Part shown: piece after piece, positions 1 through 64,000 of the stretch
How the letters are laid out: each line of letters opens with the position of its first letter
Numbering within the stretch: the stretch's first letter is position 1
Origin: an uncultured Pseudomonadota bacterium
GTDB taxonomy: Bacteria; Pseudomonadota; Gammaproteobacteria; Steroidobacterales; Steroidobacteraceae
Length of the DNA stretch: 64,000 nt
Direction of reading: 5' to 3'
Assembly (NCBI GenBank): GCA_937920275.1
Contig: CALGVD010000123.1
Location: 1 to 64,000, forward strand
Made by a program: the position numbers and the translations under genes
Notes under the pieces: generated by a model
Told to the model about the DNA's origin: nothing
The model's database searches: none
What the model saw: the letters and a program-made list of their open reading frames with translations, nothing else

Positions 1-2004
1 TCCGGTGATCTTGGGTGCGGCGACGAACGGCTTGATGCCGAGACGCGGATACACCTCGGTCGGCAGATAGAACACGCCGTCCTTGGCGACCAGCGATACG
101 GTCTTGATCGCTTTGATGTCGCGGGTCGGATCACCGGGGATCAGGAAAAAATCCGCCCGTTTGCCGCGCTCGACGGACCCGGTCGTCTGGTCGATGCCGA
201 GGTAGCGCGCCATCTCGAGCGTCGCGCGTGCCAATGCCTCAGCAGGCGTGAACCCGGCCTTGACGAGCAGTTCGAGTTCGCGGTGATAGGTCAAAGATCC
301 GCCGGTGTCGGTCCCGGGCACGATGAATATGCCTTTGGCATGCGCGCGACGCAGCAGGTCCATCAACTTGTCGAACGCCACTTTGGCACTGGCATCGCCA
401 CCGAAAGTATCGGGGTTCGACCACGCCTGCTTGAGATCGCGCTGAACGCCGATCGGCATGTTCGCGAAATAGTCCGTCGCACCCGGAGCGACGCTGCCGT
501 CGCGGTTGAGCAGCAGGTTCTCGTGGATACCGATCGTCGGATCGAGGGCGATACCCTTGTCTTTCATCGTATCGAGCGTCGACTGCACCGCGGCGGAGTC
601 GAGGTCCAGCCCCGACAAGCGACCGAGCGCCGTCAACCGGAACAGCGTCCGGGTGTCTTCACCGGGCTTGATGATCCATCCGAGCGCCAACTGGTTGATG
701 TGCGTGATCTCGTCGTAGCCCGCCGCGATCATCGCGTCGGCGCTGGTGAAGGCGGGGACATGCCCCATGACCCGCAAACCCAGCCTGCGCGCCTCCGCGA
801 CCAATGCCGGCACCCACTGCGGGTTGACGCTGTTATAGATCTTGATCGCCGTGAAACCGCGCGCCGCGTACCAGCGGACGGCCTCGACCGCCCGCGCTTC
901 GCTGTCGACGACGAAGCCGTTGTTGGCGCTGAAGGGCGACTTGCCTTCGACGAAGCCGCTGCGCACGATCCGCGGTCCCGCCACTTCGCCGGCGATGATC
1001 CTGCGGTCGAGCGCATCGAGCACGCTGTTGCTGTTGCCCATGTCGCGGACGCCGGTCACACCCGCAAGCAGGTTGAGCATCGCACCGCTCTCACCGAGGT
1101 GGCCGTGCATCTCGAACATCCCGGGGACGAGCGTGCCGCCCGCCCCGTCGATCACGGTCTCGCCCGGCGTCGCCGGGCTGTCGACCGGCTGTACGCCGCT
1201 GATCGTCCGCCCGTTGACGACCACCGACATGGGCGCCGTCAACTGCTTCGCCACCGGATCGAAGAGACGGACGTTGACGATGCGGACGGGTCCGTCGAAG
1301 CGTTTTGCGGACTCACGCTGGAGGACCGCCCACCGCGCGCTTTGCCAATCGGCCGCAAGCTTGCGCAGACGCGCATTCTCGCCCTCGAAGCCGGTGCGGA
1401 CCATGCCGCCGCTCGCAGACGGTAGCGCGATCAGGCGGTTGGCATCGTCCAGCAGCATGATCGTCGGGTTGAGATCGAGCCCGGTCAGATCGTAACGTGT
1501 GACCGCGAGTTCGCCTGCTGCGCCCTTGAGGGTCAGCCGCTCGCCCTTGGTCAGCGCGAGCGTGCCGCCCGGCAGCACATCGAGCGGACCCCCTGCTTTG
1601 AGGATCGCGCGCGCGTAGAGCTGCAAGGCCCACGGACTTGCGCTCTGCGCGATGTAGAGCTTCGAAGCCCCCTTCGCGCTGCCAGGGCCGCCCGAGTCTT
1701 TCCAGTTCGAAGTGGCGCCGCGCCGCCGGAAGGCCTCGTCGATCTTGCCGCCGAAGGTCTGGGTACCGGTGATCCTCCAATCGCCGGGCAGACCCTCGGC
1801 ATCGAGCGTCAGCGTCTCTGCCACAGTCGGACCGCGTCCGTTGTCCTTGATGTCGAAGTCGATCTTGGCGGCGTTGCCATCGACCTCCACCACGAGCCGA
1901 CCGATCTGCGTGTCTTGGCGGTAGAAGACGAAGCTCTCCGTCTCGGCCAAGGCGTTGGCGCTGAGAACGCAGAGCAGCAGAGCGACGGAGGAACGGAAGA
2001 TCAT
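1..2004 (-). CDS. Secreted metal-dependent amidohydrolase, C-terminus cut by window edge
   Basis: The reading frame runs 668 codons from ATG at 2004 to the window edge with no stop, so the C-terminus is missing. Residues 1-20 form a signal peptide (MIFRSSVALLLCVLSANALA). A beta-rich N-terminal part of about 230 residues of unknown role precedes the amidohydrolase TIM barrel. Barrel metal motifs visible are PGMFEMHGHLGE (the usual HxH becomes HGH), a His in GHVPAF, a His in EITHINQ and the Asp in PGTDTGG. An imidazolonepropionase/prolidase-like periplasmic hydrolase is the most likely class; the substrate cannot be told. The ATG overlaps the TGA of the upstream metallophosphoesterase gene (ATGA), so the two are probably translated together. 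Confidence 0.85.
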   Translation of the reverse strand, partial: MIFRSSVALLLCVLSANALAETESFVFYRQDTQIGRLVVEVDGNAAKIDFDIKDNGRGPTVAETLTLDAEGLPGDWRITGTQTFGGKIDEAFRRRGATSNWKDSGGPGSAKGASKLYIAQSASPWALQLYARAILKAGGPLDVLPGGTLALTKGERLTLKGAAGELAVTRYDLTGLDLNPTIMLLDDANRLIALPSASGGMVRTGFEGENARLRKLAADWQSARWAVLQRESAKRFDGPVRIVNVRLFDPVAKQLTAPMSVVVNGRTISGVQPVDSPATPGETVIDGAGGTLVPGMFEMHGHLGESGAMLNLLAGVTGVRDMGNSNSVLDALDRRIIAGEVAGPRIVRSGFVEGKSPFSANNGFVVDSEARAVEAVRWYAARGFTAIKIYNSVNPQWVPALVAEARRLGLRVMGHVPAFTSADAMIAAGYDEITHINQLALGWIIKPGEDTRTLFRLTALGRLSGLDLDSAAVQSTLDTMKDKGIALDPTIGIHENLLLNRDGSVAPGATDYFANMPIGVQRDLKQAWSNPDTFGGDASAKVAFDKLMDLLRRAHAKGIFIVPGTDTGGSLTYHRELELLVKAGFTPAEALARATLEMARYLGIDQTTGSVERGKRADFFLIPGDPTRDIKAIKTVSLVAKDGVFYLPTEVYPRLGIKPFVAAPKITG

Positions 2005-3719
2005 CGGGCTGCCCTCTTTGGGTGGTCTGTTTGAGTGTGCCCCACCCCATACCGCCCCTGCCCCAGCGGCCGCAGGGTCACGCGGTCGATGAGGCGTGGT
2101 GCGGTGGCGCGCGGATCGTCAGGTTCCGGCCGCTCGACAGGCCCGCGCCAGCGGCGCGGTACGCGGTCGATGCCGATGGCGTGGATGGTGAGCGCGCCTG
2201 CGGCGTCGATGCGCAGCCGCAGCCACTGTTTGTAGTCCTGCACGCGCAGCGAGGAGAACGCCTCATTGGCGTGTCGACCGAAGAACCGCAACGATAGGAA
2301 GAGATAACCGCCCATCACCAGCGCGCCAGCGAACGCACCGACGGTGAAGGTGATGAGGCCCGCGAGCGCCATCTGGGGCAGCGAGCCGAAGGTCAGCCCC
2401 AGCACCTGCGTCGTGAACCACAGCGACAACCAACCCGAGAAGAACGCCGCGGCGAGGTGCGTGCAGGCGTGCGCGAAACCGCCGATGAGGCGGTACCACT
2501 TGGAGTGGGTGTCGGTGAAGAAGATGATCGCGGCGACGAACAGCAGAAGCCACAAACCGTTCACCGGCTCGCGCAGCGCGCCTTCGAGCGCCGCCAACAG
2601 CGCAGCCGGCAGCGAGGTCAGATCCTCCGGCCCGAAGGTCGCTGAGGCGAACCACGCGGACAACAGATAAAAGATACCGACGAGGCCCAGGAAGCCCGGG
2701 TTGAGCCAGGGGAAAAGGAGGTTCCGCCAGGTCATCTGCCGCGAGGTGTCGGCGTCGGGGAAGGTGGCGCGTAGTTTGTGGCCGGTGCGGAGCGTATCTC
2801 CCGCGGGCACATGTGTCGGATGCAAAAACGCCCCGCCGCCGCCGGAGACGATCTTCTGTTGGCCGTCGGCGCTCTCGTGGCGCTTGTAGTGGTGCAGGTC
2901 GCCGGTGAGGAACACGGCGATCTTGCGGCCGAGCACACGCTCCTCGAGGTCGCGCAAGGAATCGTCGGAGTAGCCGGTGAACGCCGGATAGCTCTCGGCG
3001 TAGATCCACTGCGGGCTCGGCACGCAGAGGATGATGTTGGCTTCCGGGGGCATGCGCGCCGAGACATCACGGAAATAACGCTCCTGCGGCTCGTCCATCT
3101 CGGAACCGAACTGAAGGTCGACGGCGCAAAGCCACCAGTCCCCGGGCAGCTGCAGCGCGAAGTAGCTGCGGGTCTGGCCGGTGGCGCAACCTGCGAAGCC
3201 GCGCTCGGGACGGCAGAAGAGCCGCGAGAACGCGATCAGACTGTCGAACCAGTCATGGTTGCCGGGCACTGCGAATACTTTGGGCGTGCGACCGGCGGCC
3301 GCGAAGGCTGCGGCGTATGGGGCTTCGGTGCGCTCTTCGTAGGCGCCGCGCGTGGGATACGGATAGACCTGATCACCACCGAACACGAGCACGCTGCCCG
3401 CGCGGGTGTGCACAACGGCGCCGTCCGCGCCCTCGACATCGAGCTCCGCGGCGGCGATGCCGCGCGCGACGGTGTAGGTGGGGTTGAAGCCATCACCGAC
3501 ATCGCTCACGAAGTCGAACCAGAATTCGCCCTCCGGTGCGTCGGCCTCGAAGCGGAAGACGCCCTGCGGCTGGTTGGAGAGCGCTTCGATGAGACGCGAG
3601 TCCGAGTGCCGGCCGAAGAGATTGGCGACGGTCATCATCCACGCCGACTGCGCGAGCACATCGGCGTTGTACCAGCCGACCATCTTGGCCTGCTTGGTGG
3701 GAACGGGTGGTTCGCGCAT
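2001..3719 (-). CDS. Calcineurin-like metallophosphoesterase with C-terminal membrane domain
   Basis: A 572-residue protein. The first ~300 residues carry dinuclear metallophosphoesterase motifs: DVGDG (73-77), GGDQVYP (114-120), GNHD (153-156) and GDLHHYKRH (273-281). Residues about 340-480 hold four hydrophobic stretches, so the enzyme domain is membrane-tethered. There is no signal peptide, so the catalytic side may face the cytoplasm. Substrate is unknown; phosphodiesters or phospholipid head groups are possible but unsupported. It lies between the ABC permease (13-nt gap) and the amidohydrolase (4-nt overlap), suggesting one transcript. Confidence 0.85.
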   Translation of the reverse strand: MREPPVPTKQAKMVGWYNADVLAQSAWMMTVANLFGRHSDSRLIEALSNQPQGVFRFEADAPEGEFWFDFVSDVGDGFNPTYTVARGIAAAELDVEGADGAVVHTRAGSVLVFGGDQVYPYPTRGAYEERTEAPYAAAFAAAGRTPKVFAVPGNHDWFDSLIAFSRLFCRPERGFAGCATGQTRSYFALQLPGDWWLCAVDLQFGSEMDEPQERYFRDVSARMPPEANIILCVPSPQWIYAESYPAFTGYSDDSLRDLEERVLGRKIAVFLTGDLHHYKRHESADGQQKIVSGGGGAFLHPTHVPAGDTLRTGHKLRATFPDADTSRQMTWRNLLFPWLNPGFLGLVGIFYLLSAWFASATFGPEDLTSLPAALLAALEGALREPVNGLWLLLFVAAIIFFTDTHSKWYRLIGGFAHACTHLAAAFFSGWLSLWFTTQVLGLTFGSLPQMALAGLITFTVGAFAGALVMGGYLFLSLRFFGRHANEAFSSLRVQDYKQWLRLRIDAAGALTIHAIGIDRVPRRWRGPVERPEPDDPRATAPRLIDRVTLRPLGQGRYGVGHTQTDHPKRAAR

Positions 3720-3732
3720 CGTCTGATCCGCC

Positions 3733-6231
3733 TCAGCCGCCGCGCAGCGTGCTGGCCGGCGGTTGTTTCAGCACCGAGCGCGTGGCGAGCCAACCGCTGG
3801 CGGCCACCAACCCGCCGCCGCCCAAGAGTCCGACCACCCACAGCGTCGCATCGAAGCTGTACTGCACCTCGAGGAACTCACGCGCGATGAAATACCCTGC
3901 GAGCGTCGCGCCGATCGCGGCGAGCAAACCCGAGAGCAGCCCGAGCGCGGTGAACTCGGCGAGGATGCCGCGGGCGACGGTGCTGCGGCTCGCGCCGAGC
4001 GTGCGCAACATGGCGCTCTCGTAGCGGCGCTCGTCGCGCGTCGCCTGCACGGCGGCGAGCAGCACGACGATGCCCGCCAAGAGCGTGAAGAGGAACACGC
4101 TCTGTACCGCGAGGGCGGCCTTGTCGATGACGCTGCGTACCTGCGTGAGGATGTCATCGAGGTCGAACACCGAGACGCTCGGATAGCGCCGCACGAGCTC
4201 CGCGACCACCTGTCCCTCGCCCTTCTCCAAGTACGCGCTCGTCATCCAGGTACCGGCGAGTTCATCGAGCAGCCCCGGCGGGAACACGAGGAAGAAGTTC
4301 GGCTGGAAGCTGTCCCACTCGATCTTTCGTACGCTCGCCACCTCGGCTTCGAGCGTCTCGCCTGCGATGTCGAAGGTCATGCGGTCGCCGATCTTGAGGC
4401 CGAGCTCCTGCTGGTACTCATCGGAGATCGAGACCAAAGGCTTGCCGTGGTCGGCTTTCGTCCACCAACGGCCCTCGATGACCTTGTTGTCATCGCCGAG
4501 ATCGGCCTGCCAGGTGATGTTCTGGTCGCGGTTCGCGAAGCGCTCGCCGCGATCGTCCTTGAACGTGAGGTCGGTCACCGACCGACCGTTGATGTCCGTC
4601 AGGCGCGCGCGGATCATCGGCAGCGCGCGCGAGGTCTCGGCACCACGCGCCTCGAGGAAGGTACCGAACTCGGCCTGCACATCGGGCGGGATGTTGATGA
4701 AGAAGAAGTTGGGGAGGTCCTCGGGGAGGCTGCGTTTCCAATCCGCCAACAGGTCGTTCCGCACCACCGCGAGCAGCAGCAGCACCATCAGGCCCAAGCC
4801 GAAGGCGACGATCTGCACGATGCTCTCGCCGCGACGCCGGCTCAGGTTGGCGATGCCGTAGCGCCAGGACACGCCGACCGTCCCGCGCAGCGAGCCGGCG
4901 AAGCGCACCAACAGCCAACCAGCGACCGCAAGCACACCCAAAAATATCGCAAGACCGATGATGAAGCCGGCGAAGAGGCGCGGCTCGCGCACCACCCACC
5001 ACACGAGGAACGCGACCGCGAGCACGGCGGGGCCGAAAGCGAGCCAGACGAGCGGCGTCGGCGCACCGATATCGCGACGCAGCACGCGGATGGCGGGCAC
5101 GCGCGAGAGCTGCAGCAGCGGCGGCAGCGCGAATCCCGCGAGCAGCGCGATCGAGGTCATGAAGCCGAGGCCGAGCGGCGCGAAGCCTGCGGTCGGAAGA
5201 TCCGTACGCAACAGCCCCTGCAGCGCCCGCAACAACCACTCCTGCGCGAGGTAGCCGATCGCCGCCCCCAGGATCGAGGCCGCGACCGCGATCACGAAGA
5301 GCTGCACCAGCGACACCGTGAGCGTGAACATACGGCTCGCGCCCAGGGTCTTGAGGAGCGCGACCGAGTCGAGATGACGCTGTACATAGCGACGCGCGGC
5401 CATCGCGACCGCGACCGCGCAGAGCAGCACGGCGACCAGGCTCGCGAGCGACAGGAACCGCCCAGCGCGGTCGGTCGCGGTCTGGATCTGCGGGCTCGCC
5501 TCGCTGACATCGAGCAACCGTTCGCCGCGTTGACGCGTACCGTCGAGCCATTTTTTGAAGTCGGCGACCGCTTTCGTCTCGCCCGCGAACAGCACGGCCT
5601 CGCTCGCGCGCGAGCCGGGCTGCAGCAGCTTCGCGGCCTCGAGATCGTCACGGTGCACCAGCATCGAGGGCGCGAGCTCGGCGAAACCGCCGCCCTGATC
5701 GGGACGGGTGATGAGCACGCGGCTGACACGCAAGCTCAGCTCACCCACGGTCAACGTTGCGCCGACCTCGCCGCCGAGCGTGGAGAGCAGTTTTGAGTCC
5801 GGCCAGACCTCGCCCCGCGGTGGCCCGGCGGACACCGAGACCGGCGCGCCGAAGGCGGTCCCTGAGACGCCGACCTTACCCCGCAGCGGGTAGCCGTCGC
5901 CGACGAAGCGCACATTGGAAAGCTGGGTCGCCTCGCCCAACTGCGCCATGCTGAGCACCGAGGTCGAGCGTGCGACGGTGAGGCCTCGGCGCCGCGCCTC
6001 GGTCTCGTAGGCATCCCCGATGGGGCGCGGTGACTCGAGGCGCAGGTCGGCAGCCAACACCTCGTTGGCCTGCAGCGCGACCGATTGTTTGATGCGATCG
6101 ACGAGGAAACCGACGCCGGTGAGTGCGGCGACCGCGACCGTCAACGCGAGCAACAGGATGCCGAGTTCGCCTGAACGCCACTCACGGGCGAGCTGACGCA
6201 GGGCGAGCGGGATGGCGTTGACGGTGGCCAT
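3733..6231 (-). CDS. ybbP: ABC transporter permease, FtsX-like (YbbP family)
   Basis: An 832-residue membrane protein with the duplicated FtsX/MacB-like permease plan: an N-terminal helix (about 24-46), a large extracytoplasmic domain, and several helix bundles, including the terminal bundle ending in ATRSVLKQPPASTLRGG. Length and its position directly after a YbbA-like ATPase match E. coli YbbP. The family has no transmembrane substrate channel typical of importers. It is thought to act on envelope lipids or lipoproteins, probably with the esterase TesA encoded divergently. Its start at 6231 lies 1 nt from the ATPase stop, so the two are co-translated. Confidence 0.88.
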   Translation of the reverse strand: MATVNAIPLALRQLAREWRSGELGILLLALTVAVAALTGVGFLVDRIKQSVALQANEVLAADLRLESPRPIGDAYETEARRRGLTVARSTSVLSMAQLGEATQLSNVRFVGDGYPLRGKVGVSGTAFGAPVSVSAGPPRGEVWPDSKLLSTLGGEVGATLTVGELSLRVSRVLITRPDQGGGFAELAPSMLVHRDDLEAAKLLQPGSRASEAVLFAGETKAVADFKKWLDGTRQRGERLLDVSEASPQIQTATDRAGRFLSLASLVAVLLCAVAVAMAARRYVQRHLDSVALLKTLGASRMFTLTVSLVQLFVIAVAASILGAAIGYLAQEWLLRALQGLLRTDLPTAGFAPLGLGFMTSIALLAGFALPPLLQLSRVPAIRVLRRDIGAPTPLVWLAFGPAVLAVAFLVWWVVREPRLFAGFIIGLAIFLGVLAVAGWLLVRFAGSLRGTVGVSWRYGIANLSRRRGESIVQIVAFGLGLMVLLLLAVVRNDLLADWKRSLPEDLPNFFFINIPPDVQAEFGTFLEARGAETSRALPMIRARLTDINGRSVTDLTFKDDRGERFANRDQNITWQADLGDDNKVIEGRWWTKADHGKPLVSISDEYQQELGLKIGDRMTFDIAGETLEAEVASVRKIEWDSFQPNFFLVFPPGLLDELAGTWMTSAYLEKGEGQVVAELVRRYPSVSVFDLDDILTQVRSVIDKAALAVQSVFLFTLLAGIVVLLAAVQATRDERRYESAMLRTLGASRSTVARGILAEFTALGLLSGLLAAIGATLAGYFIAREFLEVQYSFDATLWVVGLLGGGGLVAASGWLATRSVLKQPPASTLRGG

Positions 6232-6232
6232 G

Positions 6233-6913
6233 TCAGCCGGGGGCGAGCCGCCCCGCCTCCATGACGAGCATACGGCCGCACCGTGCAGCGAGGTCGCGGT
6301 CGTGGGTCACGAGGAGCAGCGTGGTGCCGGATCTCGCGTTGAGATCGAACAACAGGTCGGCGATGCGACCGCCGGTGACCGTGTCGAGGTTGCCGGTGGG
6401 CTCGTCCGCGAACAACACCGCCGGGCGCACCACGAACGCGCGGGCGATGGCGACGCGCTGCTGTTCGCCGCCCGAGAGCTGGCGCGGATAGTGACCGACG
6501 CGGCTGCCGAGGCCGACATGCTCGAGGGCTTCGCGGGCGCCCGCACGGGCGTCGCGGCGACCGGCGAGCTCGAGCGGCAGCATCACGTTCTCGAGCGCCG
6601 TCAGCGCCGGCACGAGGTGGAAGGACTGGAACACGAATCCGACCCGTTCGGCTCGCAGCCGGGCGCGGCCGTCCTCGTCGAGCGAGTTCAGGTCTTGGCC
6701 GGCGAGCAGCACCCGGCCGGAACTCGGCAGGTCGAGCCCGGCGAGCAAAGCGAGGAGCGTAGACTTGCCTGCGCCCGAGGCGCCGACGATCGCGACCGAT
6801 TCTCCGGCACGCACCTGGAAGGACACCTCGCGGACGATGGCGAGCGGCCCCTCCGGACTGCTAACCTCCTTACCCAGATCTTGTGCCTCGAGGACTGTTT
6901 CTTTGTTGCTCAA
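6233..6913 (-). CDS. ybbA: ABC transporter ATP-binding protein (YbbA family)
   Basis: The ATPase partner of the adjacent permease, of the LolD/MacB-type subfamily. From the chosen start it is 226 residues with Walker A GASGAGKST (44-52), signature LSGGEQQ, and Walker B running into ADEPTGNLD. The start is uncertain. Homologs begin shortly before ETVLEAQDL, so I chose TTG at 6913, 6 residues upstream of VLEAQD. An in-frame ATG at 7045 would add a 44-residue Ala/Pro-rich extension that runs antisense through tesA, which is unlikely. With the TTG start the gene overlaps the 5' end of divergent tesA by 11 bp. Confidence 0.85.
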   Translation of the reverse strand: MSNKETVLEAQDLGKEVSSPEGPLAIVREVSFQVRAGESVAIVGASGAGKSTLLALLAGLDLPSSGRVLLAGQDLNSLDEDGRARLRAERVGFVFQSFHLVPALTALENVMLPLELAGRRDARAGAREALEHVGLGSRVGHYPRQLSGGEQQRVAIARAFVVRPAVLFADEPTGNLDTVTGGRIADLLFDLNARSGTTLLLVTHDRDLAARCGRMLVMEAGRLAPG

Positions 6914-7538
6914 ACTGATCGCTTCCCTGTCCGTTGGACTGTTGCTGTCGATGGCACCGGCCGCTGCGTCACCCGCTGCCACGCCCGCCCCCGCTATTTT
7001 GGTGGTGGGCGACAGCATCAGCGCAGGGTACGGGTTGACGGCCAAAGAGGGCTGGGTCGCCCTCCTCCAAAACCGCCTGAAGGCACAAGGTTACGGGTAC
7101 CGCGTGGCCAACGCCAGCGTCAGCGGCGAGACCACGACCGGGGGCCTCGCGCGGCTGCCCCGAGCGCTCTCCGTACACCGTCCCGCCATCGTCATCCTCG
7201 AGCTCGGCGGCAACGACGGGCTGCGGGGGCTGCCCCTCGAGACCTCTCGCGCCAACCTCGAGCGGATGATCGTCCTCTCCAAGGACGCCGGCGCCCAAGT
7301 GCTGCTGCTCGGCATGAAGATCCCGCCGAATTACGGGGCGCGGTACTCGGAAGGCTTCGAAAAGGTGTTCCGCGACCTCGCCCGCCAGCACCGACTCGCC
7401 TTCGAGCCGTTCTTCCTGTCAAAGATCGCACTCGAACCGGGCATGATCCAAGCGGACGGTCTGCACCCCACGGCCAAAGCCCAGCCCATGATGCTCGAGA
7501 CGATGTGGCCGGCGTTGCGTCCGTTGCTGCAACGCTGA
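6903..7538 (+). CDS. tesA: Periplasmic esterase / acyl-CoA thioesterase I / lysophospholipase L1
   Basis: An SGNH-hydrolase of 211 residues. A signal peptide (MLLKLIASLSVGLLLSMAPA) is followed by the nucleophile block VGDSISAGYG (about 35-44), a GGNDG block and the C-terminal D-x-x-H of ADGLHPTAKAQ. It hydrolyses acyl esters and thioesters in the periplasm. The start is TTG at 6903, chosen because GAGGA lies 8 nt upstream (6890-6894) and because it gives an intact signal peptide; the only nearby ATG would remove it. Divergent arrangement with ybbA-ybbP is the same as in E. coli. Confidence 0.9.
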   Translation: MLLKLIASLSVGLLLSMAPAAASPAATPAPAILVVGDSISAGYGLTAKEGWVALLQNRLKAQGYGYRVANASVSGETTTGGLARLPRALSVHRPAIVILELGGNDGLRGLPLETSRANLERMIVLSKDAGAQVLLLGMKIPPNYGARYSEGFEKVFRDLARQHRLAFEPFFLSKIALEPGMIQADGLHPTAKAQPMMLETMWPALRPLLQR

Positions 7539-7558
7539 CCTCGGGCTAAAGTCAGGGC

Positions 7559-9238
7559 ATGACAACTCCCCGCCATTGGCTCGACTCCTACCCCACCGGC
7601 GTGCCGGCTGACATCGACCCGCTGCAGATCCGCTCTGTCGCACACCTCGCCGAGGAGAGCTTCACGCGCTTCGCCGACCGGGTCGCGTTCGTGCAGATGG
7701 GCCGCAACATCACCTATCGCGACCTCGATACGCAGACCCGCGCGTTCGGTGCCTGGCTGCAGCAACACACCGGCCTCAAGCGCGGCGGCCGCGTCGCCAT
7801 CATGATGCCGAACCTGCTGCAGTACCCGATCGCACTCTTCGGAGTGCTGCGCGCCGGCGGTACGGTGGTCAACACCAACCCGCTCTATACCGCACGCGAG
7901 CTCGAGCACCAGCTGAAGGACTCGGGCGCCGAGACGGTGGTGATCCTCGAGAACTTCGCCCATGTGCTGCAGGAGGTCATCGGCCGCACGCAGGTGAAGC
8001 ATGTGGTGGTGACCAGTGTCGGCGAGCTGCTCGGCTTCCCGAAGGGCGCCATCGTAGACTTCGTGGTGCGTACCGTACGCAAGCAGGTCCCCGCATGGTC
8101 GCTGCCGGGCCACCACCGCTTCCTCGATGTGCTCGCCGTCGGCGCGCGTCATGCGCTGCAACAGATCGACCTCGGCCACGACGATCTCGCTTTCCTGCAG
8201 TACACCGGCGGCACGACCGGCGTCTCGAAAGGCGCGATGCTGAGCCACGGCAACATCGCGGCCAATGTGCTGCAATCCACGGCCTGGACCGAGCCTGCCT
8301 GGCCGCGCGACACGCACGGCACCGCGATCACCGCACTGCCGCTGTACCACATCTTCGCGCTCACCGGGAACTGCATCGTCTTCCTGCGGCTCGGCTGGAC
8401 CAACGTCCTCATCACCAACCCGCGCGACTTCCCGGCCTTTGTCAAAGAAATCGCGAAGTACAGGTTCACCTTCATCTCCGGCGTCAACACGCTGTTCAAC
8501 GCGCTGCTGCACACGCCGGGCTTCGAGAAGGTCGACTTCAGCGCGCTGCGTTGCACGCTCGGCGGCGGCATGGCTGTGCAGCGCACCGTCGCAGAGCGTT
8601 GGAAGCAGGTGACGGGCTGCATCCTCACCCAGGCCTGGGGTCTCACCGAAACCTCGCCCGGCGCATGCATCAACCCGATCACCGAGGACTTCAACGACTC
8701 GATCGGACTGCCGATCTCCTCGACCGAGATCGGCATCGCCGACGACGATGGCAACATGCTGCCCATCGGCCAGTCCGGGGAGATCTGCGTGCGCGGACCC
8801 CAGGTCATGGTGGGCTATTGGAACCGCCCCGAGGAGACCGCGAAGGTCATGTTGCCGGACGGCTGGCTGCGCACCGGCGACATCGGCCGCATCGACGCCC
8901 GCGGCTTCGTCTACATCGAGGACCGCAAGAAGGACATGATCAACGTCTCCGGCTTCAATGTGTACCCGAACGAGGTCGAGAGCGTCGCGGTGACGCATCC
9001 GGGCATCCTCGAGGCCGCTGCGGTGGCGCAGCCGAGCGAGCAATCGGGCGAAGCGGTCGCGCTGTTCGTGGTCCGCAAGGATCCGACGCTCACCGAGGAG
9101 CAGGTCATCGATCACTGCCGTACCGCGCTCACGGGCTACAAGTTGCCGAAGCACGTCTATTTCAGGAAGGAACTGCCGAAGACCAATGTCGGCAAGATCC
9201 TGCGCCGCGAACTGCGCGACGAGGCGGCGAAGCTCTAG
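7559..9238 (+). CDS. fadD: Long-chain-fatty-acid--CoA ligase
   Basis: A 559-residue ANL-superfamily enzyme that activates fatty acids to acyl-CoA via acyl-AMP. The P-loop [11 protein letters not shown] is at 215-225. It is followed by [20 protein letters not shown] and the C-terminal catalytic-lysine region [10 protein letters not shown]. The N-terminal opening ([15 protein letters not shown]) and length match FadD of gammaproteobacteria. The gene starts at ATG 7559, 20 nt after tesA. Its TAG stop shares the palindrome CTAG with the stop of the convergent dgt gene. Confidence 0.93.
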
Positions 9239-10407
9239 GGCTGGGCGTCGGGGTCGAACAGGCGCCGGTGCTCGAGGATGGCGAACCGGTCCGTCATCCC
9301 GGCCACATAGTCCGCCACCACACGGGCGCGGCCCGCGCGGCCACCCGCGGCTTCGGCGTCCCGCGCCGCGCGCTGGTGCTCGGCGGGCAGCAGGTCGATG
9401 TCCGTGAGCAGCGCCTCGAAGAGCTCCCGCAGCATGCGGCGTGACTGCTCGGTCATGCGCAGCACGCGGCTGTGGCGGTAGAGGTTGGCGTTCAAGAACC
9501 GCTTCAGCTCGGTGTGCGCCGCGTACACCGCCTCGCTCATCACCGCCAGCGGTGCGGGCTGCGTGCGCACTTCGTCGATGGACGCCGGCGACGCGGTCGC
9601 GATGCGCGCACGCGTGGCGATGATCACATCCCCCACCACCCTGCCGATCATGCGACGGATGGTCTCGTGCACGAGGCGACGCCCCGCGAGCCCGGGGTGC
9701 GCGGCGAGCGTCTCGTCGTAGGCGTCGCCGAACAGCGCCGTGCCGCGCAGCGCTTCGACCTCGATCAGACCTGAGCGCAGTCCGTCGTCGACATCGTGGT
9801 TGTTGTAGGCGATCGCGTCGGCGAGGTTCGCGAGCTGCGCCTCGAGCGAGGGCTGCTCGCGCCGCAGGAACCGCTCGCCGATGTCGCCCAAGCTGCGGGC
9901 ATTGGCCGCCGAACAGTGCTTGAGGATGCCCTCGCGCGTCTCATAGGTGAGGTTCAATCCGTCGAAATCGGCGTAGCGCTCCTCCAGCAGGTCGACCACG
10001 CGCAGCGATTGCAGGTTGTGCTCGAAACCGCCGTACTCGCGCATGCACTCGTTGAGCGCGTCCTGCCCGGCATGACCGAAGGGGGTGTGGCCGAGGTCAT
10101 GCGCGAGGCAGATGGCCTCGGTGAGCGCCTCGTTGAGCTGCAGGGCGCGGGCGATGCTACGGCCGATCTGCGCGACCTCGATCGAGTGCGTGAGGCGCGT
10201 ACGGTAGAGATCGCCTTCGTGGTTCACGAACACCTGTGTCTTGTAGACGAGGCGGCGGAAGGCATTGGAGTGGATGATGCGGTCGCGGTCGCGCTGGAAC
10301 TCCCCGCGGGTCGCAGGCGGGGGCTCCGGGACGCGGCGACCGCGGCTCGTGGTGTCGTGCGCGGCGTAAGGTGCGAGCGGGGCGTCGTTCAGGGCCGCCG
10401 TGGTCAT
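9235..10407 (-). CDS. dgt: Deoxyguanosinetriphosphate triphosphohydrolase-like protein
   Basis: An HD-domain dNTP triphosphohydrolase of 390 residues, converting dNTPs to deoxynucleosides and tripolyphosphate. Metal-binding motifs are RTRLTHS (His74) and the His-Asp pair in [12 protein letters not shown] (103-104). The short form without the E. coli Dgt insertions belongs to the dGTPase-like type 2 subfamily. It follows aroB with a 4-nt ATGA overlap, an order (aroK-aroB-dgt) seen in several gammaproteobacteria. The stop overlaps the fadD stop in convergent orientation. Confidence 0.92.
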
Positions 10408-11513
10408 GACAGATGGGCCACGAGCGTCGCCTCGAAGGCGTCCGATGGCCAGTCGGCGGTGACGAACGCGCGACCGATACCTTTGAGCAGCACGAGCCGC
10501 AGCTTGCCACCCTGGACTTTCTTGTCGAGCTGCATCGCGGCACGCGCCGCGTCAGGCGTCACGGCACCGCGCGCCTCGGTGCGCAGCCCGAGCCGTGCCA
10601 GCAAAGAATCCACGCGCGCGGCCTCCGCCGCGGGCAACCAACCGGCGCGCTGCGACATCCCCGCCGCCATCGCAAGCCCGACGCCCACCGCCTCGCCATG
10701 CAACCAAGGACCGAACCCGGTCACCTGTTCGATGGCGTGCCCGAAAGTGTGGCCGAGGTTGAGGAGCGCCCGTTCACCGGTCTCGCGCTCATCGCGCGAG
10801 ACCACGCCCGCCTTGATGGCGCAGCAGCGCTGCACCGCGTGCGCGAGCGCTGCGGGGTCGAGCGCGAGCAAGGCATCGGCGTTCGCCTCCAGCCAGGCGA
10901 AGAAATCCGCATCGCAGATCAGCGCGTGCTTCACCACCTCGGCGAGACCGGCGCGCAGTTCGCGCGGCGGCAGCGTCACGAGCGTCGCGGTATCGGCGAG
11001 CACTGCGAGGGGCTGATGGAAAGCACCGATCAGGTTCTTGCCGCCCGGATGGTTGACGCCGGTCTTGCCGCCGACCGAGGAGTCGACCTGCGCGAGCAGC
11101 GTGGTCGGCACCTGCAGAAAGCCGACGCCGCGCTGGTAGCACGCGGCGGCGAAGCCCGTCATGTCACCGACCACGCCGCCGCCGAGCGCGACCACGAGGT
11201 CGTCGCGCGCGAAACGGTTGGCGACCAGGGTATCCAGGATGCGCGAAACGGTGGGCAGCGTCTTGTGGCGCTCACCGTCGGGCAGCACGATCTCGAGCAG
11301 CGGCGCGGCCGCGGTGCCGACGGCGGCTGCGCGGGCCGCCTGCAGACGCGGTGCATAGAGTGGACCGACGATGTCGTTGGTGACCACCGCGACCTGACGC
11401 GCGGGCAGCAGCGCCGCCAACAGCGCGGCATCGTGCAGCAACCCCTCGCCGATGTAGATCGGATACGAGCGGTCGCCCAAGGGCACCGTGAGGGCTGGAA
11501 CGGGCAGGTCCAC
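10404..11513 (-). CDS. aroB: 3-dehydroquinate synthase
   Basis: Second step of the shikimate pathway: DAHP to 3-dehydroquinate, NAD- and metal-dependent. At 369 residues it has normal length. The NAD-binding GGGVVGD is at 111-117, the substrate-binding block [17 protein letters not shown] at 144-160, and metal ligands lie in the Glu of [10 protein letters not shown], the His of [11 protein letters not shown] and the His of LHGEAVGVG. It starts 2 nt after the aroK stop and overlaps dgt by 4 nt, so aroK-aroB-dgt form one operon. Confidence 0.96.
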
Positions 11514-11515
11514 GG

Positions 11516-12043
11516 TCAGAGTATACGGTCCGGCAAGGCTGCGACGATGCGCTCGACGATGTCCTGCACGCGACTGCCGTCGGTCCGGACCGTGAGATGC
11601 GCGACCTCGGCATAGAGCGGTGCACGGTGCGCCATCAGCTCGGCCAAGCGGGCCGTCAGATCGGTGGCGCCCGCCAACAACGGCCGGTGGGCGCTGCGTC
11701 GCACACGCTCGGCCTGCCGGGCGACCGAGGTCTCGAGATAGACCACCGTTCCGCTCGACTGCATCGCCGCACGGTTCTCGGGCAGCAGGATCGCGCCACC
11801 GCCGGTCGAGACCACGAGACCCGGCTGCGAGACCAGATCGAGGATGACAGCCGACTCACGGACGCGGAACCCTGCCTCGCCTTCTTTGTCGAATATGAGG
11901 GTGATGTCAGCCCCGGTGCGACGCTCGATCTCGAGGTCCGAGTCCACGAACGGTAATCGCAGCCGACGGGCGAGCCGTTTGCCCACAGCGGTCTTGCCCG
12001 AACCCATCGGGCCTACCAAGAAGATGTTCCGCAGATCCTCCAT
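11516..12043 (-). CDS. aroK: Shikimate kinase
   Basis: Phosphorylates shikimate with ATP in aromatic amino acid synthesis. A 175-residue protein from ATG 12043, with Walker A GPMGSGKT (11-18), the shikimate-binding DSD (34-36), GEAGFR (55-60), GGG (81-83) and the lid Arg in RRSAHRPLL. An open frame continues far upstream, antisense to the PBP gene, but homology begins at MEDLRNIFLVG. First gene of the aroK-aroB-dgt operon, divergent from the PBP1A gene across a 90-bp intergenic region. Confidence 0.96.
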   Translation of the reverse strand: MEDLRNIFLVGPMGSGKTAVGKRLARRLRLPFVDSDLEIERRTGADITLIFDKEGEAGFRVRESAVILDLVSQPGLVVSTGGGAILLPENRAAMQSSGTVVYLETSVARQAERVRRSAHRPLLAGATDLTARLAELMAHRAPLYAEVAHLTVRTDGSRVQDIVERIVAALPDRIL

Positions 12044-12133
12044 ACCCGCAGGATATCCCAGCCGGGGGCGCCGCCGCCCGCGAGGCGGCCGCGTCATCAG
12101 CGGACCCCTGCAATCCGGTAATATCGGCGTGCC

Positions 12134-14605
12134 GTGAAATTCTCCTTCCAGAAACTGGCCCTTTGGGCCGGCGCGGCGCTCGCCGGGCTGGCACTCGTCG
12201 TCGCCACCCTGATCTCGGGCGCCTATGTGTTCGTGCAGCCCTCGCTGCCGAGCGTCGAGGCGATGCGTCAGATCGAGCTGCAGGTACCGCTGCGGGTCTA
12301 CTCGCGCGACGGCAAGCTGATCGCGCAGATCGGCGAACAGCGGCGCATCCCGGTGACCTACGACGAGGTCCCGGAGATGGTCCGGCAGGCCTTCATCGCC
12401 GCCGAGGACGACCAGTTCTTCCAACATTCGGGGTTCGATTACCCCGGCATCGCACGCTCGCTGCTGGTGAATGTCGTGCCGGGCCGACGGCTGCAGGGCG
12501 CGAGCACGATCACCCAACAGACGGCCCGCAACCTGTTCTTGACGCAGGATCGCACCTGGCGGCGCAAGGTACAGGAGATGTTCCTGACCTACCGCATCGA
12601 GCGTGAGTTCTCGAAGCAGGAGATCCTCGGGCTCTATCTCAATGTCATCAGCTTCGGCAAACGCACCTATGGCGTGGCTGCGGCGGCGGACTACTACTTC
12701 GGTAAGAACCTCGACGAACTCAGCTTGGCCGAAGCCGCGACGCTGGCCCGAGTGCCGCAGGCACCGTCGCGCTACAACCCGATCAGCAACCCTGAGGCGG
12801 CGGCCGAGCGGCGCCGTTATGTGCTGCGGCGCATGCGCGAGATCGGCCTCATCGACGAAGCCGCTGAGCAGCGCGCGATCGCCGAGAAGGTGCGGGCCCG
12901 GGAGCACGCGCAGAGCTTCGATGTCGAAGCGCCCTACCTCGCCGAGATGGCGAGGCTCGAGCTCGTGAAGCGGCTCGGGGCGGCTGCGCAGAACGAGGGC
13001 TTCAAAATATACACGACCATCGACCCAAGAATGCAGTCCGCGGCCAACCGTGCGGTGCGCACGGGGCTCATCGACTACGACCGCCGCCACGGCTGGCGCG
13101 GCGGCGTCGAGCGCGTCACGCTGCAGGAGACGGACGCCGAGGACACGCTCGAGGACCTGCTGGTCGGCCGTCCGTCAAGCGACCCGTTGCTGCCTGCGGT
13201 GGTGATACAGGTCGGGCCGAAAGCGGCGCGGGTCTATGTGCGGGGCAAGGGCTACGCCGACATCGAGTGGGAGGGGCTGTCTTGGGCCCGGCCCAAGATC
13301 GGCGCCCGCACAGGCGCAGCGCCCAAGGCCGCGAGCGAGATCGTGGCGCGGGGCGATCTGGTCTATGTGACGCTCACTGCCACCAAGGCCACGGGCAAAG
13401 AGGGCGCGACGGATGCCGCGCCGCCGTCGCTCAACGCACGGCTCGCGCAGATGCCCGAGGCCGCCTCGGCGCTGGTCGCTCTGAAACCTGACGATGGCGC
13501 CATCCTCGCGCTGGTCGGTGGTTTCGATTACTTCGACGCCAAGTCCGGCAAGTTCAACCGTGCCACGCAGGCGCAGCGCCAGCCCGGGTCGGGCTTCAAA
13601 CCGTTCCTGTACTCGGCGGCGCTCGAGAACGGCTTCACAGCGGCCTCGCTGATCCTCGATGCCCCGTTCGTGATCGACGATTCGAGCATGGAAGAGGCCT
13701 GGCGGCCGGAGAACTCGAGCGGCGAATTCTACGGCCCGACGCGGCTGCGCGAGGCGCTGGTGAAATCCCGCAACCTCGTATCGATCCGGCTGCTGCAGGC
13801 GGTCGGGATGTCACCGGCCATGGCTTGGGCGGAACGGTTCGGCTTCGAGCGCGCCCGGCTGCCGCGCAACCTCACGCTCGCGCTCGGCACCAACAGCGCG
13901 ACACCGCTGCAGGTCGCCACGGCCTACGCCGTGTTCGCGAACGGCGGCTACCGCGTGCAACCTTGGTTCATCGACCGCATCGAGGACCCGAAGGGCGAGA
14001 TCGTCTTCCAGTCCGCGCCGCGCCGCGCGGGCTGCGATGCCGAGGACAACGCGGCAGGCGCGACGGGCTGCAACCTGCCCGAAGCGCTGCGCGCGCCGCG
14101 CGCCATCAGCGCGGCGAACGCGTGGCTGATGACCGACTTCATGCGCGAAGCGGTCGTGCGTGGCACCGGGGTGCGTGCTCGCGCGCTCGGCCGCAGCGAC
14201 ATCGCCGGTAAGACCGGCACCACCAACGAATCGCGCGACACCTGGTTCAACGGCTACAGCCGCAGCGTCGTCGCGACCGTGTGGGTGGGCTTCGACCAGG
14301 CCCAGCCCCTCGGCGAAGGCGAGGAAGGCAGCCGTACCGCCGTGCCGATCTGGACCGACTTCATGCGCGACGCGCTCGCCGGTGTGCCGCAGCGCGGCTG
14401 GCCGATGCCGGAAGGTCTGTTGCAGGCTCGGGTCTCGCTCGAGACCGGCGGATTGGCGAGCGTCGACGACCCGGACGGCATCTTCGAGACCTTCATGCTC
14501 GATCGCATGCCGACCGGCGGCATCCTCGGCGGCAACGAGATGGCCGGGGTCGGCACTTCGGGCGTCGGCACCGTCGACCCCACCACTGCCGAGCCGATCT
14601 TTTGA
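12134..14605 (+). CDS. mrcA: Penicillin-binding protein 1A, bifunctional transglycosylase/transpeptidase
   Basis: An 823-residue class A PBP for peptidoglycan synthesis at the cytoplasmic membrane. One N-terminal helix lies at about 10-32. The glycosyltransferase domain has EDDQFF (catalytic Glu91) and QGASTITQQ (121-129). The transpeptidase motifs are SGFK (486-489), SRN (545-547) and KTGT (693-696). Start is GTG at 12134, with TAATAT 10 nt upstream. Divergence from aroK is the usual gammaproteobacterial context of mrcA. The downstream gene overlaps its stop. Confidence 0.95.
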   Translation: MKFSFQKLALWAGAALAGLALVVATLISGAYVFVQPSLPSVEAMRQIELQVPLRVYSRDGKLIAQIGEQRRIPVTYDEVPEMVRQAFIAAEDDQFFQHSGFDYPGIARSLLVNVVPGRRLQGASTITQQTARNLFLTQDRTWRRKVQEMFLTYRIEREFSKQEILGLYLNVISFGKRTYGVAAAADYYFGKNLDELSLAEAATLARVPQAPSRYNPISNPEAAAERRRYVLRRMREIGLIDEAAEQRAIAEKVRAREHAQSFDVEAPYLAEMARLELVKRLGAAAQNEGFKIYTTIDPRMQSAANRAVRTGLIDYDRRHGWRGGVERVTLQETDAEDTLEDLLVGRPSSDPLLPAVVIQVGPKAARVYVRGKGYADIEWEGLSWARPKIGARTGAAPKAASEIVARGDLVYVTLTATKATGKEGATDAAPPSLNARLAQMPEAASALVALKPDDGAILALVGGFDYFDAKSGKFNRATQAQRQPGSGFKPFLYSAALENGFTAASLILDAPFVIDDSSMEEAWRPENSSGEFYGPTRLREALVKSRNLVSIRLLQAVGMSPAMAWAERFGFERARLPRNLTLALGTNSATPLQVATAYAVFANGGYRVQPWFIDRIEDPKGEIVFQSAPRRAGCDAEDNAAGATGCNLPEALRAPRAISAANAWLMTDFMREAVVRGTGVRARALGRSDIAGKTGTTNESRDTWFNGYSRSVVATVWVGFDQAQPLGEGEEGSRTAVPIWTDFMRDALAGVPQRGWPMPEGLLQARVSLETGGLASVDDPDGIFETFMLDRMPTGGILGGNEMAGVGTSGVGTVDPTTAEPIF

Positions 14606-15210
14606 AGAAGCCCTCGCCGCGCGCGGAGCACCTGCGTCGCGCCGTGGCACAGGAAGCGGCGCGGGTGATGTCCGAACACGGGGTGCGTGATTTCCTCTTC
14701 GCCAAGCGTAAAGCCGCCGAGCGCTTCGGCATCGTCGACGGCTCCTTGCTGCCGCGCAACATCGAGATCGAGGAGGCGCTGCAGGAATACCAACGCCTGT
14801 TCGGCGGTGAATCGCATGTGGAGTCGCTGCTCGCACAGCGCCTCGTGGCGCTCGATGTCATGCGGCGGCTGCGCGACTTCCAGCCACGGCTCGTCGGACC
14901 GGTGCTCGCCGGCACCGCGACCCAGCACGACGATGTGCTGCTGCACGCCTTCGCCGAGCGCGTCGAGACCCTCAGCCTGCGCCTGATGGACGAGCGCATC
15001 CCGTTCGAGGTGGGCGAGCGGCGCCTGCGCTACACCGCCGAGCGTGTCGTGCAACAGCCCGCGCTGCGTCTCGCGGTCGATGACCAGCCGGTGGAGATCG
15101 TGGTGTTCCCGCTCGATGGCATCCGCCAATCGCCGGTGTCACCGGTCGACGGCAAACCGATGCGCCGCGCCGACGCGGCGGAGGTCGCCGCGCTCATCGA
15201 AACGGGGTGA
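14602..15210 (+). CDS. Conserved hypothetical protein
   Basis: 202 residues, charged and soluble, without signal peptide or membrane segments. The N-terminal half has a basic helical section (RDFLFAKRKAAERFGI). The C-terminal half is strand-rich and ends in VFPLDGIRQSPVSPVDGKP. I recall similar proteins of unknown role in other gammaproteobacteria, sometimes labelled nucleotidyltransferase, but I see no nucleotidyltransferase motif. The start is taken as TTG 14602, which overlaps the PBP stop (TTTGA) and suggests coupling. GTG 14644 and ATG 14668 are alternatives. Confidence 0.6.
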   Translation: MKKPSPRAEHLRRAVAQEAARVMSEHGVRDFLFAKRKAAERFGIVDGSLLPRNIEIEEALQEYQRLFGGESHVESLLAQRLVALDVMRRLRDFQPRLVGPVLAGTATQHDDVLLHAFAERVETLSLRLMDERIPFEVGERRLRYTAERVVQQPALRLAVDDQPVEIVVFPLDGIRQSPVSPVDGKPMRRADAAEVAALIETG

Positions 15211-15220
15211 CGCGGGCGGG

Positions 15221-15239
15221 CTGAACGGAACCCGTTCAG
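15221..15239. terminator. Hairpin between convergent genes
   Basis: Perfect inverted repeat CTGAACGG-AAC-CCGTTCAG in the 25-bp gap between two convergent genes; it overlaps the gltA stop codon. No T-tract follows on either strand, so it is a weak or rho-assisted bidirectional terminator at best. Confidence 0.5.
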
Positions 15240-16531
15240 CGCTTGGTGATCGGCGTGTACTCGCGCTTGACCGGACCGGTGTAGAGCTGGCGCGGCCGAC
15301 CGATCTTCATGCCCGGGTCGCTGATCATCTCCTGCCAGTGCGCCACCCAGCCCGCGGTGCGCGCGATCGCGAACATCACCGTGAACATCGAGCGCGGGAT
15401 GCCGAGCGCGCTGTAGATGATGCCGGAGTAGAAGTCGACGTTCGGGTAGAGCTTGCGGGAGACGAAATATTCGTCCTTCAGCGCGATCTCCTCGAGTCGC
15501 TGCGCAAGCTCGAGCAGGGGGTTGTCGGCGCGACCCATCTTCGCGAGCACCTTGTGGCACATCTCGCGGATGATCGTGGCGCGCGGGTCGAAGTTCTTGT
15601 AGACGCGGTGGCCGAAGCCCATCAGGCGCACGTTGCTCGTCTTGTCCTTCACCTGCGCGAGGAACTTCGGGATGTTCTCGACGCTGCCGATCTCCTCGAG
15701 CATCTCGAGCACGGCCTCGTTCGCGCCGCCGTGCGCCGGACCCCACAGCGCCGAGACGCCCGCTGAGATCGCGGAGTACGGGTTCGCACCGGTGGAGGCT
15801 GCAAGGCGGACGGTCGAGGTGCTGGCGTTCTGCTCGTGGTCGGCGTGCAGGATCAGCAACAGGTCGAGCGCCTGGGCGGCGAGCGGATCGATGTGATACG
15901 GCTCGCAAGGCACGGCGTAGAACATGTGCAGCAGGTTGCTGCAGTAGTCGAGATCGTTGCGCGGATAGATGAACGGCTGCCCGAGCGCCCGCTTGTACGC
16001 CGCCGCCGAGATCGTCGGCAGCTTGGCGATGATGCGGTGCATGAAGATCTCGCGGTGCCGCGGATTATTGATGTCCATCGAGTCGTGATAGAACGCCGAC
16101 ATCGAGGCCACGATCGCGCTCACCATCGCCATCGGGTGCGCGTCGTAGTGGAAGCCGTTGTACATGCGCAGCAACGACTCGTTGATCATCGTGTGCCGCT
16201 GGATGCTGACGGTGAAATCCGCGAGCTGCTTCGCATCCGGCAGATCGCCGTAGTTCAGCAGGTAGGCGACCTCGATGAACGAGCTGTGCGCCGCGAGCTG
16301 CTCGATGGGGTAGCCGCGATAGAGCAGGACGCCCGCATCGCCATCGATGTAGGTGACCTTGCTCTCGGTGCTCGCCGTGGCCATGAAGCCCGGGTCGAAG
16401 GTGAAGACTCCGTGGTCCTTGTTGAGGGCGCCGATGTCGATGACATCAGGGCCGACAGTGCCGGAACGGACCGGCAGCGTGGACTTCTTTCCGGAGGCGG
16501 TGTCGAGCAGTTCGAAGGTCTTGTTGGCCAT
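15236..16531 (-). CDS. gltA: Citrate synthase (type II)
   Basis: Condenses acetyl-CoA and oxaloacetate at the entry of the TCA cycle. At 431 residues it matches hexameric Gram-negative GltA. Catalytic residues are His267 in [10 protein letters not shown], His308 in [13 protein letters not shown] and Asp366 in PNVDFYSG. The ATG at 16531 was chosen because [10 protein letters not shown] aligns with the usual N-terminus; an upstream in-frame ATG at 16582 would add 17 atypical residues. It stands as a single transcription unit with 123 bp upstream. Confidence 0.96.
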
Positions 16532-16654
16532 GGTGAGCGTCGTCGTGTGGAGTCGTGTGGGGTCGCCGTCGCTAACGCGCAACGGCGTGGTGGAAACTTG
16601 ACACGAGAGCGTGACGGAATCAAGGCGGTGTGTTGCAGATCCCCTGCTATCGGC

Positions 16655-18103
16655 TCACTCGACCACTTTGTAGAGGCTCCCCGGCTTCAGTGCACCGTTC
16701 GGATAAAGCCCGTTGATGAGCTGCAGTTCTTCCTTCTGGAAGCGCTCGACCGGTACGGCCGCCGCGTAGTCCTCGAGGCGCGTGCTCGCCTCAGCGGTGC
16801 GGATCCTCACCCGGAACGGCTCGGCCAGCGGGAACTCGGCGGGCTTCAGGCCGCGCAGCGTCTCGACCACCGACTTGAAGAGACCATCGGCCTCCGGCAC
16901 ACCGCGGGCGGATGCGCGGCTCGCACCGGCGAAGAGATAAGCCGAATTGCCGCGGTAAAGCACGGCCCAACGCACGGGGCCGGCGCCGTTGTCGAGCGGC
17001 GAGCCCGAGGAGGTGACGGCCGTGAAGCCCTGCATCCCGTTGGCGGTGAAGGATTCGGTGCTGCGCACAGTCGCGCCCTTGAGCTTGGTGTAGAGGAACT
17101 CCCGCGGCCCCTGGGTGGGCGGCACGGCCTCGACCGTCACCTGCATGAAGGTGTCGCGCGTCGGGGTGTAGGCGAGCAGCCGATCGCGCTGGTTATCGAG
17201 GGTCCAACCGCGCGGCACGGCGAGGGTGATGCCGAGCTCCGCATGATAGAAGCGGTTGTCGCGGACGAGGCCTTGGGCGCGGCTCGAGCCGTAGGTCATG
17301 CCGTCGATGCGGCGCAGGTAGGCCTCACGGTTGTCGATCCAGCCGCCGGGCGGCCCTTTCTCGAGCTTGGCGGACGCCTTGGCGGCCTGGATGGCGCGGG
17401 CGTTGGGCGCGGGGTGCGACGACAAGAGGCCGTGGTGCCCGCGCGGCTGGCGGCCTTCGGCGCGGGCGCGGTCGATCTCGAATCGCTCGCCGCGCTTGAA
17501 CATCTCGAACACCTCGGCCATCGCCTCGGGCCGGTAGCCCGCGGCGGTGGAGAACAAGAGCCCAACCCGGTCGGCTTCCATCTCGTTCTCGCGACCGTAG
17601 CCCTGCATGCCTAACTGGGTAGCGACGCCGGCGAGGTTGGCCAGAGCGCCCGATCCGGTCAGCACCGCGGTGCCCAGCACCAAGAGCGACGAGGCGATGC
17701 TGGCGGTCTGGCGGTTCTGCGGATGTCTCTGCGTGACATGCGCGATCTCGTGGCCGATCACCGAGGCGAGCTCGGCCTCGGAGTTCAGGTGCAGCAGCAG
17801 GCCGCGATGCAGATAGACGAAGCAGCAACCGGTGGTGAAGGCGTTGATGGAGTCGTCGTCGAGCACGACGAACACCCACTCGGCATCCGGCAGCGTGCTG
17901 CGGCGCGCGATGCGCTGACCGAGTTCGTTGATGTAGTCCTGCAGCCCTTGGTCGGCGTAGACGCCATAGGCCTTGAGGATCTGCTCGTGCGCCTTCCGCG
18001 AGGCGGAGCTGGTCTTCGCGGTCTGCGGGGTCGCCATGGGCGCGGCCACGACCGCGAACGCGGTAAGAAGCGGGAGCAACAGGCGGCGCATACGGGTGTT
18101 CAT
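16655..18103 (-). CDS. M48 family periplasmic metalloprotease
   Basis: 482 residues from ATG 18103, with a signal peptide (MNTRMRRLLLPLLTAFAVVA). The zinc motif HEIAH is at 118-122, with the third-ligand Glu in ENEMEADRVG. The C-terminal ~200 residues form a separate domain (AELGITLAVPRGW ... GALKPGSLYKVVE) seen in BepA/LoiP-like or YfgC-type envelope quality-control proteases. It probably degrades misfolded outer-membrane proteins; the target is unknown. An in-frame GTG at 18124 is an alternative start but would put extra residues before the signal peptide. Confidence 0.9.
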   Translation of the reverse strand: MNTRMRRLLLPLLTAFAVVAAPMATPQTAKTSSASRKAHEQILKAYGVYADQGLQDYINELGQRIARRSTLPDAEWVFVVLDDDSINAFTTGCCFVYLHRGLLLHLNSEAELASVIGHEIAHVTQRHPQNRQTASIASSLLVLGTAVLTGSGALANLAGVATQLGMQGYGRENEMEADRVGLLFSTAAGYRPEAMAEVFEMFKRGERFEIDRARAEGRQPRGHHGLLSSHPAPNARAIQAAKASAKLEKGPPGGWIDNREAYLRRIDGMTYGSSRAQGLVRDNRFYHAELGITLAVPRGWTLDNQRDRLLAYTPTRDTFMQVTVEAVPPTQGPREFLYTKLKGATVRSTESFTANGMQGFTAVTSSGSPLDNGAGPVRWAVLYRGNSAYLFAGASRASARGVPEADGLFKSVVETLRGLKPAEFPLAEPFRVRIRTAEASTRLEDYAAAVPVERFQKEELQLINGLYPNGALKPGSLYKVVE

Positions 18104-18167
18104 CGGTAGGTGGGAGTGGCCCACGCTACCAAAGTTCCCGGTCGGCGGGGGAACCCCGCGAACGGTC

Positions 18168-18380
18168 TCAGCGCGCCGCGGCGGCGGCGTATTTCTTGCG
18201 GAACTTGTCGACGCGACCCGCGGTGTCGAGCATCTTCTGCTTGCCCGTGTAGAACGGGTGGCAGCTCGAGCAGACTTCGACCTGCAGGTTCTGGCCGAGG
18301 GTGGATCGGGTGGTGAAGGTGTTCCCGCAAGAGCAGGAAACCGTCATTTCAGTGTATTCGGGGTGAACCGACGCTTTCAT
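18168..18380 (-). CDS. rpmE: 50S ribosomal protein L31
   Basis: 70 residues, zinc-binding (C+) form: Cys16, Cys18, Cys37 and Cys40, and the family signature HPFYTGKQK. The C-terminus is a short Ala-rich tail. It starts at ATG 18380 with GGAAG upstream. A good promoter candidate lies at 18421-18449. Confidence 0.97.
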
Positions 18381-18420
18381 GGCCAGACTTCCGGGGCGTG
18401 CAAGAGAAAAATGGTCGCGC

Positions 18421-18449
18421 AGTCTAACGACAGGGCTGTGGGTTCACAA
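18421..18449 (-). promoter_or_regulatory. Sigma70-type promoter for rpmE
   Basis: On the minus strand, -35 TTGTGA (18449-18444), a 17-bp spacer, and -10 TAGACT (18426-18421). Transcription would start near 18414, leaving a leader of about 34 nt before the rpmE ATG. Confidence 0.55.
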
Positions 18450-18487
18450 GCGCCGCGGAGTCTGCAGGTCCCGTCGCCCGTGCCATC

Positions 18488-18496
18488 TGTGGATAA
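18488..18496. promoter_or_regulatory. Single DnaA-box sequence
   Basis: TGTGGATAA is a perfect match to the reverse of the DnaA box TTATCCACA. It lies about 40 bp upstream of the rpmE -35 element. A partial repeat (TGTGGA) follows at once. One box alone does not make an origin; regulation of rpmE by DnaA is possible but unproven. Confidence 0.35.
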
Positions 18497-18539
18497 CTCT
18501 GTGGAGCCTTGACCAGAAAGTACCCCTTTTCCGCAGGAA

Positions 18540-18559
18540 TTCCGCCTTTTGAGGCGGAA
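18540..18559. other. Perfect 8-bp hairpin in the rpmE-hemW gap
   Basis: TTCCGCCT-TTTG-AGGCGGAA is a perfect inverted repeat in the 316-bp gap between hemW and rpmE (18381-18696). The rest of that gap is AT-rich relative to the window and holds no gene. The hairpin could end hemW transcription on the minus strand, but it sits 138 nt after the hemW stop and has no T-run. Confidence 0.4.
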
Positions 18560-18696
18560 CACCCCCAAATGCCGATGACATTAAAATGTTGCAGATCAAC
18601 GGGTTATAAATCGAAACTCGATCAAGCTGTGAAGAAACCGGTGTTTCTCGACATCAGATATAGGTTTTTCCCCGGCTGTGCATGATCACTGCGGCT

Positions 18697-19860
18697 TCAG
18701 GGCAGGAATTCGACCAGCAGGTCGTTCAGGTACCGCATTCCCTGAGGCGTCGCCCGGAAAAGCCCCCCTTGGTTCTCCAGATCACCCGCGGCGACCGCCT
18801 GTTCGACCTGCAGGGCGATCGTCGTCCAAGGCAGACCGGTGCGCGCCTCGAACAAACCCTGTTCGATACCGCCGGTGAGGCGCAGCGCGTTCAGCATGAA
18901 CTCGAACGGACGCTGTGCGGGCTCGACCTCGTGGACCTTCAGCGTCGCGACGGGATCGCGTTGGTAGCGGCGCGGTTCGCGCACCTGCTCGGTGCGATGG
19001 ATGCTGCGCACGCGCCCCGCTGCATCGAGCACGCTCCGCTTGCCGTGCGCACCAGCGCCGAGCCCGAGATAGTCGCCGAAACGCCAGTACCCGAGGTTGT
19101 GCACGCACTCGCGCCCGGGTCGTGCATAGGCCGACACCTCGTAACGCTGGTAGCCCGCCGCGGCGAGGCGCGACTGGCAGCCCTCGAGCATGCGTTCGGT
19201 GACCTCGTCGTCGGGGAGCGCGGGCTGCGGCTTCGCGGCGAATGAGGTGCCGGGTTCGAGCGTGAGCTGGTAGTGGGAGACCTGCGCCGAGGCAAGCCCG
19301 AGCGCCGCATCGATGTCGGCGAGCGCGCCTGCGGCGTCCTGTCCCGGTAGGCCGTACATCACATCGAGGTTGAAGTTCGCGAGCCCTGCGGCATGCAGTT
19401 CCGCTGCGGCGGTGTGCGTCTCGCGGGCGGTGTGGACACGGCCGAGACGGCGCAACGCCCCGTCATCGAAGCTCTGCGCGCCGAGCGACACACGGTTCAC
19501 GCCGGCGGCGGCGTACTCGGCGAAACGCCCGCGCTCGATCGTGCCGGGGTTCGCCTCCATCGTGATCTCGGCGTCCGCTGCGAACGGCAATGCCGCGCGC
19601 AGCATCGTGAGCACCTCGCCGATGACCTGCGGCGAGAACAGGCTGGGCGTGCCCCCGCCCAGGAACACCGACACCACGGGTCGCGCGTCCGCTGCAACGG
19701 ACATCGCGAGCTGGTGTTCGAGATCACGGCGCAGCGCCTCGAGGTACTGCCGCTCGGGGACGGCCTCCTTCATGGCATGCGAGTTGTAGTCGCAGTACGG
19801 GCACTTGCTCACGCACCACGGGAAATGCACATAGACCCCGAGCGGGGGCGGCGTGATCAC
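18697..19860 (-). CDS. hemW: Radical SAM heme chaperone HemW
   Basis: 387 residues from GTG 19860. The radical-SAM cysteines lie in FPWCVSKCPYCDY (Cys16, Cys20, Cys23) after the HemN/HemW opening LGVYVHFPW. It delivers heme to membrane respiratory proteins. HemN itself has a longer N-terminus, so HemW is the better call. GTG 19860 overlaps the rdgB stop as GTGA. The open frame extends upstream within rdgB, but homology starts here. Operon rph-rdgB-hemW, all with 4-nt overlaps. Confidence 0.92.
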   Translation of the reverse strand: MITPPPLGVYVHFPWCVSKCPYCDYNSHAMKEAVPERQYLEALRRDLEHQLAMSVAADARPVVSVFLGGGTPSLFSPQVIGEVLTMLRAALPFAADAEITMEANPGTIERGRFAEYAAAGVNRVSLGAQSFDDGALRRLGRVHTARETHTAAAELHAAGLANFNLDVMYGLPGQDAAGALADIDAALGLASAQVSHYQLTLEPGTSFAAKPQPALPDDEVTERMLEGCQSRLAAAGYQRYEVSAYARPGRECVHNLGYWRFGDYLGLGAGAHGKRSVLDAAGRVRSIHRTEQVREPRRYQRDPVATLKVHEVEPAQRPFEFMLNALRLTGGIEQGLFEARTGLPWTTIALQVEQAVAAGDLENQGGLFRATPQGMRYLNDLLVEFLP

Positions 19861-20507
19861 GACGCGTCCGTGGCCTGCCACGCGGCGAGCAGCGCACGCA
19901 GTGCCGCGGCGCGATGGCTGTGGAGGTTCTTGGTGACGGCATCGAGCTCGGCGACGCTGCGGCCACCGAACTGCGCGCCGCGCGGCGCCAACACCGGGTC
20001 GTAACCGAAACCGCCCGTACCGCGCGCCACCCCGAGGATATGGCCTTCCCAAGACCCCTCGCCGACCACCGGCGCGGGATCCTCCGCATCGCGCACCAGC
20101 ACGATGCAGCAACGGAAACGCGCCGTGCGCGCCGCCTCCGGCACACCTTCGAGCGCCGCGAGGAGCTTGCGCCAGTGGGCCTCGTCGCGGGGCATCGTGG
20201 CGGTGGACACGGCACTGTTGGCGGCCGGATCATCGGCGTAGCGCGCCGAACGCACGCCGGGCGCACCGCCGAGCGCATCGACCTCGAGCCCCGAATCATC
20301 CGCCATCGCCGGCAAGCCGGACCGATGCGCCGCATAGCGCGCCTTGAGCAGCGCATTGGCGAGGAAGGTGTCGCCGGTCTCCTCGGGCGGCTCGATGCCG
20401 AACGCGGATTGCGGCTCGAAGGTGAACCCCGCGGGCGCGAGCAGCGCACTGAACTCGCGCAGCTTGCCGGCGTTGCCGGTGGCGAGCACGATGCGGCGCA
20501 GGGTCAT
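19857..20507 (-). CDS. rdgB: XTP/dITP diphosphatase (RdgB/HAM1 family)
   Basis: Removes non-canonical purine triphosphates (dITP, XTP) from the nucleotide pool. 216 residues, slightly longer than E. coli RdgB because of an insertion around [11 protein letters not shown]. Motifs: substrate loop [11 protein letters not shown] near residue 9, [24 protein letters not shown], and GGFGYDPVL. It overlaps rph upstream (ATGA) and hemW downstream (GTGA). Confidence 0.95.
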
Positions 20508-21262
20508 TTTTTCTTTGGCGGTGGCGGCGGTAGCATGAGCGGTACGGCGAGCGCCTCGGCCTGCGCGGCATGCAGACGCGCGATGCCTTCGCTGGCAAGC
20601 GTCAGCAACGCGTCGAGCTCATCGCGCCGGAACGCGTGGCCCTCGGCCGTGCCCTGGACCTCGACGAAGGCGCCGCCGTCCTTCATCACCACATTCATAT
20701 CGGTCTCGGCCTGCGAGTCCTCGGCGTAGTCGAGGTCGAGCAGCGGCACACCACCGCAGATGCCGACCGACACCGCCGCCACCTGCCCGTGCAGCGGCGA
20801 GGCGGCGAGCGCGCCGCGCGCGACGAGCGCCGCGCAGGCATCGACCAAGGCGACATAGGCGCCGGTGATGGCCGCGGTGCGCGTGCCGCCATCGGCCTGC
20901 AGCACATCGCAGTCGAGCGTGACCGTGCGCTCGCCGAGCGCGCTCATGTCCATCACCGCGCGCAGGCTGCGGCCGATGAGCCGCTGGATCTCCTGCGTGC
21001 GACCCGTCTGCTTGCCCTTGGCGGCTTCGCGCGGCGAACGGGTGTGCGTGGCGCGCGGCAGCATGCCGTACTCCGCCGTCACCCAGCCCTGACCGCGACC
21101 GCGCAGGAAGCCCGGCACGCCGTCCTCGATGCTCGCCGTGCACAGCACCCGCGTATCGCCGAAGGACACCAGCACCGAGCCTTCGGCATGGCGGGTGAAG
21201 GCGCGGGCGAAGGTCACGGGGCGGAGCACATCTGCGGCTCGGCCGCTCGGTCGGATGAACAT
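20504..21262 (-). CDS. rph: Ribonuclease PH
   Basis: Phosphorolytic 3'-5' exoribonuclease that trims tRNA 3' ends. 252 residues with the family blocks [33 protein letters not shown] and [16 protein letters not shown]. The C-terminus has a Pro/Lys tail (PPPPPKKK), a lineage-specific extra. Divergent from yicC, with 103 bp between them holding the promoters of both. Confidence 0.96.
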
Positions 21263-21365
21263 AACTGGGGGCCTCGGGGGCGTGGGGGCATGAGGGCGTG
21301 GACTGGGGCGTCGGCTACACTGGGCGCTTTATACACTCCGCCCCGTATCCACGCGAGACACACCG

Positions 21366-22262
21366 ATGATCCACAGCATGACCGGCTTTGCGCGGCGCGA
21401 GACCAGTGGCCCCTGGGGCCAACTGACCTGCGAAGTGCGCAGCGTCAACCACCGGTACCTCGAACCGGGGTTCCGGCTGCCGGAGGAACTGCGCGGCCTC
21501 GAGGGGGAGCTGCGCCAGACGCTGCCGAAGCTGCTGCGCCGCGGCAAGGTCGACTGCACCGTGCATCTGCGCGCCACCCGCGAAGCCGAGCGAGAACTGC
21601 AGGTCGACGAAGCGACGCTCGCGCGGGTGTTGGAGCGCGTGGCCGACATCGCGGACCGTGCCTCAGGTGCCGGGCTCAGCACCGCCCTCGGCATCACCAA
21701 GGTGCAGATCAACCCGATGGACGTGCTGCGCTGGCCCGGTGTGCTGCAGGACAGCGCCCCCGACAACGACGCCCTCACCGCTGCCCTGCGCGCGCTGTTC
21801 ACGGACAGCGTGCGCGAGCTCGTCGCGATGCGCGCCCGTGAGGGGGAGCGCCTTCGCGATCTCGTGCTGCAGCGTTGTGAGGCGCTCGTCGGTCTGATCG
21901 ACGCTGCACGCACCCAGCTGCCCGAACTGCGCGATCGTGCACGCCAGCGCCTACAGACCCGGCTCGTCGAGCTCGGCGCCACCGTCGACGCCACGCGCTT
22001 CGAGCAGGAGGTCGCGCTCTTGCTGCAGCGCGCCGATGTGGACGAAGAGCTCGATCGCCTCGATGCACACCTCGCCGAGATCCGCCGCGTGCTCGATGGC
22101 GAGGAGGCCGGCGGGCGACGGCTCGATTTCCTGATGCAGGAGCTGCACCGCGAAGCGAACACCTTCTCCTCGAAGTCGCAGGAACTCGACTCGACGCGCC
22201 TCGCCGTCGACATGAAGGTGCTGATCGAGCAGCTGCGCGAACAGGTGCAGAATATCGAGTAG
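21366..22262 (+). CDS. yicC: YicC/YloC family endoribonuclease
   Basis: 298 residues, full length for the family. The start MIHSMTGFARRE and the C-terminus ending KVLIEQLREQVQNIE are typical. YicC is an RNase with a role in stationary phase and small-RNA turnover in E. coli. The family normally sits next to rph upstream and gmk downstream. Here rph is in place but gmk is 9.4 kb away, separated by accessory DNA. The last ~60 bp of the gene recur at 27301-27361 and, more briefly, at 23846-23872. Confidence 0.93.
   Translation: MIHSMTGFARRETSGPWGQLTCEVRSVNHRYLEPGFRLPEELRGLEGELRQTLPKLLRRGKVDCTVHLRATREAERELQVDEATLARVLERVADIADRASGAGLSTALGITKVQINPMDVLRWPGVLQDSAPDNDALTAALRALFTDSVRELVAMRAREGERLRDLVLQRCEALVGLIDAARTQLPELRDRARQRLQTRLVELGATVDATRFEQEVALLLQRADVDEELDRLDAHLAEIRRVLDGEEAGGRRLDFLMQELHREANTFSSKSQELDSTRLAVDMKVLIEQLREQVQNIE
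22238..22262 (+). repeat. yicC 3'-end repeat, copy 1 (putative attL)
   Basis: The 15-bp core CGAACAGGTGCAGAA (22238-22252) inside the yicC 3' end is repeated exactly at 23846-23860 and 27338-27352. In all three copies the downstream bases still encode a YicC-like ending with a stop. This is the pattern left when an integrative element inserts at a gene's 3' end and restores it. Confidence 0.55.
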
Positions 22263-22500
22263 GTTCCTGGGGCGTCCGCGGATATCCGCGAAAGATGCGT
22301 CAGGTGCCAACTTGCCCGCTTGCTACCGCAACCACACTTCGCGATAGAAGACATGACCGACCACCACCGCTTGCCAATGCCGTGTGTGCAGATGCTGCGG
22401 CTACCGCAAGTCCGCATCGGCGCGCGAGCAGTAGGGTGGGTTGAGGCGGAAGTCCAACTGTGGCTTGCTGGCCGAGTCGAACACCCTAGCGCACGTGCAA

Positions 22501-22926
22501 TTACTTAGCCGGCGGGTACCACAGTTCGATCCGACCCGGCGCCGAAGGGTCGGCAGCCACGGCGGCTGCCGCCGGCCTGTATACCTTGGCGATGTAGGGC
22601 GGCTTATGAGCAGCAACGAAGTCGCGGATTTTCGGTTCCGTCGCCACGAACGCCGTGGCCAACTCCGGAAACGGCACGTGTCCCACAATCACCAGTAGCG
22701 AGACGCTGTTCTCGACGACCGCGTGCTTCTAGTTTGGTTTGTAACGAATCCGGCCATCATGTGTAACGGCAACCCATCCCTTCCGGCCGATCTGACGCAG
22801 CCACACTTCATCCGGCGTGTCGTGTTGAAAATGATCCGCGTGCCGCTCCACCGACAAGCCGGCAGCGCGCAATATCTCCGGGAATTTCATGCCGAGGTCA
22901 CGGTCGGTGAAATAGACCAGGCTCAC
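22501..22926 (-). pseudogene. PIN-like toxin gene broken by an in-frame amber codon
   Basis: From GTG 22926 the frame reads 65 residues (YFTDRDLGMKFPEIL ... VTHDGRIRYKPN) and then hits TAG at 22731-22729. The same frame continues without a shift for 75 more residues (KHAVVENSVSLLVIVGHVPF ... HKPPYIAKVYRP ... IELWYPPAK) to a stop at 22501. As I recall, intact homologs run through this junction as one ~140-residue PIN-like (VapC-type RNase) protein. A single base change therefore explains the break. The start overlaps the antitoxin stop (GTGA). Confidence 0.75.
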
Positions 22927-23606
22927 GCAGCCCGCTCGTAGAGCACGGCCTCCTCAATCTCGTCGACCGAGAGATCGTAGTCCGCGGCCAGGGCATCCAC
23001 GGTCTCGCCAGAGTCGATGCGATCAGCAATCGCGCCCGTGGTGATACCGCGCTTGGCGATGACCGGCCTACCGAAAGCCAGATTCGCATCGATGGCGATG
23101 GGGCGTGCTGCCGAAAGGGTTTCGGCCGTGGCGGGGTAGAGCTTCACCGGGAATCGCCAGTTGTCCCATTCGACTCGTGCCAGATGTTCGTTGAACATCC
23201 TGCGCATGGCCACCTGACCAGAAGCGGACAGTTCGATCAGTTCACCATAGCGTGCAAGCAACAGCTTGCCAGCGTCCGTCCGTAGCTCCGGGCTCAGCAG
23301 CAGACGGTCGACGTCCAACGACCTCTGGGCGTAATGGATGGCCGTGCGTAGCGCATCCATCTTCACTCCGTGATCCGTACGCAGCGCACGCAGCACGTGC
23401 GCCTCGATCAGGTTCCAGAACGAGAGCATGGGCGGAGGATTGCTGGCCGGACGGATCAGCGGCTTGAAGTGAACCGGCCCCTTGCCCGTCTGGTAAGGGC
23501 GGCCAATGACCCACGAGCGCAGCGTAGCCGGTGCCACTTTCAGGTAGCGGGCAGCCTCGGCCAGGGTATAGGCCGGTTGGTCGCGGATATCGTCTTTCCT
23601 GGCCAC
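22923..23606 (-). CDS. DUF433-type antitoxin with HTH domain
   Basis: 227 residues from GTG 23606. The N-terminus has a MerR-like helix-turn-helix (YTLAEAARYLKVAPATLRSW). The C-terminus is a DUF433 domain (KRGITTGAIADRIDSGETVD ... DEIEEAVLYERA). Such proteins pair with PIN-like toxins as type II toxin-antitoxin systems and usually repress their own operon. It precedes the broken toxin with a 4-nt overlap. The start is uncertain: the frame is open to 23744, but GTG 23606 places the HTH at the usual distance from the N-terminus. Confidence 0.75.
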   Translation of the reverse strand: MARKDDIRDQPAYTLAEAARYLKVAPATLRSWVIGRPYQTGKGPVHFKPLIRPASNPPPMLSFWNLIEAHVLRALRTDHGVKMDALRTAIHYAQRSLDVDRLLLSPELRTDAGKLLLARYGELIELSASGQVAMRRMFNEHLARVEWDNWRFPVKLYPATAETLSAARPIAIDANLAFGRPVIAKRGITTGAIADRIDSGETVDALAADYDLSVDEIEEAVLYERAA

Positions 23607-23845
23607 GTCGAAAGCCGTGCTCCATGCGTCGGGAGAAGCGAACGGATATTGTACTCCCGTTGAAATGACAAGGGGATTGGGCGGCAGACCCGCCTCTGCT
23701 GATCGCAAGGTTGGGCTTCGGCCAGTTGAAACCCGGGCAGGCACCGCTTGCCGTCACGCGGAAACTGGCGAACTCTGGCGTGTGGCTAGCGAGGTTGGAC
23801 GATCGTGAGTCCTATTTTGAATCAAACACATGCAAGCGTAGCGCT

Positions 23846-23872
23846 CGAACAGGTGCAGAACATTGAATGAAG
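23846..23872 (+). repeat. yicC 3'-end repeat, copy 2 (putative internal att site)
   Basis: CGAACAGGTGCAGAA (23846-23860) followed by CATTGAATGA. In the yicC frame this reads EQVQNIE-stop, the same C-terminal peptide as YicC but with different codons. The surrounding DNA (23607-24073) is AT-rich, has no gene, and contains a palindrome at 23904-23923. Confidence 0.55.
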
Positions 23873-23903
23873 TCTGGATACGCTAATTTTAAATTGATGT
23901 GTA

Positions 23904-23923
23904 ATTGAGTAAAAATACTCAAT
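23904..23923. promoter_or_regulatory. Perfect palindrome, candidate operator
   Basis: ATTGAGTA-AAAA-TACTCAAT is followed by a further half-site ATTGAG at 23926-23931. It lies in AT-rich DNA about 150 bp upstream of the three-gene exported-protein cassette and is the most likely regulatory site for it. It could instead belong to the att site; no cognate regulator is identifiable. Confidence 0.45.
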
Positions 23924-24073
23924 GTATTGAGCAAATGGTGGTTTGTCACTGCCCCAACGCCCGTCGTCCAGTTCTTGGGGGCACAGCGTTTCCTACAAAG
24001 GGTCGTGGGGTCGAGTACGCGCCTGCGACCCACCCACCGGCCGCCATCCGTCGCATCCCGCACCACCCTGTTT

Positions 24074-24544
24074 GTGGAGCGGTGGTTATTGTCGGTGGTC
24101 GGCGTGTCACTGCTGCTCGCGAGCTGCACGCGCGCGCCGACCCCACCTGAATACAGTCCTCCGCCACCCGTGGCGCAGTCAGCGACACCGAGCGCGCCGG
24201 AAGCGTCGCCGCAGATCGTCGGCGCACGAGTCGTTCCCGCTGCGCCGAGCGTCTCCCGAACACCCGACCTGCCCGCCGGGATGGTGCAGCCACCTCCCAA
24301 GCCCCCGGAAATCCTCGCCTTCGAGGACTGTGCCACGCGCGTAATGCGGGCGGGACGCGGCGTAGGCGCGGTGGTCACCGAGTGCAAAGGGCAGATGGAG
24401 GCTTACACCGCCTCCGTGGATCCCGCCGATCCCGATGCCATACGCCTCCGAGCGGCCCCAGCGGCTGAACGCCCCACCGAAGCGGCGACCGATCGCCGAC
24501 GCCCAACGCCACCCGCTCCACTTCGCCCCGGAGGTGAACCATGA
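24074..24544 (+). CDS. Small Pro-rich lipoprotein, unknown function
   Basis: 156 residues from GTG 24074. The lipobox is LLLASC, after a short hydrophobic stretch (WLLSVVGVSLLLAS). The mature part is Pro/Ala-rich and low complexity, with one Cys-containing section (FEDCATRVMRAGRGVGAVVTECKG, given in two parts: FEDCATRVMRAG and VGAVVTECKG). The start is weakly supported, as there is no clear Shine-Dalgarno. The TGA overlaps the ATG of the next gene (ATGA). First gene of an apparent three-gene operon. Confidence 0.6.
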   Translation: MERWLLSVVGVSLLLASCTRAPTPPEYSPPPPVAQSATPSAPEASPQIVGARVVPAAPSVSRTPDLPAGMVQPPPKPPEILAFEDCATRVMRAGRGVGAVVTECKGQMEAYTASVDPADPDAIRLRAAPAAERPTEAATDRRRPTPPAPLRPGGEP

Positions 24545-26382
24545 AAAAGCTCCTCTGCTTGCTGCTTCTCACACTCCCGATCAGCGCCCAAGCGAACATC
24601 ACCGGTCCAATCTCGACGGACACCGGTGATTTCACGCTCCACTGGGAACCGGCATCCGGGCGAACCCTCGTCGAGGTCTCCGTATCGGGCCAAACGATCA
24701 GCTCTTGGCAGACTTCTCCCGCCCGCATCGTCAAGAGCATCCCCGGGGACTACTACTTCGAGGAACGCTGGTGCGGTCTGCTGTTCTCCGGTACTGTTTG
24801 TTGTCCGATAGACAAGCACACGGTGACCTTCAGCCGTGGTCATGGTCAGCAACAGCCGCAGTTCGTCGAGGAGGGGTACCGGGCGTACTACGCTGACGTG
24901 GATGGCAACGGGCTTGTGGATGCCTACATCGAGCGGCTGACCGCATCGTCTCTGGACGGATCCCTGCAATCTTATGTCTTGCTGAACAGGGGCAACGGAA
25001 CCCTATCTACCGTCGCCGCCGGCGAAGCGGGGTTCGATTACTTCGCGGCGCGCGCGCGCTCCTTCCCGAACCAACGGTTCGGCCTCGACTACACCGACCT
25101 CAACGCGGACGGCGACATCGATCATGTCATCCCGGGCCGGGCTCTCGGCGTGAGCCATCAAGCGTGGGAGCCGGAGGCTGTGATCATCGTCTTCGCCCCC
25201 GGCGTGCAGAGCGACAGGTCGCGCCCGCAGGCCGCCACCATCGTCACACCGAAGGCGACCGCCATCTTGGAGGATGTCGCATATTGGATGGGTGATCCGG
25301 GATACTTCGAGCATAACTTCGATCGAAGGTCGGCCCAGCAGGATTACTGGGCCCAAGGGGATCCATACTTCGGTTATCGATGCAGCTGGACTTGGCAAGA
25401 TCATCGCGATGCCGAGACCAACGCTGTCAACTCTGGGTTGGCCTTCACCTGCGAGTATGTCCCGCAGTATCAGGAGATAGAGGTCCTCAAATTCGACGCC
25501 ATGGAGCTGGCGGGAGCGCTGGGGAGCGCACTGTATGCCGGCGACGGAGACTCCCTCGCTTCCTTGTTGAGCGTCTCGCAATCTTTCCAGAGGCATTTCG
25601 GCGTTCCGATGTTCGGCTTCGACCGTTCAGGGAATTGGGTCAAGCCATCGTACCGACCGTGCGGATACGGAGATCCGGACCGTCGTTTCTGCAAGAGGCC
25701 GGAACCGAGCGTTGCCTATTGGTCGAGCATCCTCGCCAAGTACCTCATCCAACGACGCATTGAAAAAAGAGACGTCGTCAGGTCCCCACAAGCGCCTACG
25801 GGACATGATTTCAAGGCGGAAACGGAGATATGCAAGATCGGAGAGCCTGGATGTACCATTGACAACATGGCTTGCTGGGTACGGCACTATCACGCTCCAG
25901 GCAAACGCGGTGGCTATTCGAGGCCGGTAGCGAACGGGGAGGAGAGCTCGCTGCATCCGCTGCGTGATTCAAACGAGGCGCCCGGATATGTCTTTCCGGG
26001 AGTTGGGGGGCCGGTCGACCTCGGGGATCCCATCATCACCGGTGTCGGGACGGCCGCCGGATTGCCGCCTCATGCGGTGGGAAATGTCACCTTACCTTCG
26101 CATGTATTCCACAATTACTTCGGTGGTCAGACTTGGCCACAGTGTCCCAAGCCGGTGCCGCTTGATGGACTGGGAGCAGCGCCGATGGGTTGCAACCAGA
26201 CCTACCGGCTGCCGGTCGAGGTCAACGGTACAATCGTGGTGCGGAGCCGAGGAACGGGCGAAAACGCCTTTGATTGGATTAACCAAGTAGTCGGTAAATC
26301 GATCTTCGAAGGTTTCGACCGGGAGATGATCGAAAAAATGAGGCGAACACCGGGCATGAAGTGCCCCTCGGGTCCACCATGA
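24541..26382 (+). CDS. Secreted protein with EF-hand/FG-GAP-like calcium loops, unknown function
   Basis: 613 residues with a clear signal peptide (MKKLLCLLLLTLPISAQA). Two calcium-loop motifs of the FG-GAP/dockerin type are seen: DVDGNGLVD (119-127) and DLNADGDID (186-194). Many Cys and Trp residues in the second half suggest a disulfide-bonded exported fold. The last 52 residues contain GTGENAFDWIN and end in MKCPSGPP; a related tail is encoded at 30635-30826. A strong Shine-Dalgarno GGAGGTGAACC precedes ATG 24541. Base composition is less GC-rich than the window. I do not recognise the family. The arrangement (large exported protein, small membrane partner, orphan tail copy downstream) resembles polymorphic toxin loci, but this is inference. 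Confidence 0.75.
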   Translation: MKKLLCLLLLTLPISAQANITGPISTDTGDFTLHWEPASGRTLVEVSVSGQTISSWQTSPARIVKSIPGDYYFEERWCGLLFSGTVCCPIDKHTVTFSRGHGQQQPQFVEEGYRAYYADVDGNGLVDAYIERLTASSLDGSLQSYVLLNRGNGTLSTVAAGEAGFDYFAARARSFPNQRFGLDYTDLNADGDIDHVIPGRALGVSHQAWEPEAVIIVFAPGVQSDRSRPQAATIVTPKATAILEDVAYWMGDPGYFEHNFDRRSAQQDYWAQGDPYFGYRCSWTWQDHRDAETNAVNSGLAFTCEYVPQYQEIEVLKFDAMELAGALGSALYAGDGDSLASLLSVSQSFQRHFGVPMFGFDRSGNWVKPSYRPCGYGDPDRRFCKRPEPSVAYWSSILAKYLIQRRIEKRDVVRSPQAPTGHDFKAETEICKIGEPGCTIDNMACWVRHYHAPGKRGGYSRPVANGEESSLHPLRDSNEAPGYVFPGVGGPVDLGDPIITGVGTAAGLPPHAVGNVTLPSHVFHNYFGGQTWPQCPKPVPLDGLGAAPMGCNQTYRLPVEVNGTIVVRSRGTGENAFDWINQVVGKSIFEGFDREMIEKMRRTPGMKCPSGPP

Positions 26383-27065
26383 TTCTCGTGGGGTTGGTGG
26401 CATGGCTCCTGTCGCTCGTGATTTTCATGATGCTGCGTCGTTGGTCGCACCGGGATCGGTGGCGTACCGCAGTGGTAGCGGTACTCTGCTTCACCCCGTC
26501 GATTTCGGTATTCCGCCTCGACGATGGGGGCTGGCCCGCGATCATGTTCCTGCCCATCGGGCTGGCAGCTCCGGCATGGCTTTTGTGGCCACCCGTCCCC
26601 GACCGTTGGGGGTTTTTCCTCACGGCGCTCTACCATCATCTGCATGTGATCGCCGTGGTCGGGCTGGTCGCGTTCCTCATCTCCGGACGGCGCGCCGTCA
26701 CGGACACAGGGGCACCTTCCTTGAACGGCCCCGTCGATCCCGACGCAGCGACAGGCATGCGGCGGCTGATCGAGCCCCTGATCGTCCTTGTCGCACTGCC
26801 TGCGGTCGTGTTTGCCACCGGCTTCTACCCGTGGCGTGACGCGCCGACGATCCTGCGGCCCGTGCCGCTCTGGCTCACCGCATCGGTGATCTTCATGTGC
26901 GCTGTGATCGCGCATCTGTCGACCTCCGCGCTTCTCGGCAAGCACCGGGCGGATCGGTCTCCATGGAAGACACTACCTGTCGCATTTGTCCTGTTCATGC
27001 TGCTGCGCTCCTTCGTCGCAGTGGTGGTGTTCCGCGTGCTCGATCCGGCGCGCCACCTCCCCTAG
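26379..27065 (+). CDS. Polytopic membrane protein, unknown function (copy A)
   Basis: 228 residues with about six hydrophobic segments, starting MILVGLVAWLLSLVIFMML. The ATG at 26379 overlaps the previous TGA (ATGA), so translation is coupled to the exported protein. It resembles the membrane protein encoded at 30814-31551: both carry a TG-x-x-PW ... PVP motif (TGFYPWRDAP ... RPVPLWLT here) followed by two helices with the same spacing. It may be an immunity or anchoring partner of the upstream protein; no family match is recognised. Confidence 0.7.
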   Translation: MILVGLVAWLLSLVIFMMLRRWSHRDRWRTAVVAVLCFTPSISVFRLDDGGWPAIMFLPIGLAAPAWLLWPPVPDRWGFFLTALYHHLHVIAVVGLVAFLISGRRAVTDTGAPSLNGPVDPDAATGMRRLIEPLIVLVALPAVVFATGFYPWRDAPTILRPVPLWLTASVIFMCAVIAHLSTSALLGKHRADRSPWKTLPVAFVLFMLLRSFVAVVVFRVLDPARHLP

Positions 27066-27186
27066 CTTCAGTAGGCGCCGGACGCAGCGATACCCCGCGA
27101 GACGACTCCCCGGCTCCTCCACCCCCCCCGCTCTCCGGTAGCATCCTTGAGCGCCTCCGCCGACGACCACCGCCCGCACCCGCGCA

Positions 27187-27361
27187 CCGGAACTGCGCGA
27201 GCGCCTGCGCACGCGGCTGCAGACGAGGCTCGCCGAGCTCGACGACACCGTCGACGCCCACCTCGACGAGATCCGCCGCGTGCTCGACGGCGACGAGGCC
27301 TCGCCGTCGACATGAAGGTGCTGATCGAGCAGCTGCGCGAACAGGTGCAGAACGTGGAGTG
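27187..27361 (+). pseudogene. Degenerate yicC 3'-end fragment (repeat copy 3)
   Basis: Bases 27301-27350 are identical to 22201-22250 of yicC (50 of 50), after which the copies differ (AACGTGGAGTGA here, AATATCGAGTAG in yicC). Upstream, 27187-27300 aligns with yicC from about PELRDRARQR onward but is more diverged and lacks two internal blocks. One lies between GTCGACGCC and CACCTCG, the other between GAGGCC and TCGCCGTCGAC. It still encodes LAVDMKVLIEQLREQVQNVE-stop. The gap from here to 27502 holds nothing else recognised. Confidence 0.85.
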
Positions 27362-27502
27362 ACCTGATCGCGCCGGCGACCTGCCCTCGTCCGCACATGA
27401 CAGCCGATGTCGGGATCTTCGCTTTTCTCATCGCCGGACGGGACGTCGCCGTCCAAGCAGGGCTGATGGACAAGCCCGGCGCCCAGAGATTAATGTCCCG
27501 TC

Positions 27503-28510
27503 ATGAACGAGCAGCCACCCACGGTCGGCGACGGTACCGAGAAGATACTTCTCCCGTCGGTCCGCCGGTGGCCGCTGCTGGCCGGTGCCTTGGTCGGGCT
27601 GGTGATGCGCCTGGTCTTCTCAGGGGACGGTGGATCGGCCCTCTCGGCGATGGCCGGGGCGTTCATCTATCCGGTCCCCTTGTTGGTCGGGATGGTCACC
27701 GTGTTCCTTGCGGAGCGCGAAAGCAGACGCAGCTGGCGCTACTATGCGCTCGCGCCGATGGTCGCGGTGTCGATGATGGTGCTCGGTACGCTCGTCATCC
27801 TGATCGAGGGGCTGATCTGCGCGATCATCATCATCCCCTTGTTCGCGGTGCTCGCCTCGCTCGGCGGATTGCTGATGGGGCTCCTTTGCAGGCTCACGCG
27901 CTGGCCGCGCCACACGCTGGGCTGCATGGGGGTGCTGCCGCTGGTGCTCGTCGCGGGCGCCGGCTACATCCCGACGCCGACCGGCTACGGCGTCATCGAA
28001 CGCACCGTCGTGATCCACGCTCCGGCCTCCATCGTTTGGGATCGGATCATGCGCATCGACGACATCAAGCCGGAGGAGATGGGCAGCGCCTGGGCGATGC
28101 GGATCGGCGTCCCGGCACCCATGGCCGGCACGCTGCAGCCCACGCCAGCAGGCTGGGTGCGGCGCAGCGAATGGGGCAAGCATGTCCGTTTCGACGAGAT
28201 CATCCGCGACTACGACCCCGGTCGATATGTCCGCTGGACCTACCGGTTCGCGCCCGACTCTTTCCCGCCGGGCGCACTCGATGACCATGTGGTCATCGGC
28301 GGCCACTACTTCGACCTGATCGACACCTCATTCACCCTGGTCGAGAGCGGCGGCTCCACGCGCGTGACCACCAAAGTGCGCTACCGCGTCTCGACGCAGT
28401 TCAACTTCTACGCGCGCCCGGTCGCGCAGTTCCTGCTCGGCAACCTGAGCGCCCACGGCCTGCAGCTCTACAAATCGCGCGCGGAGTCGATCCTTCGGGA
28501 GGGCGTGTGA
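27503..28510 (+). CDS. Membrane protein with C-terminal START/SRPBCC-like domain
   Basis: 335 residues. Four hydrophobic segments occupy about 24-155. From residue ~165 a START-like lipid/polyketide-binding domain follows, recognisable by ERTVVIHAPASIVWDRIMR at its start and the closing helix HGLQLYKSRAESILREG. It would sit at the cytoplasmic membrane and bind a hydrophobic ligand. It is first of a three-gene operon with a desaturase and an FAD monooxygenase; the desaturase start overlaps its stop (GTGA). Confidence 0.75.
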   Translation: MNEQPPTVGDGTEKILLPSVRRWPLLAGALVGLVMRLVFSGDGGSALSAMAGAFIYPVPLLVGMVTVFLAERESRRSWRYYALAPMVAVSMMVLGTLVILIEGLICAIIIIPLFAVLASLGGLLMGLLCRLTRWPRHTLGCMGVLPLVLVAGAGYIPTPTGYGVIERTVVIHAPASIVWDRIMRIDDIKPEEMGSAWAMRIGVPAPMAGTLQPTPAGWVRRSEWGKHVRFDEIIRDYDPGRYVRWTYRFAPDSFPPGALDDHVVIGGHYFDLIDTSFTLVESGGSTRVTTKVRYRVSTQFNFYARPVAQFLLGNLSAHGLQLYKSRAESILREGV

Positions 28511-29445
28511 GCCCCGTGCCCCGCTCCAACACCGCGAACGGCGCGGCGGACGGGATCTATAAGGTCAATTCTTTGTCTATTGCTGACGACGCCGACCCCT
28601 CCACGGGCGTCGTGCGCTGGGATCCGGCGCGTTCGCTGTGGAACGCGGCGATGATGGTCGGTGCCTTGGTGCTCTGCCCGATCTACTTCGATTGGACCGC
28701 CGTGGTCGTCTATTTGGTGCTGCTCGAAGTCACGATGTGTGCGGGCCATTCGGTCGGCTTCCACCGGCTGCTCATCCATCGCACCTTCAAATGCCCCAAG
28801 TGGCTCGAGCGGCTGCTGGTGTGGTCGGGGACACTCGTCGGCATGCAGGGCCCCTTTTGGGTGATCCACTCGCACGACCTGCGCGATTGGGCACAGCGGC
28901 AGCGCGACTGCCATCCCTATCTCCGCCACGGCCAGGGCCGCCTGAAGGATGCCCTCTGGAGTCTGCACTGCAAGCTCGTCCTCGAACGACCGCCGCGCTT
29001 CGATCCGGGCCCGGGAATCGCCGATGATCCGTTCCATCGCTTCCTGCAACGGACCTGGATGCTGCAGCAGCTGCCACTCGCGCTGATCCTGTATGCGATC
29101 GGCGGTATGCCTTGGGTCGCATGGGGCATCTTCGCGCGAGTCACGACCGGCGTGACGATGCACTGGTTCGTCGGCTACATCTGCCACAGCCACGGTCCGC
29201 AGAGCTGGCTGGTCGAGGGCGGAGCAGTGCAAGCGCACGATGTGCCTTGGGCCGCCATCCCGTCGATGGGCGAAAGCTGGCACAACAACCACCATGCGTT
29301 CCCGGCCTCTGCTCGGCACGGCTTGTACCCGGGGCAGACAGACCTAGGCTTCGGATTCGTGACGCTGCTCGAACGGTACAGGCTCGCCTGGGATGTCCAG
29401 ACGCCTGACCGCCTGCCGCCGCGTGCCGGCATCGTGCCGGCCTGA
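28507..29445 (+). CDS. Acyl-CoA / fatty acid desaturase
   Basis: 312 residues, membrane di-iron desaturase of the stearoyl-CoA desaturase type. Histidine boxes: HRLLIH (86-91), HSHDLRDWAQRQRDCH (121-136, the HDxRDWxQRQxxCH variant) and HNNHH (259-263). About four membrane helices flank them. It inserts a double bond in an acyl chain using O2; the electron donor is not encoded here. The start GTG 28507 overlaps the upstream TGA. Confidence 0.85.
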   Translation: MSPVPRSNTANGAADGIYKVNSLSIADDADPSTGVVRWDPARSLWNAAMMVGALVLCPIYFDWTAVVVYLVLLEVTMCAGHSVGFHRLLIHRTFKCPKWLERLLVWSGTLVGMQGPFWVIHSHDLRDWAQRQRDCHPYLRHGQGRLKDALWSLHCKLVLERPPRFDPGPGIADDPFHRFLQRTWMLQQLPLALILYAIGGMPWVAWGIFARVTTGVTMHWFVGYICHSHGPQSWLVEGGAVQAHDVPWAAIPSMGESWHNNHHAFPASARHGLYPGQTDLGFGFVTLLERYRLAWDVQTPDRLPPRAGIVPA

Positions 29446-29450
29446 GATAT

Positions 29451-30638
29451 TTGGACTCGCCCCTCCGCGTCGCCGTCATCGGCTATGGCATCGCGGGCAT
29501 CACCGCTGCGATCTGTCTGCGCCGGCTCGGTCATGCGATCAGCCATTTCGAACGCGGCGGACGGCCACGCCCGCAGGGCGGCGGACTGCTGCTCTCGCCC
29601 GGCGCCATGGGCACGCTGCACAGGCTCGGTGCTGGCGACCGGATCGCAGCACTAGGCGCAGCGGTCCGCTCCGTCGATCATCGGGATCCGACCGGACGGC
29701 GATATCTCGAGCTCGACCTCGCAGCGCACGGTGTAGCCCGGCGCAAGAACTCCACGACGCCGTCGACGGACGATCTGCCGGTCGGCATCCTCCGCGGCGC
29801 GCTGCTCGACGCCCTCGCGGAAGTCGACGGTGGCGCGGCAAAGTTGCAGCCGCTCGGCGCGGTGCACAGCGTCGACGCGCGGAACGGGACGATCAACGAC
29901 GATGAGGGCAGGAGAATCGGGCCCTTCGATCTCGTGGTCGGTGCTGATGGCGCGGACTCATCGTTGCGCGAGCACCTTCGTCCCGGCATCCGACGCGATC
30001 ACCTTTATGCGTCCGCTGCGTTGGTCTGCGCGCTTCCCGCACCCACCGAACGGTCTTCGGACCGGCTGGAGCTGATATACCGCGGTACGAGCCACATCGC
30101 GGTGTGGCCGGTGGGCCGACGCCATCCCGGAAGCCCCGAGATGCTCAACATCGCGGTCAACGTGCCGCGCCGCGAACTCGCGGCGCGGCGCGATCCAGCG
30201 GACTGGCGCCGTCATGTCGTCGGTCTTTGCCCTTGGCTCGAGCCTTCCTTGTCCACGATCCGCGAGAGCCGGCAACTTCTCGAATACACCTACCGGCACA
30301 CGGAGCTGCGCAGTTTGCGTCGCGGCCGTATCGTGCTGTTGGGCGACGCGGCGCACCCGATGAGCCCACAACTCGGCCAAGGCGTCGATCTCGCGCTCGC
30401 CGATTCGTGGGCGCTCGGTGAAGCTCTACGCGACGACGGGCCGCTGGAGAAGGCCCTTGAACGGTTCGATCATCGTCGGCGCATGGCGCTCTCGAGCAGA
30501 CAGCGCCTCAGCCGATGGGTGACGCCGGCGTTCCAGGGCGAGAGCCGGGCGCTCGCGATATGTCGCGACGGCGCGCTGCGTATCGCCGCCCGTTCGGCAC
30601 TGCTGCGGCGCGCCATGATCCGTTCGATCTGGAGTTGA
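29451..30638 (+). CDS. FAD-dependent monooxygenase (PHBH/UbiH-like)
   Basis: 395 residues, class A flavoprotein hydroxylase. The Rossmann motif GYGIAG is at 11-16. The middle DG motif is in DLVVGADGADSSLRE and the GD motif in LLGDAAHPMSPQLGQGVDLA. Start is TTG 29451, 5 nt after the desaturase. It may hydroxylate or epoxidise the ligand handled by the two upstream genes, or an aromatic compound; the sequence does not settle it. Confidence 0.85.
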   Translation: MDSPLRVAVIGYGIAGITAAICLRRLGHAISHFERGGRPRPQGGGLLLSPGAMGTLHRLGAGDRIAALGAAVRSVDHRDPTGRRYLELDLAAHGVARRKNSTTPSTDDLPVGILRGALLDALAEVDGGAAKLQPLGAVHSVDARNGTINDDEGRRIGPFDLVVGADGADSSLREHLRPGIRRDHLYASAALVCALPAPTERSSDRLELIYRGTSHIAVWPVGRRHPGSPEMLNIAVNVPRRELAARRDPADWRRHVVGLCPWLEPSLSTIRESRQLLEYTYRHTELRSLRRGRIVLLGDAAHPMSPQLGQGVDLALADSWALGEALRDDGPLEKALERFDHRRRMALSSRQRLSRWVTPAFQGESRALAICRDGALRIAARSALLRRAMIRSIWS

Positions 30639-30826
30639 CCCCCACGCCTCTTCGTCATCGCGAACCCTATAGCGGTTTCGATGGCCGTATTTGGATGTAC
30701 ACTCGTGGAAACGGTGCCAATGCGTTTGATTACATCAACAAATTACTCGGCCGCGGCTTAATGGACGCGCTAGATCAAGAGATGCGGGAATCGTTCCGCA
30801 ACAAAGGTGGTTTTTGTCCTTCCTGA
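30635..30826 (+). pseudogene. Orphan C-terminal module related to the 613-residue secreted protein
   Basis: Reads 63 residues from TTG 30635, which overlaps the monooxygenase stop. It aligns with the last ~50 residues of the exported protein ending at 26382: RGNGANAFDYINKLLG here against RGTGENAFDWINQVVG there, then D-x-EM, and both end near CPS. No signal peptide or calcium loops are present, so it is either a truncated remnant or a stand-alone tail module. It is followed by a homologue of the same membrane protein. Confidence 0.55.
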
Positions 30827-31551
30827 TCGGTGATCCACCTGGCTATATCGTCTCCGCTGCGGCGTGGACGTTGATGTTGTTGATGTTCCTCTGGAAGCTC
30901 CCCTGGGCTCGTCATAGCCGACTTCGGCTGGTGTGTTTTGCGATGGCGCTGCTGACGCCGGTCGTCTTGCCGGAATCGGGCCCCGCTCCGATATTTCCGA
31001 TGCCGATGGGGGTGCTGTGGTTCGTCGGCAGTGTACTCCACGCCGCTTTGACAGGAGGAGCCGACGCAGCGCCTTCGTCTTGGCTCGAACTCTTGTTCGA
31101 GTTGGCGGCGCTCTCGGTGATCTTGGCGCTCATATCATCGATGTTCGCCCCTTTGGTGCTGCTCCCGACCCTTGCGCTATCTTTCTGGTGGGGCAGGGAT
31201 GACGCCGCGACGGCGCCCACCGCGCGCAACGACCACGACCCGTTGATGGCTCTGCTGTTGCTTGCTGTGCTCCCGCTGCTCGCGTACTACACGGGGCTCG
31301 TCCCTTGGGATCAGCCGACACACGATTCCGAACCCGTACCGACCGCCATCACGCTCTACCTTTTGTTTTTGGCCGGAGGGCTGGCATATCTCGCGACGTT
31401 GGCCACGCTGCGTCGACACCCGTCGTGCCGCACACCGATCAAACGGTCGCTGACGGCGCTCGCCGCGTTCGTGGTGTGCCGCTCGGCCGTCGCCCTCTTC
31501 GTCTTGGGTGTCTGGCCGCTCGGTCTGCAGCCACGACTGCTTTTTGATTAG
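30814..31551 (+). CDS. Polytopic membrane protein, unknown function (copy B)
   Basis: 245 residues, about six membrane segments, TTG start at 30814 overlapping the upstream stop by 13 nt. Related to the membrane protein at 26379-27065 by length, topology and the motif TGLVPWDQPTHDSEPVP. Sequence identity looks low, so the two copies are old relatives and not a recent duplication. Its position after an orphan tail module repeats the order of the first cassette. Confidence 0.65.
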   Translation: MSFLIGDPPGYIVSAAAWTLMLLMFLWKLPWARHSRLRLVCFAMALLTPVVLPESGPAPIFPMPMGVLWFVGSVLHAALTGGADAAPSSWLELLFELAALSVILALISSMFAPLVLLPTLALSFWWGRDDAATAPTARNDHDPLMALLLLAVLPLLAYYTGLVPWDQPTHDSEPVPTAITLYLLFLAGGLAYLATLATLRRHPSCRTPIKRSLTALAAFVVCRSAVALFVLGVWPLGLQPRLLFD

Positions 31552-31636
31552 CACGCCCCTCGTGCTCAGCTCCTCAGGGTGATCGACGACGACGCCACCG
31601 GTTCCGTTTAGCGCCGCCCTCCGGCATATTGCGCCG

Positions 31637-32302
31637 ATGACGACACGCACCCCCTCCGCCCGCCCCCGCCTGTTCGTGATCGCCGCGCCCTCGGGCGCGG
31701 GCAAGACCAGCCTCGTGCGCGAACTGCTCGCGCGCGAGAACCTGCGCGTCTGCGTCTCGCACACCACACGCAAGCAGCGCCCGAACGAGGTCGACGGTCG
31801 CGACTACCACTTCGTCACGGTGCCCGCGTTCGAATCTTTGGTCGCCGCCGACGGCTTCCTCGAGTGGGCCAAGGTGTTCGACAACTACTACGGCACGAGC
31901 CGCGGCGCGCTCGCGGCCGCCTTCGGCGCGGGCCACGATGTGATCCTCGAGATCGACTGGCAAGGCGCGCAGCAGGTGCGCGAGCGGACCCACGACCCTG
32001 TCACCGACCTACCCGGCTGCACCGGCATCTTCATCCTGCCGCCCTCGCGCGCGGCCTTGGCGCAGCGCCTGCGCGGCCGCGGCACCGACGACGACGCGGT
32101 GATCGCGCGGCGGCTCGCCGACGCCGTGGACGACATGAACCACCACGCCGAGTTCGATTTCGTGGTCGTCAACGACGACTTCGGGCAGGCGGTCGCCGAC
32201 CTGCAGGCCATCCTCGCCGGGCGCGGCGATGCGCTGCGCGGCGGCCGTTCAGCGCTCACGCCGTTGCTCGCGGACCTGCTGGCAGACCCGCTGGCGGACT
32301 GA
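31637..32302 (+). CDS. gmk: Guanylate kinase
   Basis: Phosphorylates GMP/dGMP with ATP. 221 residues with the P-loop APSGAGKTS (17-25), [32 protein letters not shown] and [12 protein letters not shown]. The C-terminus has about 15 extra residues with a repeated LLADPLAD-like end. It restarts the conserved gmk-rpoZ-spoT-ridA-recG order after the accessory block. The 85-bp gap upstream shows no further yicC-like repeat. Confidence 0.96.
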
Positions 32303-32331
32303 GCCGGCTGGCGGACACGACCCCGGTCGGC

Positions 32332-32337
32332 TATACT
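32332..32337 (+). promoter_or_regulatory. -10 element upstream of rpoZ
   Basis: TATACT 39 nt before the rpoZ ATG is a near-consensus -10. The -35 position (TGGCGG at 32309-32314) is poor, so the promoter would need an activator or be weak. Confidence 0.35.
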
Positions 32338-32376
32338 TATCGACCCCGCACGACTGCTCGCAAAAAGGCGCATCCC

Positions 32377-32667
32377 ATGGCCCGAATCACCGTCGAAGAC
32401 TGCCTCCAGAACGTCGACAACATCTTCCAGCTCGTGCTCCTCGCATCGAAGCGCGCCCGTCGCCTCTCGAACGGCGCCGAATCGCTCGTCCCTTGGGAAA
32501 ACGACAAAGTGACCGTGGTGGCACTGCGCGAGATCGCCGCCGGCCACATCACCCGCGACATGCTGCTCGAGCCGGAGCCCGAGCCCACGCCGCCGCCGAG
32601 CCTGTTGCCGGACATCACGGAACCCGACCCGGGTTTCCGCGCACCCCAGTACGGCCTCGGAGACTGA
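32377..32667 (+). CDS. rpoZ: DNA-directed RNA polymerase omega subunit
   Basis: 96 residues from ATG 32377. The N-terminal block [20 protein letters not shown] and the helix KRARRL are the omega signature. It assists beta' folding and forms a ppGpp site in proteobacterial RNA polymerase. It sits directly before the ppGpp synthetase/hydrolase gene, the standard context. Confidence 0.95.
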
Positions 32668-32695
32668 TCCGGCCGTCGCCGCGGTCGGGAACGCC

Positions 32696-34891
32696 GTGGA
32701 CTACGCCGACAGGCTGCTCGGGCTGCTGCCCGGCTCCCGCCGGACCCCGGGTCTCAAGGACCTCCTGAGCGCCGCCGAGGCGTATCTTCCCGCCGACCAG
32801 GTCGAGCGCATCCGCCAAGCCGCCGAGTTCGGCGCCGAGGCGCACCGCGGCCAGACGCGCAAGACCGGTGAACCCTACATCGCCCACCCGGTCGCCGCCG
32901 CCGAGATCCTCGCGGGGCTGCGCGTCGATGCCGACACCATCGTCGCAGCGATCCTCCACGATGTCATAGAAGACACGCCGATCGCCAAAGAAGAGCTCGC
33001 AGCACGCTTCGGCGCGCCGGTCGCCGAGCTCGTCGACGGCGTCACCAAGCTCGATCAGATCCAGTTCAAGAACCGCGAGGAAGCGCAAGCGGAGTCGTTC
33101 CGCAAGATGCTGCTCGCGATGGTGCGCGACCTGCGCGTGATCCTCGTGAAGCTCGCCGACCGGCTGCACAACATGCGGACCATCGAGGGCATGAGCACGG
33201 TCCGCCGCCGTGCGATCGCGCGCGAGACCCTCGATATCTACGCGCCGCTCGCCGAGCGCCTCGGCCTCTACGCCATGAAGCTCGAGCTCGAAGACTTAGG
33301 CTTCCGTGCGCTCTATCCGCAGCGCCACCGCGTGCTCGAGAAAGCGCTCAAGCGCGCCCGCGGCAACCAACGCGAGTTCCTGACCCGCATCGCCACACAG
33401 TTGGCCGAGGCGCTCAAGCGCGCCGGCATCGACGCCGAAGTGGACGCGCGCGAGAAACATCTCTACAGCATCTACCGCAAGATGCTGCGCAAGCGCGTGG
33501 CGCTCAACGAGATCATCGATGTCTACGGCCTGCGCGTCATCGTCGAAGGGCCTGACGCCTGCTACCGCGCGCTCGGCGTGGTGCATGCGGCGTTCCGGCC
33601 CATGCCCGGACGCTTCAAAGATTATGTCGCGATCCCGCGTGTCAACGGCTATCAGTCGCTGCACACCACGCTGTTCGGGCCGAACGGCCTGCCGATCGAG
33701 GCACAGATCCGCACCCGCGACATGCACCTCGTCGCCGAGTCGGGCATCGCCGCCCATTGGAAATACAAGGCCGGCGAACCGGGCAGCGGCGCAGGCCCTG
33801 CGCAGGCGCGCGAGTGGCTGACGAACCTCGTCGCGATGCAGGAAAGCGGCTCTTCGGAGGAATTCCTCGAGAGCGTCCGGGTCGATCTCTACCCCGACAA
33901 GGTCTATGTGTTCACGCCCAAGGGCCGCATCCTGCGCCTGCCGCGCAACGCCACCGTGGTCGATTTCGCCTATGCCGTGCACACCGATGTCGGCAACCGC
34001 TGCGTCGCCGCCAAGATCGACCGGCGCCTCGCGCCGCTGCGCACCGAGCTGCGCAACGGCCAGACGATCGAGATCATCACCTCGCCGGGTGCCATCCCGA
34101 ACCCGGCATGGGTCAACTTCGTCGTCACCGCCAAAGCACGCGCCGCGATCCGTCAATATCTGAAGGGCCTGCGCCGCTCCGACGCGATCGAACTCGGCCT
34201 GCGCCTGATCAACCAATCGCTCGCGGAGCTGCGCCTGTCGCTCAGCGACATCACGCCCATGGCGCTCGCCGCGACGGCCAGCGAGCTGGGCATGGCCGAT
34301 GCCGACGAACTCTTCGAGAAGGTCGGCCTCGGCGAGCGTCTCGCGCCGCTGATCGCGCACCGTCTCGGCTCCTCGGCGACGGCGACCGCCGGCGCGGCAG
34401 GCGACGAGAACGCCACGGGCCTCCCGCCTGTGCCGCTCGCGATCGCAGGCACCGAGGGCATGCTCGTGACCTACGGACGCTGCTGTTATCCGGTCCCGGG
34501 CGATCCGATCATGGCCTTCCTCACCGCCGGGCGCGGTATCACCGTACACCGCGAGGAATGCGCCAACGTCGAGGATTACCGGCGGCACCCCGAAAAATGG
34601 CTGTCCGTCACCTGGGACCCGGACGGGGGGAGGCAGTTCGCATCGGGCCTACGGCTCGAGGTCGCCAATCGCGTGGGCGTACTGGCGGCCGTGGCCGCCG
34701 CGATCGCCGGTACCAACACCAACATCGACAATGTCGAGCTGCATGAACGCGACAGCGAGACCTCCGAACTCATGTTCGAGGTGCGGGTGCGCGACCGACG
34801 GCATCTCGCCCAGGTGATGCGCGTCGTCCGGCGCATGCCCGATGTGCTGCGCCTGTCGCGTACACTGGCGACCCGGTCCCGTGACGAATGA
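32696..34891 (+). CDS. spoT: Bifunctional (p)ppGpp synthetase/hydrolase
   Basis: 731 residues from GTG 32696. The HD hydrolase domain has YIAHP (His64) and HDVIED (88-93) intact, so ppGpp hydrolysis is expected. The synthetase domain shows DVYGLRVIV and RVNGYQSLHTT. A TGS domain (DKVYVFTPKGRILRLP) and a C-terminal ACT domain (LRLEVANRVGVLAAVAAAI) follow. Intact HD residues and the rpoZ neighbour favour SpoT over RelA. Confidence 0.95.
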   Translation: MDYADRLLGLLPGSRRTPGLKDLLSAAEAYLPADQVERIRQAAEFGAEAHRGQTRKTGEPYIAHPVAAAEILAGLRVDADTIVAAILHDVIEDTPIAKEELAARFGAPVAELVDGVTKLDQIQFKNREEAQAESFRKMLLAMVRDLRVILVKLADRLHNMRTIEGMSTVRRRAIARETLDIYAPLAERLGLYAMKLELEDLGFRALYPQRHRVLEKALKRARGNQREFLTRIATQLAEALKRAGIDAEVDAREKHLYSIYRKMLRKRVALNEIIDVYGLRVIVEGPDACYRALGVVHAAFRPMPGRFKDYVAIPRVNGYQSLHTTLFGPNGLPIEAQIRTRDMHLVAESGIAAHWKYKAGEPGSGAGPAQAREWLTNLVAMQESGSSEEFLESVRVDLYPDKVYVFTPKGRILRLPRNATVVDFAYAVHTDVGNRCVAAKIDRRLAPLRTELRNGQTIEIITSPGAIPNPAWVNFVVTAKARAAIRQYLKGLRRSDAIELGLRLINQSLAELRLSLSDITPMALAATASELGMADADELFEKVGLGERLAPLIAHRLGSSATATAGAAGDENATGLPPVPLAIAGTEGMLVTYGRCCYPVPGDPIMAFLTAGRGITVHREECANVEDYRRHPEKWLSVTWDPDGGRQFASGLRLEVANRVGVLAAVAAAIAGTNTNIDNVELHERDSETSELMFEVRVRDRRHLAQVMRVVRRMPDVLRLSRTLATRSRDE

Positions 34892-34901
34892 GGCTTCCGA
34901 C

Positions 34902-35285
34902 ATGACCCGCCAGATCATCAGCACCCCCGACGCACCAGCCGCCATCGGCACCTACTCCCAGGCCGTGCGCGTCGGCCCCATGGTCTACATCTCCGGACAG
35001 ATCCCGCTCGATCCGGTCACCGGCCAATTGGTCACCGGTGACATCGAGCTCGAGATCCGTCGCGTGTTCGACAATCTCAAGGCCGTCGCCGCCGCCGCAG
35101 GCGGGTCCTTGGCGCACGCCGTGCGCGTCACCATCTACCTCACCGATCTCGGCAACTTCGGCAAGGTCAACGAGATCATGGCGCAGGTCCTGCCGCAGCC
35201 CTGGCCGTCGCGGGTCACCGTCGGCGTCTCGCAGCTGCCGCGCGGCGCGCGCGTCGAGATCGACTGCATCCTCCACCTCGACTGA
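34902..35285 (+). CDS. ridA: RidA family enamine/imine deaminase
   Basis: 127 residues from ATG 34902, preceded by GAGG. Hydrolyses reactive 2-aminoacrylate-type enamines released by PLP enzymes. Family features are the start STPDAPAAIGTYSQAVRVG, the ISGQIPLDP strand and the substrate-binding Arg in PRGARVEIDCI. The frame is open 20 codons further upstream, but that would overlap spoT and lacks homology. Confidence 0.95.
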   Translation: MTRQIISTPDAPAAIGTYSQAVRVGPMVYISGQIPLDPVTGQLVTGDIELEIRRVFDNLKAVAAAAGGSLAHAVRVTIYLTDLGNFGKVNEIMAQVLPQPWPSRVTVGVSQLPRGARVEIDCILHLD

Positions 35286-35305
35286 CGCGCCGGGGCGCGC
35301 CCTCG

Positions 35306-37387
35306 ATGAGCGAGCCGCGCGAACAACGGCCCGTCACCGCACTGCGCGGCGTCGGCGAGGCACTCGCCGCACGCTTGACGGTGCTCGGTGTCGAGCAGGT
35401 GCAGGATCTCCTCTTCGTGCTGCCCACGCGCTACGAAGACCGCACCCGCGTGCTGCCGATCGGCGGGCTCATCGGCGGCACGCGCGGCGTGGTGGAGGGC
35501 GAGGTGCAGCTCACCGAGATCACCTTCCGTCGTCGTCGCCAACTGATCTGCCGTATCGCCGACGGCTCGGGCTTCCTGACGCTGCGCTTCTTCTATTTCT
35601 CCGCCGCGCAACAGCAAGGCCTCGCGCGCGGGACACGCATCCGCTGCTTCGGCGAGGTGCGCCGGGGTCCGATCGGACTCGAGATGGTGCATCCCGAGTA
35701 CCGGCGCGTCGCGCCCGACGAACGACCACCGGAGGATGCGCTGACGCCGATCTATCCGATGACCGAGGGCGTGACACAGGGCCGGTTGCGGATGCTGATC
35801 GGCGAGGCCCTGCACGAACTCGAGACCGCGGGGGTGCGCGACTGGCTGCCGCCCGACTTGCCGCTGCCACCCGGCTTGCCGTCGTTGCGCGACGCCTTGC
35901 GCTTCGTGCACCGGCCACCGCTCGACGCCCCGCTCGATGAGCTCGACGCGGGCAGCCACCCGGCGCAGCAACGGCTCGCCTTCGAGGAACTGCTGACCCA
36001 TCAGGTGGTGATGCGGCGGCTGCGGGCGGAGGCGCACCAAGACCCCGCCTGGCCGCTCGCCGACCCCGCCGGGTTCGAGGCACGCTTCGTCGCCAGTCTG
36101 CCGTACGCGCTGACCGGCGCGCAGCGGCGCACGCTCACCGACATCGACACGGACCTCGCGCGCGACCAGCCGATGGTGCGACTGGTGCAGGGCGATGTCG
36201 GCAGCGGCAAGACCGTGGTCGCCGCGGCAGCGGCGGCGCGTGCCGTGGGCAGCGGCCGGCAAGCCGCGCTGATGGCGCCGACGGAGCTGCTCGCCGAACA
36301 GCACCGGCGCAACTTCGAGGCCTGGTTCCGCCCGCTCGGCGTGACCGTGGCGGCGGTGAGCGGCTCACAACCGGCGCGCACCCGGCGCAGCGCCCTCGCC
36401 TTGGTGGCCTCCGGCGAAGCGCAGGTGGTGGTCGGCACCCATGCGCTCTTCCAGGACGGACTGGAATTCCATGACCTCGCGTTGGTGATCGTCGATGAGC
36501 AGCACCGCTTCGGCGTGCAGCAAAGGCTGCGGCTCGCGCAGAAAGGCGAGCGCGAGGGGCGCTTACCGCACCAGTTGATCATGACCGCGACACCCATCCC
36601 ACGCACGCTCGCGATGACCGCCTACGCGGACCTCGATGTCTCGGCGATCGACGAATTGCCGCCCGGACGCACACCGGTGCGCACCGTGGTCGCCGCCGAG
36701 ACCCGCCGTCACGAGGTGGTGGCGCGCATCGAGGCGGCTTGTCGTGAGGGTCGGCAAGCCTACTGGGTCTGTCCGCTGATCGACGAATCCGAAGAACTGC
36801 GCTGCCAAGCCGCCGAGGAGACCGCGGCGACGCTCACCGCTGCGTTGCCGGGCTTGCGCGTGGGCTTGGTGCATGGCCGCATGCCGCCACGCGCCAAGGA
36901 CGCGGCGATGCTCGAGTTCCAGGCGGGCCGCATCCAGCTGTTGGTCGCCACCACCGTGATCGAGGTGGGCGTCGATGTGCCGAACGCCACGCTGATGGTG
37001 ATCGAGAACGCCGAGCGGCTCGGACTCGCGCAGCTGCATCAACTGCGCGGCCGGGTCGGTCGCGGCGCGCACGAAAGCGGCTGTGTGCTGCTCTATCGCG
37101 CGCCGCTCGGTCCGCTCGCACGCGCGCGGCTCAACGCCATCCGCGACACCAACGACGGGTTCGCCATCGCCGAGCGCGACCTCGAACTGCGCGGCCCGGG
37201 CGAGTTGCTCGGCACCCGTCAGACCGGCCTTGCGCGGATGCGGGTCGCTGACCTCGTGCGGGATGCGGCGATGCTGCCGCTCGTACAGCGGGCAGCCGAA
37301 GCGCTGCTCGAGCGCCATACGGATAGAATCCCCCCCCTCACCGCCCGCTGGATCGGCAACGACGACAGATATGGCCGCATCGGTTGA
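35306..37387 (+). CDS. recG: ATP-dependent DNA helicase RecG
   Basis: 693 residues. An N-terminal wedge/OB domain handles branched DNA. Walker A is GDVGSGKT (296-303), the DEQH box is at 397-400, and the helicase C-terminal domain contains TTVIEVGVDVPNA and QLRGRVGRG. It remodels stalled replication forks and recombination intermediates. The C-terminus overlaps the start of ubiC by 17 nt. Confidence 0.96.
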   Translation: MSEPREQRPVTALRGVGEALAARLTVLGVEQVQDLLFVLPTRYEDRTRVLPIGGLIGGTRGVVEGEVQLTEITFRRRRQLICRIADGSGFLTLRFFYFSAAQQQGLARGTRIRCFGEVRRGPIGLEMVHPEYRRVAPDERPPEDALTPIYPMTEGVTQGRLRMLIGEALHELETAGVRDWLPPDLPLPPGLPSLRDALRFVHRPPLDAPLDELDAGSHPAQQRLAFEELLTHQVVMRRLRAEAHQDPAWPLADPAGFEARFVASLPYALTGAQRRTLTDIDTDLARDQPMVRLVQGDVGSGKTVVAAAAAARAVGSGRQAALMAPTELLAEQHRRNFEAWFRPLGVTVAAVSGSQPARTRRSALALVASGEAQVVVGTHALFQDGLEFHDLALVIVDEQHRFGVQQRLRLAQKGEREGRLPHQLIMTATPIPRTLAMTAYADLDVSAIDELPPGRTPVRTVVAAETRRHEVVARIEAACREGRQAYWVCPLIDESEELRCQAAEETAATLTAALPGLRVGLVHGRMPPRAKDAAMLEFQAGRIQLLVATTVIEVGVDVPNATLMVIENAERLGLAQLHQLRGRVGRGAHESGCVLLYRAPLGPLARARLNAIRDTNDGFAIAERDLELRGPGELLGTRQTGLARMRVADLVRDAAMLPLVQRAAEALLERHTDRIPPLTARWIGNDDRYGRIG

Positions 37388-37937
37388 CTCCGCAGCCCCG
37401 CTACCCGCCTCGGCCCTGCCACCGGCCGTGCCCCCGGCTGCCTTGTGGTTGCCGGGCAGCGCACTCCCCTGCCATGAACCCGATGCCCGACGCCGCTCCT
37501 GGCTGCTGACACCGGGGTTGCTGACGCAGCGCATCCGCGAAGCCGCAGGCCCACGCTTCGCGATGCATGTGCTGCAGGAAGGCGCCGCCACCGCCGATGG
37601 CACCCATGTACGGGAGATCGACATGGGCTGCGGTGCGGAGGTCTGGCTGTTCGCCCACACGCGCGTGCCCGCCGCGACGCTCGCCGCGCAGCCTTGGCTC
37701 GGCTCGGTCGGTACGCGGACGCTCGGCGAGGCGCTCGCGGCGCACGACGCCACGCTCGAACGCGAACCGCTCTGCTACGCGATGTTCGGCGCGGACACCT
37801 GGCTCGTCGGCCGGGCGCTCACGCACGCCCGGCTGCCCGCACAAAATCTTTGGGTGCGGCACTCGGCGTTCCGTGCCGACGGCGCGCCTTTCGATCTCTA
37901 TGAAGTGTTCCTGCCCGCCATGGGTGGTGAGGCATGA
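37371..37937 (+). CDS. ubiC: Chorismate--pyruvate lyase
   Basis: 188 residues from ATG 37371. Converts chorismate to 4-hydroxybenzoate, the first committed step of ubiquinone synthesis. Recognisable blocks are RRSWLLTPGLLTQRI, VREIDMGCGAEVWLFAHTRVP and the C-terminal FDLYEVFLP. The N-terminus is a longer Ala/Pro-rich stretch than in E. coli. It overlaps ubiA by 4 nt. Confidence 0.9.
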   Translation: MAASVDSAAPLPASALPPAVPPAALWLPGSALPCHEPDARRRSWLLTPGLLTQRIREAAGPRFAMHVLQEGAATADGTHVREIDMGCGAEVWLFAHTRVPAATLAAQPWLGSVGTRTLGEALAAHDATLEREPLCYAMFGADTWLVGRALTHARLPAQNLWVRHSAFRADGAPFDLYEVFLPAMGGEA

Positions 37938-38809
37938 AGCCCGCCTTGCGCCGCCGCCTGCGCGAATACGCGCTGCTGATGCGTCTCGATCGGCCGATCG
38001 GCATCCTGCTGCTGCTATGGCCGACGCTTTGGGCGCTCTGGATCGCCGCGGGCGGCTGGCCGTCAAGCCTCTTGCTCGGGGTCTTCGTGCTCGGCACCGT
38101 GCTCACCCGCTCGGCAGGCTGCATCATCAACGACCTGCTCGACCGTGACATCGACCCGTTCGTACAACGCACGCGCGAGCGGCCGCTCGCCTCGAGGCGT
38201 GTGTCCCCGCAGGAAGCGCTCGTGCTGTTCGCGGTGCTGATGCTCTGCGCCTTCGGGCTCGTGCTGCTGCTCGATGCGACCACCGTGCGCCTGGCGTTCG
38301 TGGCGGCGGCGCTGATGATCTCTTATCCGCTCTTCAAGCGGTTCTTCCCGGCGCCGCAGGCCTGGCTCGGCGTCGCCTTCGGCTGGGCGGTGCCGATGGC
38401 GTTCATGGCGACCCTCGGCGCCATCCCGCGCGTGGCGTGGTTGTTGTTCCTCGTGACCGTGGTGTGGGCCTGTGTCTACGACACGCTCTATGCGATGGCC
38501 GACCGCGAGGATGACCGCCGCCTCGGGATTCGTTCGACCGCGCTGCTGTTCGGCAGCATGGACCTGCTCGCCGTCGGCTGTCTGCAAGGGCTGATGATCT
38601 TCGGGCTGTGGCTCGTCGGCCAACAAGCCGGGCTCGGTCTCGCGTGGCTCGCCGGTCTCGCTGCGGCGACGGGCCTGTTCATAGGGCAGTTATGGATCGC
38701 TCGCGACCGCAAGCCGGCTGACTGCCTGCGCGCGTTCCGCCTCAACAATTGGGTCGGTATGGCGGTCTTCGCCGGCATCGTGGTCGATCACGCGCTGCGC
38801 ACGAACTGA
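37934..38809 (+). CDS. ubiA: 4-hydroxybenzoate polyprenyltransferase
   Basis: 291 residues, polytopic membrane enzyme attaching the polyprenyl chain to 4-hydroxybenzoate. The two Asp-rich prenyl-diphosphate motifs are NDLLDRDID (66-74) and DTLYAMADREDD (183-194). It follows ubiC with an ATGA overlap. The last 120 bp are antisense to the end of comF. Confidence 0.95.
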   Translation: MKPALRRRLREYALLMRLDRPIGILLLLWPTLWALWIAAGGWPSSLLLGVFVLGTVLTRSAGCIINDLLDRDIDPFVQRTRERPLASRRVSPQEALVLFAVLMLCAFGLVLLLDATTVRLAFVAAALMISYPLFKRFFPAPQAWLGVAFGWAVPMAFMATLGAIPRVAWLLFLVTVVWACVYDTLYAMADREDDRRLGIRSTALLFGSMDLLAVGCLQGLMIFGLWLVGQQAGLGLAWLAGLAAATGLFIGQLWIARDRKPADCLRAFRLNNWVGMAVFAGIVVDHALRTN

Positions 38810-39598
38810 CCCGCGACGCCGGGCGGTCGCTACGACCCACACGCCCACCGCATCGCGGCCGGCTTCTCGTAAAGCCGCGCGGGCTGCCGCCAGCGTCGCC
38901 CCGGTGGTCAGCACATCATCAACCAGCACGAACCGCGCGGGGATCGCCGCGCCCGACATCGCCGCAGGCGCGAACGCCTGCGCGAGGTTGCGGCGTCGCT
39001 GTGCACCGCGCAATGCGGTCTGCGGCGCGGTATCGCGTCGACGCACCAAGCCGTCCGTCCGCACCGGCAGGCCGAGCCAAAGCGCCGCGTGACGCGCGAT
39101 CGTCTCGGCTTGGTTGAATCCGCGCTCGGCATGGCGCTTGGGGTGCAAGGGCACCGGCATCAGCACGGTGCCCGGCGTCGCCCACCCCTGGCGGGCGGCG
39201 CTCGCGGCCAGCAACGCGCCGAACAACCGCGCGGGTCGCAGGTCCCCTTGGAACTTGAGCGCCCGCAGCCCGCTGCCGACCGGATCGTCATAGGTGAACG
39301 GCGCCAGCACCGCCGTCTGCCCGACGCCCCCGCTGCGCCCGATCATCGGGTCGAAGGGCAGCGTCTCGAGGCACAGCGAGCAGAGATCGACCGCACCGAG
39401 GTCACCCTGCCCGCCGCAGAACACGCAGCGCGGCGGCAGACAGACGAAACCCGCCCGCACGAGCCACGGCAACCGGGTCGAGCGCGCCCGTAACCAGGCG
39501 CCGAGCGCCGCAGCCGCCCCGATTGTCGACTCTACGGACCCCGTCAAGTTGACACACCCCACGCCGACCACCAACATCAGCGGGGCATTGCGCCACAT
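38690..39598 (-). CDS. comF: ComF family phosphoribosyltransferase-like protein
   Basis: 302 residues as drawn. A CxxC zinc pair (PPRCVFCGG, then LCSLC) is followed by a PRTase domain with PVPLHPKRHAERGFNQ and the PRPP loop VLVDDVLTTGATL. ComF proteins take part in natural transformation. The homologous core ends at WVVATARRR; about 40 further residues are translated antisense to ubiA. The start is uncertain: ATG 39598 and ATG 39577 are both possible. It is divergent from bioB. Confidence 0.82.
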   Translation of the reverse strand: MWRNAPLMLVVGVGCVNLTGSVESTIGAAAALGAWLRARSTRLPWLVRAGFVCLPPRCVFCGGQGDLGAVDLCSLCLETLPFDPMIGRSGGVGQTAVLAPFTYDDPVGSGLRALKFQGDLRPARLFGALLAASAARQGWATPGTVLMPVPLHPKRHAERGFNQAETIARHAALWLGLPVRTDGLVRRRDTAPQTALRGAQRRRNLAQAFAPAAMSGAAIPARFVLVDDVLTTGATLAAARAALREAGRDAVGVWVVATARRRGSVRAQRVIDHDAGEDRHTDPIVEAERAQAVSRLAVASDP

Positions 39599-39651
39599 TC
39601 AGCGGCGGAACACCCGCCGTCTATCGCCCGCAAATCTAGAGAAATGCCCCC

Positions 39652-40626
39652 ATGACCGCAGCCGCCCGCCACGACTGGACGACCGAAGAGGTCGAAGCGC
39701 TGTTCGCGCTGCCGTTCCAAGACCTGCTGTTCGAGGCGCAGCGCGTCCACCGCGCCCACCAACCGGCGAACACGGTGCAGATGAGCACGCTGTTGTCGGT
39801 GAAGACGGGGGCCTGCCCGGAGGACTGCGCGTATTGCCCGCAGAGCATCCGCCACGACACCGGTCTCGAGCGTGAGACGCTGATGGCGGTGGCCGATGTC
39901 GCCGCACGCGCCAAGGCCGCACGCGAGGCGGGCGCCACCCGCTTCTGCATGGGCGCCGCCTGGCGCTCGCCCAAGAAACGCGACATCGAGGTGATGTCGG
40001 CGATGATCCGTGAGGTGCGCTCGCTCGGCCTCGAGAGCTGCGCCACGCTCGGTATGCTCACACTCGAGCAAGCCAAAGAATTACGCGAGGCAGGACTCGA
40101 CTACTACAACCACAACATCGACACCTCGCCCGAGTTCTACGGCGAGATCATCACCACCCGCGTATTCCAGGACCGGCTCGATACGCTGGAGGCGGTGCGC
40201 GAGGCGGGGATGAATGTCTGCTGCGGCGGCATCGTCGGTATGGGCGAGACGGTGCGCGACCGTGCGCGCATGCTGCAGGTGCTCGCCAACCTGCCGCATC
40301 ACCCCGAAAGCGTCCCGATCAATCAGCTGGTCGCCGTGCCCGGTACACCGCTCGCCGGCCAGACGCCGATCGATCCGTTCGATTTCGTCCGCACCATTGC
40401 GGTCGCGCGCATCCTCATGCCGCAGGCGGCGGTGCGGCTCTCGGCCGGCCGCGAGCAGATGTCCGACGAACTGCAGGCGCTCGCGTTCTTCGCCGGTGCG
40501 AACTCCATCTTCTACGGCGAGAAGCTGCTCACCACCGGCAACCCTGATGTCGAGCACGACCGGGCGTTGTTGACGCGGCTCGGCATGCGCACCGCTGCGG
40601 GAGCGCCCGGTGCGCTGCACGCCTGA
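39652..40626 (+). CDS. bioB: Biotin synthase
   Basis: 324 residues, radical-SAM enzyme inserting sulfur into dethiobiotin. The 4Fe-4S cysteines are in CPEDCAYC (55, 59, 62). Other blocks: [15 protein letters not shown]-like segment, [14 protein letters not shown] and [10 protein letters not shown]. First gene of the biotin operon. The 53-bp gap upstream has the short palindrome GTCAAGTTGAC at 39543-39553 but no recognisable BirA site. Confidence 0.97.
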
Positions 40627-41758
40627 GGCGCGCGCCGCTGCGCTTCGATCCATCGATGAACGCCAGCTTCGCCGCCGTCGTTCACCGGCGGAGGACGGCC
40701 GCGTCAATTTCTGCAGCAACGACTATCTCGGCCTCGCCCGCGACCCTGAGGTCGTCGCTGCGATGGCCGAAGCGGCGCAGCGCTACGGTGCGGGTGCCGG
40801 GGCCTCGCACCTCGTCAGCGGACACGGCGTCGAACACGAGGCGCTCGAGCGTGAACTCGCCGAGTTCACCGGTCGTGCCCGTGCCTTGGTGTTCTCCACC
40901 GGCTACATGGCGAACCTCGGTGTGCTCGGGGCGCTCGCCGGTCGCGACGACCTGCTGCTCGGCGACGAGCTGAACCACGCCTCGCTGATCGACGCGGCGC
41001 GGCTGGTGCGCAGCACCCACCTGCAGCGCTACGCGCACGGCGATGCCGCAGCCGCCCGCGCAGCGCTCGCGGCGTACGACGCTCACGATGCGCAAGCTGC
41101 CGGTGCGTTCGTCATCACCGACGGCGTGTTCAGCATGGATGGCGACCTCGCGCCGCTGCCCGCGCTCGCGGATGCCGCGCGGGCCCACGGCGCCTGGTTG
41201 GTGGTCGATGACGCGCACGGCTTCGGGGTCGTCGGCGCGACCGGCGGTGGCTGCTGCGAACATTTCGGTCTCGATGCACGCGATGTGCCGGTGCTGATCG
41301 GCACCTTCGGCAAGGCGCTCGGGACCTTCGGCGCGTTCGTCGCAGGGGACGACGACATCATCGAGCTCCTGATCCAGCGCGCACGCACCTATATCTACAC
41401 GACCGCGCTACCGCCGCCGGTCGCCGCAGCGACCCGTCGTGCGCTGCGCATCGTCCGCGAAGAGCCCTGGCGGCGCGAGATCCTGCAGGCGCGCATCGCA
41501 GAGTTCCGCGCGGGCGCCGCGAAGCGCGGTCTCGCCGTGTCGCCATCGACGACGCCGATCCAGCCGCTGATCCTCGGCACCGAGTCCGCTGCGCTCACGG
41601 CGAGCCACCGCCTCGCCGAAGCCGGCTACCGCGTGACCGCGATCCGCCCGCCGACCGTGCCCGTGGGTACCGCGCGCCTGCGCATCACGCTGTCCGCCGC
41701 ACACACGGCTCAGCAGGTCGAGTCACTGCTCGCCGCGCTGGAGGCGGCGCTGGCATGA
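40610..41758 (+). CDS. bioF: 8-amino-7-oxononanoate synthase
   Basis: 382 residues, PLP enzyme condensing pimeloyl-ACP and alanine. The PLP lysine is Lys235 in [10 protein letters not shown], with VVDDAHGFG (Asp200-His203 region) and [10 protein letters not shown] near the N-terminus. GTG 40610 overlaps the bioB stop by 17 nt. It overlaps the photolyase-like gene by 4 nt (ATGA). Confidence 0.95.
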
Positions 41759-43332
41759 CGCCACAGGTGGTGTGGTTCAAACGCGATCTGCGTCTGCACG
41801 ACCACGTGCCGCTCTGCGATGCGGCGGAACGCGGCCCGGTGGTGCCGCTTTATGTCGTCGAGCCGGATCTTTGGCGCCAGCACGACGCCTCGTTCCGCCA
41901 CTGGCGTTTCCTCCGCGATTCGCTCGCCGATCTCGATGACGGATTGCGCACGATCGGCGGCGGGCTCGTGCTGCGCCGCGGTGACATCCTCTCGACGCTC
42001 ATGGAACTCGAGCACACCCTCGGCCGCTTCGCGCTCTGGTCGCACGAGGAGACCGGTAACGACTGGACCTTCCGGCGCGATCGACAGGTCGCCGCATGGT
42101 GCCGCGAGCGCGGGGTCGTCTGGACCGAATCCCCGGCCAACGGCGTGGTACGGCGCCTCGGCAACCGCGATGGTTGGGCCGCGCGACGCGATCGGGTGAT
42201 GCGCGCACCGCAGCGTCCGCCGCCGCGCCGGATCCGTTTCGCGCCCATGGCCGCCGTTCCGGCCGCGGCCATGACCGACGGATCGCTCGACCCGTTGGCG
42301 AGCCCTGCGGCAGGCGCGGTGCAGCGCGGTGGACGCCGCGAAGGTCTGACCGTGCTCGACTCCTTCCTCGAGTCGCGCTCCAGCCGCTATATGCGCACGA
42401 TCTCGAAGCCCGGGATCTCGGCGCGTCATTGTTCACGGCTGAGCACGCACATCGCCTACGGCACCCTCTCGGTGCGCGAGATCGATCAAGCGGCAGCGGC
42501 GCGCATCGATGCGCTGCAGGGTACGGGCGATCCCGGCGCGGCGGACTGGGCGCGTCAACTGCAGGCCTTCCGCTCGCGGCTCGCGTGGCGTTGCCATTTC
42601 GTGCAGAAACTCGAGCAACAGCCGTCGATCGAGTTCCGCTGCATGCATCCTGCGTTCGAGGGTATGCGCGAGGCCGACCACCGTGAAGAGTTCTTCGACG
42701 CGTGGCGTGACGGCCGTACCGGCTATCCGCTCGTCGACGCCTGCATGCGCTCGTTGCACGCGAACGGCTGGATCACGTTCCGCATGCGTGCCATGCTGGT
42801 CGCGTTCGCCAGCTACCATCTTTGGCTCGATTGGCGTCGGACGGCACCGGTCCTCGCGCAGCTTTTCACCGACTACGAGCCCGGTATCCACTACAGCCAG
42901 TTCCAGATGCAGTCGGGCGTGACGGGCATCAACGCCGTGCGGATCTACAACCCGGTGAAGCAATCTTTGGACCACGACCCCGACGGCAAGTTCATCCGCC
43001 GCTATCTGCCGGAACTGCGCGATCTGCCGGTCGCAGCGCTGCACGAGCCGTGGCGGCTCGACACACCGCCGCGGGACTACCCGCCACCGGTCGTCGAGCA
43101 TGAGCAGGCCGCGCGCGACGCGCGGCTGCGCATGACGCCCTATCGACAGGGCGAGGGGTTCCGTGCGGAGGCGAAGGGCGTGTTGCGGAGACTCGGCAGC
43201 CGCGATCGGCAGCGCACGCGTCGTGGCCAAGCCGGTCGTGCGACACCGGCGCGCCGCGCTGGGCGTGCGATCGCGCCGGAACAGATATCGTTCGGATTCG
43301 AGGACGCGGCGTCCATCGAGGCGGCACCCTGA
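41755..43332 (+). CDS. Cryptochrome/photolyase family protein inside the biotin operon
   Basis: 525 residues. The N-terminal photolyase alpha/beta domain opens VVWFKRDLRLHDHVPL. The C-terminal FAD-binding domain contains GRTGYPLVDACMRSLHANGW, WLDWRR and RIYNPVKQSLDHDPDGKFIR. The segment that in classical CPD photolyases reads like NNGGWQWxAG is YSQFQMQSGVTGIN here, so usual tryptophans are absent. It could repair DNA, act as a photoreceptor, or be a divergent family member. The C-terminal ~60 residues are Arg-rich. Translation is coupled to bioF; bioC follows 1 nt after its stop. Confidence 0.85.
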   Translation: MTPQVVWFKRDLRLHDHVPLCDAAERGPVVPLYVVEPDLWRQHDASFRHWRFLRDSLADLDDGLRTIGGGLVLRRGDILSTLMELEHTLGRFALWSHEETGNDWTFRRDRQVAAWCRERGVVWTESPANGVVRRLGNRDGWAARRDRVMRAPQRPPPRRIRFAPMAAVPAAAMTDGSLDPLASPAAGAVQRGGRREGLTVLDSFLESRSSRYMRTISKPGISARHCSRLSTHIAYGTLSVREIDQAAAARIDALQGTGDPGAADWARQLQAFRSRLAWRCHFVQKLEQQPSIEFRCMHPAFEGMREADHREEFFDAWRDGRTGYPLVDACMRSLHANGWITFRMRAMLVAFASYHLWLDWRRTAPVLAQLFTDYEPGIHYSQFQMQSGVTGINAVRIYNPVKQSLDHDPDGKFIRRYLPELRDLPVAALHEPWRLDTPPRDYPPPVVEHEQAARDARLRMTPYRQGEGFRAEAKGVLRRLGSRDRQRTRRGQAGRATPARRAGRAIAPEQISFGFEDAASIEAAP

Positions 43333-43333
43333 T

Positions 43334-44730
<1,397 letters not shown>

Positions 44731-44796
44731 ACTCTCTCTAGAGTGTGCAAAGCGTTGTAAAATAAGGATTACCCCCCTTCGCGCACAGGCACAACC

Positions 44797-45288
44797 GTGA
44801 CCGATGCTGCCAGGATCGAGATGACACCCAACTGCTCGCTGAGCCCGCGCGGGGCGCGCTGGTTCTTCGGCAGCGTGTGCGCCGGCATGCTCGCGATCGT
44901 GCTGCCGCTGACGCTGATGGGCTATTGGCCGGTGTTGCCGTTCGCAGGGCTCGAGCTCGGCCTGCTGTGGTGGGCCTTGCGAGGGAGCCTCGCCCGCGGC
45001 GACCACCGCCAGATCATCACGGTCACCGAGGACACGATCGCCATCGAGTACCACGAACCGCCAAGATTCGATCGCGTCATGTTCCCGCGACACTGGGCAC
45101 AAGTTAGAATCCGCGGTGGGGGTTCGCCGCTGCAGCCGATCCGACTGACCGTCGAATCGCATGGACGCCGTCACGAGATCGGATCGTTCCTGAACGAACA
45201 GGAACGGCTCAGCCTCGCGAGCCGGCTCCGTCGTTTGATCGGGCAGGTCAACGAATCACCCCCGTTGTCCCTCGGTGGCTCCGCTTGA
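44797..45288 (+). CDS. DUF2244 family membrane protein
   Basis: 163 residues from GTG 44797. Two close membrane helices (about 22-62) are followed by a PH-like cytoplasmic domain (ITVTEDTIAIEYHEPPRFDR ... IGSFLNEQERLSLASRL). Proteins of this family are often encoded next to cytochrome c oxidase genes, as here, but their role is unknown. An AT-rich stretch with TTGTAAAATAAGG at 44755-44767 may hold the promoter. Confidence 0.8.
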   Translation: MTDAARIEMTPNCSLSPRGARWFFGSVCAGMLAIVLPLTLMGYWPVLPFAGLELGLLWWALRGSLARGDHRQIITVTEDTIAIEYHEPPRFDRVMFPRHWAQVRIRGGGSPLQPIRLTVESHGRRHEIGSFLNEQERLSLASRLRRLIGQVNESPPLSLGGSA

Positions 45289-45367
45289 ACGCGGCAGCCG
45301 GCGCAGTGACCGCGTATGCCGCCCGGCGACGGGCTTCGAATCATTTGAACGACAGCCGGACACCAGA

Positions 45368-46273
45368 ATGACCTTCCATAACCGCAAGACCTTCTGCTCC
45401 CTCATCGCCCTCACGCTCGCGGCCCTCGCGCCGCTCACGGCGCAGGCCGAGTGGGGCAACCTCAACATGCGGGTCGGCGTCACGCCGTTGTCGCGCGAGA
45501 TCTACGATCTGCACATGACCATCTTCTGGTGGTGCGTCGGGATCGGCGTGGTCGTGTTCGGCTGGATGATCTGGTCGTTGGTGGCGTTCCGCAAGTCCAA
45601 GGGCGCGAAGCCGGACACCACCATGATCCACAGCACCAAAGCCGAGATCATCTGGACCGTGATCCCGGTCGTGATCCTGGTGCTGATGGCGATCCCAGCG
45701 GCGCGCACGCTCATCGCCATCGAGGACACCCGCAACACCGAGATCAGCATCAAGGCGACCGGTCACCAGTGGAAATGGCAGTACGAGTATCTGGGTGAAG
45801 ACGTGAGGTTCTACTCGACGCTCGCCCGCTCGAGCGACGAGGCCCGCCAGCTGCAATCCGGCGTCGACCCGAAGTCGGTACCCGAGTACCTCCTCGATGT
45901 CGACAACCCGCTCGTCGTCCCGGAGGACACCAAGGTGCGCATGCTGCTCACCGCCCAGGACGTCATCCACGCTTGGTGGGTTCCGGACTTCGGCCTCAAG
46001 AAGGACGCCATCCCCGGCAACATCAATGAATTGTGGTTCAAGGTCGACAAGGGCAAGACCGGGATCTACCGCGGCCAGTGCGCCGAACTCTGCGGCCGCG
46101 ACCACGGCTTCATGCCGGTGGTGGTGAAGGTCGTCACCAAGGCGGAGTACGCCGCTTGGCTCGCCGCGCAGAAAGCGCCGGCACAGTCGGCGGACGCCGC
46201 CGAACCCGCGGTCGACACCGCGATGCCGGCGACTGCGGCTTCACCGGCCGCCGACCCAGCCCCGGCCGGCTGA
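45368..46273 (+). CDS. ctaC: Cytochrome c oxidase subunit II
   Basis: 301 residues from ATG 45368. Signal peptide, two membrane helices (about 50-72 and 95-115) and a periplasmic CuA domain: His201, Cys238, Cys242, His246 and Met249 (HAWWVPDFG, GQCAELCGRDHGFM). The aromatic electron-entry patch is GHQWKWQYEY. The C-terminus is an Ala/Pro tail with no fused cytochrome c domain. Confidence 0.96.
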   Translation: MTFHNRKTFCSLIALTLAALAPLTAQAEWGNLNMRVGVTPLSREIYDLHMTIFWWCVGIGVVVFGWMIWSLVAFRKSKGAKPDTTMIHSTKAEIIWTVIPVVILVLMAIPAARTLIAIEDTRNTEISIKATGHQWKWQYEYLGEDVRFYSTLARSSDEARQLQSGVDPKSVPEYLLDVDNPLVVPEDTKVRMLLTAQDVIHAWWVPDFGLKKDAIPGNINELWFKVDKGKTGIYRGQCAELCGRDHGFMPVVVKVVTKAEYAAWLAAQKAPAQSADAAEPAVDTAMPATAASPAADPAPAG

Positions 46274-46330
46274 CGCCGCACCGCACACCGCACACCTCAG
46301 AACAGCACCACGCAACAGAGCGACCAAGAC

Positions 46331-47938
46331 ATGGCCAACACCGCCGCACACGACGCCACACACGACGCCCACGACCACCGGCCGCAGGGCCTGAAGCGCT
46401 GGCTTTACGCGACCAACCACAAAGACATCGGCACGATGTACCTGGTGTTCGCCTGCGTGATGTTCTTCCTCGGCGGCGCGATGGCGCTGCTCATCCGCCT
46501 CGAACTCTTCCAGCCCGGTATGCAGTTCCTCGACCCGGCGTTCTACAACTCGATGACGACCATGCACGCGCTGCTGATGATCTTCGGCGCCGTGATGCCC
46601 GCCTGGACCGGGCTCGCCAACTGGATGGTGCCGTTACAGGTCGGTGCACCCGACATGGCGCTGCCCCGCCTCAACAACTTCAGCTTCTGGCTGCTGCCGT
46701 TCGCCTTCACGCTGCTGTTGCTCACGCTGTTCGTCCCGGGCGGCGCCCCGGCGGGCGGCTGGACGCTCTATCCGCCGCTGTCGCTGCAGGCCGGTGACAG
46801 CTTCCCGCTCACGATCTTCGCGATCCACCTTTTGGGCATCTCGTCGATCCTAGGCGCCATCAATGTGATCGTCACGATCATGAACATGCGCGCCCCCGGG
46901 ATGGGCCTGCTGAACATGTCGCTCTTCTGCTGGACCTGGCTGATCACCGCCTACCTGCTCATCCTCGTGATGCCGGTGCTCGCAGGTGCGGTCACCATGC
47001 TGCTCACCGATTATTTCTTCGACACCGCCTTCTTCACCGCCGCCGGCGGTGGCGACCCGGTGATGTTCCAGCACATCTTCTGGTTCTTCGGCCACCCCGA
47101 GGTCTACATCCTCATCCTCCCGGCCTTCGGCGTGGTCTCCGAGATCATCCCGACCTTCTCGCGCAAGCCGCTCTTCGGCTACGAGTCGATGGTCTACGCC
47201 ACGGCCTCGATCGCGTTCCTGTCGTTCATCGTCTGGGCGCACCACATGTTCACCGTGGGCATGCCGCTCGCCGGGCAGCTGTTCTTCATGCTCTCGACGA
47301 TGTTGATCGCCGTGCCGACGGGGGTGAAGGTCTTCAACTGGTGCGCCACCATGTGGAAGGGCTCGATCAGCTTCGAGACACCGATGTTGTTCGCGATCGC
47401 GTTCCTGTTCCTCTTCACGCTCGGCGGTCTCTCCGGCCTGATGCTCGCCATCGTGCCGGCTGACTTCCAGTACCACGACACCTACTTCGTCGTGGCGCAC
47501 TTCCACTATGTGCTGGTGCCGGGCTCGGTGTTCGCCATCATGGCGGCCGTCTACTACTGGCTGCCGAAGTGGTCGGGCCGCATGTACGACGAGAAGATCG
47601 GCAAGCTGCACTTCTGGATGTCGGCCATCGGCGTGAATGTGCTGTTCTTCCCGCAGCACTTCCTCGGCCTCGCCGGCATGCCGCGTCGCATCCCGGACTA
47701 CGCGACGCAGTTCGCCGACTGGAACATGGTCTCCTCGGTCGGTGCCGTCATCTTCGGCTTCTCGCAGCTGCTGTTCGTCTATGTCATCTGGAAGGCGGTA
47801 CGCTCGGGTGAGACGGCGCCGCAGCGTCCCTGGGAAGGGGCGCACGGCCTTGAGTGGGAACTGCCGACCCCGGCGCCGTACCACAGCTGGGACACACCGC
47901 CGCCGCGTGAGGTCATCACCAAGGGCGCGATGCACTGA
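46331..47938 (+). CDS. ctaD: Cytochrome c oxidase subunit I
   Basis: 535 residues, 12 expected helices. Heme a and a3/CuB ligands are visible: His in [26 protein letters not shown] (CuB His and the cross-linked Tyr), AHHMF, and AHFHYVL. The Glu-containing XGHPEV loop and the K-channel identify an A1-type aa3 oxidase. It ends with TGATG overlapping the next small gene. Confidence 0.97.
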
Positions 47939-48057
47939 TGGCCATCGACGCCGAGCGTGCCCGCCGCGTGAAGCGCAGCGCCGTCCTGCTCGGGCTGGTG
48001 GCGTTCGCGTTCTATGCGGCGTTCATCCTGATGGCGGTGCTGGGGTTGCGTGACTGA
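47938..48057 (+). CDS. Cytochrome oxidase small assembly protein
   Basis: 39 residues: a basic N-terminus ([15 protein letters not shown]) then one membrane helix ([20 protein letters not shown]). Its ATG overlaps the ctaD stop (TGATG) and its TGA overlaps the ctaG GTG, so it is translated between the two. Short single-helix proteins occur at this position in many proteobacterial oxidase clusters. Confidence 0.75.
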
Positions 48058-48661
48058 CATGGACGCCCCGCAGCAACCCACGACGCCGGAGCCGCCCGCG
48101 GGCTCGATCCGCGAGCGGGCCAACTCGCGCCTGATGCTCAAGCTGATCGGCTTCGCGCTCGGTGCCTTCGGTTTCGGTTTTGCCTTGGTGCCGCTCTACG
48201 AAGTCCTCTGCGACATCACGGGCGTCGGCAATCCGAAAGACCTGCTGCGGGCCTCGTTCGTCGATCCTGCGGTGACGCCCGCAGCCGATGACTCGCGGCT
48301 CGTCACCGTCGAGTTCGTGGGCGATCTGCCCTCGGTCGGCAATTGGGAGTTCCGACCGGTGATCGCAGAGATGAAGGTCCACCCGGGCCGCCTCTACGAG
48401 GTCGACTATGTCGCCCACAACCTCACGGGCCGTGACACCGTCGCGAATGCGATCCCGAATGTCGCGCCCGGTAAGGCGACGGCGTTCTTCCGCAAGACCG
48501 AGTGCTTCTGCTTCGTGCCGCAGCACTTCGCCAAGGACGAGGAGCGCGTGATGCCGGTGCGCTTCGTCGTCGATCCGAACCTGCCCAAGAGCATCGACCG
48601 GATCACGCTTTCCTATGTTTTCCACGACAACTCGACGCGGGTCGCCGCGCTGAAGGATTGA
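48050..48661 (+). CDS. ctaG: Cytochrome c oxidase assembly protein CtaG/Cox11
   Basis: 203 residues from GTG 48050; ATG 48059 is an alternative. An N-terminal helix anchors a periplasmic immunoglobulin-like domain with the copper-binding CFC (152-154, in ECFCFVPQ). It delivers copper to the CuB site of subunit I. Position between ctaD and ctaE is standard. Confidence 0.95.
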
Positions 48662-48665
48662 CACC

Positions 48666-49565
48666 ATGGCCAACGCCCACGCTTCCACCCACTCCACCGA
48701 CGAGAAGTACTACATCCCGCACGAGAGCGCGTGGCCGATCTACGGCTCCGCGACGCTGTTCGTGCTCATGTTCGGCCTCTGCGGCTGGCTCAACGAGTGG
48801 TACGGCCCCTGGATCTTCGCGATCGGCGCGGTGATGTTGGTCGGGTTGTTCGTCGGCTGGTTCGCCGTCGTCATCGACGAGCACCAGAAGGGCATGTACA
48901 ACCTGCAGGTCGACAAGTCGTTCCGCATGGGGATGATGTGGTTCATCATCTCCGAGGTGATGTTCTTCGCGGCGTTCTTCGGCGCGCTGTTCTATGCCCG
49001 GCATCTCTCCGTGCCCTGGGCGGGCGGCGAAGGCGTCAAGATCTTCAACAACCTGCTCCTCTGGCAGGGTTCCTACGACGCCGGGTGGCCGACCAACGGA
49101 CCGCAGGCCCTCGGCCCGCGCGACGATGGCAGCTTCGAGACCATACCGGCCTTCGGTCTGCCGGCCATCAACACCGCCATCCTGCTGCTCTCGGGCGTGA
49201 CCATCACCATCGCCCACCACGCGCTGCAGGAAGGCAATCGCCGCATCCTCAACATCTTCCTCGCCGTCACCTTCCTGCTCGGCTTCTTCTTCTTGGGTCT
49301 GCAGATGTGGGAGTACTCCCACGCCTACAAGGACCTCGGTCTGCAGCTCTCCACCGGCATCTATGGTTCGACGTTCTTCATGCTGACGGGCTTCCACGGC
49401 CTGCATGTGACGCTCGGTGCGATCATGCTGGTCGTGATCTGGTTCCGCACCATGAAGGGACATTTCACGCCCCAGCGCCACTTCGGCTTCGAAGCCGTGG
49501 CCTGGTACTGGCACTTCGTGGATGTGGTCTGGCTCGGACTCTTCGTGTTCGTCTACTGGGTCTGA
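48666..49565 (+). CDS. ctaE: Cytochrome c oxidase subunit III
   Basis: 299 residues with seven expected helices. Family blocks: YYIPHESAWPIYGS, SEVMFFAAFFGALFYAR and the C-terminal FTPQRHFGFEAVAWYWHFVD with VWLGLFVFVYW. It lies 4 nt after ctaG and ends the catalytic-subunit part of the operon. Confidence 0.96.
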   Translation: MANAHASTHSTDEKYYIPHESAWPIYGSATLFVLMFGLCGWLNEWYGPWIFAIGAVMLVGLFVGWFAVVIDEHQKGMYNLQVDKSFRMGMMWFIISEVMFFAAFFGALFYARHLSVPWAGGEGVKIFNNLLLWQGSYDAGWPTNGPQALGPRDDGSFETIPAFGLPAINTAILLLSGVTITIAHHALQEGNRRILNIFLAVTFLLGFFFLGLQMWEYSHAYKDLGLQLSTGIYGSTFFMLTGFHGLHVTLGAIMLVVIWFRTMKGHFTPQRHFGFEAVAWYWHFVDVVWLGLFVFVYWV

Positions 49566-49581
49566 CGGCGACGCAGAGCGG

Positions 49582-49601
49582 CCGCGCTCAGCGCAGCGCG
49601 G
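49582..49601. terminator. Hairpin between convergent genes
   Basis: CCGCGCT-CAGCGC-AGCGCGG, a perfect 7-bp stem in the 42-bp gap between ctaE and the convergent twin-helix gene. No T-tract, so a weak or rho-assisted terminator. Confidence 0.4.
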
Positions 49602-49607
49602 TGACGC

Positions 49608-49820
49608 TCAGCGCCCTGCGCCGAGCGGCTCGATCAAGCCGGCCGCCCAAGCGGCCATCAGCAACAGGAACAGCGCCACCGAGAACCCGACGCGCCATGT
49701 GAGCGCGCGGACCATCTTTTTGGAGTTGCCCTTGTCGGTCATGAGGTGGAACAACGCCGAGCCGAGGCTCAGCACGATGCCGATCATGACGACGGCGACG
49801 AGGGTCCGAAAGATGTCCAT
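49608..49820 (-). CDS. DUF2909-type twin transmembrane protein
   Basis: 70 residues from ATG 49820 with two membrane helices (IFRTLVAVVMIGIVLSLGSA and a second at about 44-62). Members of this small family occur beside ctaE and SURF1 in many proteobacteria, transcribed opposite to them as here. The function is unknown. The frame is open 26 codons further upstream, which would run into SURF1 in antisense. Confidence 0.75.
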   Translation of the reverse strand: MDIFRTLVAVVMIGIVLSLGSALFHLMTDKGNSKKMVRALTWRVGFSVALFLLLMAAWAAGLIEPLGAGR

Positions 49821-49840
49821 GTTGCGAGTATCATAAGCCT

Positions 49841-50581
49841 GTGGCCCTGCGTATCGCCATCGGGCGTCGGGAATTCTCGCCGTCTTGGTTGATGACACTG
49901 CTCACGGCCGCCGCGCTGCTCGTCTTCATCGTGCTCGGCCGTTGGCAATGGGAACGGGGTGTGGGCAAGGACGCGTTGGCGTTGCAGTTCGCTCAAGGTG
50001 GAGATCTCGTGACGGATCTCGGTCCGCAAGGCACCCGCGATCTGCCGCGCTACACCCAAGTCCGCGTACGCGGTGAGTGGATGGCCGACCGGCAGTTCCT
50101 GCTCGACAACCGTATGCGCGACGGGCGCGCCGGCTACGAAGTGCTGACGCCGTTGCAGCTCGAGGACGGCCGCGAGGTGCTGGTCAACCGGGGTTGGATT
50201 CCGTTCGGCGGGCGCCGCGACCAGTTACCGGAAGTGGCGAGCGGACTGCCCACGGTCCCGGTGACGGTGCGGGGTCGGCTCGACGAACTGCCGACGGCGG
50301 GGCTCGCGAGCGGTCGCGCCGCGCCAGCGCTGACCGGCGCTTGGCCACGCGTGACGAGCTTTCCGTCGCCGACGGAACTCGAAGCGGCAGCCGGGTCGCG
50401 GTTGGAACCGCGGGTGTTGCTGATGGATGCAACGGAACCGACCGGCTACCGGCGCGACTGGCTGCCTTTTGGCAGAGGGCCAGAGATGCACTTCGGCTAC
50501 GCCCTGCAGTGGTGGAGTTTCGGTGTGCTGCTGCTGGTGCTGTATGGGGTCTTGAACACGAAGAGAAGGGATGACGCATGA
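49841..50581 (+). CDS. SURF1 family cytochrome oxidase biogenesis protein
   Basis: 246 residues from GTG 49841. One helix at each end (about 17-35 and 225-240) flanks a periplasmic domain, with the SURF1 blocks LGRWQWERG, GYEVLTPLQ, VLVNRGWIPFG and HFGYALQWWSF. It helps insert heme a into subunit I. It overlaps the next gene by 4 nt. Confidence 0.94.
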   Translation: MALRIAIGRREFSPSWLMTLLTAAALLVFIVLGRWQWERGVGKDALALQFAQGGDLVTDLGPQGTRDLPRYTQVRVRGEWMADRQFLLDNRMRDGRAGYEVLTPLQLEDGREVLVNRGWIPFGGRRDQLPEVASGLPTVPVTVRGRLDELPTAGLASGRAAPALTGAWPRVTSFPSPTELEAAAGSRLEPRVLLMDATEPTGYRRDWLPFGRGPEMHFGYALQWWSFGVLLLVLYGVLNTKRRDDA

Positions 50582-51204
50582 CGACCGACGGTGAGTCCGG
50601 GAACCTGCCCAAAGAACGCCCACCCTCGGGTCGTGCCGCACTGCTCGGTCTGGCTGCGCTCTTCCTGGCGCCGGCGCTCGGCGCCGCCTGGCTCTACTAC
50701 TCGGGCGGCTGGCAGCCGTCCGGCCAGACCAACCACGGCGAGCTGGTGCTCCCGGCGAAACCCTTGGCCGAAGCGCCGCTGCTGCAACTCGACGGGACGC
50801 CCACGCCGCCCGCGCTGTTCGCCGGTAAATGGACGCTGCTCTATATCGACGACGGCGCCTGCGCGACCCCGCAATGCCGCAAAGCGCTCTGGACCTTGCG
50901 CCAGACGCGGCTGCTGCTCACCGCGGACATGGACCGCGTTCAGCGCGTCTTCGTCGCGGAGACAGGCTGCTGCGACCGGGCATTCCTCGCGAGCGAACAT
51001 CCCGACTTGAAGGTGCTCGCTCCACCTGCCACCCGTGCTGCTGATCAAGCATGGATCGCCGGATTTCCGCGCGAGGCGGGCGTACCGTATGTGTTCATCA
51101 TCGACCCGCTCGGTAACCTCATGATGCGTTTCGACCTGCGCCAGAACCCCAAAGGTCTGAAGGACGACCTCAAAAAATTGCTGAAGCTTTATCGGACCGG
51201 TTGA
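50578..51204 (+). CDS. Membrane-anchored thioredoxin-fold protein of the oxidase cluster
   Basis: 208 residues: an N-terminal helix (about 20-42), then a SCO/thioredoxin-like domain with GKWTLLYIDDGACATPQCRK (two Cys, CxxxxC spacing), RVFVAETGCC and PYVFIIDPLGNLMMRF. The usual SCO CxxxC and distal His are not clear, so copper binding is uncertain. Coupled by overlap to SURF1 before and ctaA after, which suggests a role in oxidase assembly. Confidence 0.75.
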   Translation: MTTDGESGNLPKERPPSGRAALLGLAALFLAPALGAAWLYYSGGWQPSGQTNHGELVLPAKPLAEAPLLQLDGTPTPPALFAGKWTLLYIDDGACATPQCRKALWTLRQTRLLLTADMDRVQRVFVAETGCCDRAFLASEHPDLKVLAPPATRAADQAWIAGFPREAGVPYVFIIDPLGNLMMRFDLRQNPKGLKDDLKKLLKLYRTG

Positions 51205-52280
51205 TCACCATGCCAGACCCCCTCCCTAAGACCGCTCTCCCTGCATCCGTGCCGCCCTCTGGCGCTGTGGCCCTGCGTCGCCTCGCCTTCGGCAGCGTGC
51301 TGCTGTGCCTCACCGTCATCATCCTCGGCGCTTGGGTGCGGCTCACCGATGCCGGTCTCGGTTGTCCCGACTGGCCGGGCTGCTATGGCCATGTCACGCC
51401 GGCAGGCGCCGAAAAGAACGACGGCAAGATCGAGTCCTTCTCACCCGGTTGGGACTACGACTCCGGCAAGGCGTGGCGCGAGATGATCCACCGCTACGCC
51501 GCGACCGCGCTCGGCCTCCTCATCGTGCTGATCACCGCGATCGCCATCGCCTACCGCCGCGAAAAACCGATGAGCGTGGTCTATGCCGTCGTGCTGCTCG
51601 CCACCGTGGTCTTCCAAGGGACGCTCGGTGCGTTCACGGTCTGGTGGCTGGTGAAACCCTTGGTGGTCGTGCTGCATCTGGCCGGTGGACTCACGACCCT
51701 GTCGCTGCTGTTCTGGCTCTGGCTCTCGATGCGCCGAACCACCCGCGTCGTACAGCCCGTTCCGGGCGCGACGCGCATCGCCGCGCTCGATCGCGCGCGG
51801 ACCGCGGCCATAGCGGCGACCGTCGTGGTCGGTCTGCAGACCTTGCTCGGCGGCTGGACCAGCACCAACTATGCTGCGGTCGCCTGTCCGGACCTGCCGA
51901 CCTGCCAAGGCCAATGGTGGCCGGAGGGCATGGATTACAAGGATGCGTTCGTGCTCTGGCGCGGCCTCGACATCAACTACACCGGTGGCGTGCTCGAGCA
52001 TCCCGCACGCGTCGCGATCCACTTCACGCACCGCTTGGGCGCGATCATCGCGACCCTCGCCGTGCTGTTCGCGGCATGGCTCGCGATCCGCCGCGCACCG
52101 ACGACGCTGGTGCGCAACGCCGGATATTGGGCCGTGGGCGCCTTGGCACTGCAACTGTGGATCGCTTTCGCCATGATCCTCAAGGCGTTCCCGCTGTGGC
52201 TCGCCACCGCACACAATGCGGGGGCCGCACTGCTGTTGCTCGCGATGCTGGTGCTCAACCGCCGACTGCGCGAGGCATGA
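51201..52280 (+). CDS. ctaA: Heme A synthase
   Basis: 359 residues, COX15/CtaA family with eight expected helices. Oxidises the heme O methyl group to give heme A. Key features: WVRLTDAGLGCPDWPGCYG, the His in WREMIHRYAA, an ACPDLPTCQGQWWPE loop and the His in VAIHFTHRLGA. It overlaps the upstream gene by 4 nt and precedes ctaB by 3 nt. Confidence 0.94.
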   Translation: MITMPDPLPKTALPASVPPSGAVALRRLAFGSVLLCLTVIILGAWVRLTDAGLGCPDWPGCYGHVTPAGAEKNDGKIESFSPGWDYDSGKAWREMIHRYAATALGLLIVLITAIAIAYRREKPMSVVYAVVLLATVVFQGTLGAFTVWWLVKPLVVVLHLAGGLTTLSLLFWLWLSMRRTTRVVQPVPGATRIAALDRARTAAIAATVVVGLQTLLGGWTSTNYAAVACPDLPTCQGQWWPEGMDYKDAFVLWRGLDINYTGGVLEHPARVAIHFTHRLGAIIATLAVLFAAWLAIRRAPTTLVRNAGYWAVGALALQLWIAFAMILKAFPLWLATAHNAGAALLLLAMLVLNRRLREA

Positions 52281-52283
52281 TCC

Positions 52284-53270
52284 ATGGCCGACGATGACCA
52301 CCCTCTGCCGGGACCCGTTGCAGCCGCCGCCGAGCCGGTCAGCGGTCGCGGACCGGCGCGCTGGCGGCTCTACCTCGAACTGACCAAGCCCAAAGTCGTC
52401 GCGCTCATCGTCTTCACGGCGATCGTCGGCACCCTGCTCGCGAGCCCGGGTTGGCCACCGTTCGCAGCATTGGTGTGGGGCAATCTCGGCATCGCGCTCG
52501 CGGCGGGTTGCGCGGCGACCATCAACCACGTGCTCGACCGCAAGATCGACGAACAGATGTCGCGTACCCGTGGCCGGCCGTTGCCGACCGGCGGTCTCGA
52601 GGCCTACCAAGCGCTGGTGTTCGCCGGCGTGCTCGGCGTGTCGTCGATGCTCGTGCTGTGGTGGCTCGTGAACCCGCTCACCGCGGTGCTGACCTTCGCC
52701 TCGCTGATCGGCTATGCCGTCATCTACACCGTGTTCCTCAAGCGCGCGACCTCGCAGAACATCGTGATCGGCGGCGCGGCGGGCGCTGCACCCCCGGTAC
52801 TCGGCTGGGCGGCGGTCACCAACTCCATCGAACCGAACGCGCTGCTGTTGTTCCTCATCATCTTCATCTGGACGCCGCCGCATTTTTGGGCGCTCGCCAT
52901 CGCCCGCAAGGACGAGTACGCGCGCGCCGGCATCCCGATGCTGCCGGTGACCCACGGCGTGCCCTACACCCGTCTGCAAGTGCTGCTCTACACGGTGTTG
53001 CTGGTGCTGGTGACGCTCATGCCCTGGGTGACGCACATGAGCGGGCTCGTCTATCTCGCCGCAGCGCTGGTCCTGAACGCACGCTTCCTCTACTTCGCGC
53101 TCGCGCTCAAGTTCACCGACCGCATCGAACTGCCGATGCAGGTGTTCCGCTATTCGATCACGTACCTGATGTGGCTGTTCGCGGCGTTGCTGCTCGATCA
53201 CTACATCCCGACCACACAGCTACCGACACCGCCGCTGCCCGGCACCGGCCCGCAGATCTACGGCCCCTGA
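52284..53270 (+). CDS. ctaB: Protoheme IX farnesyltransferase (heme O synthase)
   Basis: 328 residues, UbiA-superfamily membrane enzyme. Asp-rich motif [20 protein letters not shown], second motif [20 protein letters not shown]. Converts heme B to heme O, the substrate of CtaA. The gene ends inside a short tandem repeat (53255-53293) that also contains the stop of the convergent amidase. Confidence 0.95.
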
Positions 53271-53293
53271 TCTACGGCCCCTGATCTACGGCT
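53255..53293. repeat. 14-bp tandem repeat, 2.8 copies
   Basis: The unit GATCTACGGCCCCT occurs at 53255-53268 and 53269-53282, then a partial copy (GATCTACGGCT). The ctaB stop (53268-53270) and the amidase stop (53274-53272, minus strand) both fall in it. Likely slippage at a convergent gene junction. Confidence 0.85.
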
Positions 53294-54888
53294 TCGACCT
53301 GCGGTTTCAGGGGAACAGTCGAGCGATAGGTCGGCGCCCGTCGCGAACGGGACGCCTGCTCGAAGGCGTAGCCCCACGCGAGCAGGTCCGCCTCCGCATA
53401 GGCACGGGCCATGAAGGTCAGCCCCACCGGTAGTCCGCTCACTTCGCCCATCGGCACCGTCAGGCTTGGCGTACCCGCCACTGCCGCCATCCCGTAGCCT
53501 GCGCCCAAGAAATGATCCCCGAGCACCGGATCGATGATCCAAGCGGGCGCCGTGCTCGGCGCGATGAGCATGTCGAGCCGGGCGCCATCGAGCGTCTTCA
53601 GTAGGCCCGATTCGCCCGCCAGACGCCGTGCGGATTCCTTGGCCTGCAGATACACCGGCTCAGTGAGCGGCCCCTTGGCCTGTGCCTTCTCAAAGGTCTC
53701 TTGGCTGAAGAGCGACATCACAGTCGACCGATGGCGTTCATTCCACTCTATGAGCGCAGCGAGCGAGCCGATCGGCGCGCCGCTCTCGCGCAGATAATCG
53801 TCCAGCCCGTGCTTGAACTCGTACAGGAGCACCTCGAACTCATGGGCACTCCAGCTGCGGTAGCCCTCGACGTTGGCATCGACCACCTCGGCACCTGCCG
53901 CCCGCAGCAACTCGATCGAGCGGTCCATCGCCGCATCGACACCGGGATGGAAGCCCATCGCCTGACGCAGCACGCCGATGCGGCGTCCGCGCAGCGCATC
54001 GGCCGTCAGCCCCGAACCATGATCGGCGGCGATGCGACCCTGCGCCGCTGCACCGGCTGGATCGGCGAGGTCCACGCCCGCCAATGCATCCATCAGCAGC
54101 GCCACATCGCGCACGCTGCGACCCATCGGCCCCGCTGTGTCCTGCGACACGGAGATCGGGATGATGCCGCGACGACTCACCACGCCGACCGTGGGCTTCA
54201 GTCCGACCAGCCCCGCCACTGCAGCAGGACAGATGATGCTGCCGTCGGTCTCGGTGCCCACGCCGACAGCGGCGAGGCTCGCCGCGATCGCGGACCCCGT
54301 CCCCGAACTCGAGCCGCAAGGATTACGGTCCAGCACATACGGATTACGGGTCTGACCACCCCGGGAACTCCAACCGGAGATCGAGTGATCAGAGCGGAAG
54401 TTGGCCCACTCCGAGAGGTTCGTCTTGCCGAGGATCACCGCACCTGCCTGCCGCAGGCGCTTGACGAGGAACGCATCGGTCTTCGGGCGGTGCTCGGCGA
54501 GCGCCAAGGACCCCGCCGAGTTGACGAGGCCGACGACGTCGATGTTGTCCTTGAGGAGTACCGGGATGCCGTGCAGCGGTCCACGGACCTCGCCGGCGGC
54601 CCGCTCTCGATCACGCTCCGCGGCCACGGCCAGCGCGGCCGCATCGAGTTCGATCACTGCATCGAGGGTCGGCCCGTCGTCATCCACCGCAGCGATGCGC
54701 GCAAGGTAAGCGCGCGTCAGCTCGACCGATGTCAACCGTCCGTCGGCGAGCCGTTCAGCGGCCTCCGACACCGACAGTTCGACGACATCGACCCCCGTAC
54801 GCTCGATCGGCACCACGGACGACGATGCGCTGCAGCCCGCGAGACAGAGCGCGGTGATCGCGGTGACCAAAGATCGTGTATTCGACAT
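53272..54888 (-). CDS. Amidase-signature family lipoprotein
   Basis: 538 residues from ATG 54888, preceded by GAGGGA. A lipobox LAGC (Cys19) indicates a lipid-anchored envelope enzyme. Amidase-signature residues: Lys113 (PVLLKDNID), the cis-Ser in CGSSSGTGS (191-199) and the nucleophile Ser217 in GTETDGS. The family hydrolyses amides widely; the substrate is unknown. An open frame continues upstream to 55044, but the signal sequence places the start here. Confidence 0.9.
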   Translation of the reverse strand: MSNTRSLVTAITALCLAGCSASSSVVPIERTGVDVVELSVSEAAERLADGRLTSVELTRAYLARIAAVDDDGPTLDAVIELDAAALAVAAERDRERAAGEVRGPLHGIPVLLKDNIDVVGLVNSAGSLALAEHRPKTDAFLVKRLRQAGAVILGKTNLSEWANFRSDHSISGWSSRGGQTRNPYVLDRNPCGSSSGTGSAIAASLAAVGVGTETDGSIICPAAVAGLVGLKPTVGVVSRRGIIPISVSQDTAGPMGRSVRDVALLMDALAGVDLADPAGAAAQGRIAADHGSGLTADALRGRRIGVLRQAMGFHPGVDAAMDRSIELLRAAGAEVVDANVEGYRSWSAHEFEVLLYEFKHGLDDYLRESGAPIGSLAALIEWNERHRSTVMSLFSQETFEKAQAKGPLTEPVYLQAKESARRLAGESGLLKTLDGARLDMLIAPSTAPAWIIDPVLGDHFLGAGYGMAAVAGTPSLTVPMGEVSGLPVGLTFMARAYAEADLLAWGYAFEQASRSRRAPTYRSTVPLKPQVEAVDQGP

Positions 54889-54919
54889 CGCGGGACTCCC
54901 TCGCGGACCGGTGTGGCGC

Positions 54920-55570
54920 TCAACGGCGCGCGAACAGGTGATCGGCGACGAACGGGTTATGGCGGCGTTCCTCGCCGAAGGTCGACTCGGGCCCATGGCC
55001 CGGCAAGAATGTGATGTCATCGCCGAGCGGGAACAAGCGCTCACGGATCGAGGCCAATAATTGTGCGTGGTCGCCGCGCGGAAAATCCGTACGGCCGATC
55101 GAGCCGGCGAAGATCACATCGCCGACGATCGCGTAGTGCGCCTCGCGCTGGAAGAACACTACATGACCGGGCGTATGACCCGGACAATGCAGGACCTCGA
55201 ACTCGAGTGCACCCACCGTCACCCGATCGCCGTGCTGCAGCCAACGATCCGGGACGAACGCCTCGCTCGGCGGAAAGCCGAACATCCGGGCTTGGGCCGG
55301 CATCTGCTCGATCCAGAACTGATCGCCCTGCTGCGGACCCTCGATGGGCACCGCGCTGCGACGGGCGAGCTCGGCGGTGCCGCCTGCGTGATCGAGGTGC
55401 GCATGGGTGATGAGGATCTTCTCGAGCGTCAGCCCATGCTTCGCCACCACCGCGAGCAGACGGTCGATCTCGCCTCCCGGATCGACCACCGCCGCCCGGC
55501 GGGTGGCCTCACACCACAGCACCGAGCAGTTCTGCTGGAACGGCGTGACCGGGACGACTTCGAGACGCAT
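54920..55570 (-). CDS. MBL-fold hydrolase, glyoxalase II-like (YcbL type)
   Basis: 216 residues. Metallo-beta-lactamase motif THAHLDHAGG (His56, His58, Asp60, His61), then HCPGHTPGHVVF, VGDVIFAGSIGRTDFP and LPGHGP. Short glyoxalase II-like proteins lacking the C-terminal helical domain hydrolyse thioesters such as S-lactoylglutathione. It lies 27 bp downstream of the malonyl-CoA reductase gene, same strand. Confidence 0.9.
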   Translation of the reverse strand: MRLEVVPVTPFQQNCSVLWCEATRRAAVVDPGGEIDRLLAVVAKHGLTLEKILITHAHLDHAGGTAELARRSAVPIEGPQQGDQFWIEQMPAQARMFGFPPSEAFVPDRWLQHGDRVTVGALEFEVLHCPGHTPGHVVFFQREAHYAIVGDVIFAGSIGRTDFPRGDHAQLLASIRERLFPLGDDITFLPGHGPESTFGEERRHNPFVADHLFARR

Positions 55571-55597
55571 GCGACGATGATACCGCCGATCGCCCCG

Positions 55598-58500
55598 TCA
55601 GACCGTGATCGCGAGGCCGCGGTAGATCCGTGCGCGGTAGCGGCTCTCCTGAGCCTCGACGATCGGCGCCGCAGCCAGCAGCACCGCATGCGCGAAGCGT
55701 TGGTACTCCTCGACCTGCTCGGCGGCATCGCGCGGTTCCTCGCTGCGCATACGCCGCGTCAGGTTGACCTGGTTCACAGGGACCCCGGTCGGCAGCCGCT
55801 CGTTCTCGACACCGAGGGTCGCGGTGAAGGCGTGCAGCGTGGTCTTGACGAAGTTCGCCATGGCGAACTGCGGCAGCGTGCCGCCCACCGGCACATCGGG
55901 CGACACCAGGATCAGTCGTGCACCCTTGAACAGGGAGACCTTGCGCGCGACGCGGAAGTGGTGCGTCAAGTTGGTCTCGACCAGTTCGGCAAATCCGGTC
56001 GCATCGAGGTGGTCCTTGCCGGCGACGCCGAACAAGGCCTGTGGGATCGGCGCAAGCGGCGTCGAGATGACTGCGGCGGGCGCACCGCCCTCGGCGTAGG
56101 CCGCGTCCATGCTGGCCTCCAGGCCATCATCCCCCACGGTCCGGTAGGACACGCGATCGTGGCCCAGCGCGCGGCCGAGCAGGGTGCGGATCTTTTCACC
56201 GGCCTCCGCGGTGCGGGTGAGCGTGACGATGCTGCCCACATGGGCCTCCGCAAGGAACAGCCGCGCGACGGCGACGAGCGGCTCGACCATATGCTCGCCG
56301 ATCAGCCAGACCGTCTCGCCTTCCATGCGCTGCACGCGCTCGGACTTGGCCCGACCGAAGAGCTCTCGCTCGGTGATGGTGCGCTCCTGCTGCAGGCCAC
56401 CCGAGGGCTCGAAGGTCTCGCCGGAGATCGCGCGGTCCGCCATGAAGAACACGGTGGCGAGCGCGACATCGATCTCGGTCGGCATGCGATGCAGATGCAA
56501 CATACCGAGCACACCGTCACGGATGCGACCGGCGTCCTCGTCGATGCGCAAGGGATCGACGAACGGCTCCGCAGGCTCAGGCAAGCGCATGACCCAAGCC
56601 TCAGCCCGCTCGCAGGCCTCGGGATCGAGCAGCACGCAGCCGTTTCGCAGGCGGGCGATCAAACGCATCGCCATCACCCGCGTCAACACATGCTTCAAAG
56701 ACGAGTGCGCGGCCTCCTCCAGGTGATGCACCGCACCGCGGATCTGCACGCCCGCCGCACGCAGCGGCGCCGGCACATGCGGGGCTTGCAACAGCCCGAC
56801 ATCATTGGGCTCGAGCGCGGCGAGCACGTCATCGAGAAGCCCCCCTTCGGCGAGGGTGCGCAGCACCGCGTCATGCACGAGGTTCAAGCGCTTGTTCTCG
56901 AGGATCAGCTTGGCGCGACGGCCGAAGAGCCCGGCTTTGCCGTCCTTGCCCTTCAGGCGTTGGCCCTCGACCGGACCCGGCGCGATGGCGTTGATCTGGA
57001 TCTCGGGTCCGACGAAGCGCGCGAGGTTCTCGACCAGCGCGCGTTGACCTGCTTTGGAGACCGCGTAATCCGAGCGGTTCGGGTACGGGACCGCGATGTA
57101 TTTCTCGCCGCCGAAATAGGAGCTGACATTGAGGATATAGCCGGAGCCTTGCCGCTTCATGAGCGGCACGACCTTCTCGATCAAGGAATAATTGGAGGTC
57201 AGGTTGGCGTTCAAGGTGTTCCGCCAGTCGCTAGGCTGGATGTCCACCGCCATCTGCTCGGCGCCGGCGACGCCCGCATTGTTGATGAGGTAGTCGATAC
57301 GGCCAAACGCCCGGAGCGTCTCGGAGACCGCCTTGCCGAGGGCGGCTTCATCGGCGACATCGATGTCGGCGAGCAGGCGCACGCGCTCCTTCGGACGGTT
57401 GTAGCCGATCTCTTCGAGCTCGTGCACGATCTCGTCGCGCAGCGACTTGAGCGGCCCTTCACGGCGTGCGGCCAGCATCACGCGCGCCCCCGACACCGCG
57501 AGCAGCCTCGCGAGCTGGCCGCCGATGCCGGCGGATCCGCCCGTCACCAACACGCACTTGCCGAGATGCAGGCCCATCAAGGATTCGATCCAGCCGAAGT
57601 CCGGCCGCGTCGAGCCGGTCGCATCGACCAGTGTGGCGGGGACATAGAGGTTGATCTGCGGCACGCGGCGCTTGGTGAAGAGCAGGCGTGCGCCCTGGTT
57701 CGCGGCGAAGGCGAGGCTGTGGTCCTCTTCGTTACCCCAGCGCACGACCTGGTTCGACCAAGTGGCGACCGGCCGCACACCGGCGCGCCACTGCACTTCG
57801 CTCTCATCGCGCCAGACGCGGATCAGCTGCTCGAGCCCGGCGCGCAGGATATCGGCGTAGACGTTACCTGCGCCATCCGAGCCGTTCGACAGGAAGATCA
57901 CCCGCAGCCAGGCATCGGGCGTTGAGCGCTCGCGCCAGAGACGGGACAGCGCACGCGCCACGGCCAGCCCGCCCGTGAGCTCGGCGCCGAGGAAGGCGTC
58001 GACATCGGCATCGCTGGCCTCGGCGAGCGGCGCATGGAAGCGCCAGGTCCCGAAGGCGGGCAACACGATCGCGCCGTGCAGCGGCTGATCTTGGGTGATG
58101 GTCTGCAGCGCGTTGACGAGCGTCTCCGGACGACGACGGTCGAAGAGTTCGGGCCGGATGCGTGCATCGGCCTCGCTGTCACGCAATCCCGCACGCGCCG
58201 CCTCGACGGCCTCCTCGGACCCGAGACCGAGGATGACCTGCGCGCCGCAGCCCGCTTGCGCACGCGCGATGGCGAGCGCATCAGCGACCTGGTCGCCCGC
58301 GGCGACCAGCACCGTTGAACCGGTGCCGTCGACGGTGCGCAGCTCCGGACGCGACGCCCAGGTGGAACGCGACTCATGCGGCACCTGCATGCCGTTGGTG
58401 ACCTCGAAGCCCTGCGCGCTGAAGGCGCGCGACTCGTCGCTGCCGAGGAACACGATGGAGTTGGCGACATCGTCGATGGTCGGGAAGGTGTAGTCCTCGC

Positions 58501-59356
58501 CCGAGGTCTCATCACGCCGCGACAGCGCCATCACCGAGAGGAAGTCGTTGGTGGTGGTGCCCTGCGGCGTGTTGCGCACCTTGTCCATGGCGCTGAACAC
58601 ATTACGGATGCGCGGGCCTTCGATGGGGCCCGGATACACCGTGTTGACGCGGATGCCCTTGGCGCCGAGCTGCAGCGCGAGCTGCTTGGAGAGCGCGCTG
58701 AGCGCAGCCTTGGGCATCACATAGGCCGACCGGCCGTAGTACTTGGTCCGCGAGAAGATGGTCGAGACGTTGATGATGCTCGAGCCGCGACCGAGGTGCG
58801 GCGCGACGGCACGCACCATGTTCCAGGCGAGACCGAGCAGGTTGCCGGCGGCATCGCGCACCGTCTCGGTGTCGGTGGACCCAGCGGCGCGCTGCGCCTC
58901 GAGTTCCTCGCGCGTCAGCGGCTGCTCGAAGATCGGCTGCTTGGGACCCGCGGATCCGGCGTTGTTGACGAGGATATCGATGCGGCCGTACTCGCGCATG
59001 ACCGCTTCGACGCCGAAACGCGCCTGCCCCGGATCGGCGGCGTCGAACGCAAGCGTCATCACATCCGCAGCGGGCGCAGCCGTCGCCGCCAGCAAGGACA
59101 CGCGCAGGGCGTCGAGTTTCTCGCGGTTGCGGCCGGTGAGCACGACCTTGGCACCCTCCTCGAGATAGCGGCGCGCGATCACCTGACCGATGCCGCCTGC
59201 AGCACCGGTGACGATCGCGACCTTGCCGATGAGACGGCCGGGGCGCAGGACCGCCGTGACGGTTCGGGCAGCGGTCTTCTTTGCGACCGGTTTCTTTGTG
59301 GCAGTCTTCTTGGCGGCGGTCTTTTTGGCGGCAGGACTCACGGGCGGGCTCCCCAT
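55598..59356 (-). CDS. mcr: Bifunctional malonyl-CoA reductase, two-domain SDR
   Basis: 1252 residues; the Chloroflexus enzyme is about 1220. Two tandem short-chain-dehydrogenase halves. Half 1: TGAAGGIG (50-57), NNAG (131-134), Tyr212-x3-Lys216 within VSTIFSRTKYYGRSAYVMPK. Half 2: TGGSAGIG (605-612), NNAG (692-695), Tyr764-x3-Lys768 within SYFGGEKYIAVPYPNRSDYA. Remembered Chloroflexus blocks match closely (GLHLGK-VLVTGGSAGIGG; RDG-LGMLHLHRMPTEIDVA; NQVNLTRRMRSEEPRD). The C-terminal half reduces malonyl-CoA to malonate semialdehyde and the N-terminal half reduces that to 3-hydroxypropionate, using NADPH. Residues 9-33 are a Lys/Ala-rich tail. ATG 59356 gives the full frame; GTG 59341, with GGGGAG 7 nt upstream and a GTGA overlap with pcs, may be the real start. 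Confidence 0.96.
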   Translation of the reverse strand: MGSPPVSPAAKKTAAKKTATKKPVAKKTAARTVTAVLRPGRLIGKVAIVTGAAGGIGQVIARRYLEEGAKVVLTGRNREKLDALRVSLLAATAAPAADVMTLAFDAADPGQARFGVEAVMREYGRIDILVNNAGSAGPKQPIFEQPLTREELEAQRAAGSTDTETVRDAAGNLLGLAWNMVRAVAPHLGRGSSIINVSTIFSRTKYYGRSAYVMPKAALSALSKQLALQLGAKGIRVNTVYPGPIEGPRIRNVFSAMDKVRNTPQGTTTNDFLSVMALSRRDETSGEDYTFPTIDDVANSIVFLGSDESRAFSAQGFEVTNGMQVPHESRSTWASRPELRTVDGTGSTVLVAAGDQVADALAIARAQAGCGAQVILGLGSEEAVEAARAGLRDSEADARIRPELFDRRRPETLVNALQTITQDQPLHGAIVLPAFGTWRFHAPLAEASDADVDAFLGAELTGGLAVARALSRLWRERSTPDAWLRVIFLSNGSDGAGNVYADILRAGLEQLIRVWRDESEVQWRAGVRPVATWSNQVVRWGNEEDHSLAFAANQGARLLFTKRRVPQINLYVPATLVDATGSTRPDFGWIESLMGLHLGKCVLVTGGSAGIGGQLARLLAVSGARVMLAARREGPLKSLRDEIVHELEEIGYNRPKERVRLLADIDVADEAALGKAVSETLRAFGRIDYLINNAGVAGAEQMAVDIQPSDWRNTLNANLTSNYSLIEKVVPLMKRQGSGYILNVSSYFGGEKYIAVPYPNRSDYAVSKAGQRALVENLARFVGPEIQINAIAPGPVEGQRLKGKDGKAGLFGRRAKLILENKRLNLVHDAVLRTLAEGGLLDDVLAALEPNDVGLLQAPHVPAPLRAAGVQIRGAVHHLEEAAHSSLKHVLTRVMAMRLIARLRNGCVLLDPEACERAEAWVMRLPEPAEPFVDPLRIDEDAGRIRDGVLGMLHLHRMPTEIDVALATVFFMADRAISGETFEPSGGLQQERTITERELFGRAKSERVQRMEGETVWLIGEHMVEPLVAVARLFLAEAHVGSIVTLTRTAEAGEKIRTLLGRALGHDRVSYRTVGDDGLEASMDAAYAEGGAPAAVISTPLAPIPQALFGVAGKDHLDATGFAELVETNLTHHFRVARKVSLFKGARLILVSPDVPVGGTLPQFAMANFVKTTLHAFTATLGVENERLPTGVPVNQVNLTRRMRSEEPRDAAEQVEEYQRFAHAVLLAAAPIVEAQESRYRARIYRGLAITV

Positions 59357-62300
59357 TCCTGGAAAAGTTCGTCACGGCTGCGCAAACCGGCGCGCGGCAA
59401 GGCATGGTTGACCACATAGTTGGCGCCCGCGTGGGTGTTGTCCCACATCGATTGATGCGCCTGCGGGAGCGCCTCCCAAGGCACCATCGTCGGCGGGCTG
59501 ACCTCGAGCTGTCCGGCGGCGATCATGTCGTTCATGCGCGCGACTTCGTAGGCGTTGCAGAGGTGGGTGCCCGCGATGGTCGCCGTCGGCATCAAGATGC
59601 GCCGTTGCCGCATCCAGACCTGCGGTGCATAGAAGGTGTAGCGTCGGCCCTGCATCGACTCGCAGTACACCACCCGTCCGGTGAACGGCTTCACCAAAGA
59701 GGTCGAGGCGGCGAGCGCATCGTGACCCGCACGCTCGACCACGAGGTCCGGATAGCCGCGCGGATTGTCGGCGGAGCGCAACCAACGACCGACCGCACTG
59801 CCCAGCGGCTTCATCGTCCGGTCCTGGAACTGCCGGACCGATTCTTTGAACCGACCGGTCTCGCGTTTCGCGTCCGGCATCGCGGGCAACGCCTCCGGCC
59901 AATCGAAGTCCGCGCCTTCCTTGCGGCGGATCTCCTCGAGCGACACCACGCCGCGCACCGCATCACCGAAGCCGAGCGACTGCACGAACTCGCGTTGCGC
60001 ATCGCTCAGGGTCGCCACGACGAGCCGACCGCCAGCGGCACGCACCGCTTCGATGGCCTCGAGACCCACGGGGTCGAGCAACGCACCGTGACCGACGCCC
60101 GTGCGGCCGTCATCACCGGGGACGACACCGTAATAGAGCAACACCGCCTCACCTGCCCGCAGGCCCGCGCGGCGCAGCATCTCTTCGGGCGACACTTCGC
60201 CCGGCTTACCGGCGAACGAGAACCAGTAGCCGCTGGTCGCGCCGTAGAACGTCAGCGTGCCGTGCTCGGCAAGCAGCTGGAACGAGCGCGGGAAGGATTC
60301 CTGTCCGGCGTGCGAGACCGCGTAGTCCGCGAGACGGCCGCCGGTCTGCGCACGCATCTCGGCGAGCAGCGGCTCACCGGCGCGTTCCCAGGCCGCGATC
60401 GCCTCGGGTGATGCCGGTACCGGCGTGAACGCTGCGGCCCAGCGCGGATCGCGCCGATCGAGCGCGCCGGTCGCGCCATGGCGCCGGATGAACGCTGCAC
60501 GCTCGGGGCTCGAGACGAGCCCGACCGCAGCGAGACCGTTGCGGGCGCCGCTCTTGAGCGCCTCGAATCCGGTGCCGGTCGCGGCGCCTTCGACGAAGAG
60601 CGTCTTGCCCGAACGGATGCGTAGCGTGGTGAACAGCGCGCGCACCACCGTACCCAAGTTGAGGACATAAGAACCGGCCGCTTCGAGCGTGAGGTCTGGC
60701 GGCAAAGGATGCAGCTGCGGCCCCTGTGCGACGAGGAACTGCTGATGGCTGCCGGTGTCGGTCTCGTAGCCCTGGATCGAGAACCCGGCGTACATCGGGT
60801 CGCGTGCAGCGAGCGGCGAGAGCAGGTCGCTCTGACCCGAGTAGACCGTGACAAGGTCGCCCACCTTGATGCGGCCCTCGCGCTTCACTTCGCTGCCGAC
60901 CGCCGCCACGAGGGCGACGCCGCCCGACCCGGTCACCTGATGGTCGAGGTCGTGGTTCTCGAACGGCGACACCGGGATACCGGTGAGCGCCCAGATATCA
61001 TTGAAGTTGACCTCGGAGGCGAGCACATAGACCAGTGCCTCGTTCGGCTCCGGATGCGGGACCGGCAACAGGATCTCGCGCTCCGAGTCCTTCGGCAGGC
61101 CGTGCGCCGGCGCGCCGGTCGCCGGGTCGCGTATGACGGCGTGACCGTACTGCCAACTGGGCAGTGGCGTGAGTCCGGGGAAGAACGCTGCGCCGACCGG
61201 CAGCAGCTCGCCCCGGCGCACCATCGCTGCGATGGCACGCTCGTCATCGATCGACGGGTCGGTCGTGCTCCGCACCGGCAAGGGTGCGCTGCGCTTGTCG
61301 AGGAAAGCCTGGATCCCAGCCTTTCCGCCTTGCGGATCGATCACCGCCTCGGCGAACAACTGCGCCTCGCGCGCCAGTCCCGCTGAGAACCCCTGCTCCC
61401 AGCCGGTGCGCACGGCATCGAGGATCCGCGCCGAGGTCGGCCCACGGCCGACGCGCTCGGCTTGCGCCAGCAACCGGACCACCTCCGGTCTCTGCAGCGT
61501 CGCCTCGAGTGCGTCGCGCCCCGGTCGCTGCCAGGCGATGTTCGCGGCCTTGCGTGCCGCGAACGCGCGCGCGACGAGGTTGCGTCCTGAAGGGGCAGCG
61601 ACGAATCCCGCCGCGAGGCGCGTGGCGAGCGACACCACATCCTCGCCCGGGTGTGCGCCCTCCGTACCGCTGCCCGCCAAGGCGTGCAGCAGACCATCGG
61701 CGCGCATCTCCTCCGCCGTGACCGTGCGCCCGCCCATGATGATCTCGAGCGCGCGGGCGAGCGGCGCGGCATGTCCGGCCTCTTCGAGCAGCCGCGGCAA
61801 TCTTTGGGTACCACCATAGCCCGGCAACAGGTTCAACCTCACCTCGGGCTGTCCGAAGCTCGCGAGCGGCTCGGCCACGCGGACGTGGCAGGCCATCGCG
61901 AACTCCATGCCACCGCCGAGCGCGACGCCGTTGATGGCGGCGATGGCGGGCTTGTCCATCGCCTCGATCTTGCGGAACGCGAGGTGCGCGTTGTTCGGCA
62001 GCGGCAACGCCTCCTCGAGCGTGTGCACATCCTCGAGCAGCTGACGGATGTCGGCGCCGGCGACGAACGCCGCTGAACCTTGACCCGTGAACACCACCGC
62101 CTTCACATCGTCGCGCCGCGAGACGTGGTCGATGACGATGTTGAGCTCGTCGAGCGCGCGCTCGTTGAGGGCGTTGACCGGCGGGTTGGTGACCGTCACC
62201 AAGGCGATGCGGTCGGGCGCACGGGCGCTGCGACGGCGGCGCGGCGGCCCGAGCGCGTGGTAATGGATGCGGAAGTAGCGGAAATCCTCGAACAGGCGCT

Positions 62301-64000
62301 GCTCGTCGGCGACGCGTTGGCGCTCCTGCCACTCATCGATGGCGCGGCGCAGTTCGCCGATCGATTCAGGGTTTCGCAGCGTCGAGGTGTCGCCCACATC
62401 CTGCCCTTCGACCAGCGCGCGCACCATGCGCCGCATGTACTTGCCGCTGCGGGTCTCCGGGAACTGCGCGACCTCGATGAAATCTTCGGGGACCGCGACC
62501 TGGCCTTTTTCCTGGCGCACGATCTCGATGAGCCGTCGTCGGTCCTCGGCGGCGAGCTTGCGGCCTGGCGCGGGACGCACGAAGGCGAGCGGCGTGAGCC
62601 CTTTCTGCGCGTGGGGCGCGCCGACCACGATCACGTTGCCGACCGGCGAATCCGGGGTGACCTGCTTGTCGCGAAGGATCGCGCCTTCGATCTCTTCGGT
62701 GCCGAGGCGGTGACCGGAGACATTGATGACATCGTCGGAGCGACCGTGCAGCGAGAAGCCGCCATCGGGATACTTCACGGCGAAGTCGCCCTGCGTGTAG
62801 GCGAGCCGGCCTTGCCAGCGTGTCCAGTAGGTCTTGCGGTAGCGCTCGAAGTCGCCGCGCCAGCTGCGCGCGATCCGACGCCCCTCGACGCGGAATCCAC
62901 CCTCATCGCCCCAGATGGTGCGGCAAAGATAGGGGAACGGCGCAGCGATCACGATCTCGCCCTTCTCGCCGACCTCGACCGGACGGGCCACGACGGAGCC
63001 CGCAGCATCAGGTTCGCCGTCGGCGACCCAGACATCGCCTGCGATCCAGGGCAGCGGGTAGGTGTGCGCGTCGGCGCGCAACGGGAAGTCGCCGTTGCCG
63101 AAGTGGTGCGTCCAGACGATGCCGCCGTGCTCGGTCGCCCAGTAGGCGTTGATGTACCAGGGGGTCACGAGCTCCATGCCGAACTGCTGCACCACCGGCG
63201 AGGTCGGCTCGGCGCAGAAGGTCGCGACGCGCAAAGAGCTGCGCGAGTAGGCGCGCACATCTTCGACGTTCTGGGGATCGGTCATCACGGTCTTGAGGAA
63301 GGTGACGCCGGCTTTGAATATATTGACCTTGTAGCGCTCGATGATGCTGGCGAAGCGCCCCGCGCCGGGGAACACCGGCGCACCCTCGGCGATGACGGTG
63401 GTCACGCGCGTGGTGAGCGCACCGCAGTACATGTAGCTCTGGCCGGTGATCCAGCCCGGGTCGGCGACGACATACATGACATCGCCCGGACGGGCGTCGA
63501 AGGCGACGCGCATGGTGTGCGCGACACCCGCAGCCCAGCCGCCGTGCACATGCACCACGCCCTTGGGCTTGCCCGTCGAACCCGAGGTGTAGATGAAGAA
63601 CAGCGGGAACTCGGCATCGAGCGGCTCCGGCGGCACCGCAGCCCACAGCGCCGCGACCAGCGAGGCGTCAGGCAGTGCGAGCAACGCGTCCTCGGAATCC
63701 ACGGCGAAACCGGCAGCCCGCGCCGCAGCGAGGATCTCGAGGGTGGCGGCATCGGTGAGTTCGTGACCCCAGCGGTCCCGCTCTGGCCGCCACAGCAGCC
63801 CGGGCAGCGCTGCGTGGCGCACCACGATGACGGTGTCGATCCGCGGTGGCACGGTCACCAGCGCCGAAGCGATGGCGGTGCGGATGCGGCTCGCCTCGGC
63901 GGAGCCGATGCCGGCCTGCGCCTCGAGCGCGCGGCCGACGCCGCGCATGACATCCGAGCGCTCGAGCGTGATCTCGTTCGCGGTGGCGGCACGGGCGCCG
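59338..64000 (-). CDS. pcs: Trifunctional propionyl-CoA synthase, N-terminus cut by window edge
   Basis: At least 1553 residues in the window; the Chloroflexus protein has about 1820, so some 250-300 N-terminal residues lie outside. Order of domains (numbered from the edge): a 3-hydroxypropionyl-CoA synthetase with P-loop YTSGSTGKPKG (137-147), CAEPTSPVVQQF, WATEHGG and the catalytic-lysine region RSGKYMRR near 520; an enoyl-CoA hydratase with GVALGGGMEFAMAC near 690 and PEVRLNLLPGYGGTQRLPRL; and a zinc-independent MDR acrylyl-CoA reductase with VEGAATGTGFEALKSG near 1135. Together they convert 3-hydroxypropionate, ATP, CoA and NADPH to propionyl-CoA. The gene precedes mcr and overlaps it by 19 nt (4 nt if mcr starts at its GTG). 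Confidence 0.95.
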   Translation of the reverse strand, partial: GARAATANEITLERSDVMRGVGRALEAQAGIGSAEASRIRTAIASALVTVPPRIDTVIVVRHAALPGLLWRPERDRWGHELTDAATLEILAAARAAGFAVDSEDALLALPDASLVAALWAAVPPEPLDAEFPLFFIYTSGSTGKPKGVVHVHGGWAAGVAHTMRVAFDARPGDVMYVVADPGWITGQSYMYCGALTTRVTTVIAEGAPVFPGAGRFASIIERYKVNIFKAGVTFLKTVMTDPQNVEDVRAYSRSSLRVATFCAEPTSPVVQQFGMELVTPWYINAYWATEHGGIVWTHHFGNGDFPLRADAHTYPLPWIAGDVWVADGEPDAAGSVVARPVEVGEKGEIVIAAPFPYLCRTIWGDEGGFRVEGRRIARSWRGDFERYRKTYWTRWQGRLAYTQGDFAVKYPDGGFSLHGRSDDVINVSGHRLGTEEIEGAILRDKQVTPDSPVGNVIVVGAPHAQKGLTPLAFVRPAPGRKLAAEDRRRLIEIVRQEKGQVAVPEDFIEVAQFPETRSGKYMRRMVRALVEGQDVGDTSTLRNPESIGELRRAIDEWQERQRVADEQRLFEDFRYFRIHYHALGPPRRRRSARAPDRIALVTVTNPPVNALNERALDELNIVIDHVSRRDDVKAVVFTGQGSAAFVAGADIRQLLEDVHTLEEALPLPNNAHLAFRKIEAMDKPAIAAINGVALGGGMEFAMACHVRVAEPLASFGQPEVRLNLLPGYGGTQRLPRLLEEAGHAAPLARALEIIMGGRTVTAEEMRADGLLHALAGSGTEGAHPGEDVVSLATRLAAGFVAAPSGRNLVARAFAARKAANIAWQRPGRDALEATLQRPEVVRLLAQAERVGRGPTSARILDAVRTGWEQGFSAGLAREAQLFAEAVIDPQGGKAGIQAFLDKRSAPLPVRSTTDPSIDDERAIAAMVRRGELLPVGAAFFPGLTPLPSWQYGHAVIRDPATGAPAHGLPKDSEREILLPVPHPEPNEALVYVLASEVNFNDIWALTGIPVSPFENHDLDHQVTGSGGVALVAAVGSEVKREGRIKVGDLVTVYSGQSDLLSPLAARDPMYAGFSIQGYETDTGSHQQFLVAQGPQLHPLPPDLTLEAAGSYVLNLGTVVRALFTTLRIRSGKTLFVEGAATGTGFEALKSGARNGLAAVGLVSSPERAAFIRRHGATGALDRRDPRWAAAFTPVPASPEAIAAWERAGEPLLAEMRAQTGGRLADYAVSHAGQESFPRSFQLLAEHGTLTFYGATSGYWFSFAGKPGEVSPEEMLRRAGLRAGEAVLLYYGVVPGDDGRTGVGHGALLDPVGLEAIEAVRAAGGRLVVATLSDAQREFVQSLGFGDAVRGVVSLEEIRRKEGADFDWPEALPAMPDAKRETGRFKESVRQFQDRTMKPLGSAVGRWLRSADNPRGYPDLVVERAGHDALAASTSLVKPFTGRVVYCESMQGRRYTFYAPQVWMRQRRILMPTATIAGTHLCNAYEVARMNDMIAAGQLEVSPPTMVPWEALPQAHQSMWDNTHAGANYVVNHALPRAGLRSRDELFQEWGARP

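Follow-up and report, generated by a model that had tools for sequence, protein, structure and literature searches.

A propionyl-CoA synthase and malonyl-CoA reductase operon in a predicted phototroph of the Steroidobacterales, a candidate route for bicarbonate co-assimilation

Lakes commonly harbour aerobic anoxygenic phototrophs, but it is not clear by what means light enables these bacteria to incorporate inorganic carbon. The locus described here, from an uncultured gammaproteobacterium, bears on this problem: why would such a bacterium carry, side by side, the genes for malonyl-CoA reductase (MCR) and propionyl-CoA synthase (PCS), and could it use them to add bicarbonate to acetyl-CoA? 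Both enzymes are already known; what is new is the freshwater lineage and the tie to light use. Alpha- and Gammaproteobacteria were already known to include carriers of MCR and PCS, and a 3-hydroxypropionate/4-hydroxybutyrate cycle was proposed for Luminiphilus of the Halieaceae (PMC9802188). Porphyrobacter and Erythrobacter NAP1, which carry key enzymes of the 3-hydroxypropionate bicycle, were described as co-assimilating CO2 via part of it, and the bicycle genes of Porphyrobacter ULC335 were raised by day (PMC10674011). An incomplete 3-hydroxypropionate gene set was reported for freshwater phototrophs (PMC11089705), mcr does not figure in the annotated data set of a survey of one boreal lake (PMC6094481), and for phototrophic Myxococcota, in which the 3-hydroxypropionate pathway was checked, the Calvin cycle is reported instead (PMC10576062). 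The genus UBA964 (Steroidobacterales), to which the host probably belongs, ranked among the main contributors when phototrophs peaked in one lake in late summer, and was a network hub there (PMC10976687). The main text of that study does not contain the string 'hydroxypropion', and our search of the open-access literature found no report of the gene pair in UBA964. The analysis adds a correction regarding the host, which is predicted to be phototrophic, an association of MCR with reaction-centre genes across the order, an encoded route to succinyl-CoA and the existence of two operon lineages; together they give a concrete, testable inorganic-carbon route for the UBA964 lineage.

The overlapping pcs and mcr genes

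The window analysed is a stretch of 64,000 nucleotides (positions 1 to 64,000 of contig CALGVD010000123.1), at the end of which pcs and mcr form an operon. As the initial annotation had it, the two genes share a strand and overlap, by 19 bases (59338-59356). The features are as follows.

54920..55570, minus strand: gene for a metallo-beta-lactamase-fold protein, 27 bases downstream of mcr
55598..59356, minus strand: mcr, bifunctional malonyl-CoA reductase with four SDR domains, 1252 aa (similarity and residues)
55598..57601, minus strand: C-terminal half of MCR, SDR3-ED-SDR4, predicted to convert malonyl-CoA to malonate semialdehyde (residues in the alignment)
57602..59356, minus strand: N-terminal half of MCR, SDR1-2, predicted to convert malonate semialdehyde to 3-hydroxypropionate (structure match and residues)
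59338..64000, minus strand: pcs, propionyl-CoA synthase, C-terminal 1553 of 1850 aa, continuing to position 64890 of the contig (match to 6eqo)
59347..61047, minus strand: zinc-type/enoyl-CoA reductase domain of PCS, putative acrylyl-CoA reductase (domain hits and alignment)
61327..62214, minus strand: enoyl-CoA hydratase-type domain of PCS, putative 3-hydroxypropionyl-CoA dehydratase (domain hits and residues)
62335..63705, minus strand: acyl-CoA ligase domain of PCS, in-window part (domain hits)

The description of both genes as full-domain and intact in the window holds for mcr, whose open reading frame is complete, but not for pcs, whose frame is still open at the window edge. Read past this edge, the pcs frame begins at position 64890 of the 66825-base contig, so that approximately 297 N-terminal residues of PCS fall outside the window.

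The MCR protein aligns over its residues 41-1252, i.e. at full length and with all four SDR domains, with the solved MCR 8hi4 (1178 bits; 8hjw, 1116 bits), whereas no SDR other than the MCR entries exceeds 90 bits. Entries 8HI4-8HI6 represent the Roseiflexus enzyme and 6K8T-6K8W that of Porphyrobacter, and the same study supplied our list of catalytic and substrate residues in SDR1 and SDR3, ten of which were mutated there while Y743 and R1164 came from simulation (PMC10470521). All 12 are present in the window, and none varies among the 35 aligned rows. In the N-terminal half, Thr199, Tyr206, Arg209, Tyr212 and Lys216 correspond to T165, Y172, R175, Y178 and K182 of RfxMCR; in the C-terminal half, Ser746, Tyr758, Arg761, Tyr764, Lys768, Arg814 and Arg1187 correspond to S731, Y743, R746, Y749, K753, R799 and R1164. 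The CoA-binding residues R785 and L795 were compared by eye in the alignment and likewise agree. The protein thus belongs, by similarity and residues, to the characterised bifunctional MCR family, as initially annotated, and is predicted to be active.

The assignment of PCS is also borne out. Its in-window part matches 6eqo, which we take to be the PCS of Erythrobacter sp. NAP1, with 2092 bits over 1544 residues, and the complete frame fuses ligase, dehydratase and reductase within about 1850 aa, the arrangement by which we recognised PCS. Five of five motif positions, presumably the ligase lysine, the hydratase glutamates and the ligase P-loop, are kept, without variation among the 24 rows; on these grounds the protein is a member of the PCS family with predicted PCS activity. 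The ligase domain of the Erythrobacter sp. NAP1 enzyme is active on 3-hydroxypropionate (PMC11599936). Only generic domains are hit by Pfam in either protein, and the top 25 NCBIfam hits for each include no model specific to MCR or PCS, so that marker-based surveys can miss the pair; PMC6094481 likewise states that no specific models for the 3-hydroxypropionate pathway were found.

The arrangement recurs well beyond the window. In 29 of 35 loci, from three phyla (Pseudomonadota, Myxococcota and Gemmatimonadota), pcs lies directly 5' of mcr; the six others comprise three loci with fewer than 140 bases upstream and three from Chlorobiota. When 44 loci were compared, the next most common gene families, found in at most 14 loci, were neighbours in close relatives, and a few other neighbour families were common to two or three loci. 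The metallo-beta-lactamase-fold family is present in 14 of the 44, all close relatives, and the gene downstream of mcr is probably a passenger; as it stands beside mcr in close relatives alone, it was ruled out as a part of the pathway. On the upstream side of pcs, an SPFH/Band 7 gene lies in divergent orientation at a distance of 197 bases, and oxidase-assembly genes were read by eye close to the operon.

A phototrophic host and its route to succinyl-CoA

According to the initial annotation, the genes flanking the operon give no sign of phototrophy. The listed flanking genes indeed include no photosynthesis genes, but the host has a photosynthesis gene cluster elsewhere: the suggested search of the full genome found pufL and pufM (PF00124) on contig C91, which further holds pufC, puhA, puhB, bchC, bchF, bchG, bchP, bchZ and ppsR. 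Judging from this gene content, the host is a bacteriochlorophyll-bearing phototroph with type II reaction centre genes. BchB, the light-independent protochlorophyllide reductase, was not found over the family cut-off in the whole genomes of the host or of G273, a second member of its genus (L133, L131), where only weak hits were obtained; that in the host falls at the position of bchZ. The genus may rely on a light-dependent protochlorophyllide reductase, or a BchB gene may have been missed, and since two of its genomes lack BchB over the cut-off, this protein is a poor test on its own in this lineage.

The propionyl-CoA carboxylase and mutase suggested as a continuation through methylmalonyl-CoA were also recovered. 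The acetyl-CoA carboxylase carboxyltransferase subunits, accA and accD, are encoded in the genome, and a cluster on contig C125 holds an epimerase-like Glyoxalase_4 protein together with pccA, pccB, meaB and mcm types. Of these, mcm and meaB exceed their NCBIfam cut-offs, while the pccB-type protein stays under the cut-off of its nearest model, mmdA (methylmalonyl-CoA decarboxylase alpha). The pccA type scores above accC cut-offs and owes its name here to a PCC_BT domain, and the epimerase was assigned from its Glyoxalase_4 match within the cluster. With accA/accD, MCR, PCS and this cluster encoded, the half of the bicycle from acetyl-CoA to succinyl-CoA is present as far as tested, acetyl-CoA carboxylase (ACC) being judged on its carboxyltransferase subunits accA and accD.

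On this basis, ACC would convert acetyl-CoA to malonyl-CoA, MCR would reduce malonyl-CoA with two NADPH to 3-hydroxypropionate, and PCS would turn the latter into propionyl-CoA at the expense of ATP and NADPH; propionyl-CoA carboxylase would then yield methylmalonyl-CoA, which epimerase and mutase would convert to succinyl-CoA. Two bicarbonates are added per acetyl-CoA in this pathway and three NADPH are used per propionyl-CoA. Light would supply ATP and spare reductant, and the route would either stretch scarce organic carbon or take up excess NADPH. We consider it likely that the pair serves a photoheterotrophic host in light-assisted bicarbonate co-assimilation and anaplerosis, running in this direction and without a closed autotrophic cycle.

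The genes could also be used catabolically, external 3-hydroxypropionate or malonate semialdehyde being taken to succinyl-CoA via PCS with bicarbonate addition to acetyl-CoA of minor importance. Uptake of 3-hydroxypropionate needs PCS alone, by our reasoning, and assimilation of organic substrates was proposed for incomplete gene sets in Actinobacteriota (PMC9802188). Such uptake alone, however, would not need mcr, which is kept beside pcs in 29 of 35 loci, and both MCR halves retain catalytic residues that would be superfluous for it; we regard this use as unlikely. Somewhat less probable still is a role as reductant sink or precursor supply, in which propionyl-CoA would feed odd-chain lipids, storage polymers or methylmalonyl-CoA units while NADPH is taken up. 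The NADPH demand given above fits such a sink, and another mutase frame in the genome (C18:68916-70619; about 1187 aa) is compatible with precursor supply, but the carboxylase-mutase cluster on C125 takes propionyl-CoA onwards to succinyl-CoA. The second frame adjoins an enoyl-CoA hydratase-type gene and, by its layout, is perhaps a fused isobutyryl-CoA mutase (IcmF).

Light-assisted co-assimilation as preferred here stops short of autotrophy, and the search for malyl-CoA/citramalyl-CoA lyase, another check that had been suggested, turned out negative. A single HpcH/HpaI protein over the family cut-off is encoded in the host genome. It is CitE/RipC-like, reaches neither the RipC nor the CitE cut-off of NCBIfam, and has 3qll as its closest solved structure (134 bits), as against just 52 bits for 4l80, which we take to be the Chloroflexus malyl-CoA lyase. 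No Chloroflexus-type malyl-CoA/citramalyl-CoA lyase was thus found in the genome by the HpcH/HpaI family search. Although gene sets above the completeness threshold of PMC9802188 occur in some phototrophic Burkholderiales MAGs according to that study, the lyase result makes a complete autotrophic 3-hydroxypropionate bicycle very improbable in this host. RuBisCO was not found either in a search of the genome. An isocitrate lyase-like protein is encoded, which means that the pcs-mcr pair is not the sole anaplerotic option; a role as sole anaplerotic route was ruled out accordingly.

Co-occurrence of MCR with reaction-centre genes

The tie between MCR and phototrophy was assessed in 296 genomes of the order, with MCR searched at E 1e-80 (an initial pass scoring two candidates per genome) and reaction centres scored by PF00124. 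MCR was present in 18 genomes and PF00124 in 39, and all 18 were among the 39: reaction-centre genes accompany MCR in 18 of 18 genomes, as against 21 of the 278 without it. At least 90% completeness is reached by 205 of the 296 genomes, 18 of them with MCR and 36 with a reaction centre. Because the genomes are related, a p value at genome level would overstate the association; counted by genus, a reaction centre is found in 6/6 genera with MCR and in 9/62 without (Fisher p 4.6e-5). In the window's genus, 8/9 genomes encode MCR and 9/9 a reaction centre, whereas across the order MCR went undetected in 21 of the 39 phototrophs, including G273. RuBisCO is encoded by 0/18 phototrophs with MCR and by 5/21 without (p 0.05, among related genomes), which is only suggestive of the two being alternatives in the phototrophs of the order.

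Two of the 18 MCR genomes are partial. In G150 (contig C24; L125:1-15000), the contig end truncates mcr to its C-terminal half, and bchP, puhA and pufLM are found at distances of about 5.7, 9 and 19 kb from it, respectively, with a UbiA-family gene near; mcr is thus physically linked to the edge of the photosynthesis cluster in this one relative, which belongs to another family than the host and whose MCR falls in another clade. The other, G115, has a stand-alone N-terminal half of 558 aa (L127:10533-12209), and neither the C-terminal half nor PCS was detected in the 20 kb read around it.

A second set, of 35 MCR loci from 34 genomes, was obtained by a scan with short exact peptide patterns, which favours near relatives. 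Type II reaction-centre genes are present in 27 of these genomes. Nine, as recognised by their gene places, were already in the order sample; 18 of the 25 additional ones have a reaction centre. Among the seven without PF00124, G313 (Thermochlorobacter) and G322 (Myxococcales) have BchB over the cut-off and the Chlorobiota genomes G314 and G323 only weak BchB matches, while G326, G327 and G329 (3/34) match neither. A plasmid-borne relative was also sought, but the plasmid collection gave no match at E 1e-60.

Two operon lineages and upstream signals

Trees of the kind first suggested, against known homologs, place both window proteins inside the MCR and PCS families, so that the phylogeny named in advance as refuting the initial annotation is not seen; Congregibacter, one of the proposed comparisons, is absent from the trees. 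In the tree of the MCR C-terminal half (34 rows), the clade of the window, which covers families f1 and f2, joins Porphyrobacter (100/99), itself a long branch, and lies far from Halieaceae; the f7 (Woeseiaceae) and f15 rows of the order, by contrast, fall with Halieaceae and Myxococcota. A single clade for the 19 rows that an order code, a record title or close similarity assigned to the Steroidobacterales was rejected (p-AU 2.7e-69), as was a PCS clade of the 18 window-type rows plus the Woeseiaceae row (p-AU 6e-32). Two operon lineages within the order are thus firm under these models. In the PCS tree, 6eqo is a long branch between the two clades, and whether it is kin to the window protein there hinges on midpoint rooting, although sequence identity puts it nearer to the window side; with such references, the donor and the date of transfer stay unsettled.

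Known systems compare as follows. The Porphyrobacter dokdonensis MCR (6k8s/6k8v) and the PCS of Erythrobacter sp. NAP1 (6eqo) each have the domain order and length of their window counterpart; the MCR is 54.0% identical in the C-terminal half and the PCS 65.0% identical in the reductase part, compared with 56.7-59.7% for the other operon clade; these hosts are alphaproteobacterial, whereas that of the window is gammaproteobacterial. Chloroflexus and Roseiflexus MCR (8hi4, 8hi5) share the catalytic residues and 52.6-53.5% identity in the C-terminal half, but the Chloroflexus bicycle has the malyl-CoA lyase type not found in the window's host, where a closed cycle is unsupported. Halieaceae, Woeseiaceae, Myxococcota and Longimicrobiales (MAGs and isolates) have pcs-mcr in the same gene order, and most of these genomes have reaction-centre genes; both of their proteins form a deep clade separate from that of the window.

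The closest credibly named relative is UBA964 (L012), with 94% identity in MCR and 99.5% in the reductase part of PCS. As it is nested in the clade of the window's genus, the host genus is probably the freshwater UBA964 of GTDB, order Steroidobacterales. A closer MCR record, L011 (97%), has an implausible Klebsiella title. This record and L020 (CAMAQZ010000010.1 and CAMCBU010000008.1), both titled Klebsiella pneumoniae, match genomes G146 and G073 of the window's genus in the places of their reaction-centre genes, and their labels look wrong.

Two distant lineages in one order make transfer likely, which would fit a silent, unused passenger. Yet dN/dS values of 0.05-0.23 (11 gene comparisons with six relatives) place both genes under purifying selection, and full-length frames are open in most loci long enough to show them; we find an idle passenger scarcely credible. 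Bicarbonate co-assimilation remains the preferred reading, and the pair may, more tentatively and with our judgement leaning slightly against it, be a transferable accessory of phototrophy that entered the Steroidobacterales at least twice, spread over several phyla, is kept almost only in genomes with a reaction centre and provides a light-assisted bicarbonate route in place of RuBisCO. If so, UBA964-type lake bacteria would be an overlooked contributor to bicarbonate uptake. At L045:9968-13608 and L027:9956-13665, mcr is split over two overlapping frames, perhaps through sequencing frameshifts or decay.

Upstream regions were examined for the motif TGTN12ACA, presumably the PpsR site. The motif is not present upstream of pcs in the window and occurs in 1 of 25 upstream regions (one just 23 bases long), against 1.09 expected; on the photosynthesis contig C91, which carries ppsR, it was counted 8 times against 2.5 expected (L122, L123), and on the control contig C123 5 times against 5.0. 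Shared light regulation via a PpsR-type site is thus not supported, and this result, together with the isocitrate lyase-like protein, argues against a strictly light-controlled or essential role. A simple scan near the pcs start gave no sigma-70-type promoter or terminator, and Rfam gave no riboswitch at the operon. In L025, a relative with the operon in a different gene neighbourhood, a palindromic TGTN12ACA precedes the first aligned codon of pcs by 75 bases. The one Rfam match in the scanned stretches is a TPP riboswitch (RF00059) on C91, at L123:11536-11638, which scores just above the gathering score and sits where a large ORF on the plus strand (11626-13683) begins.
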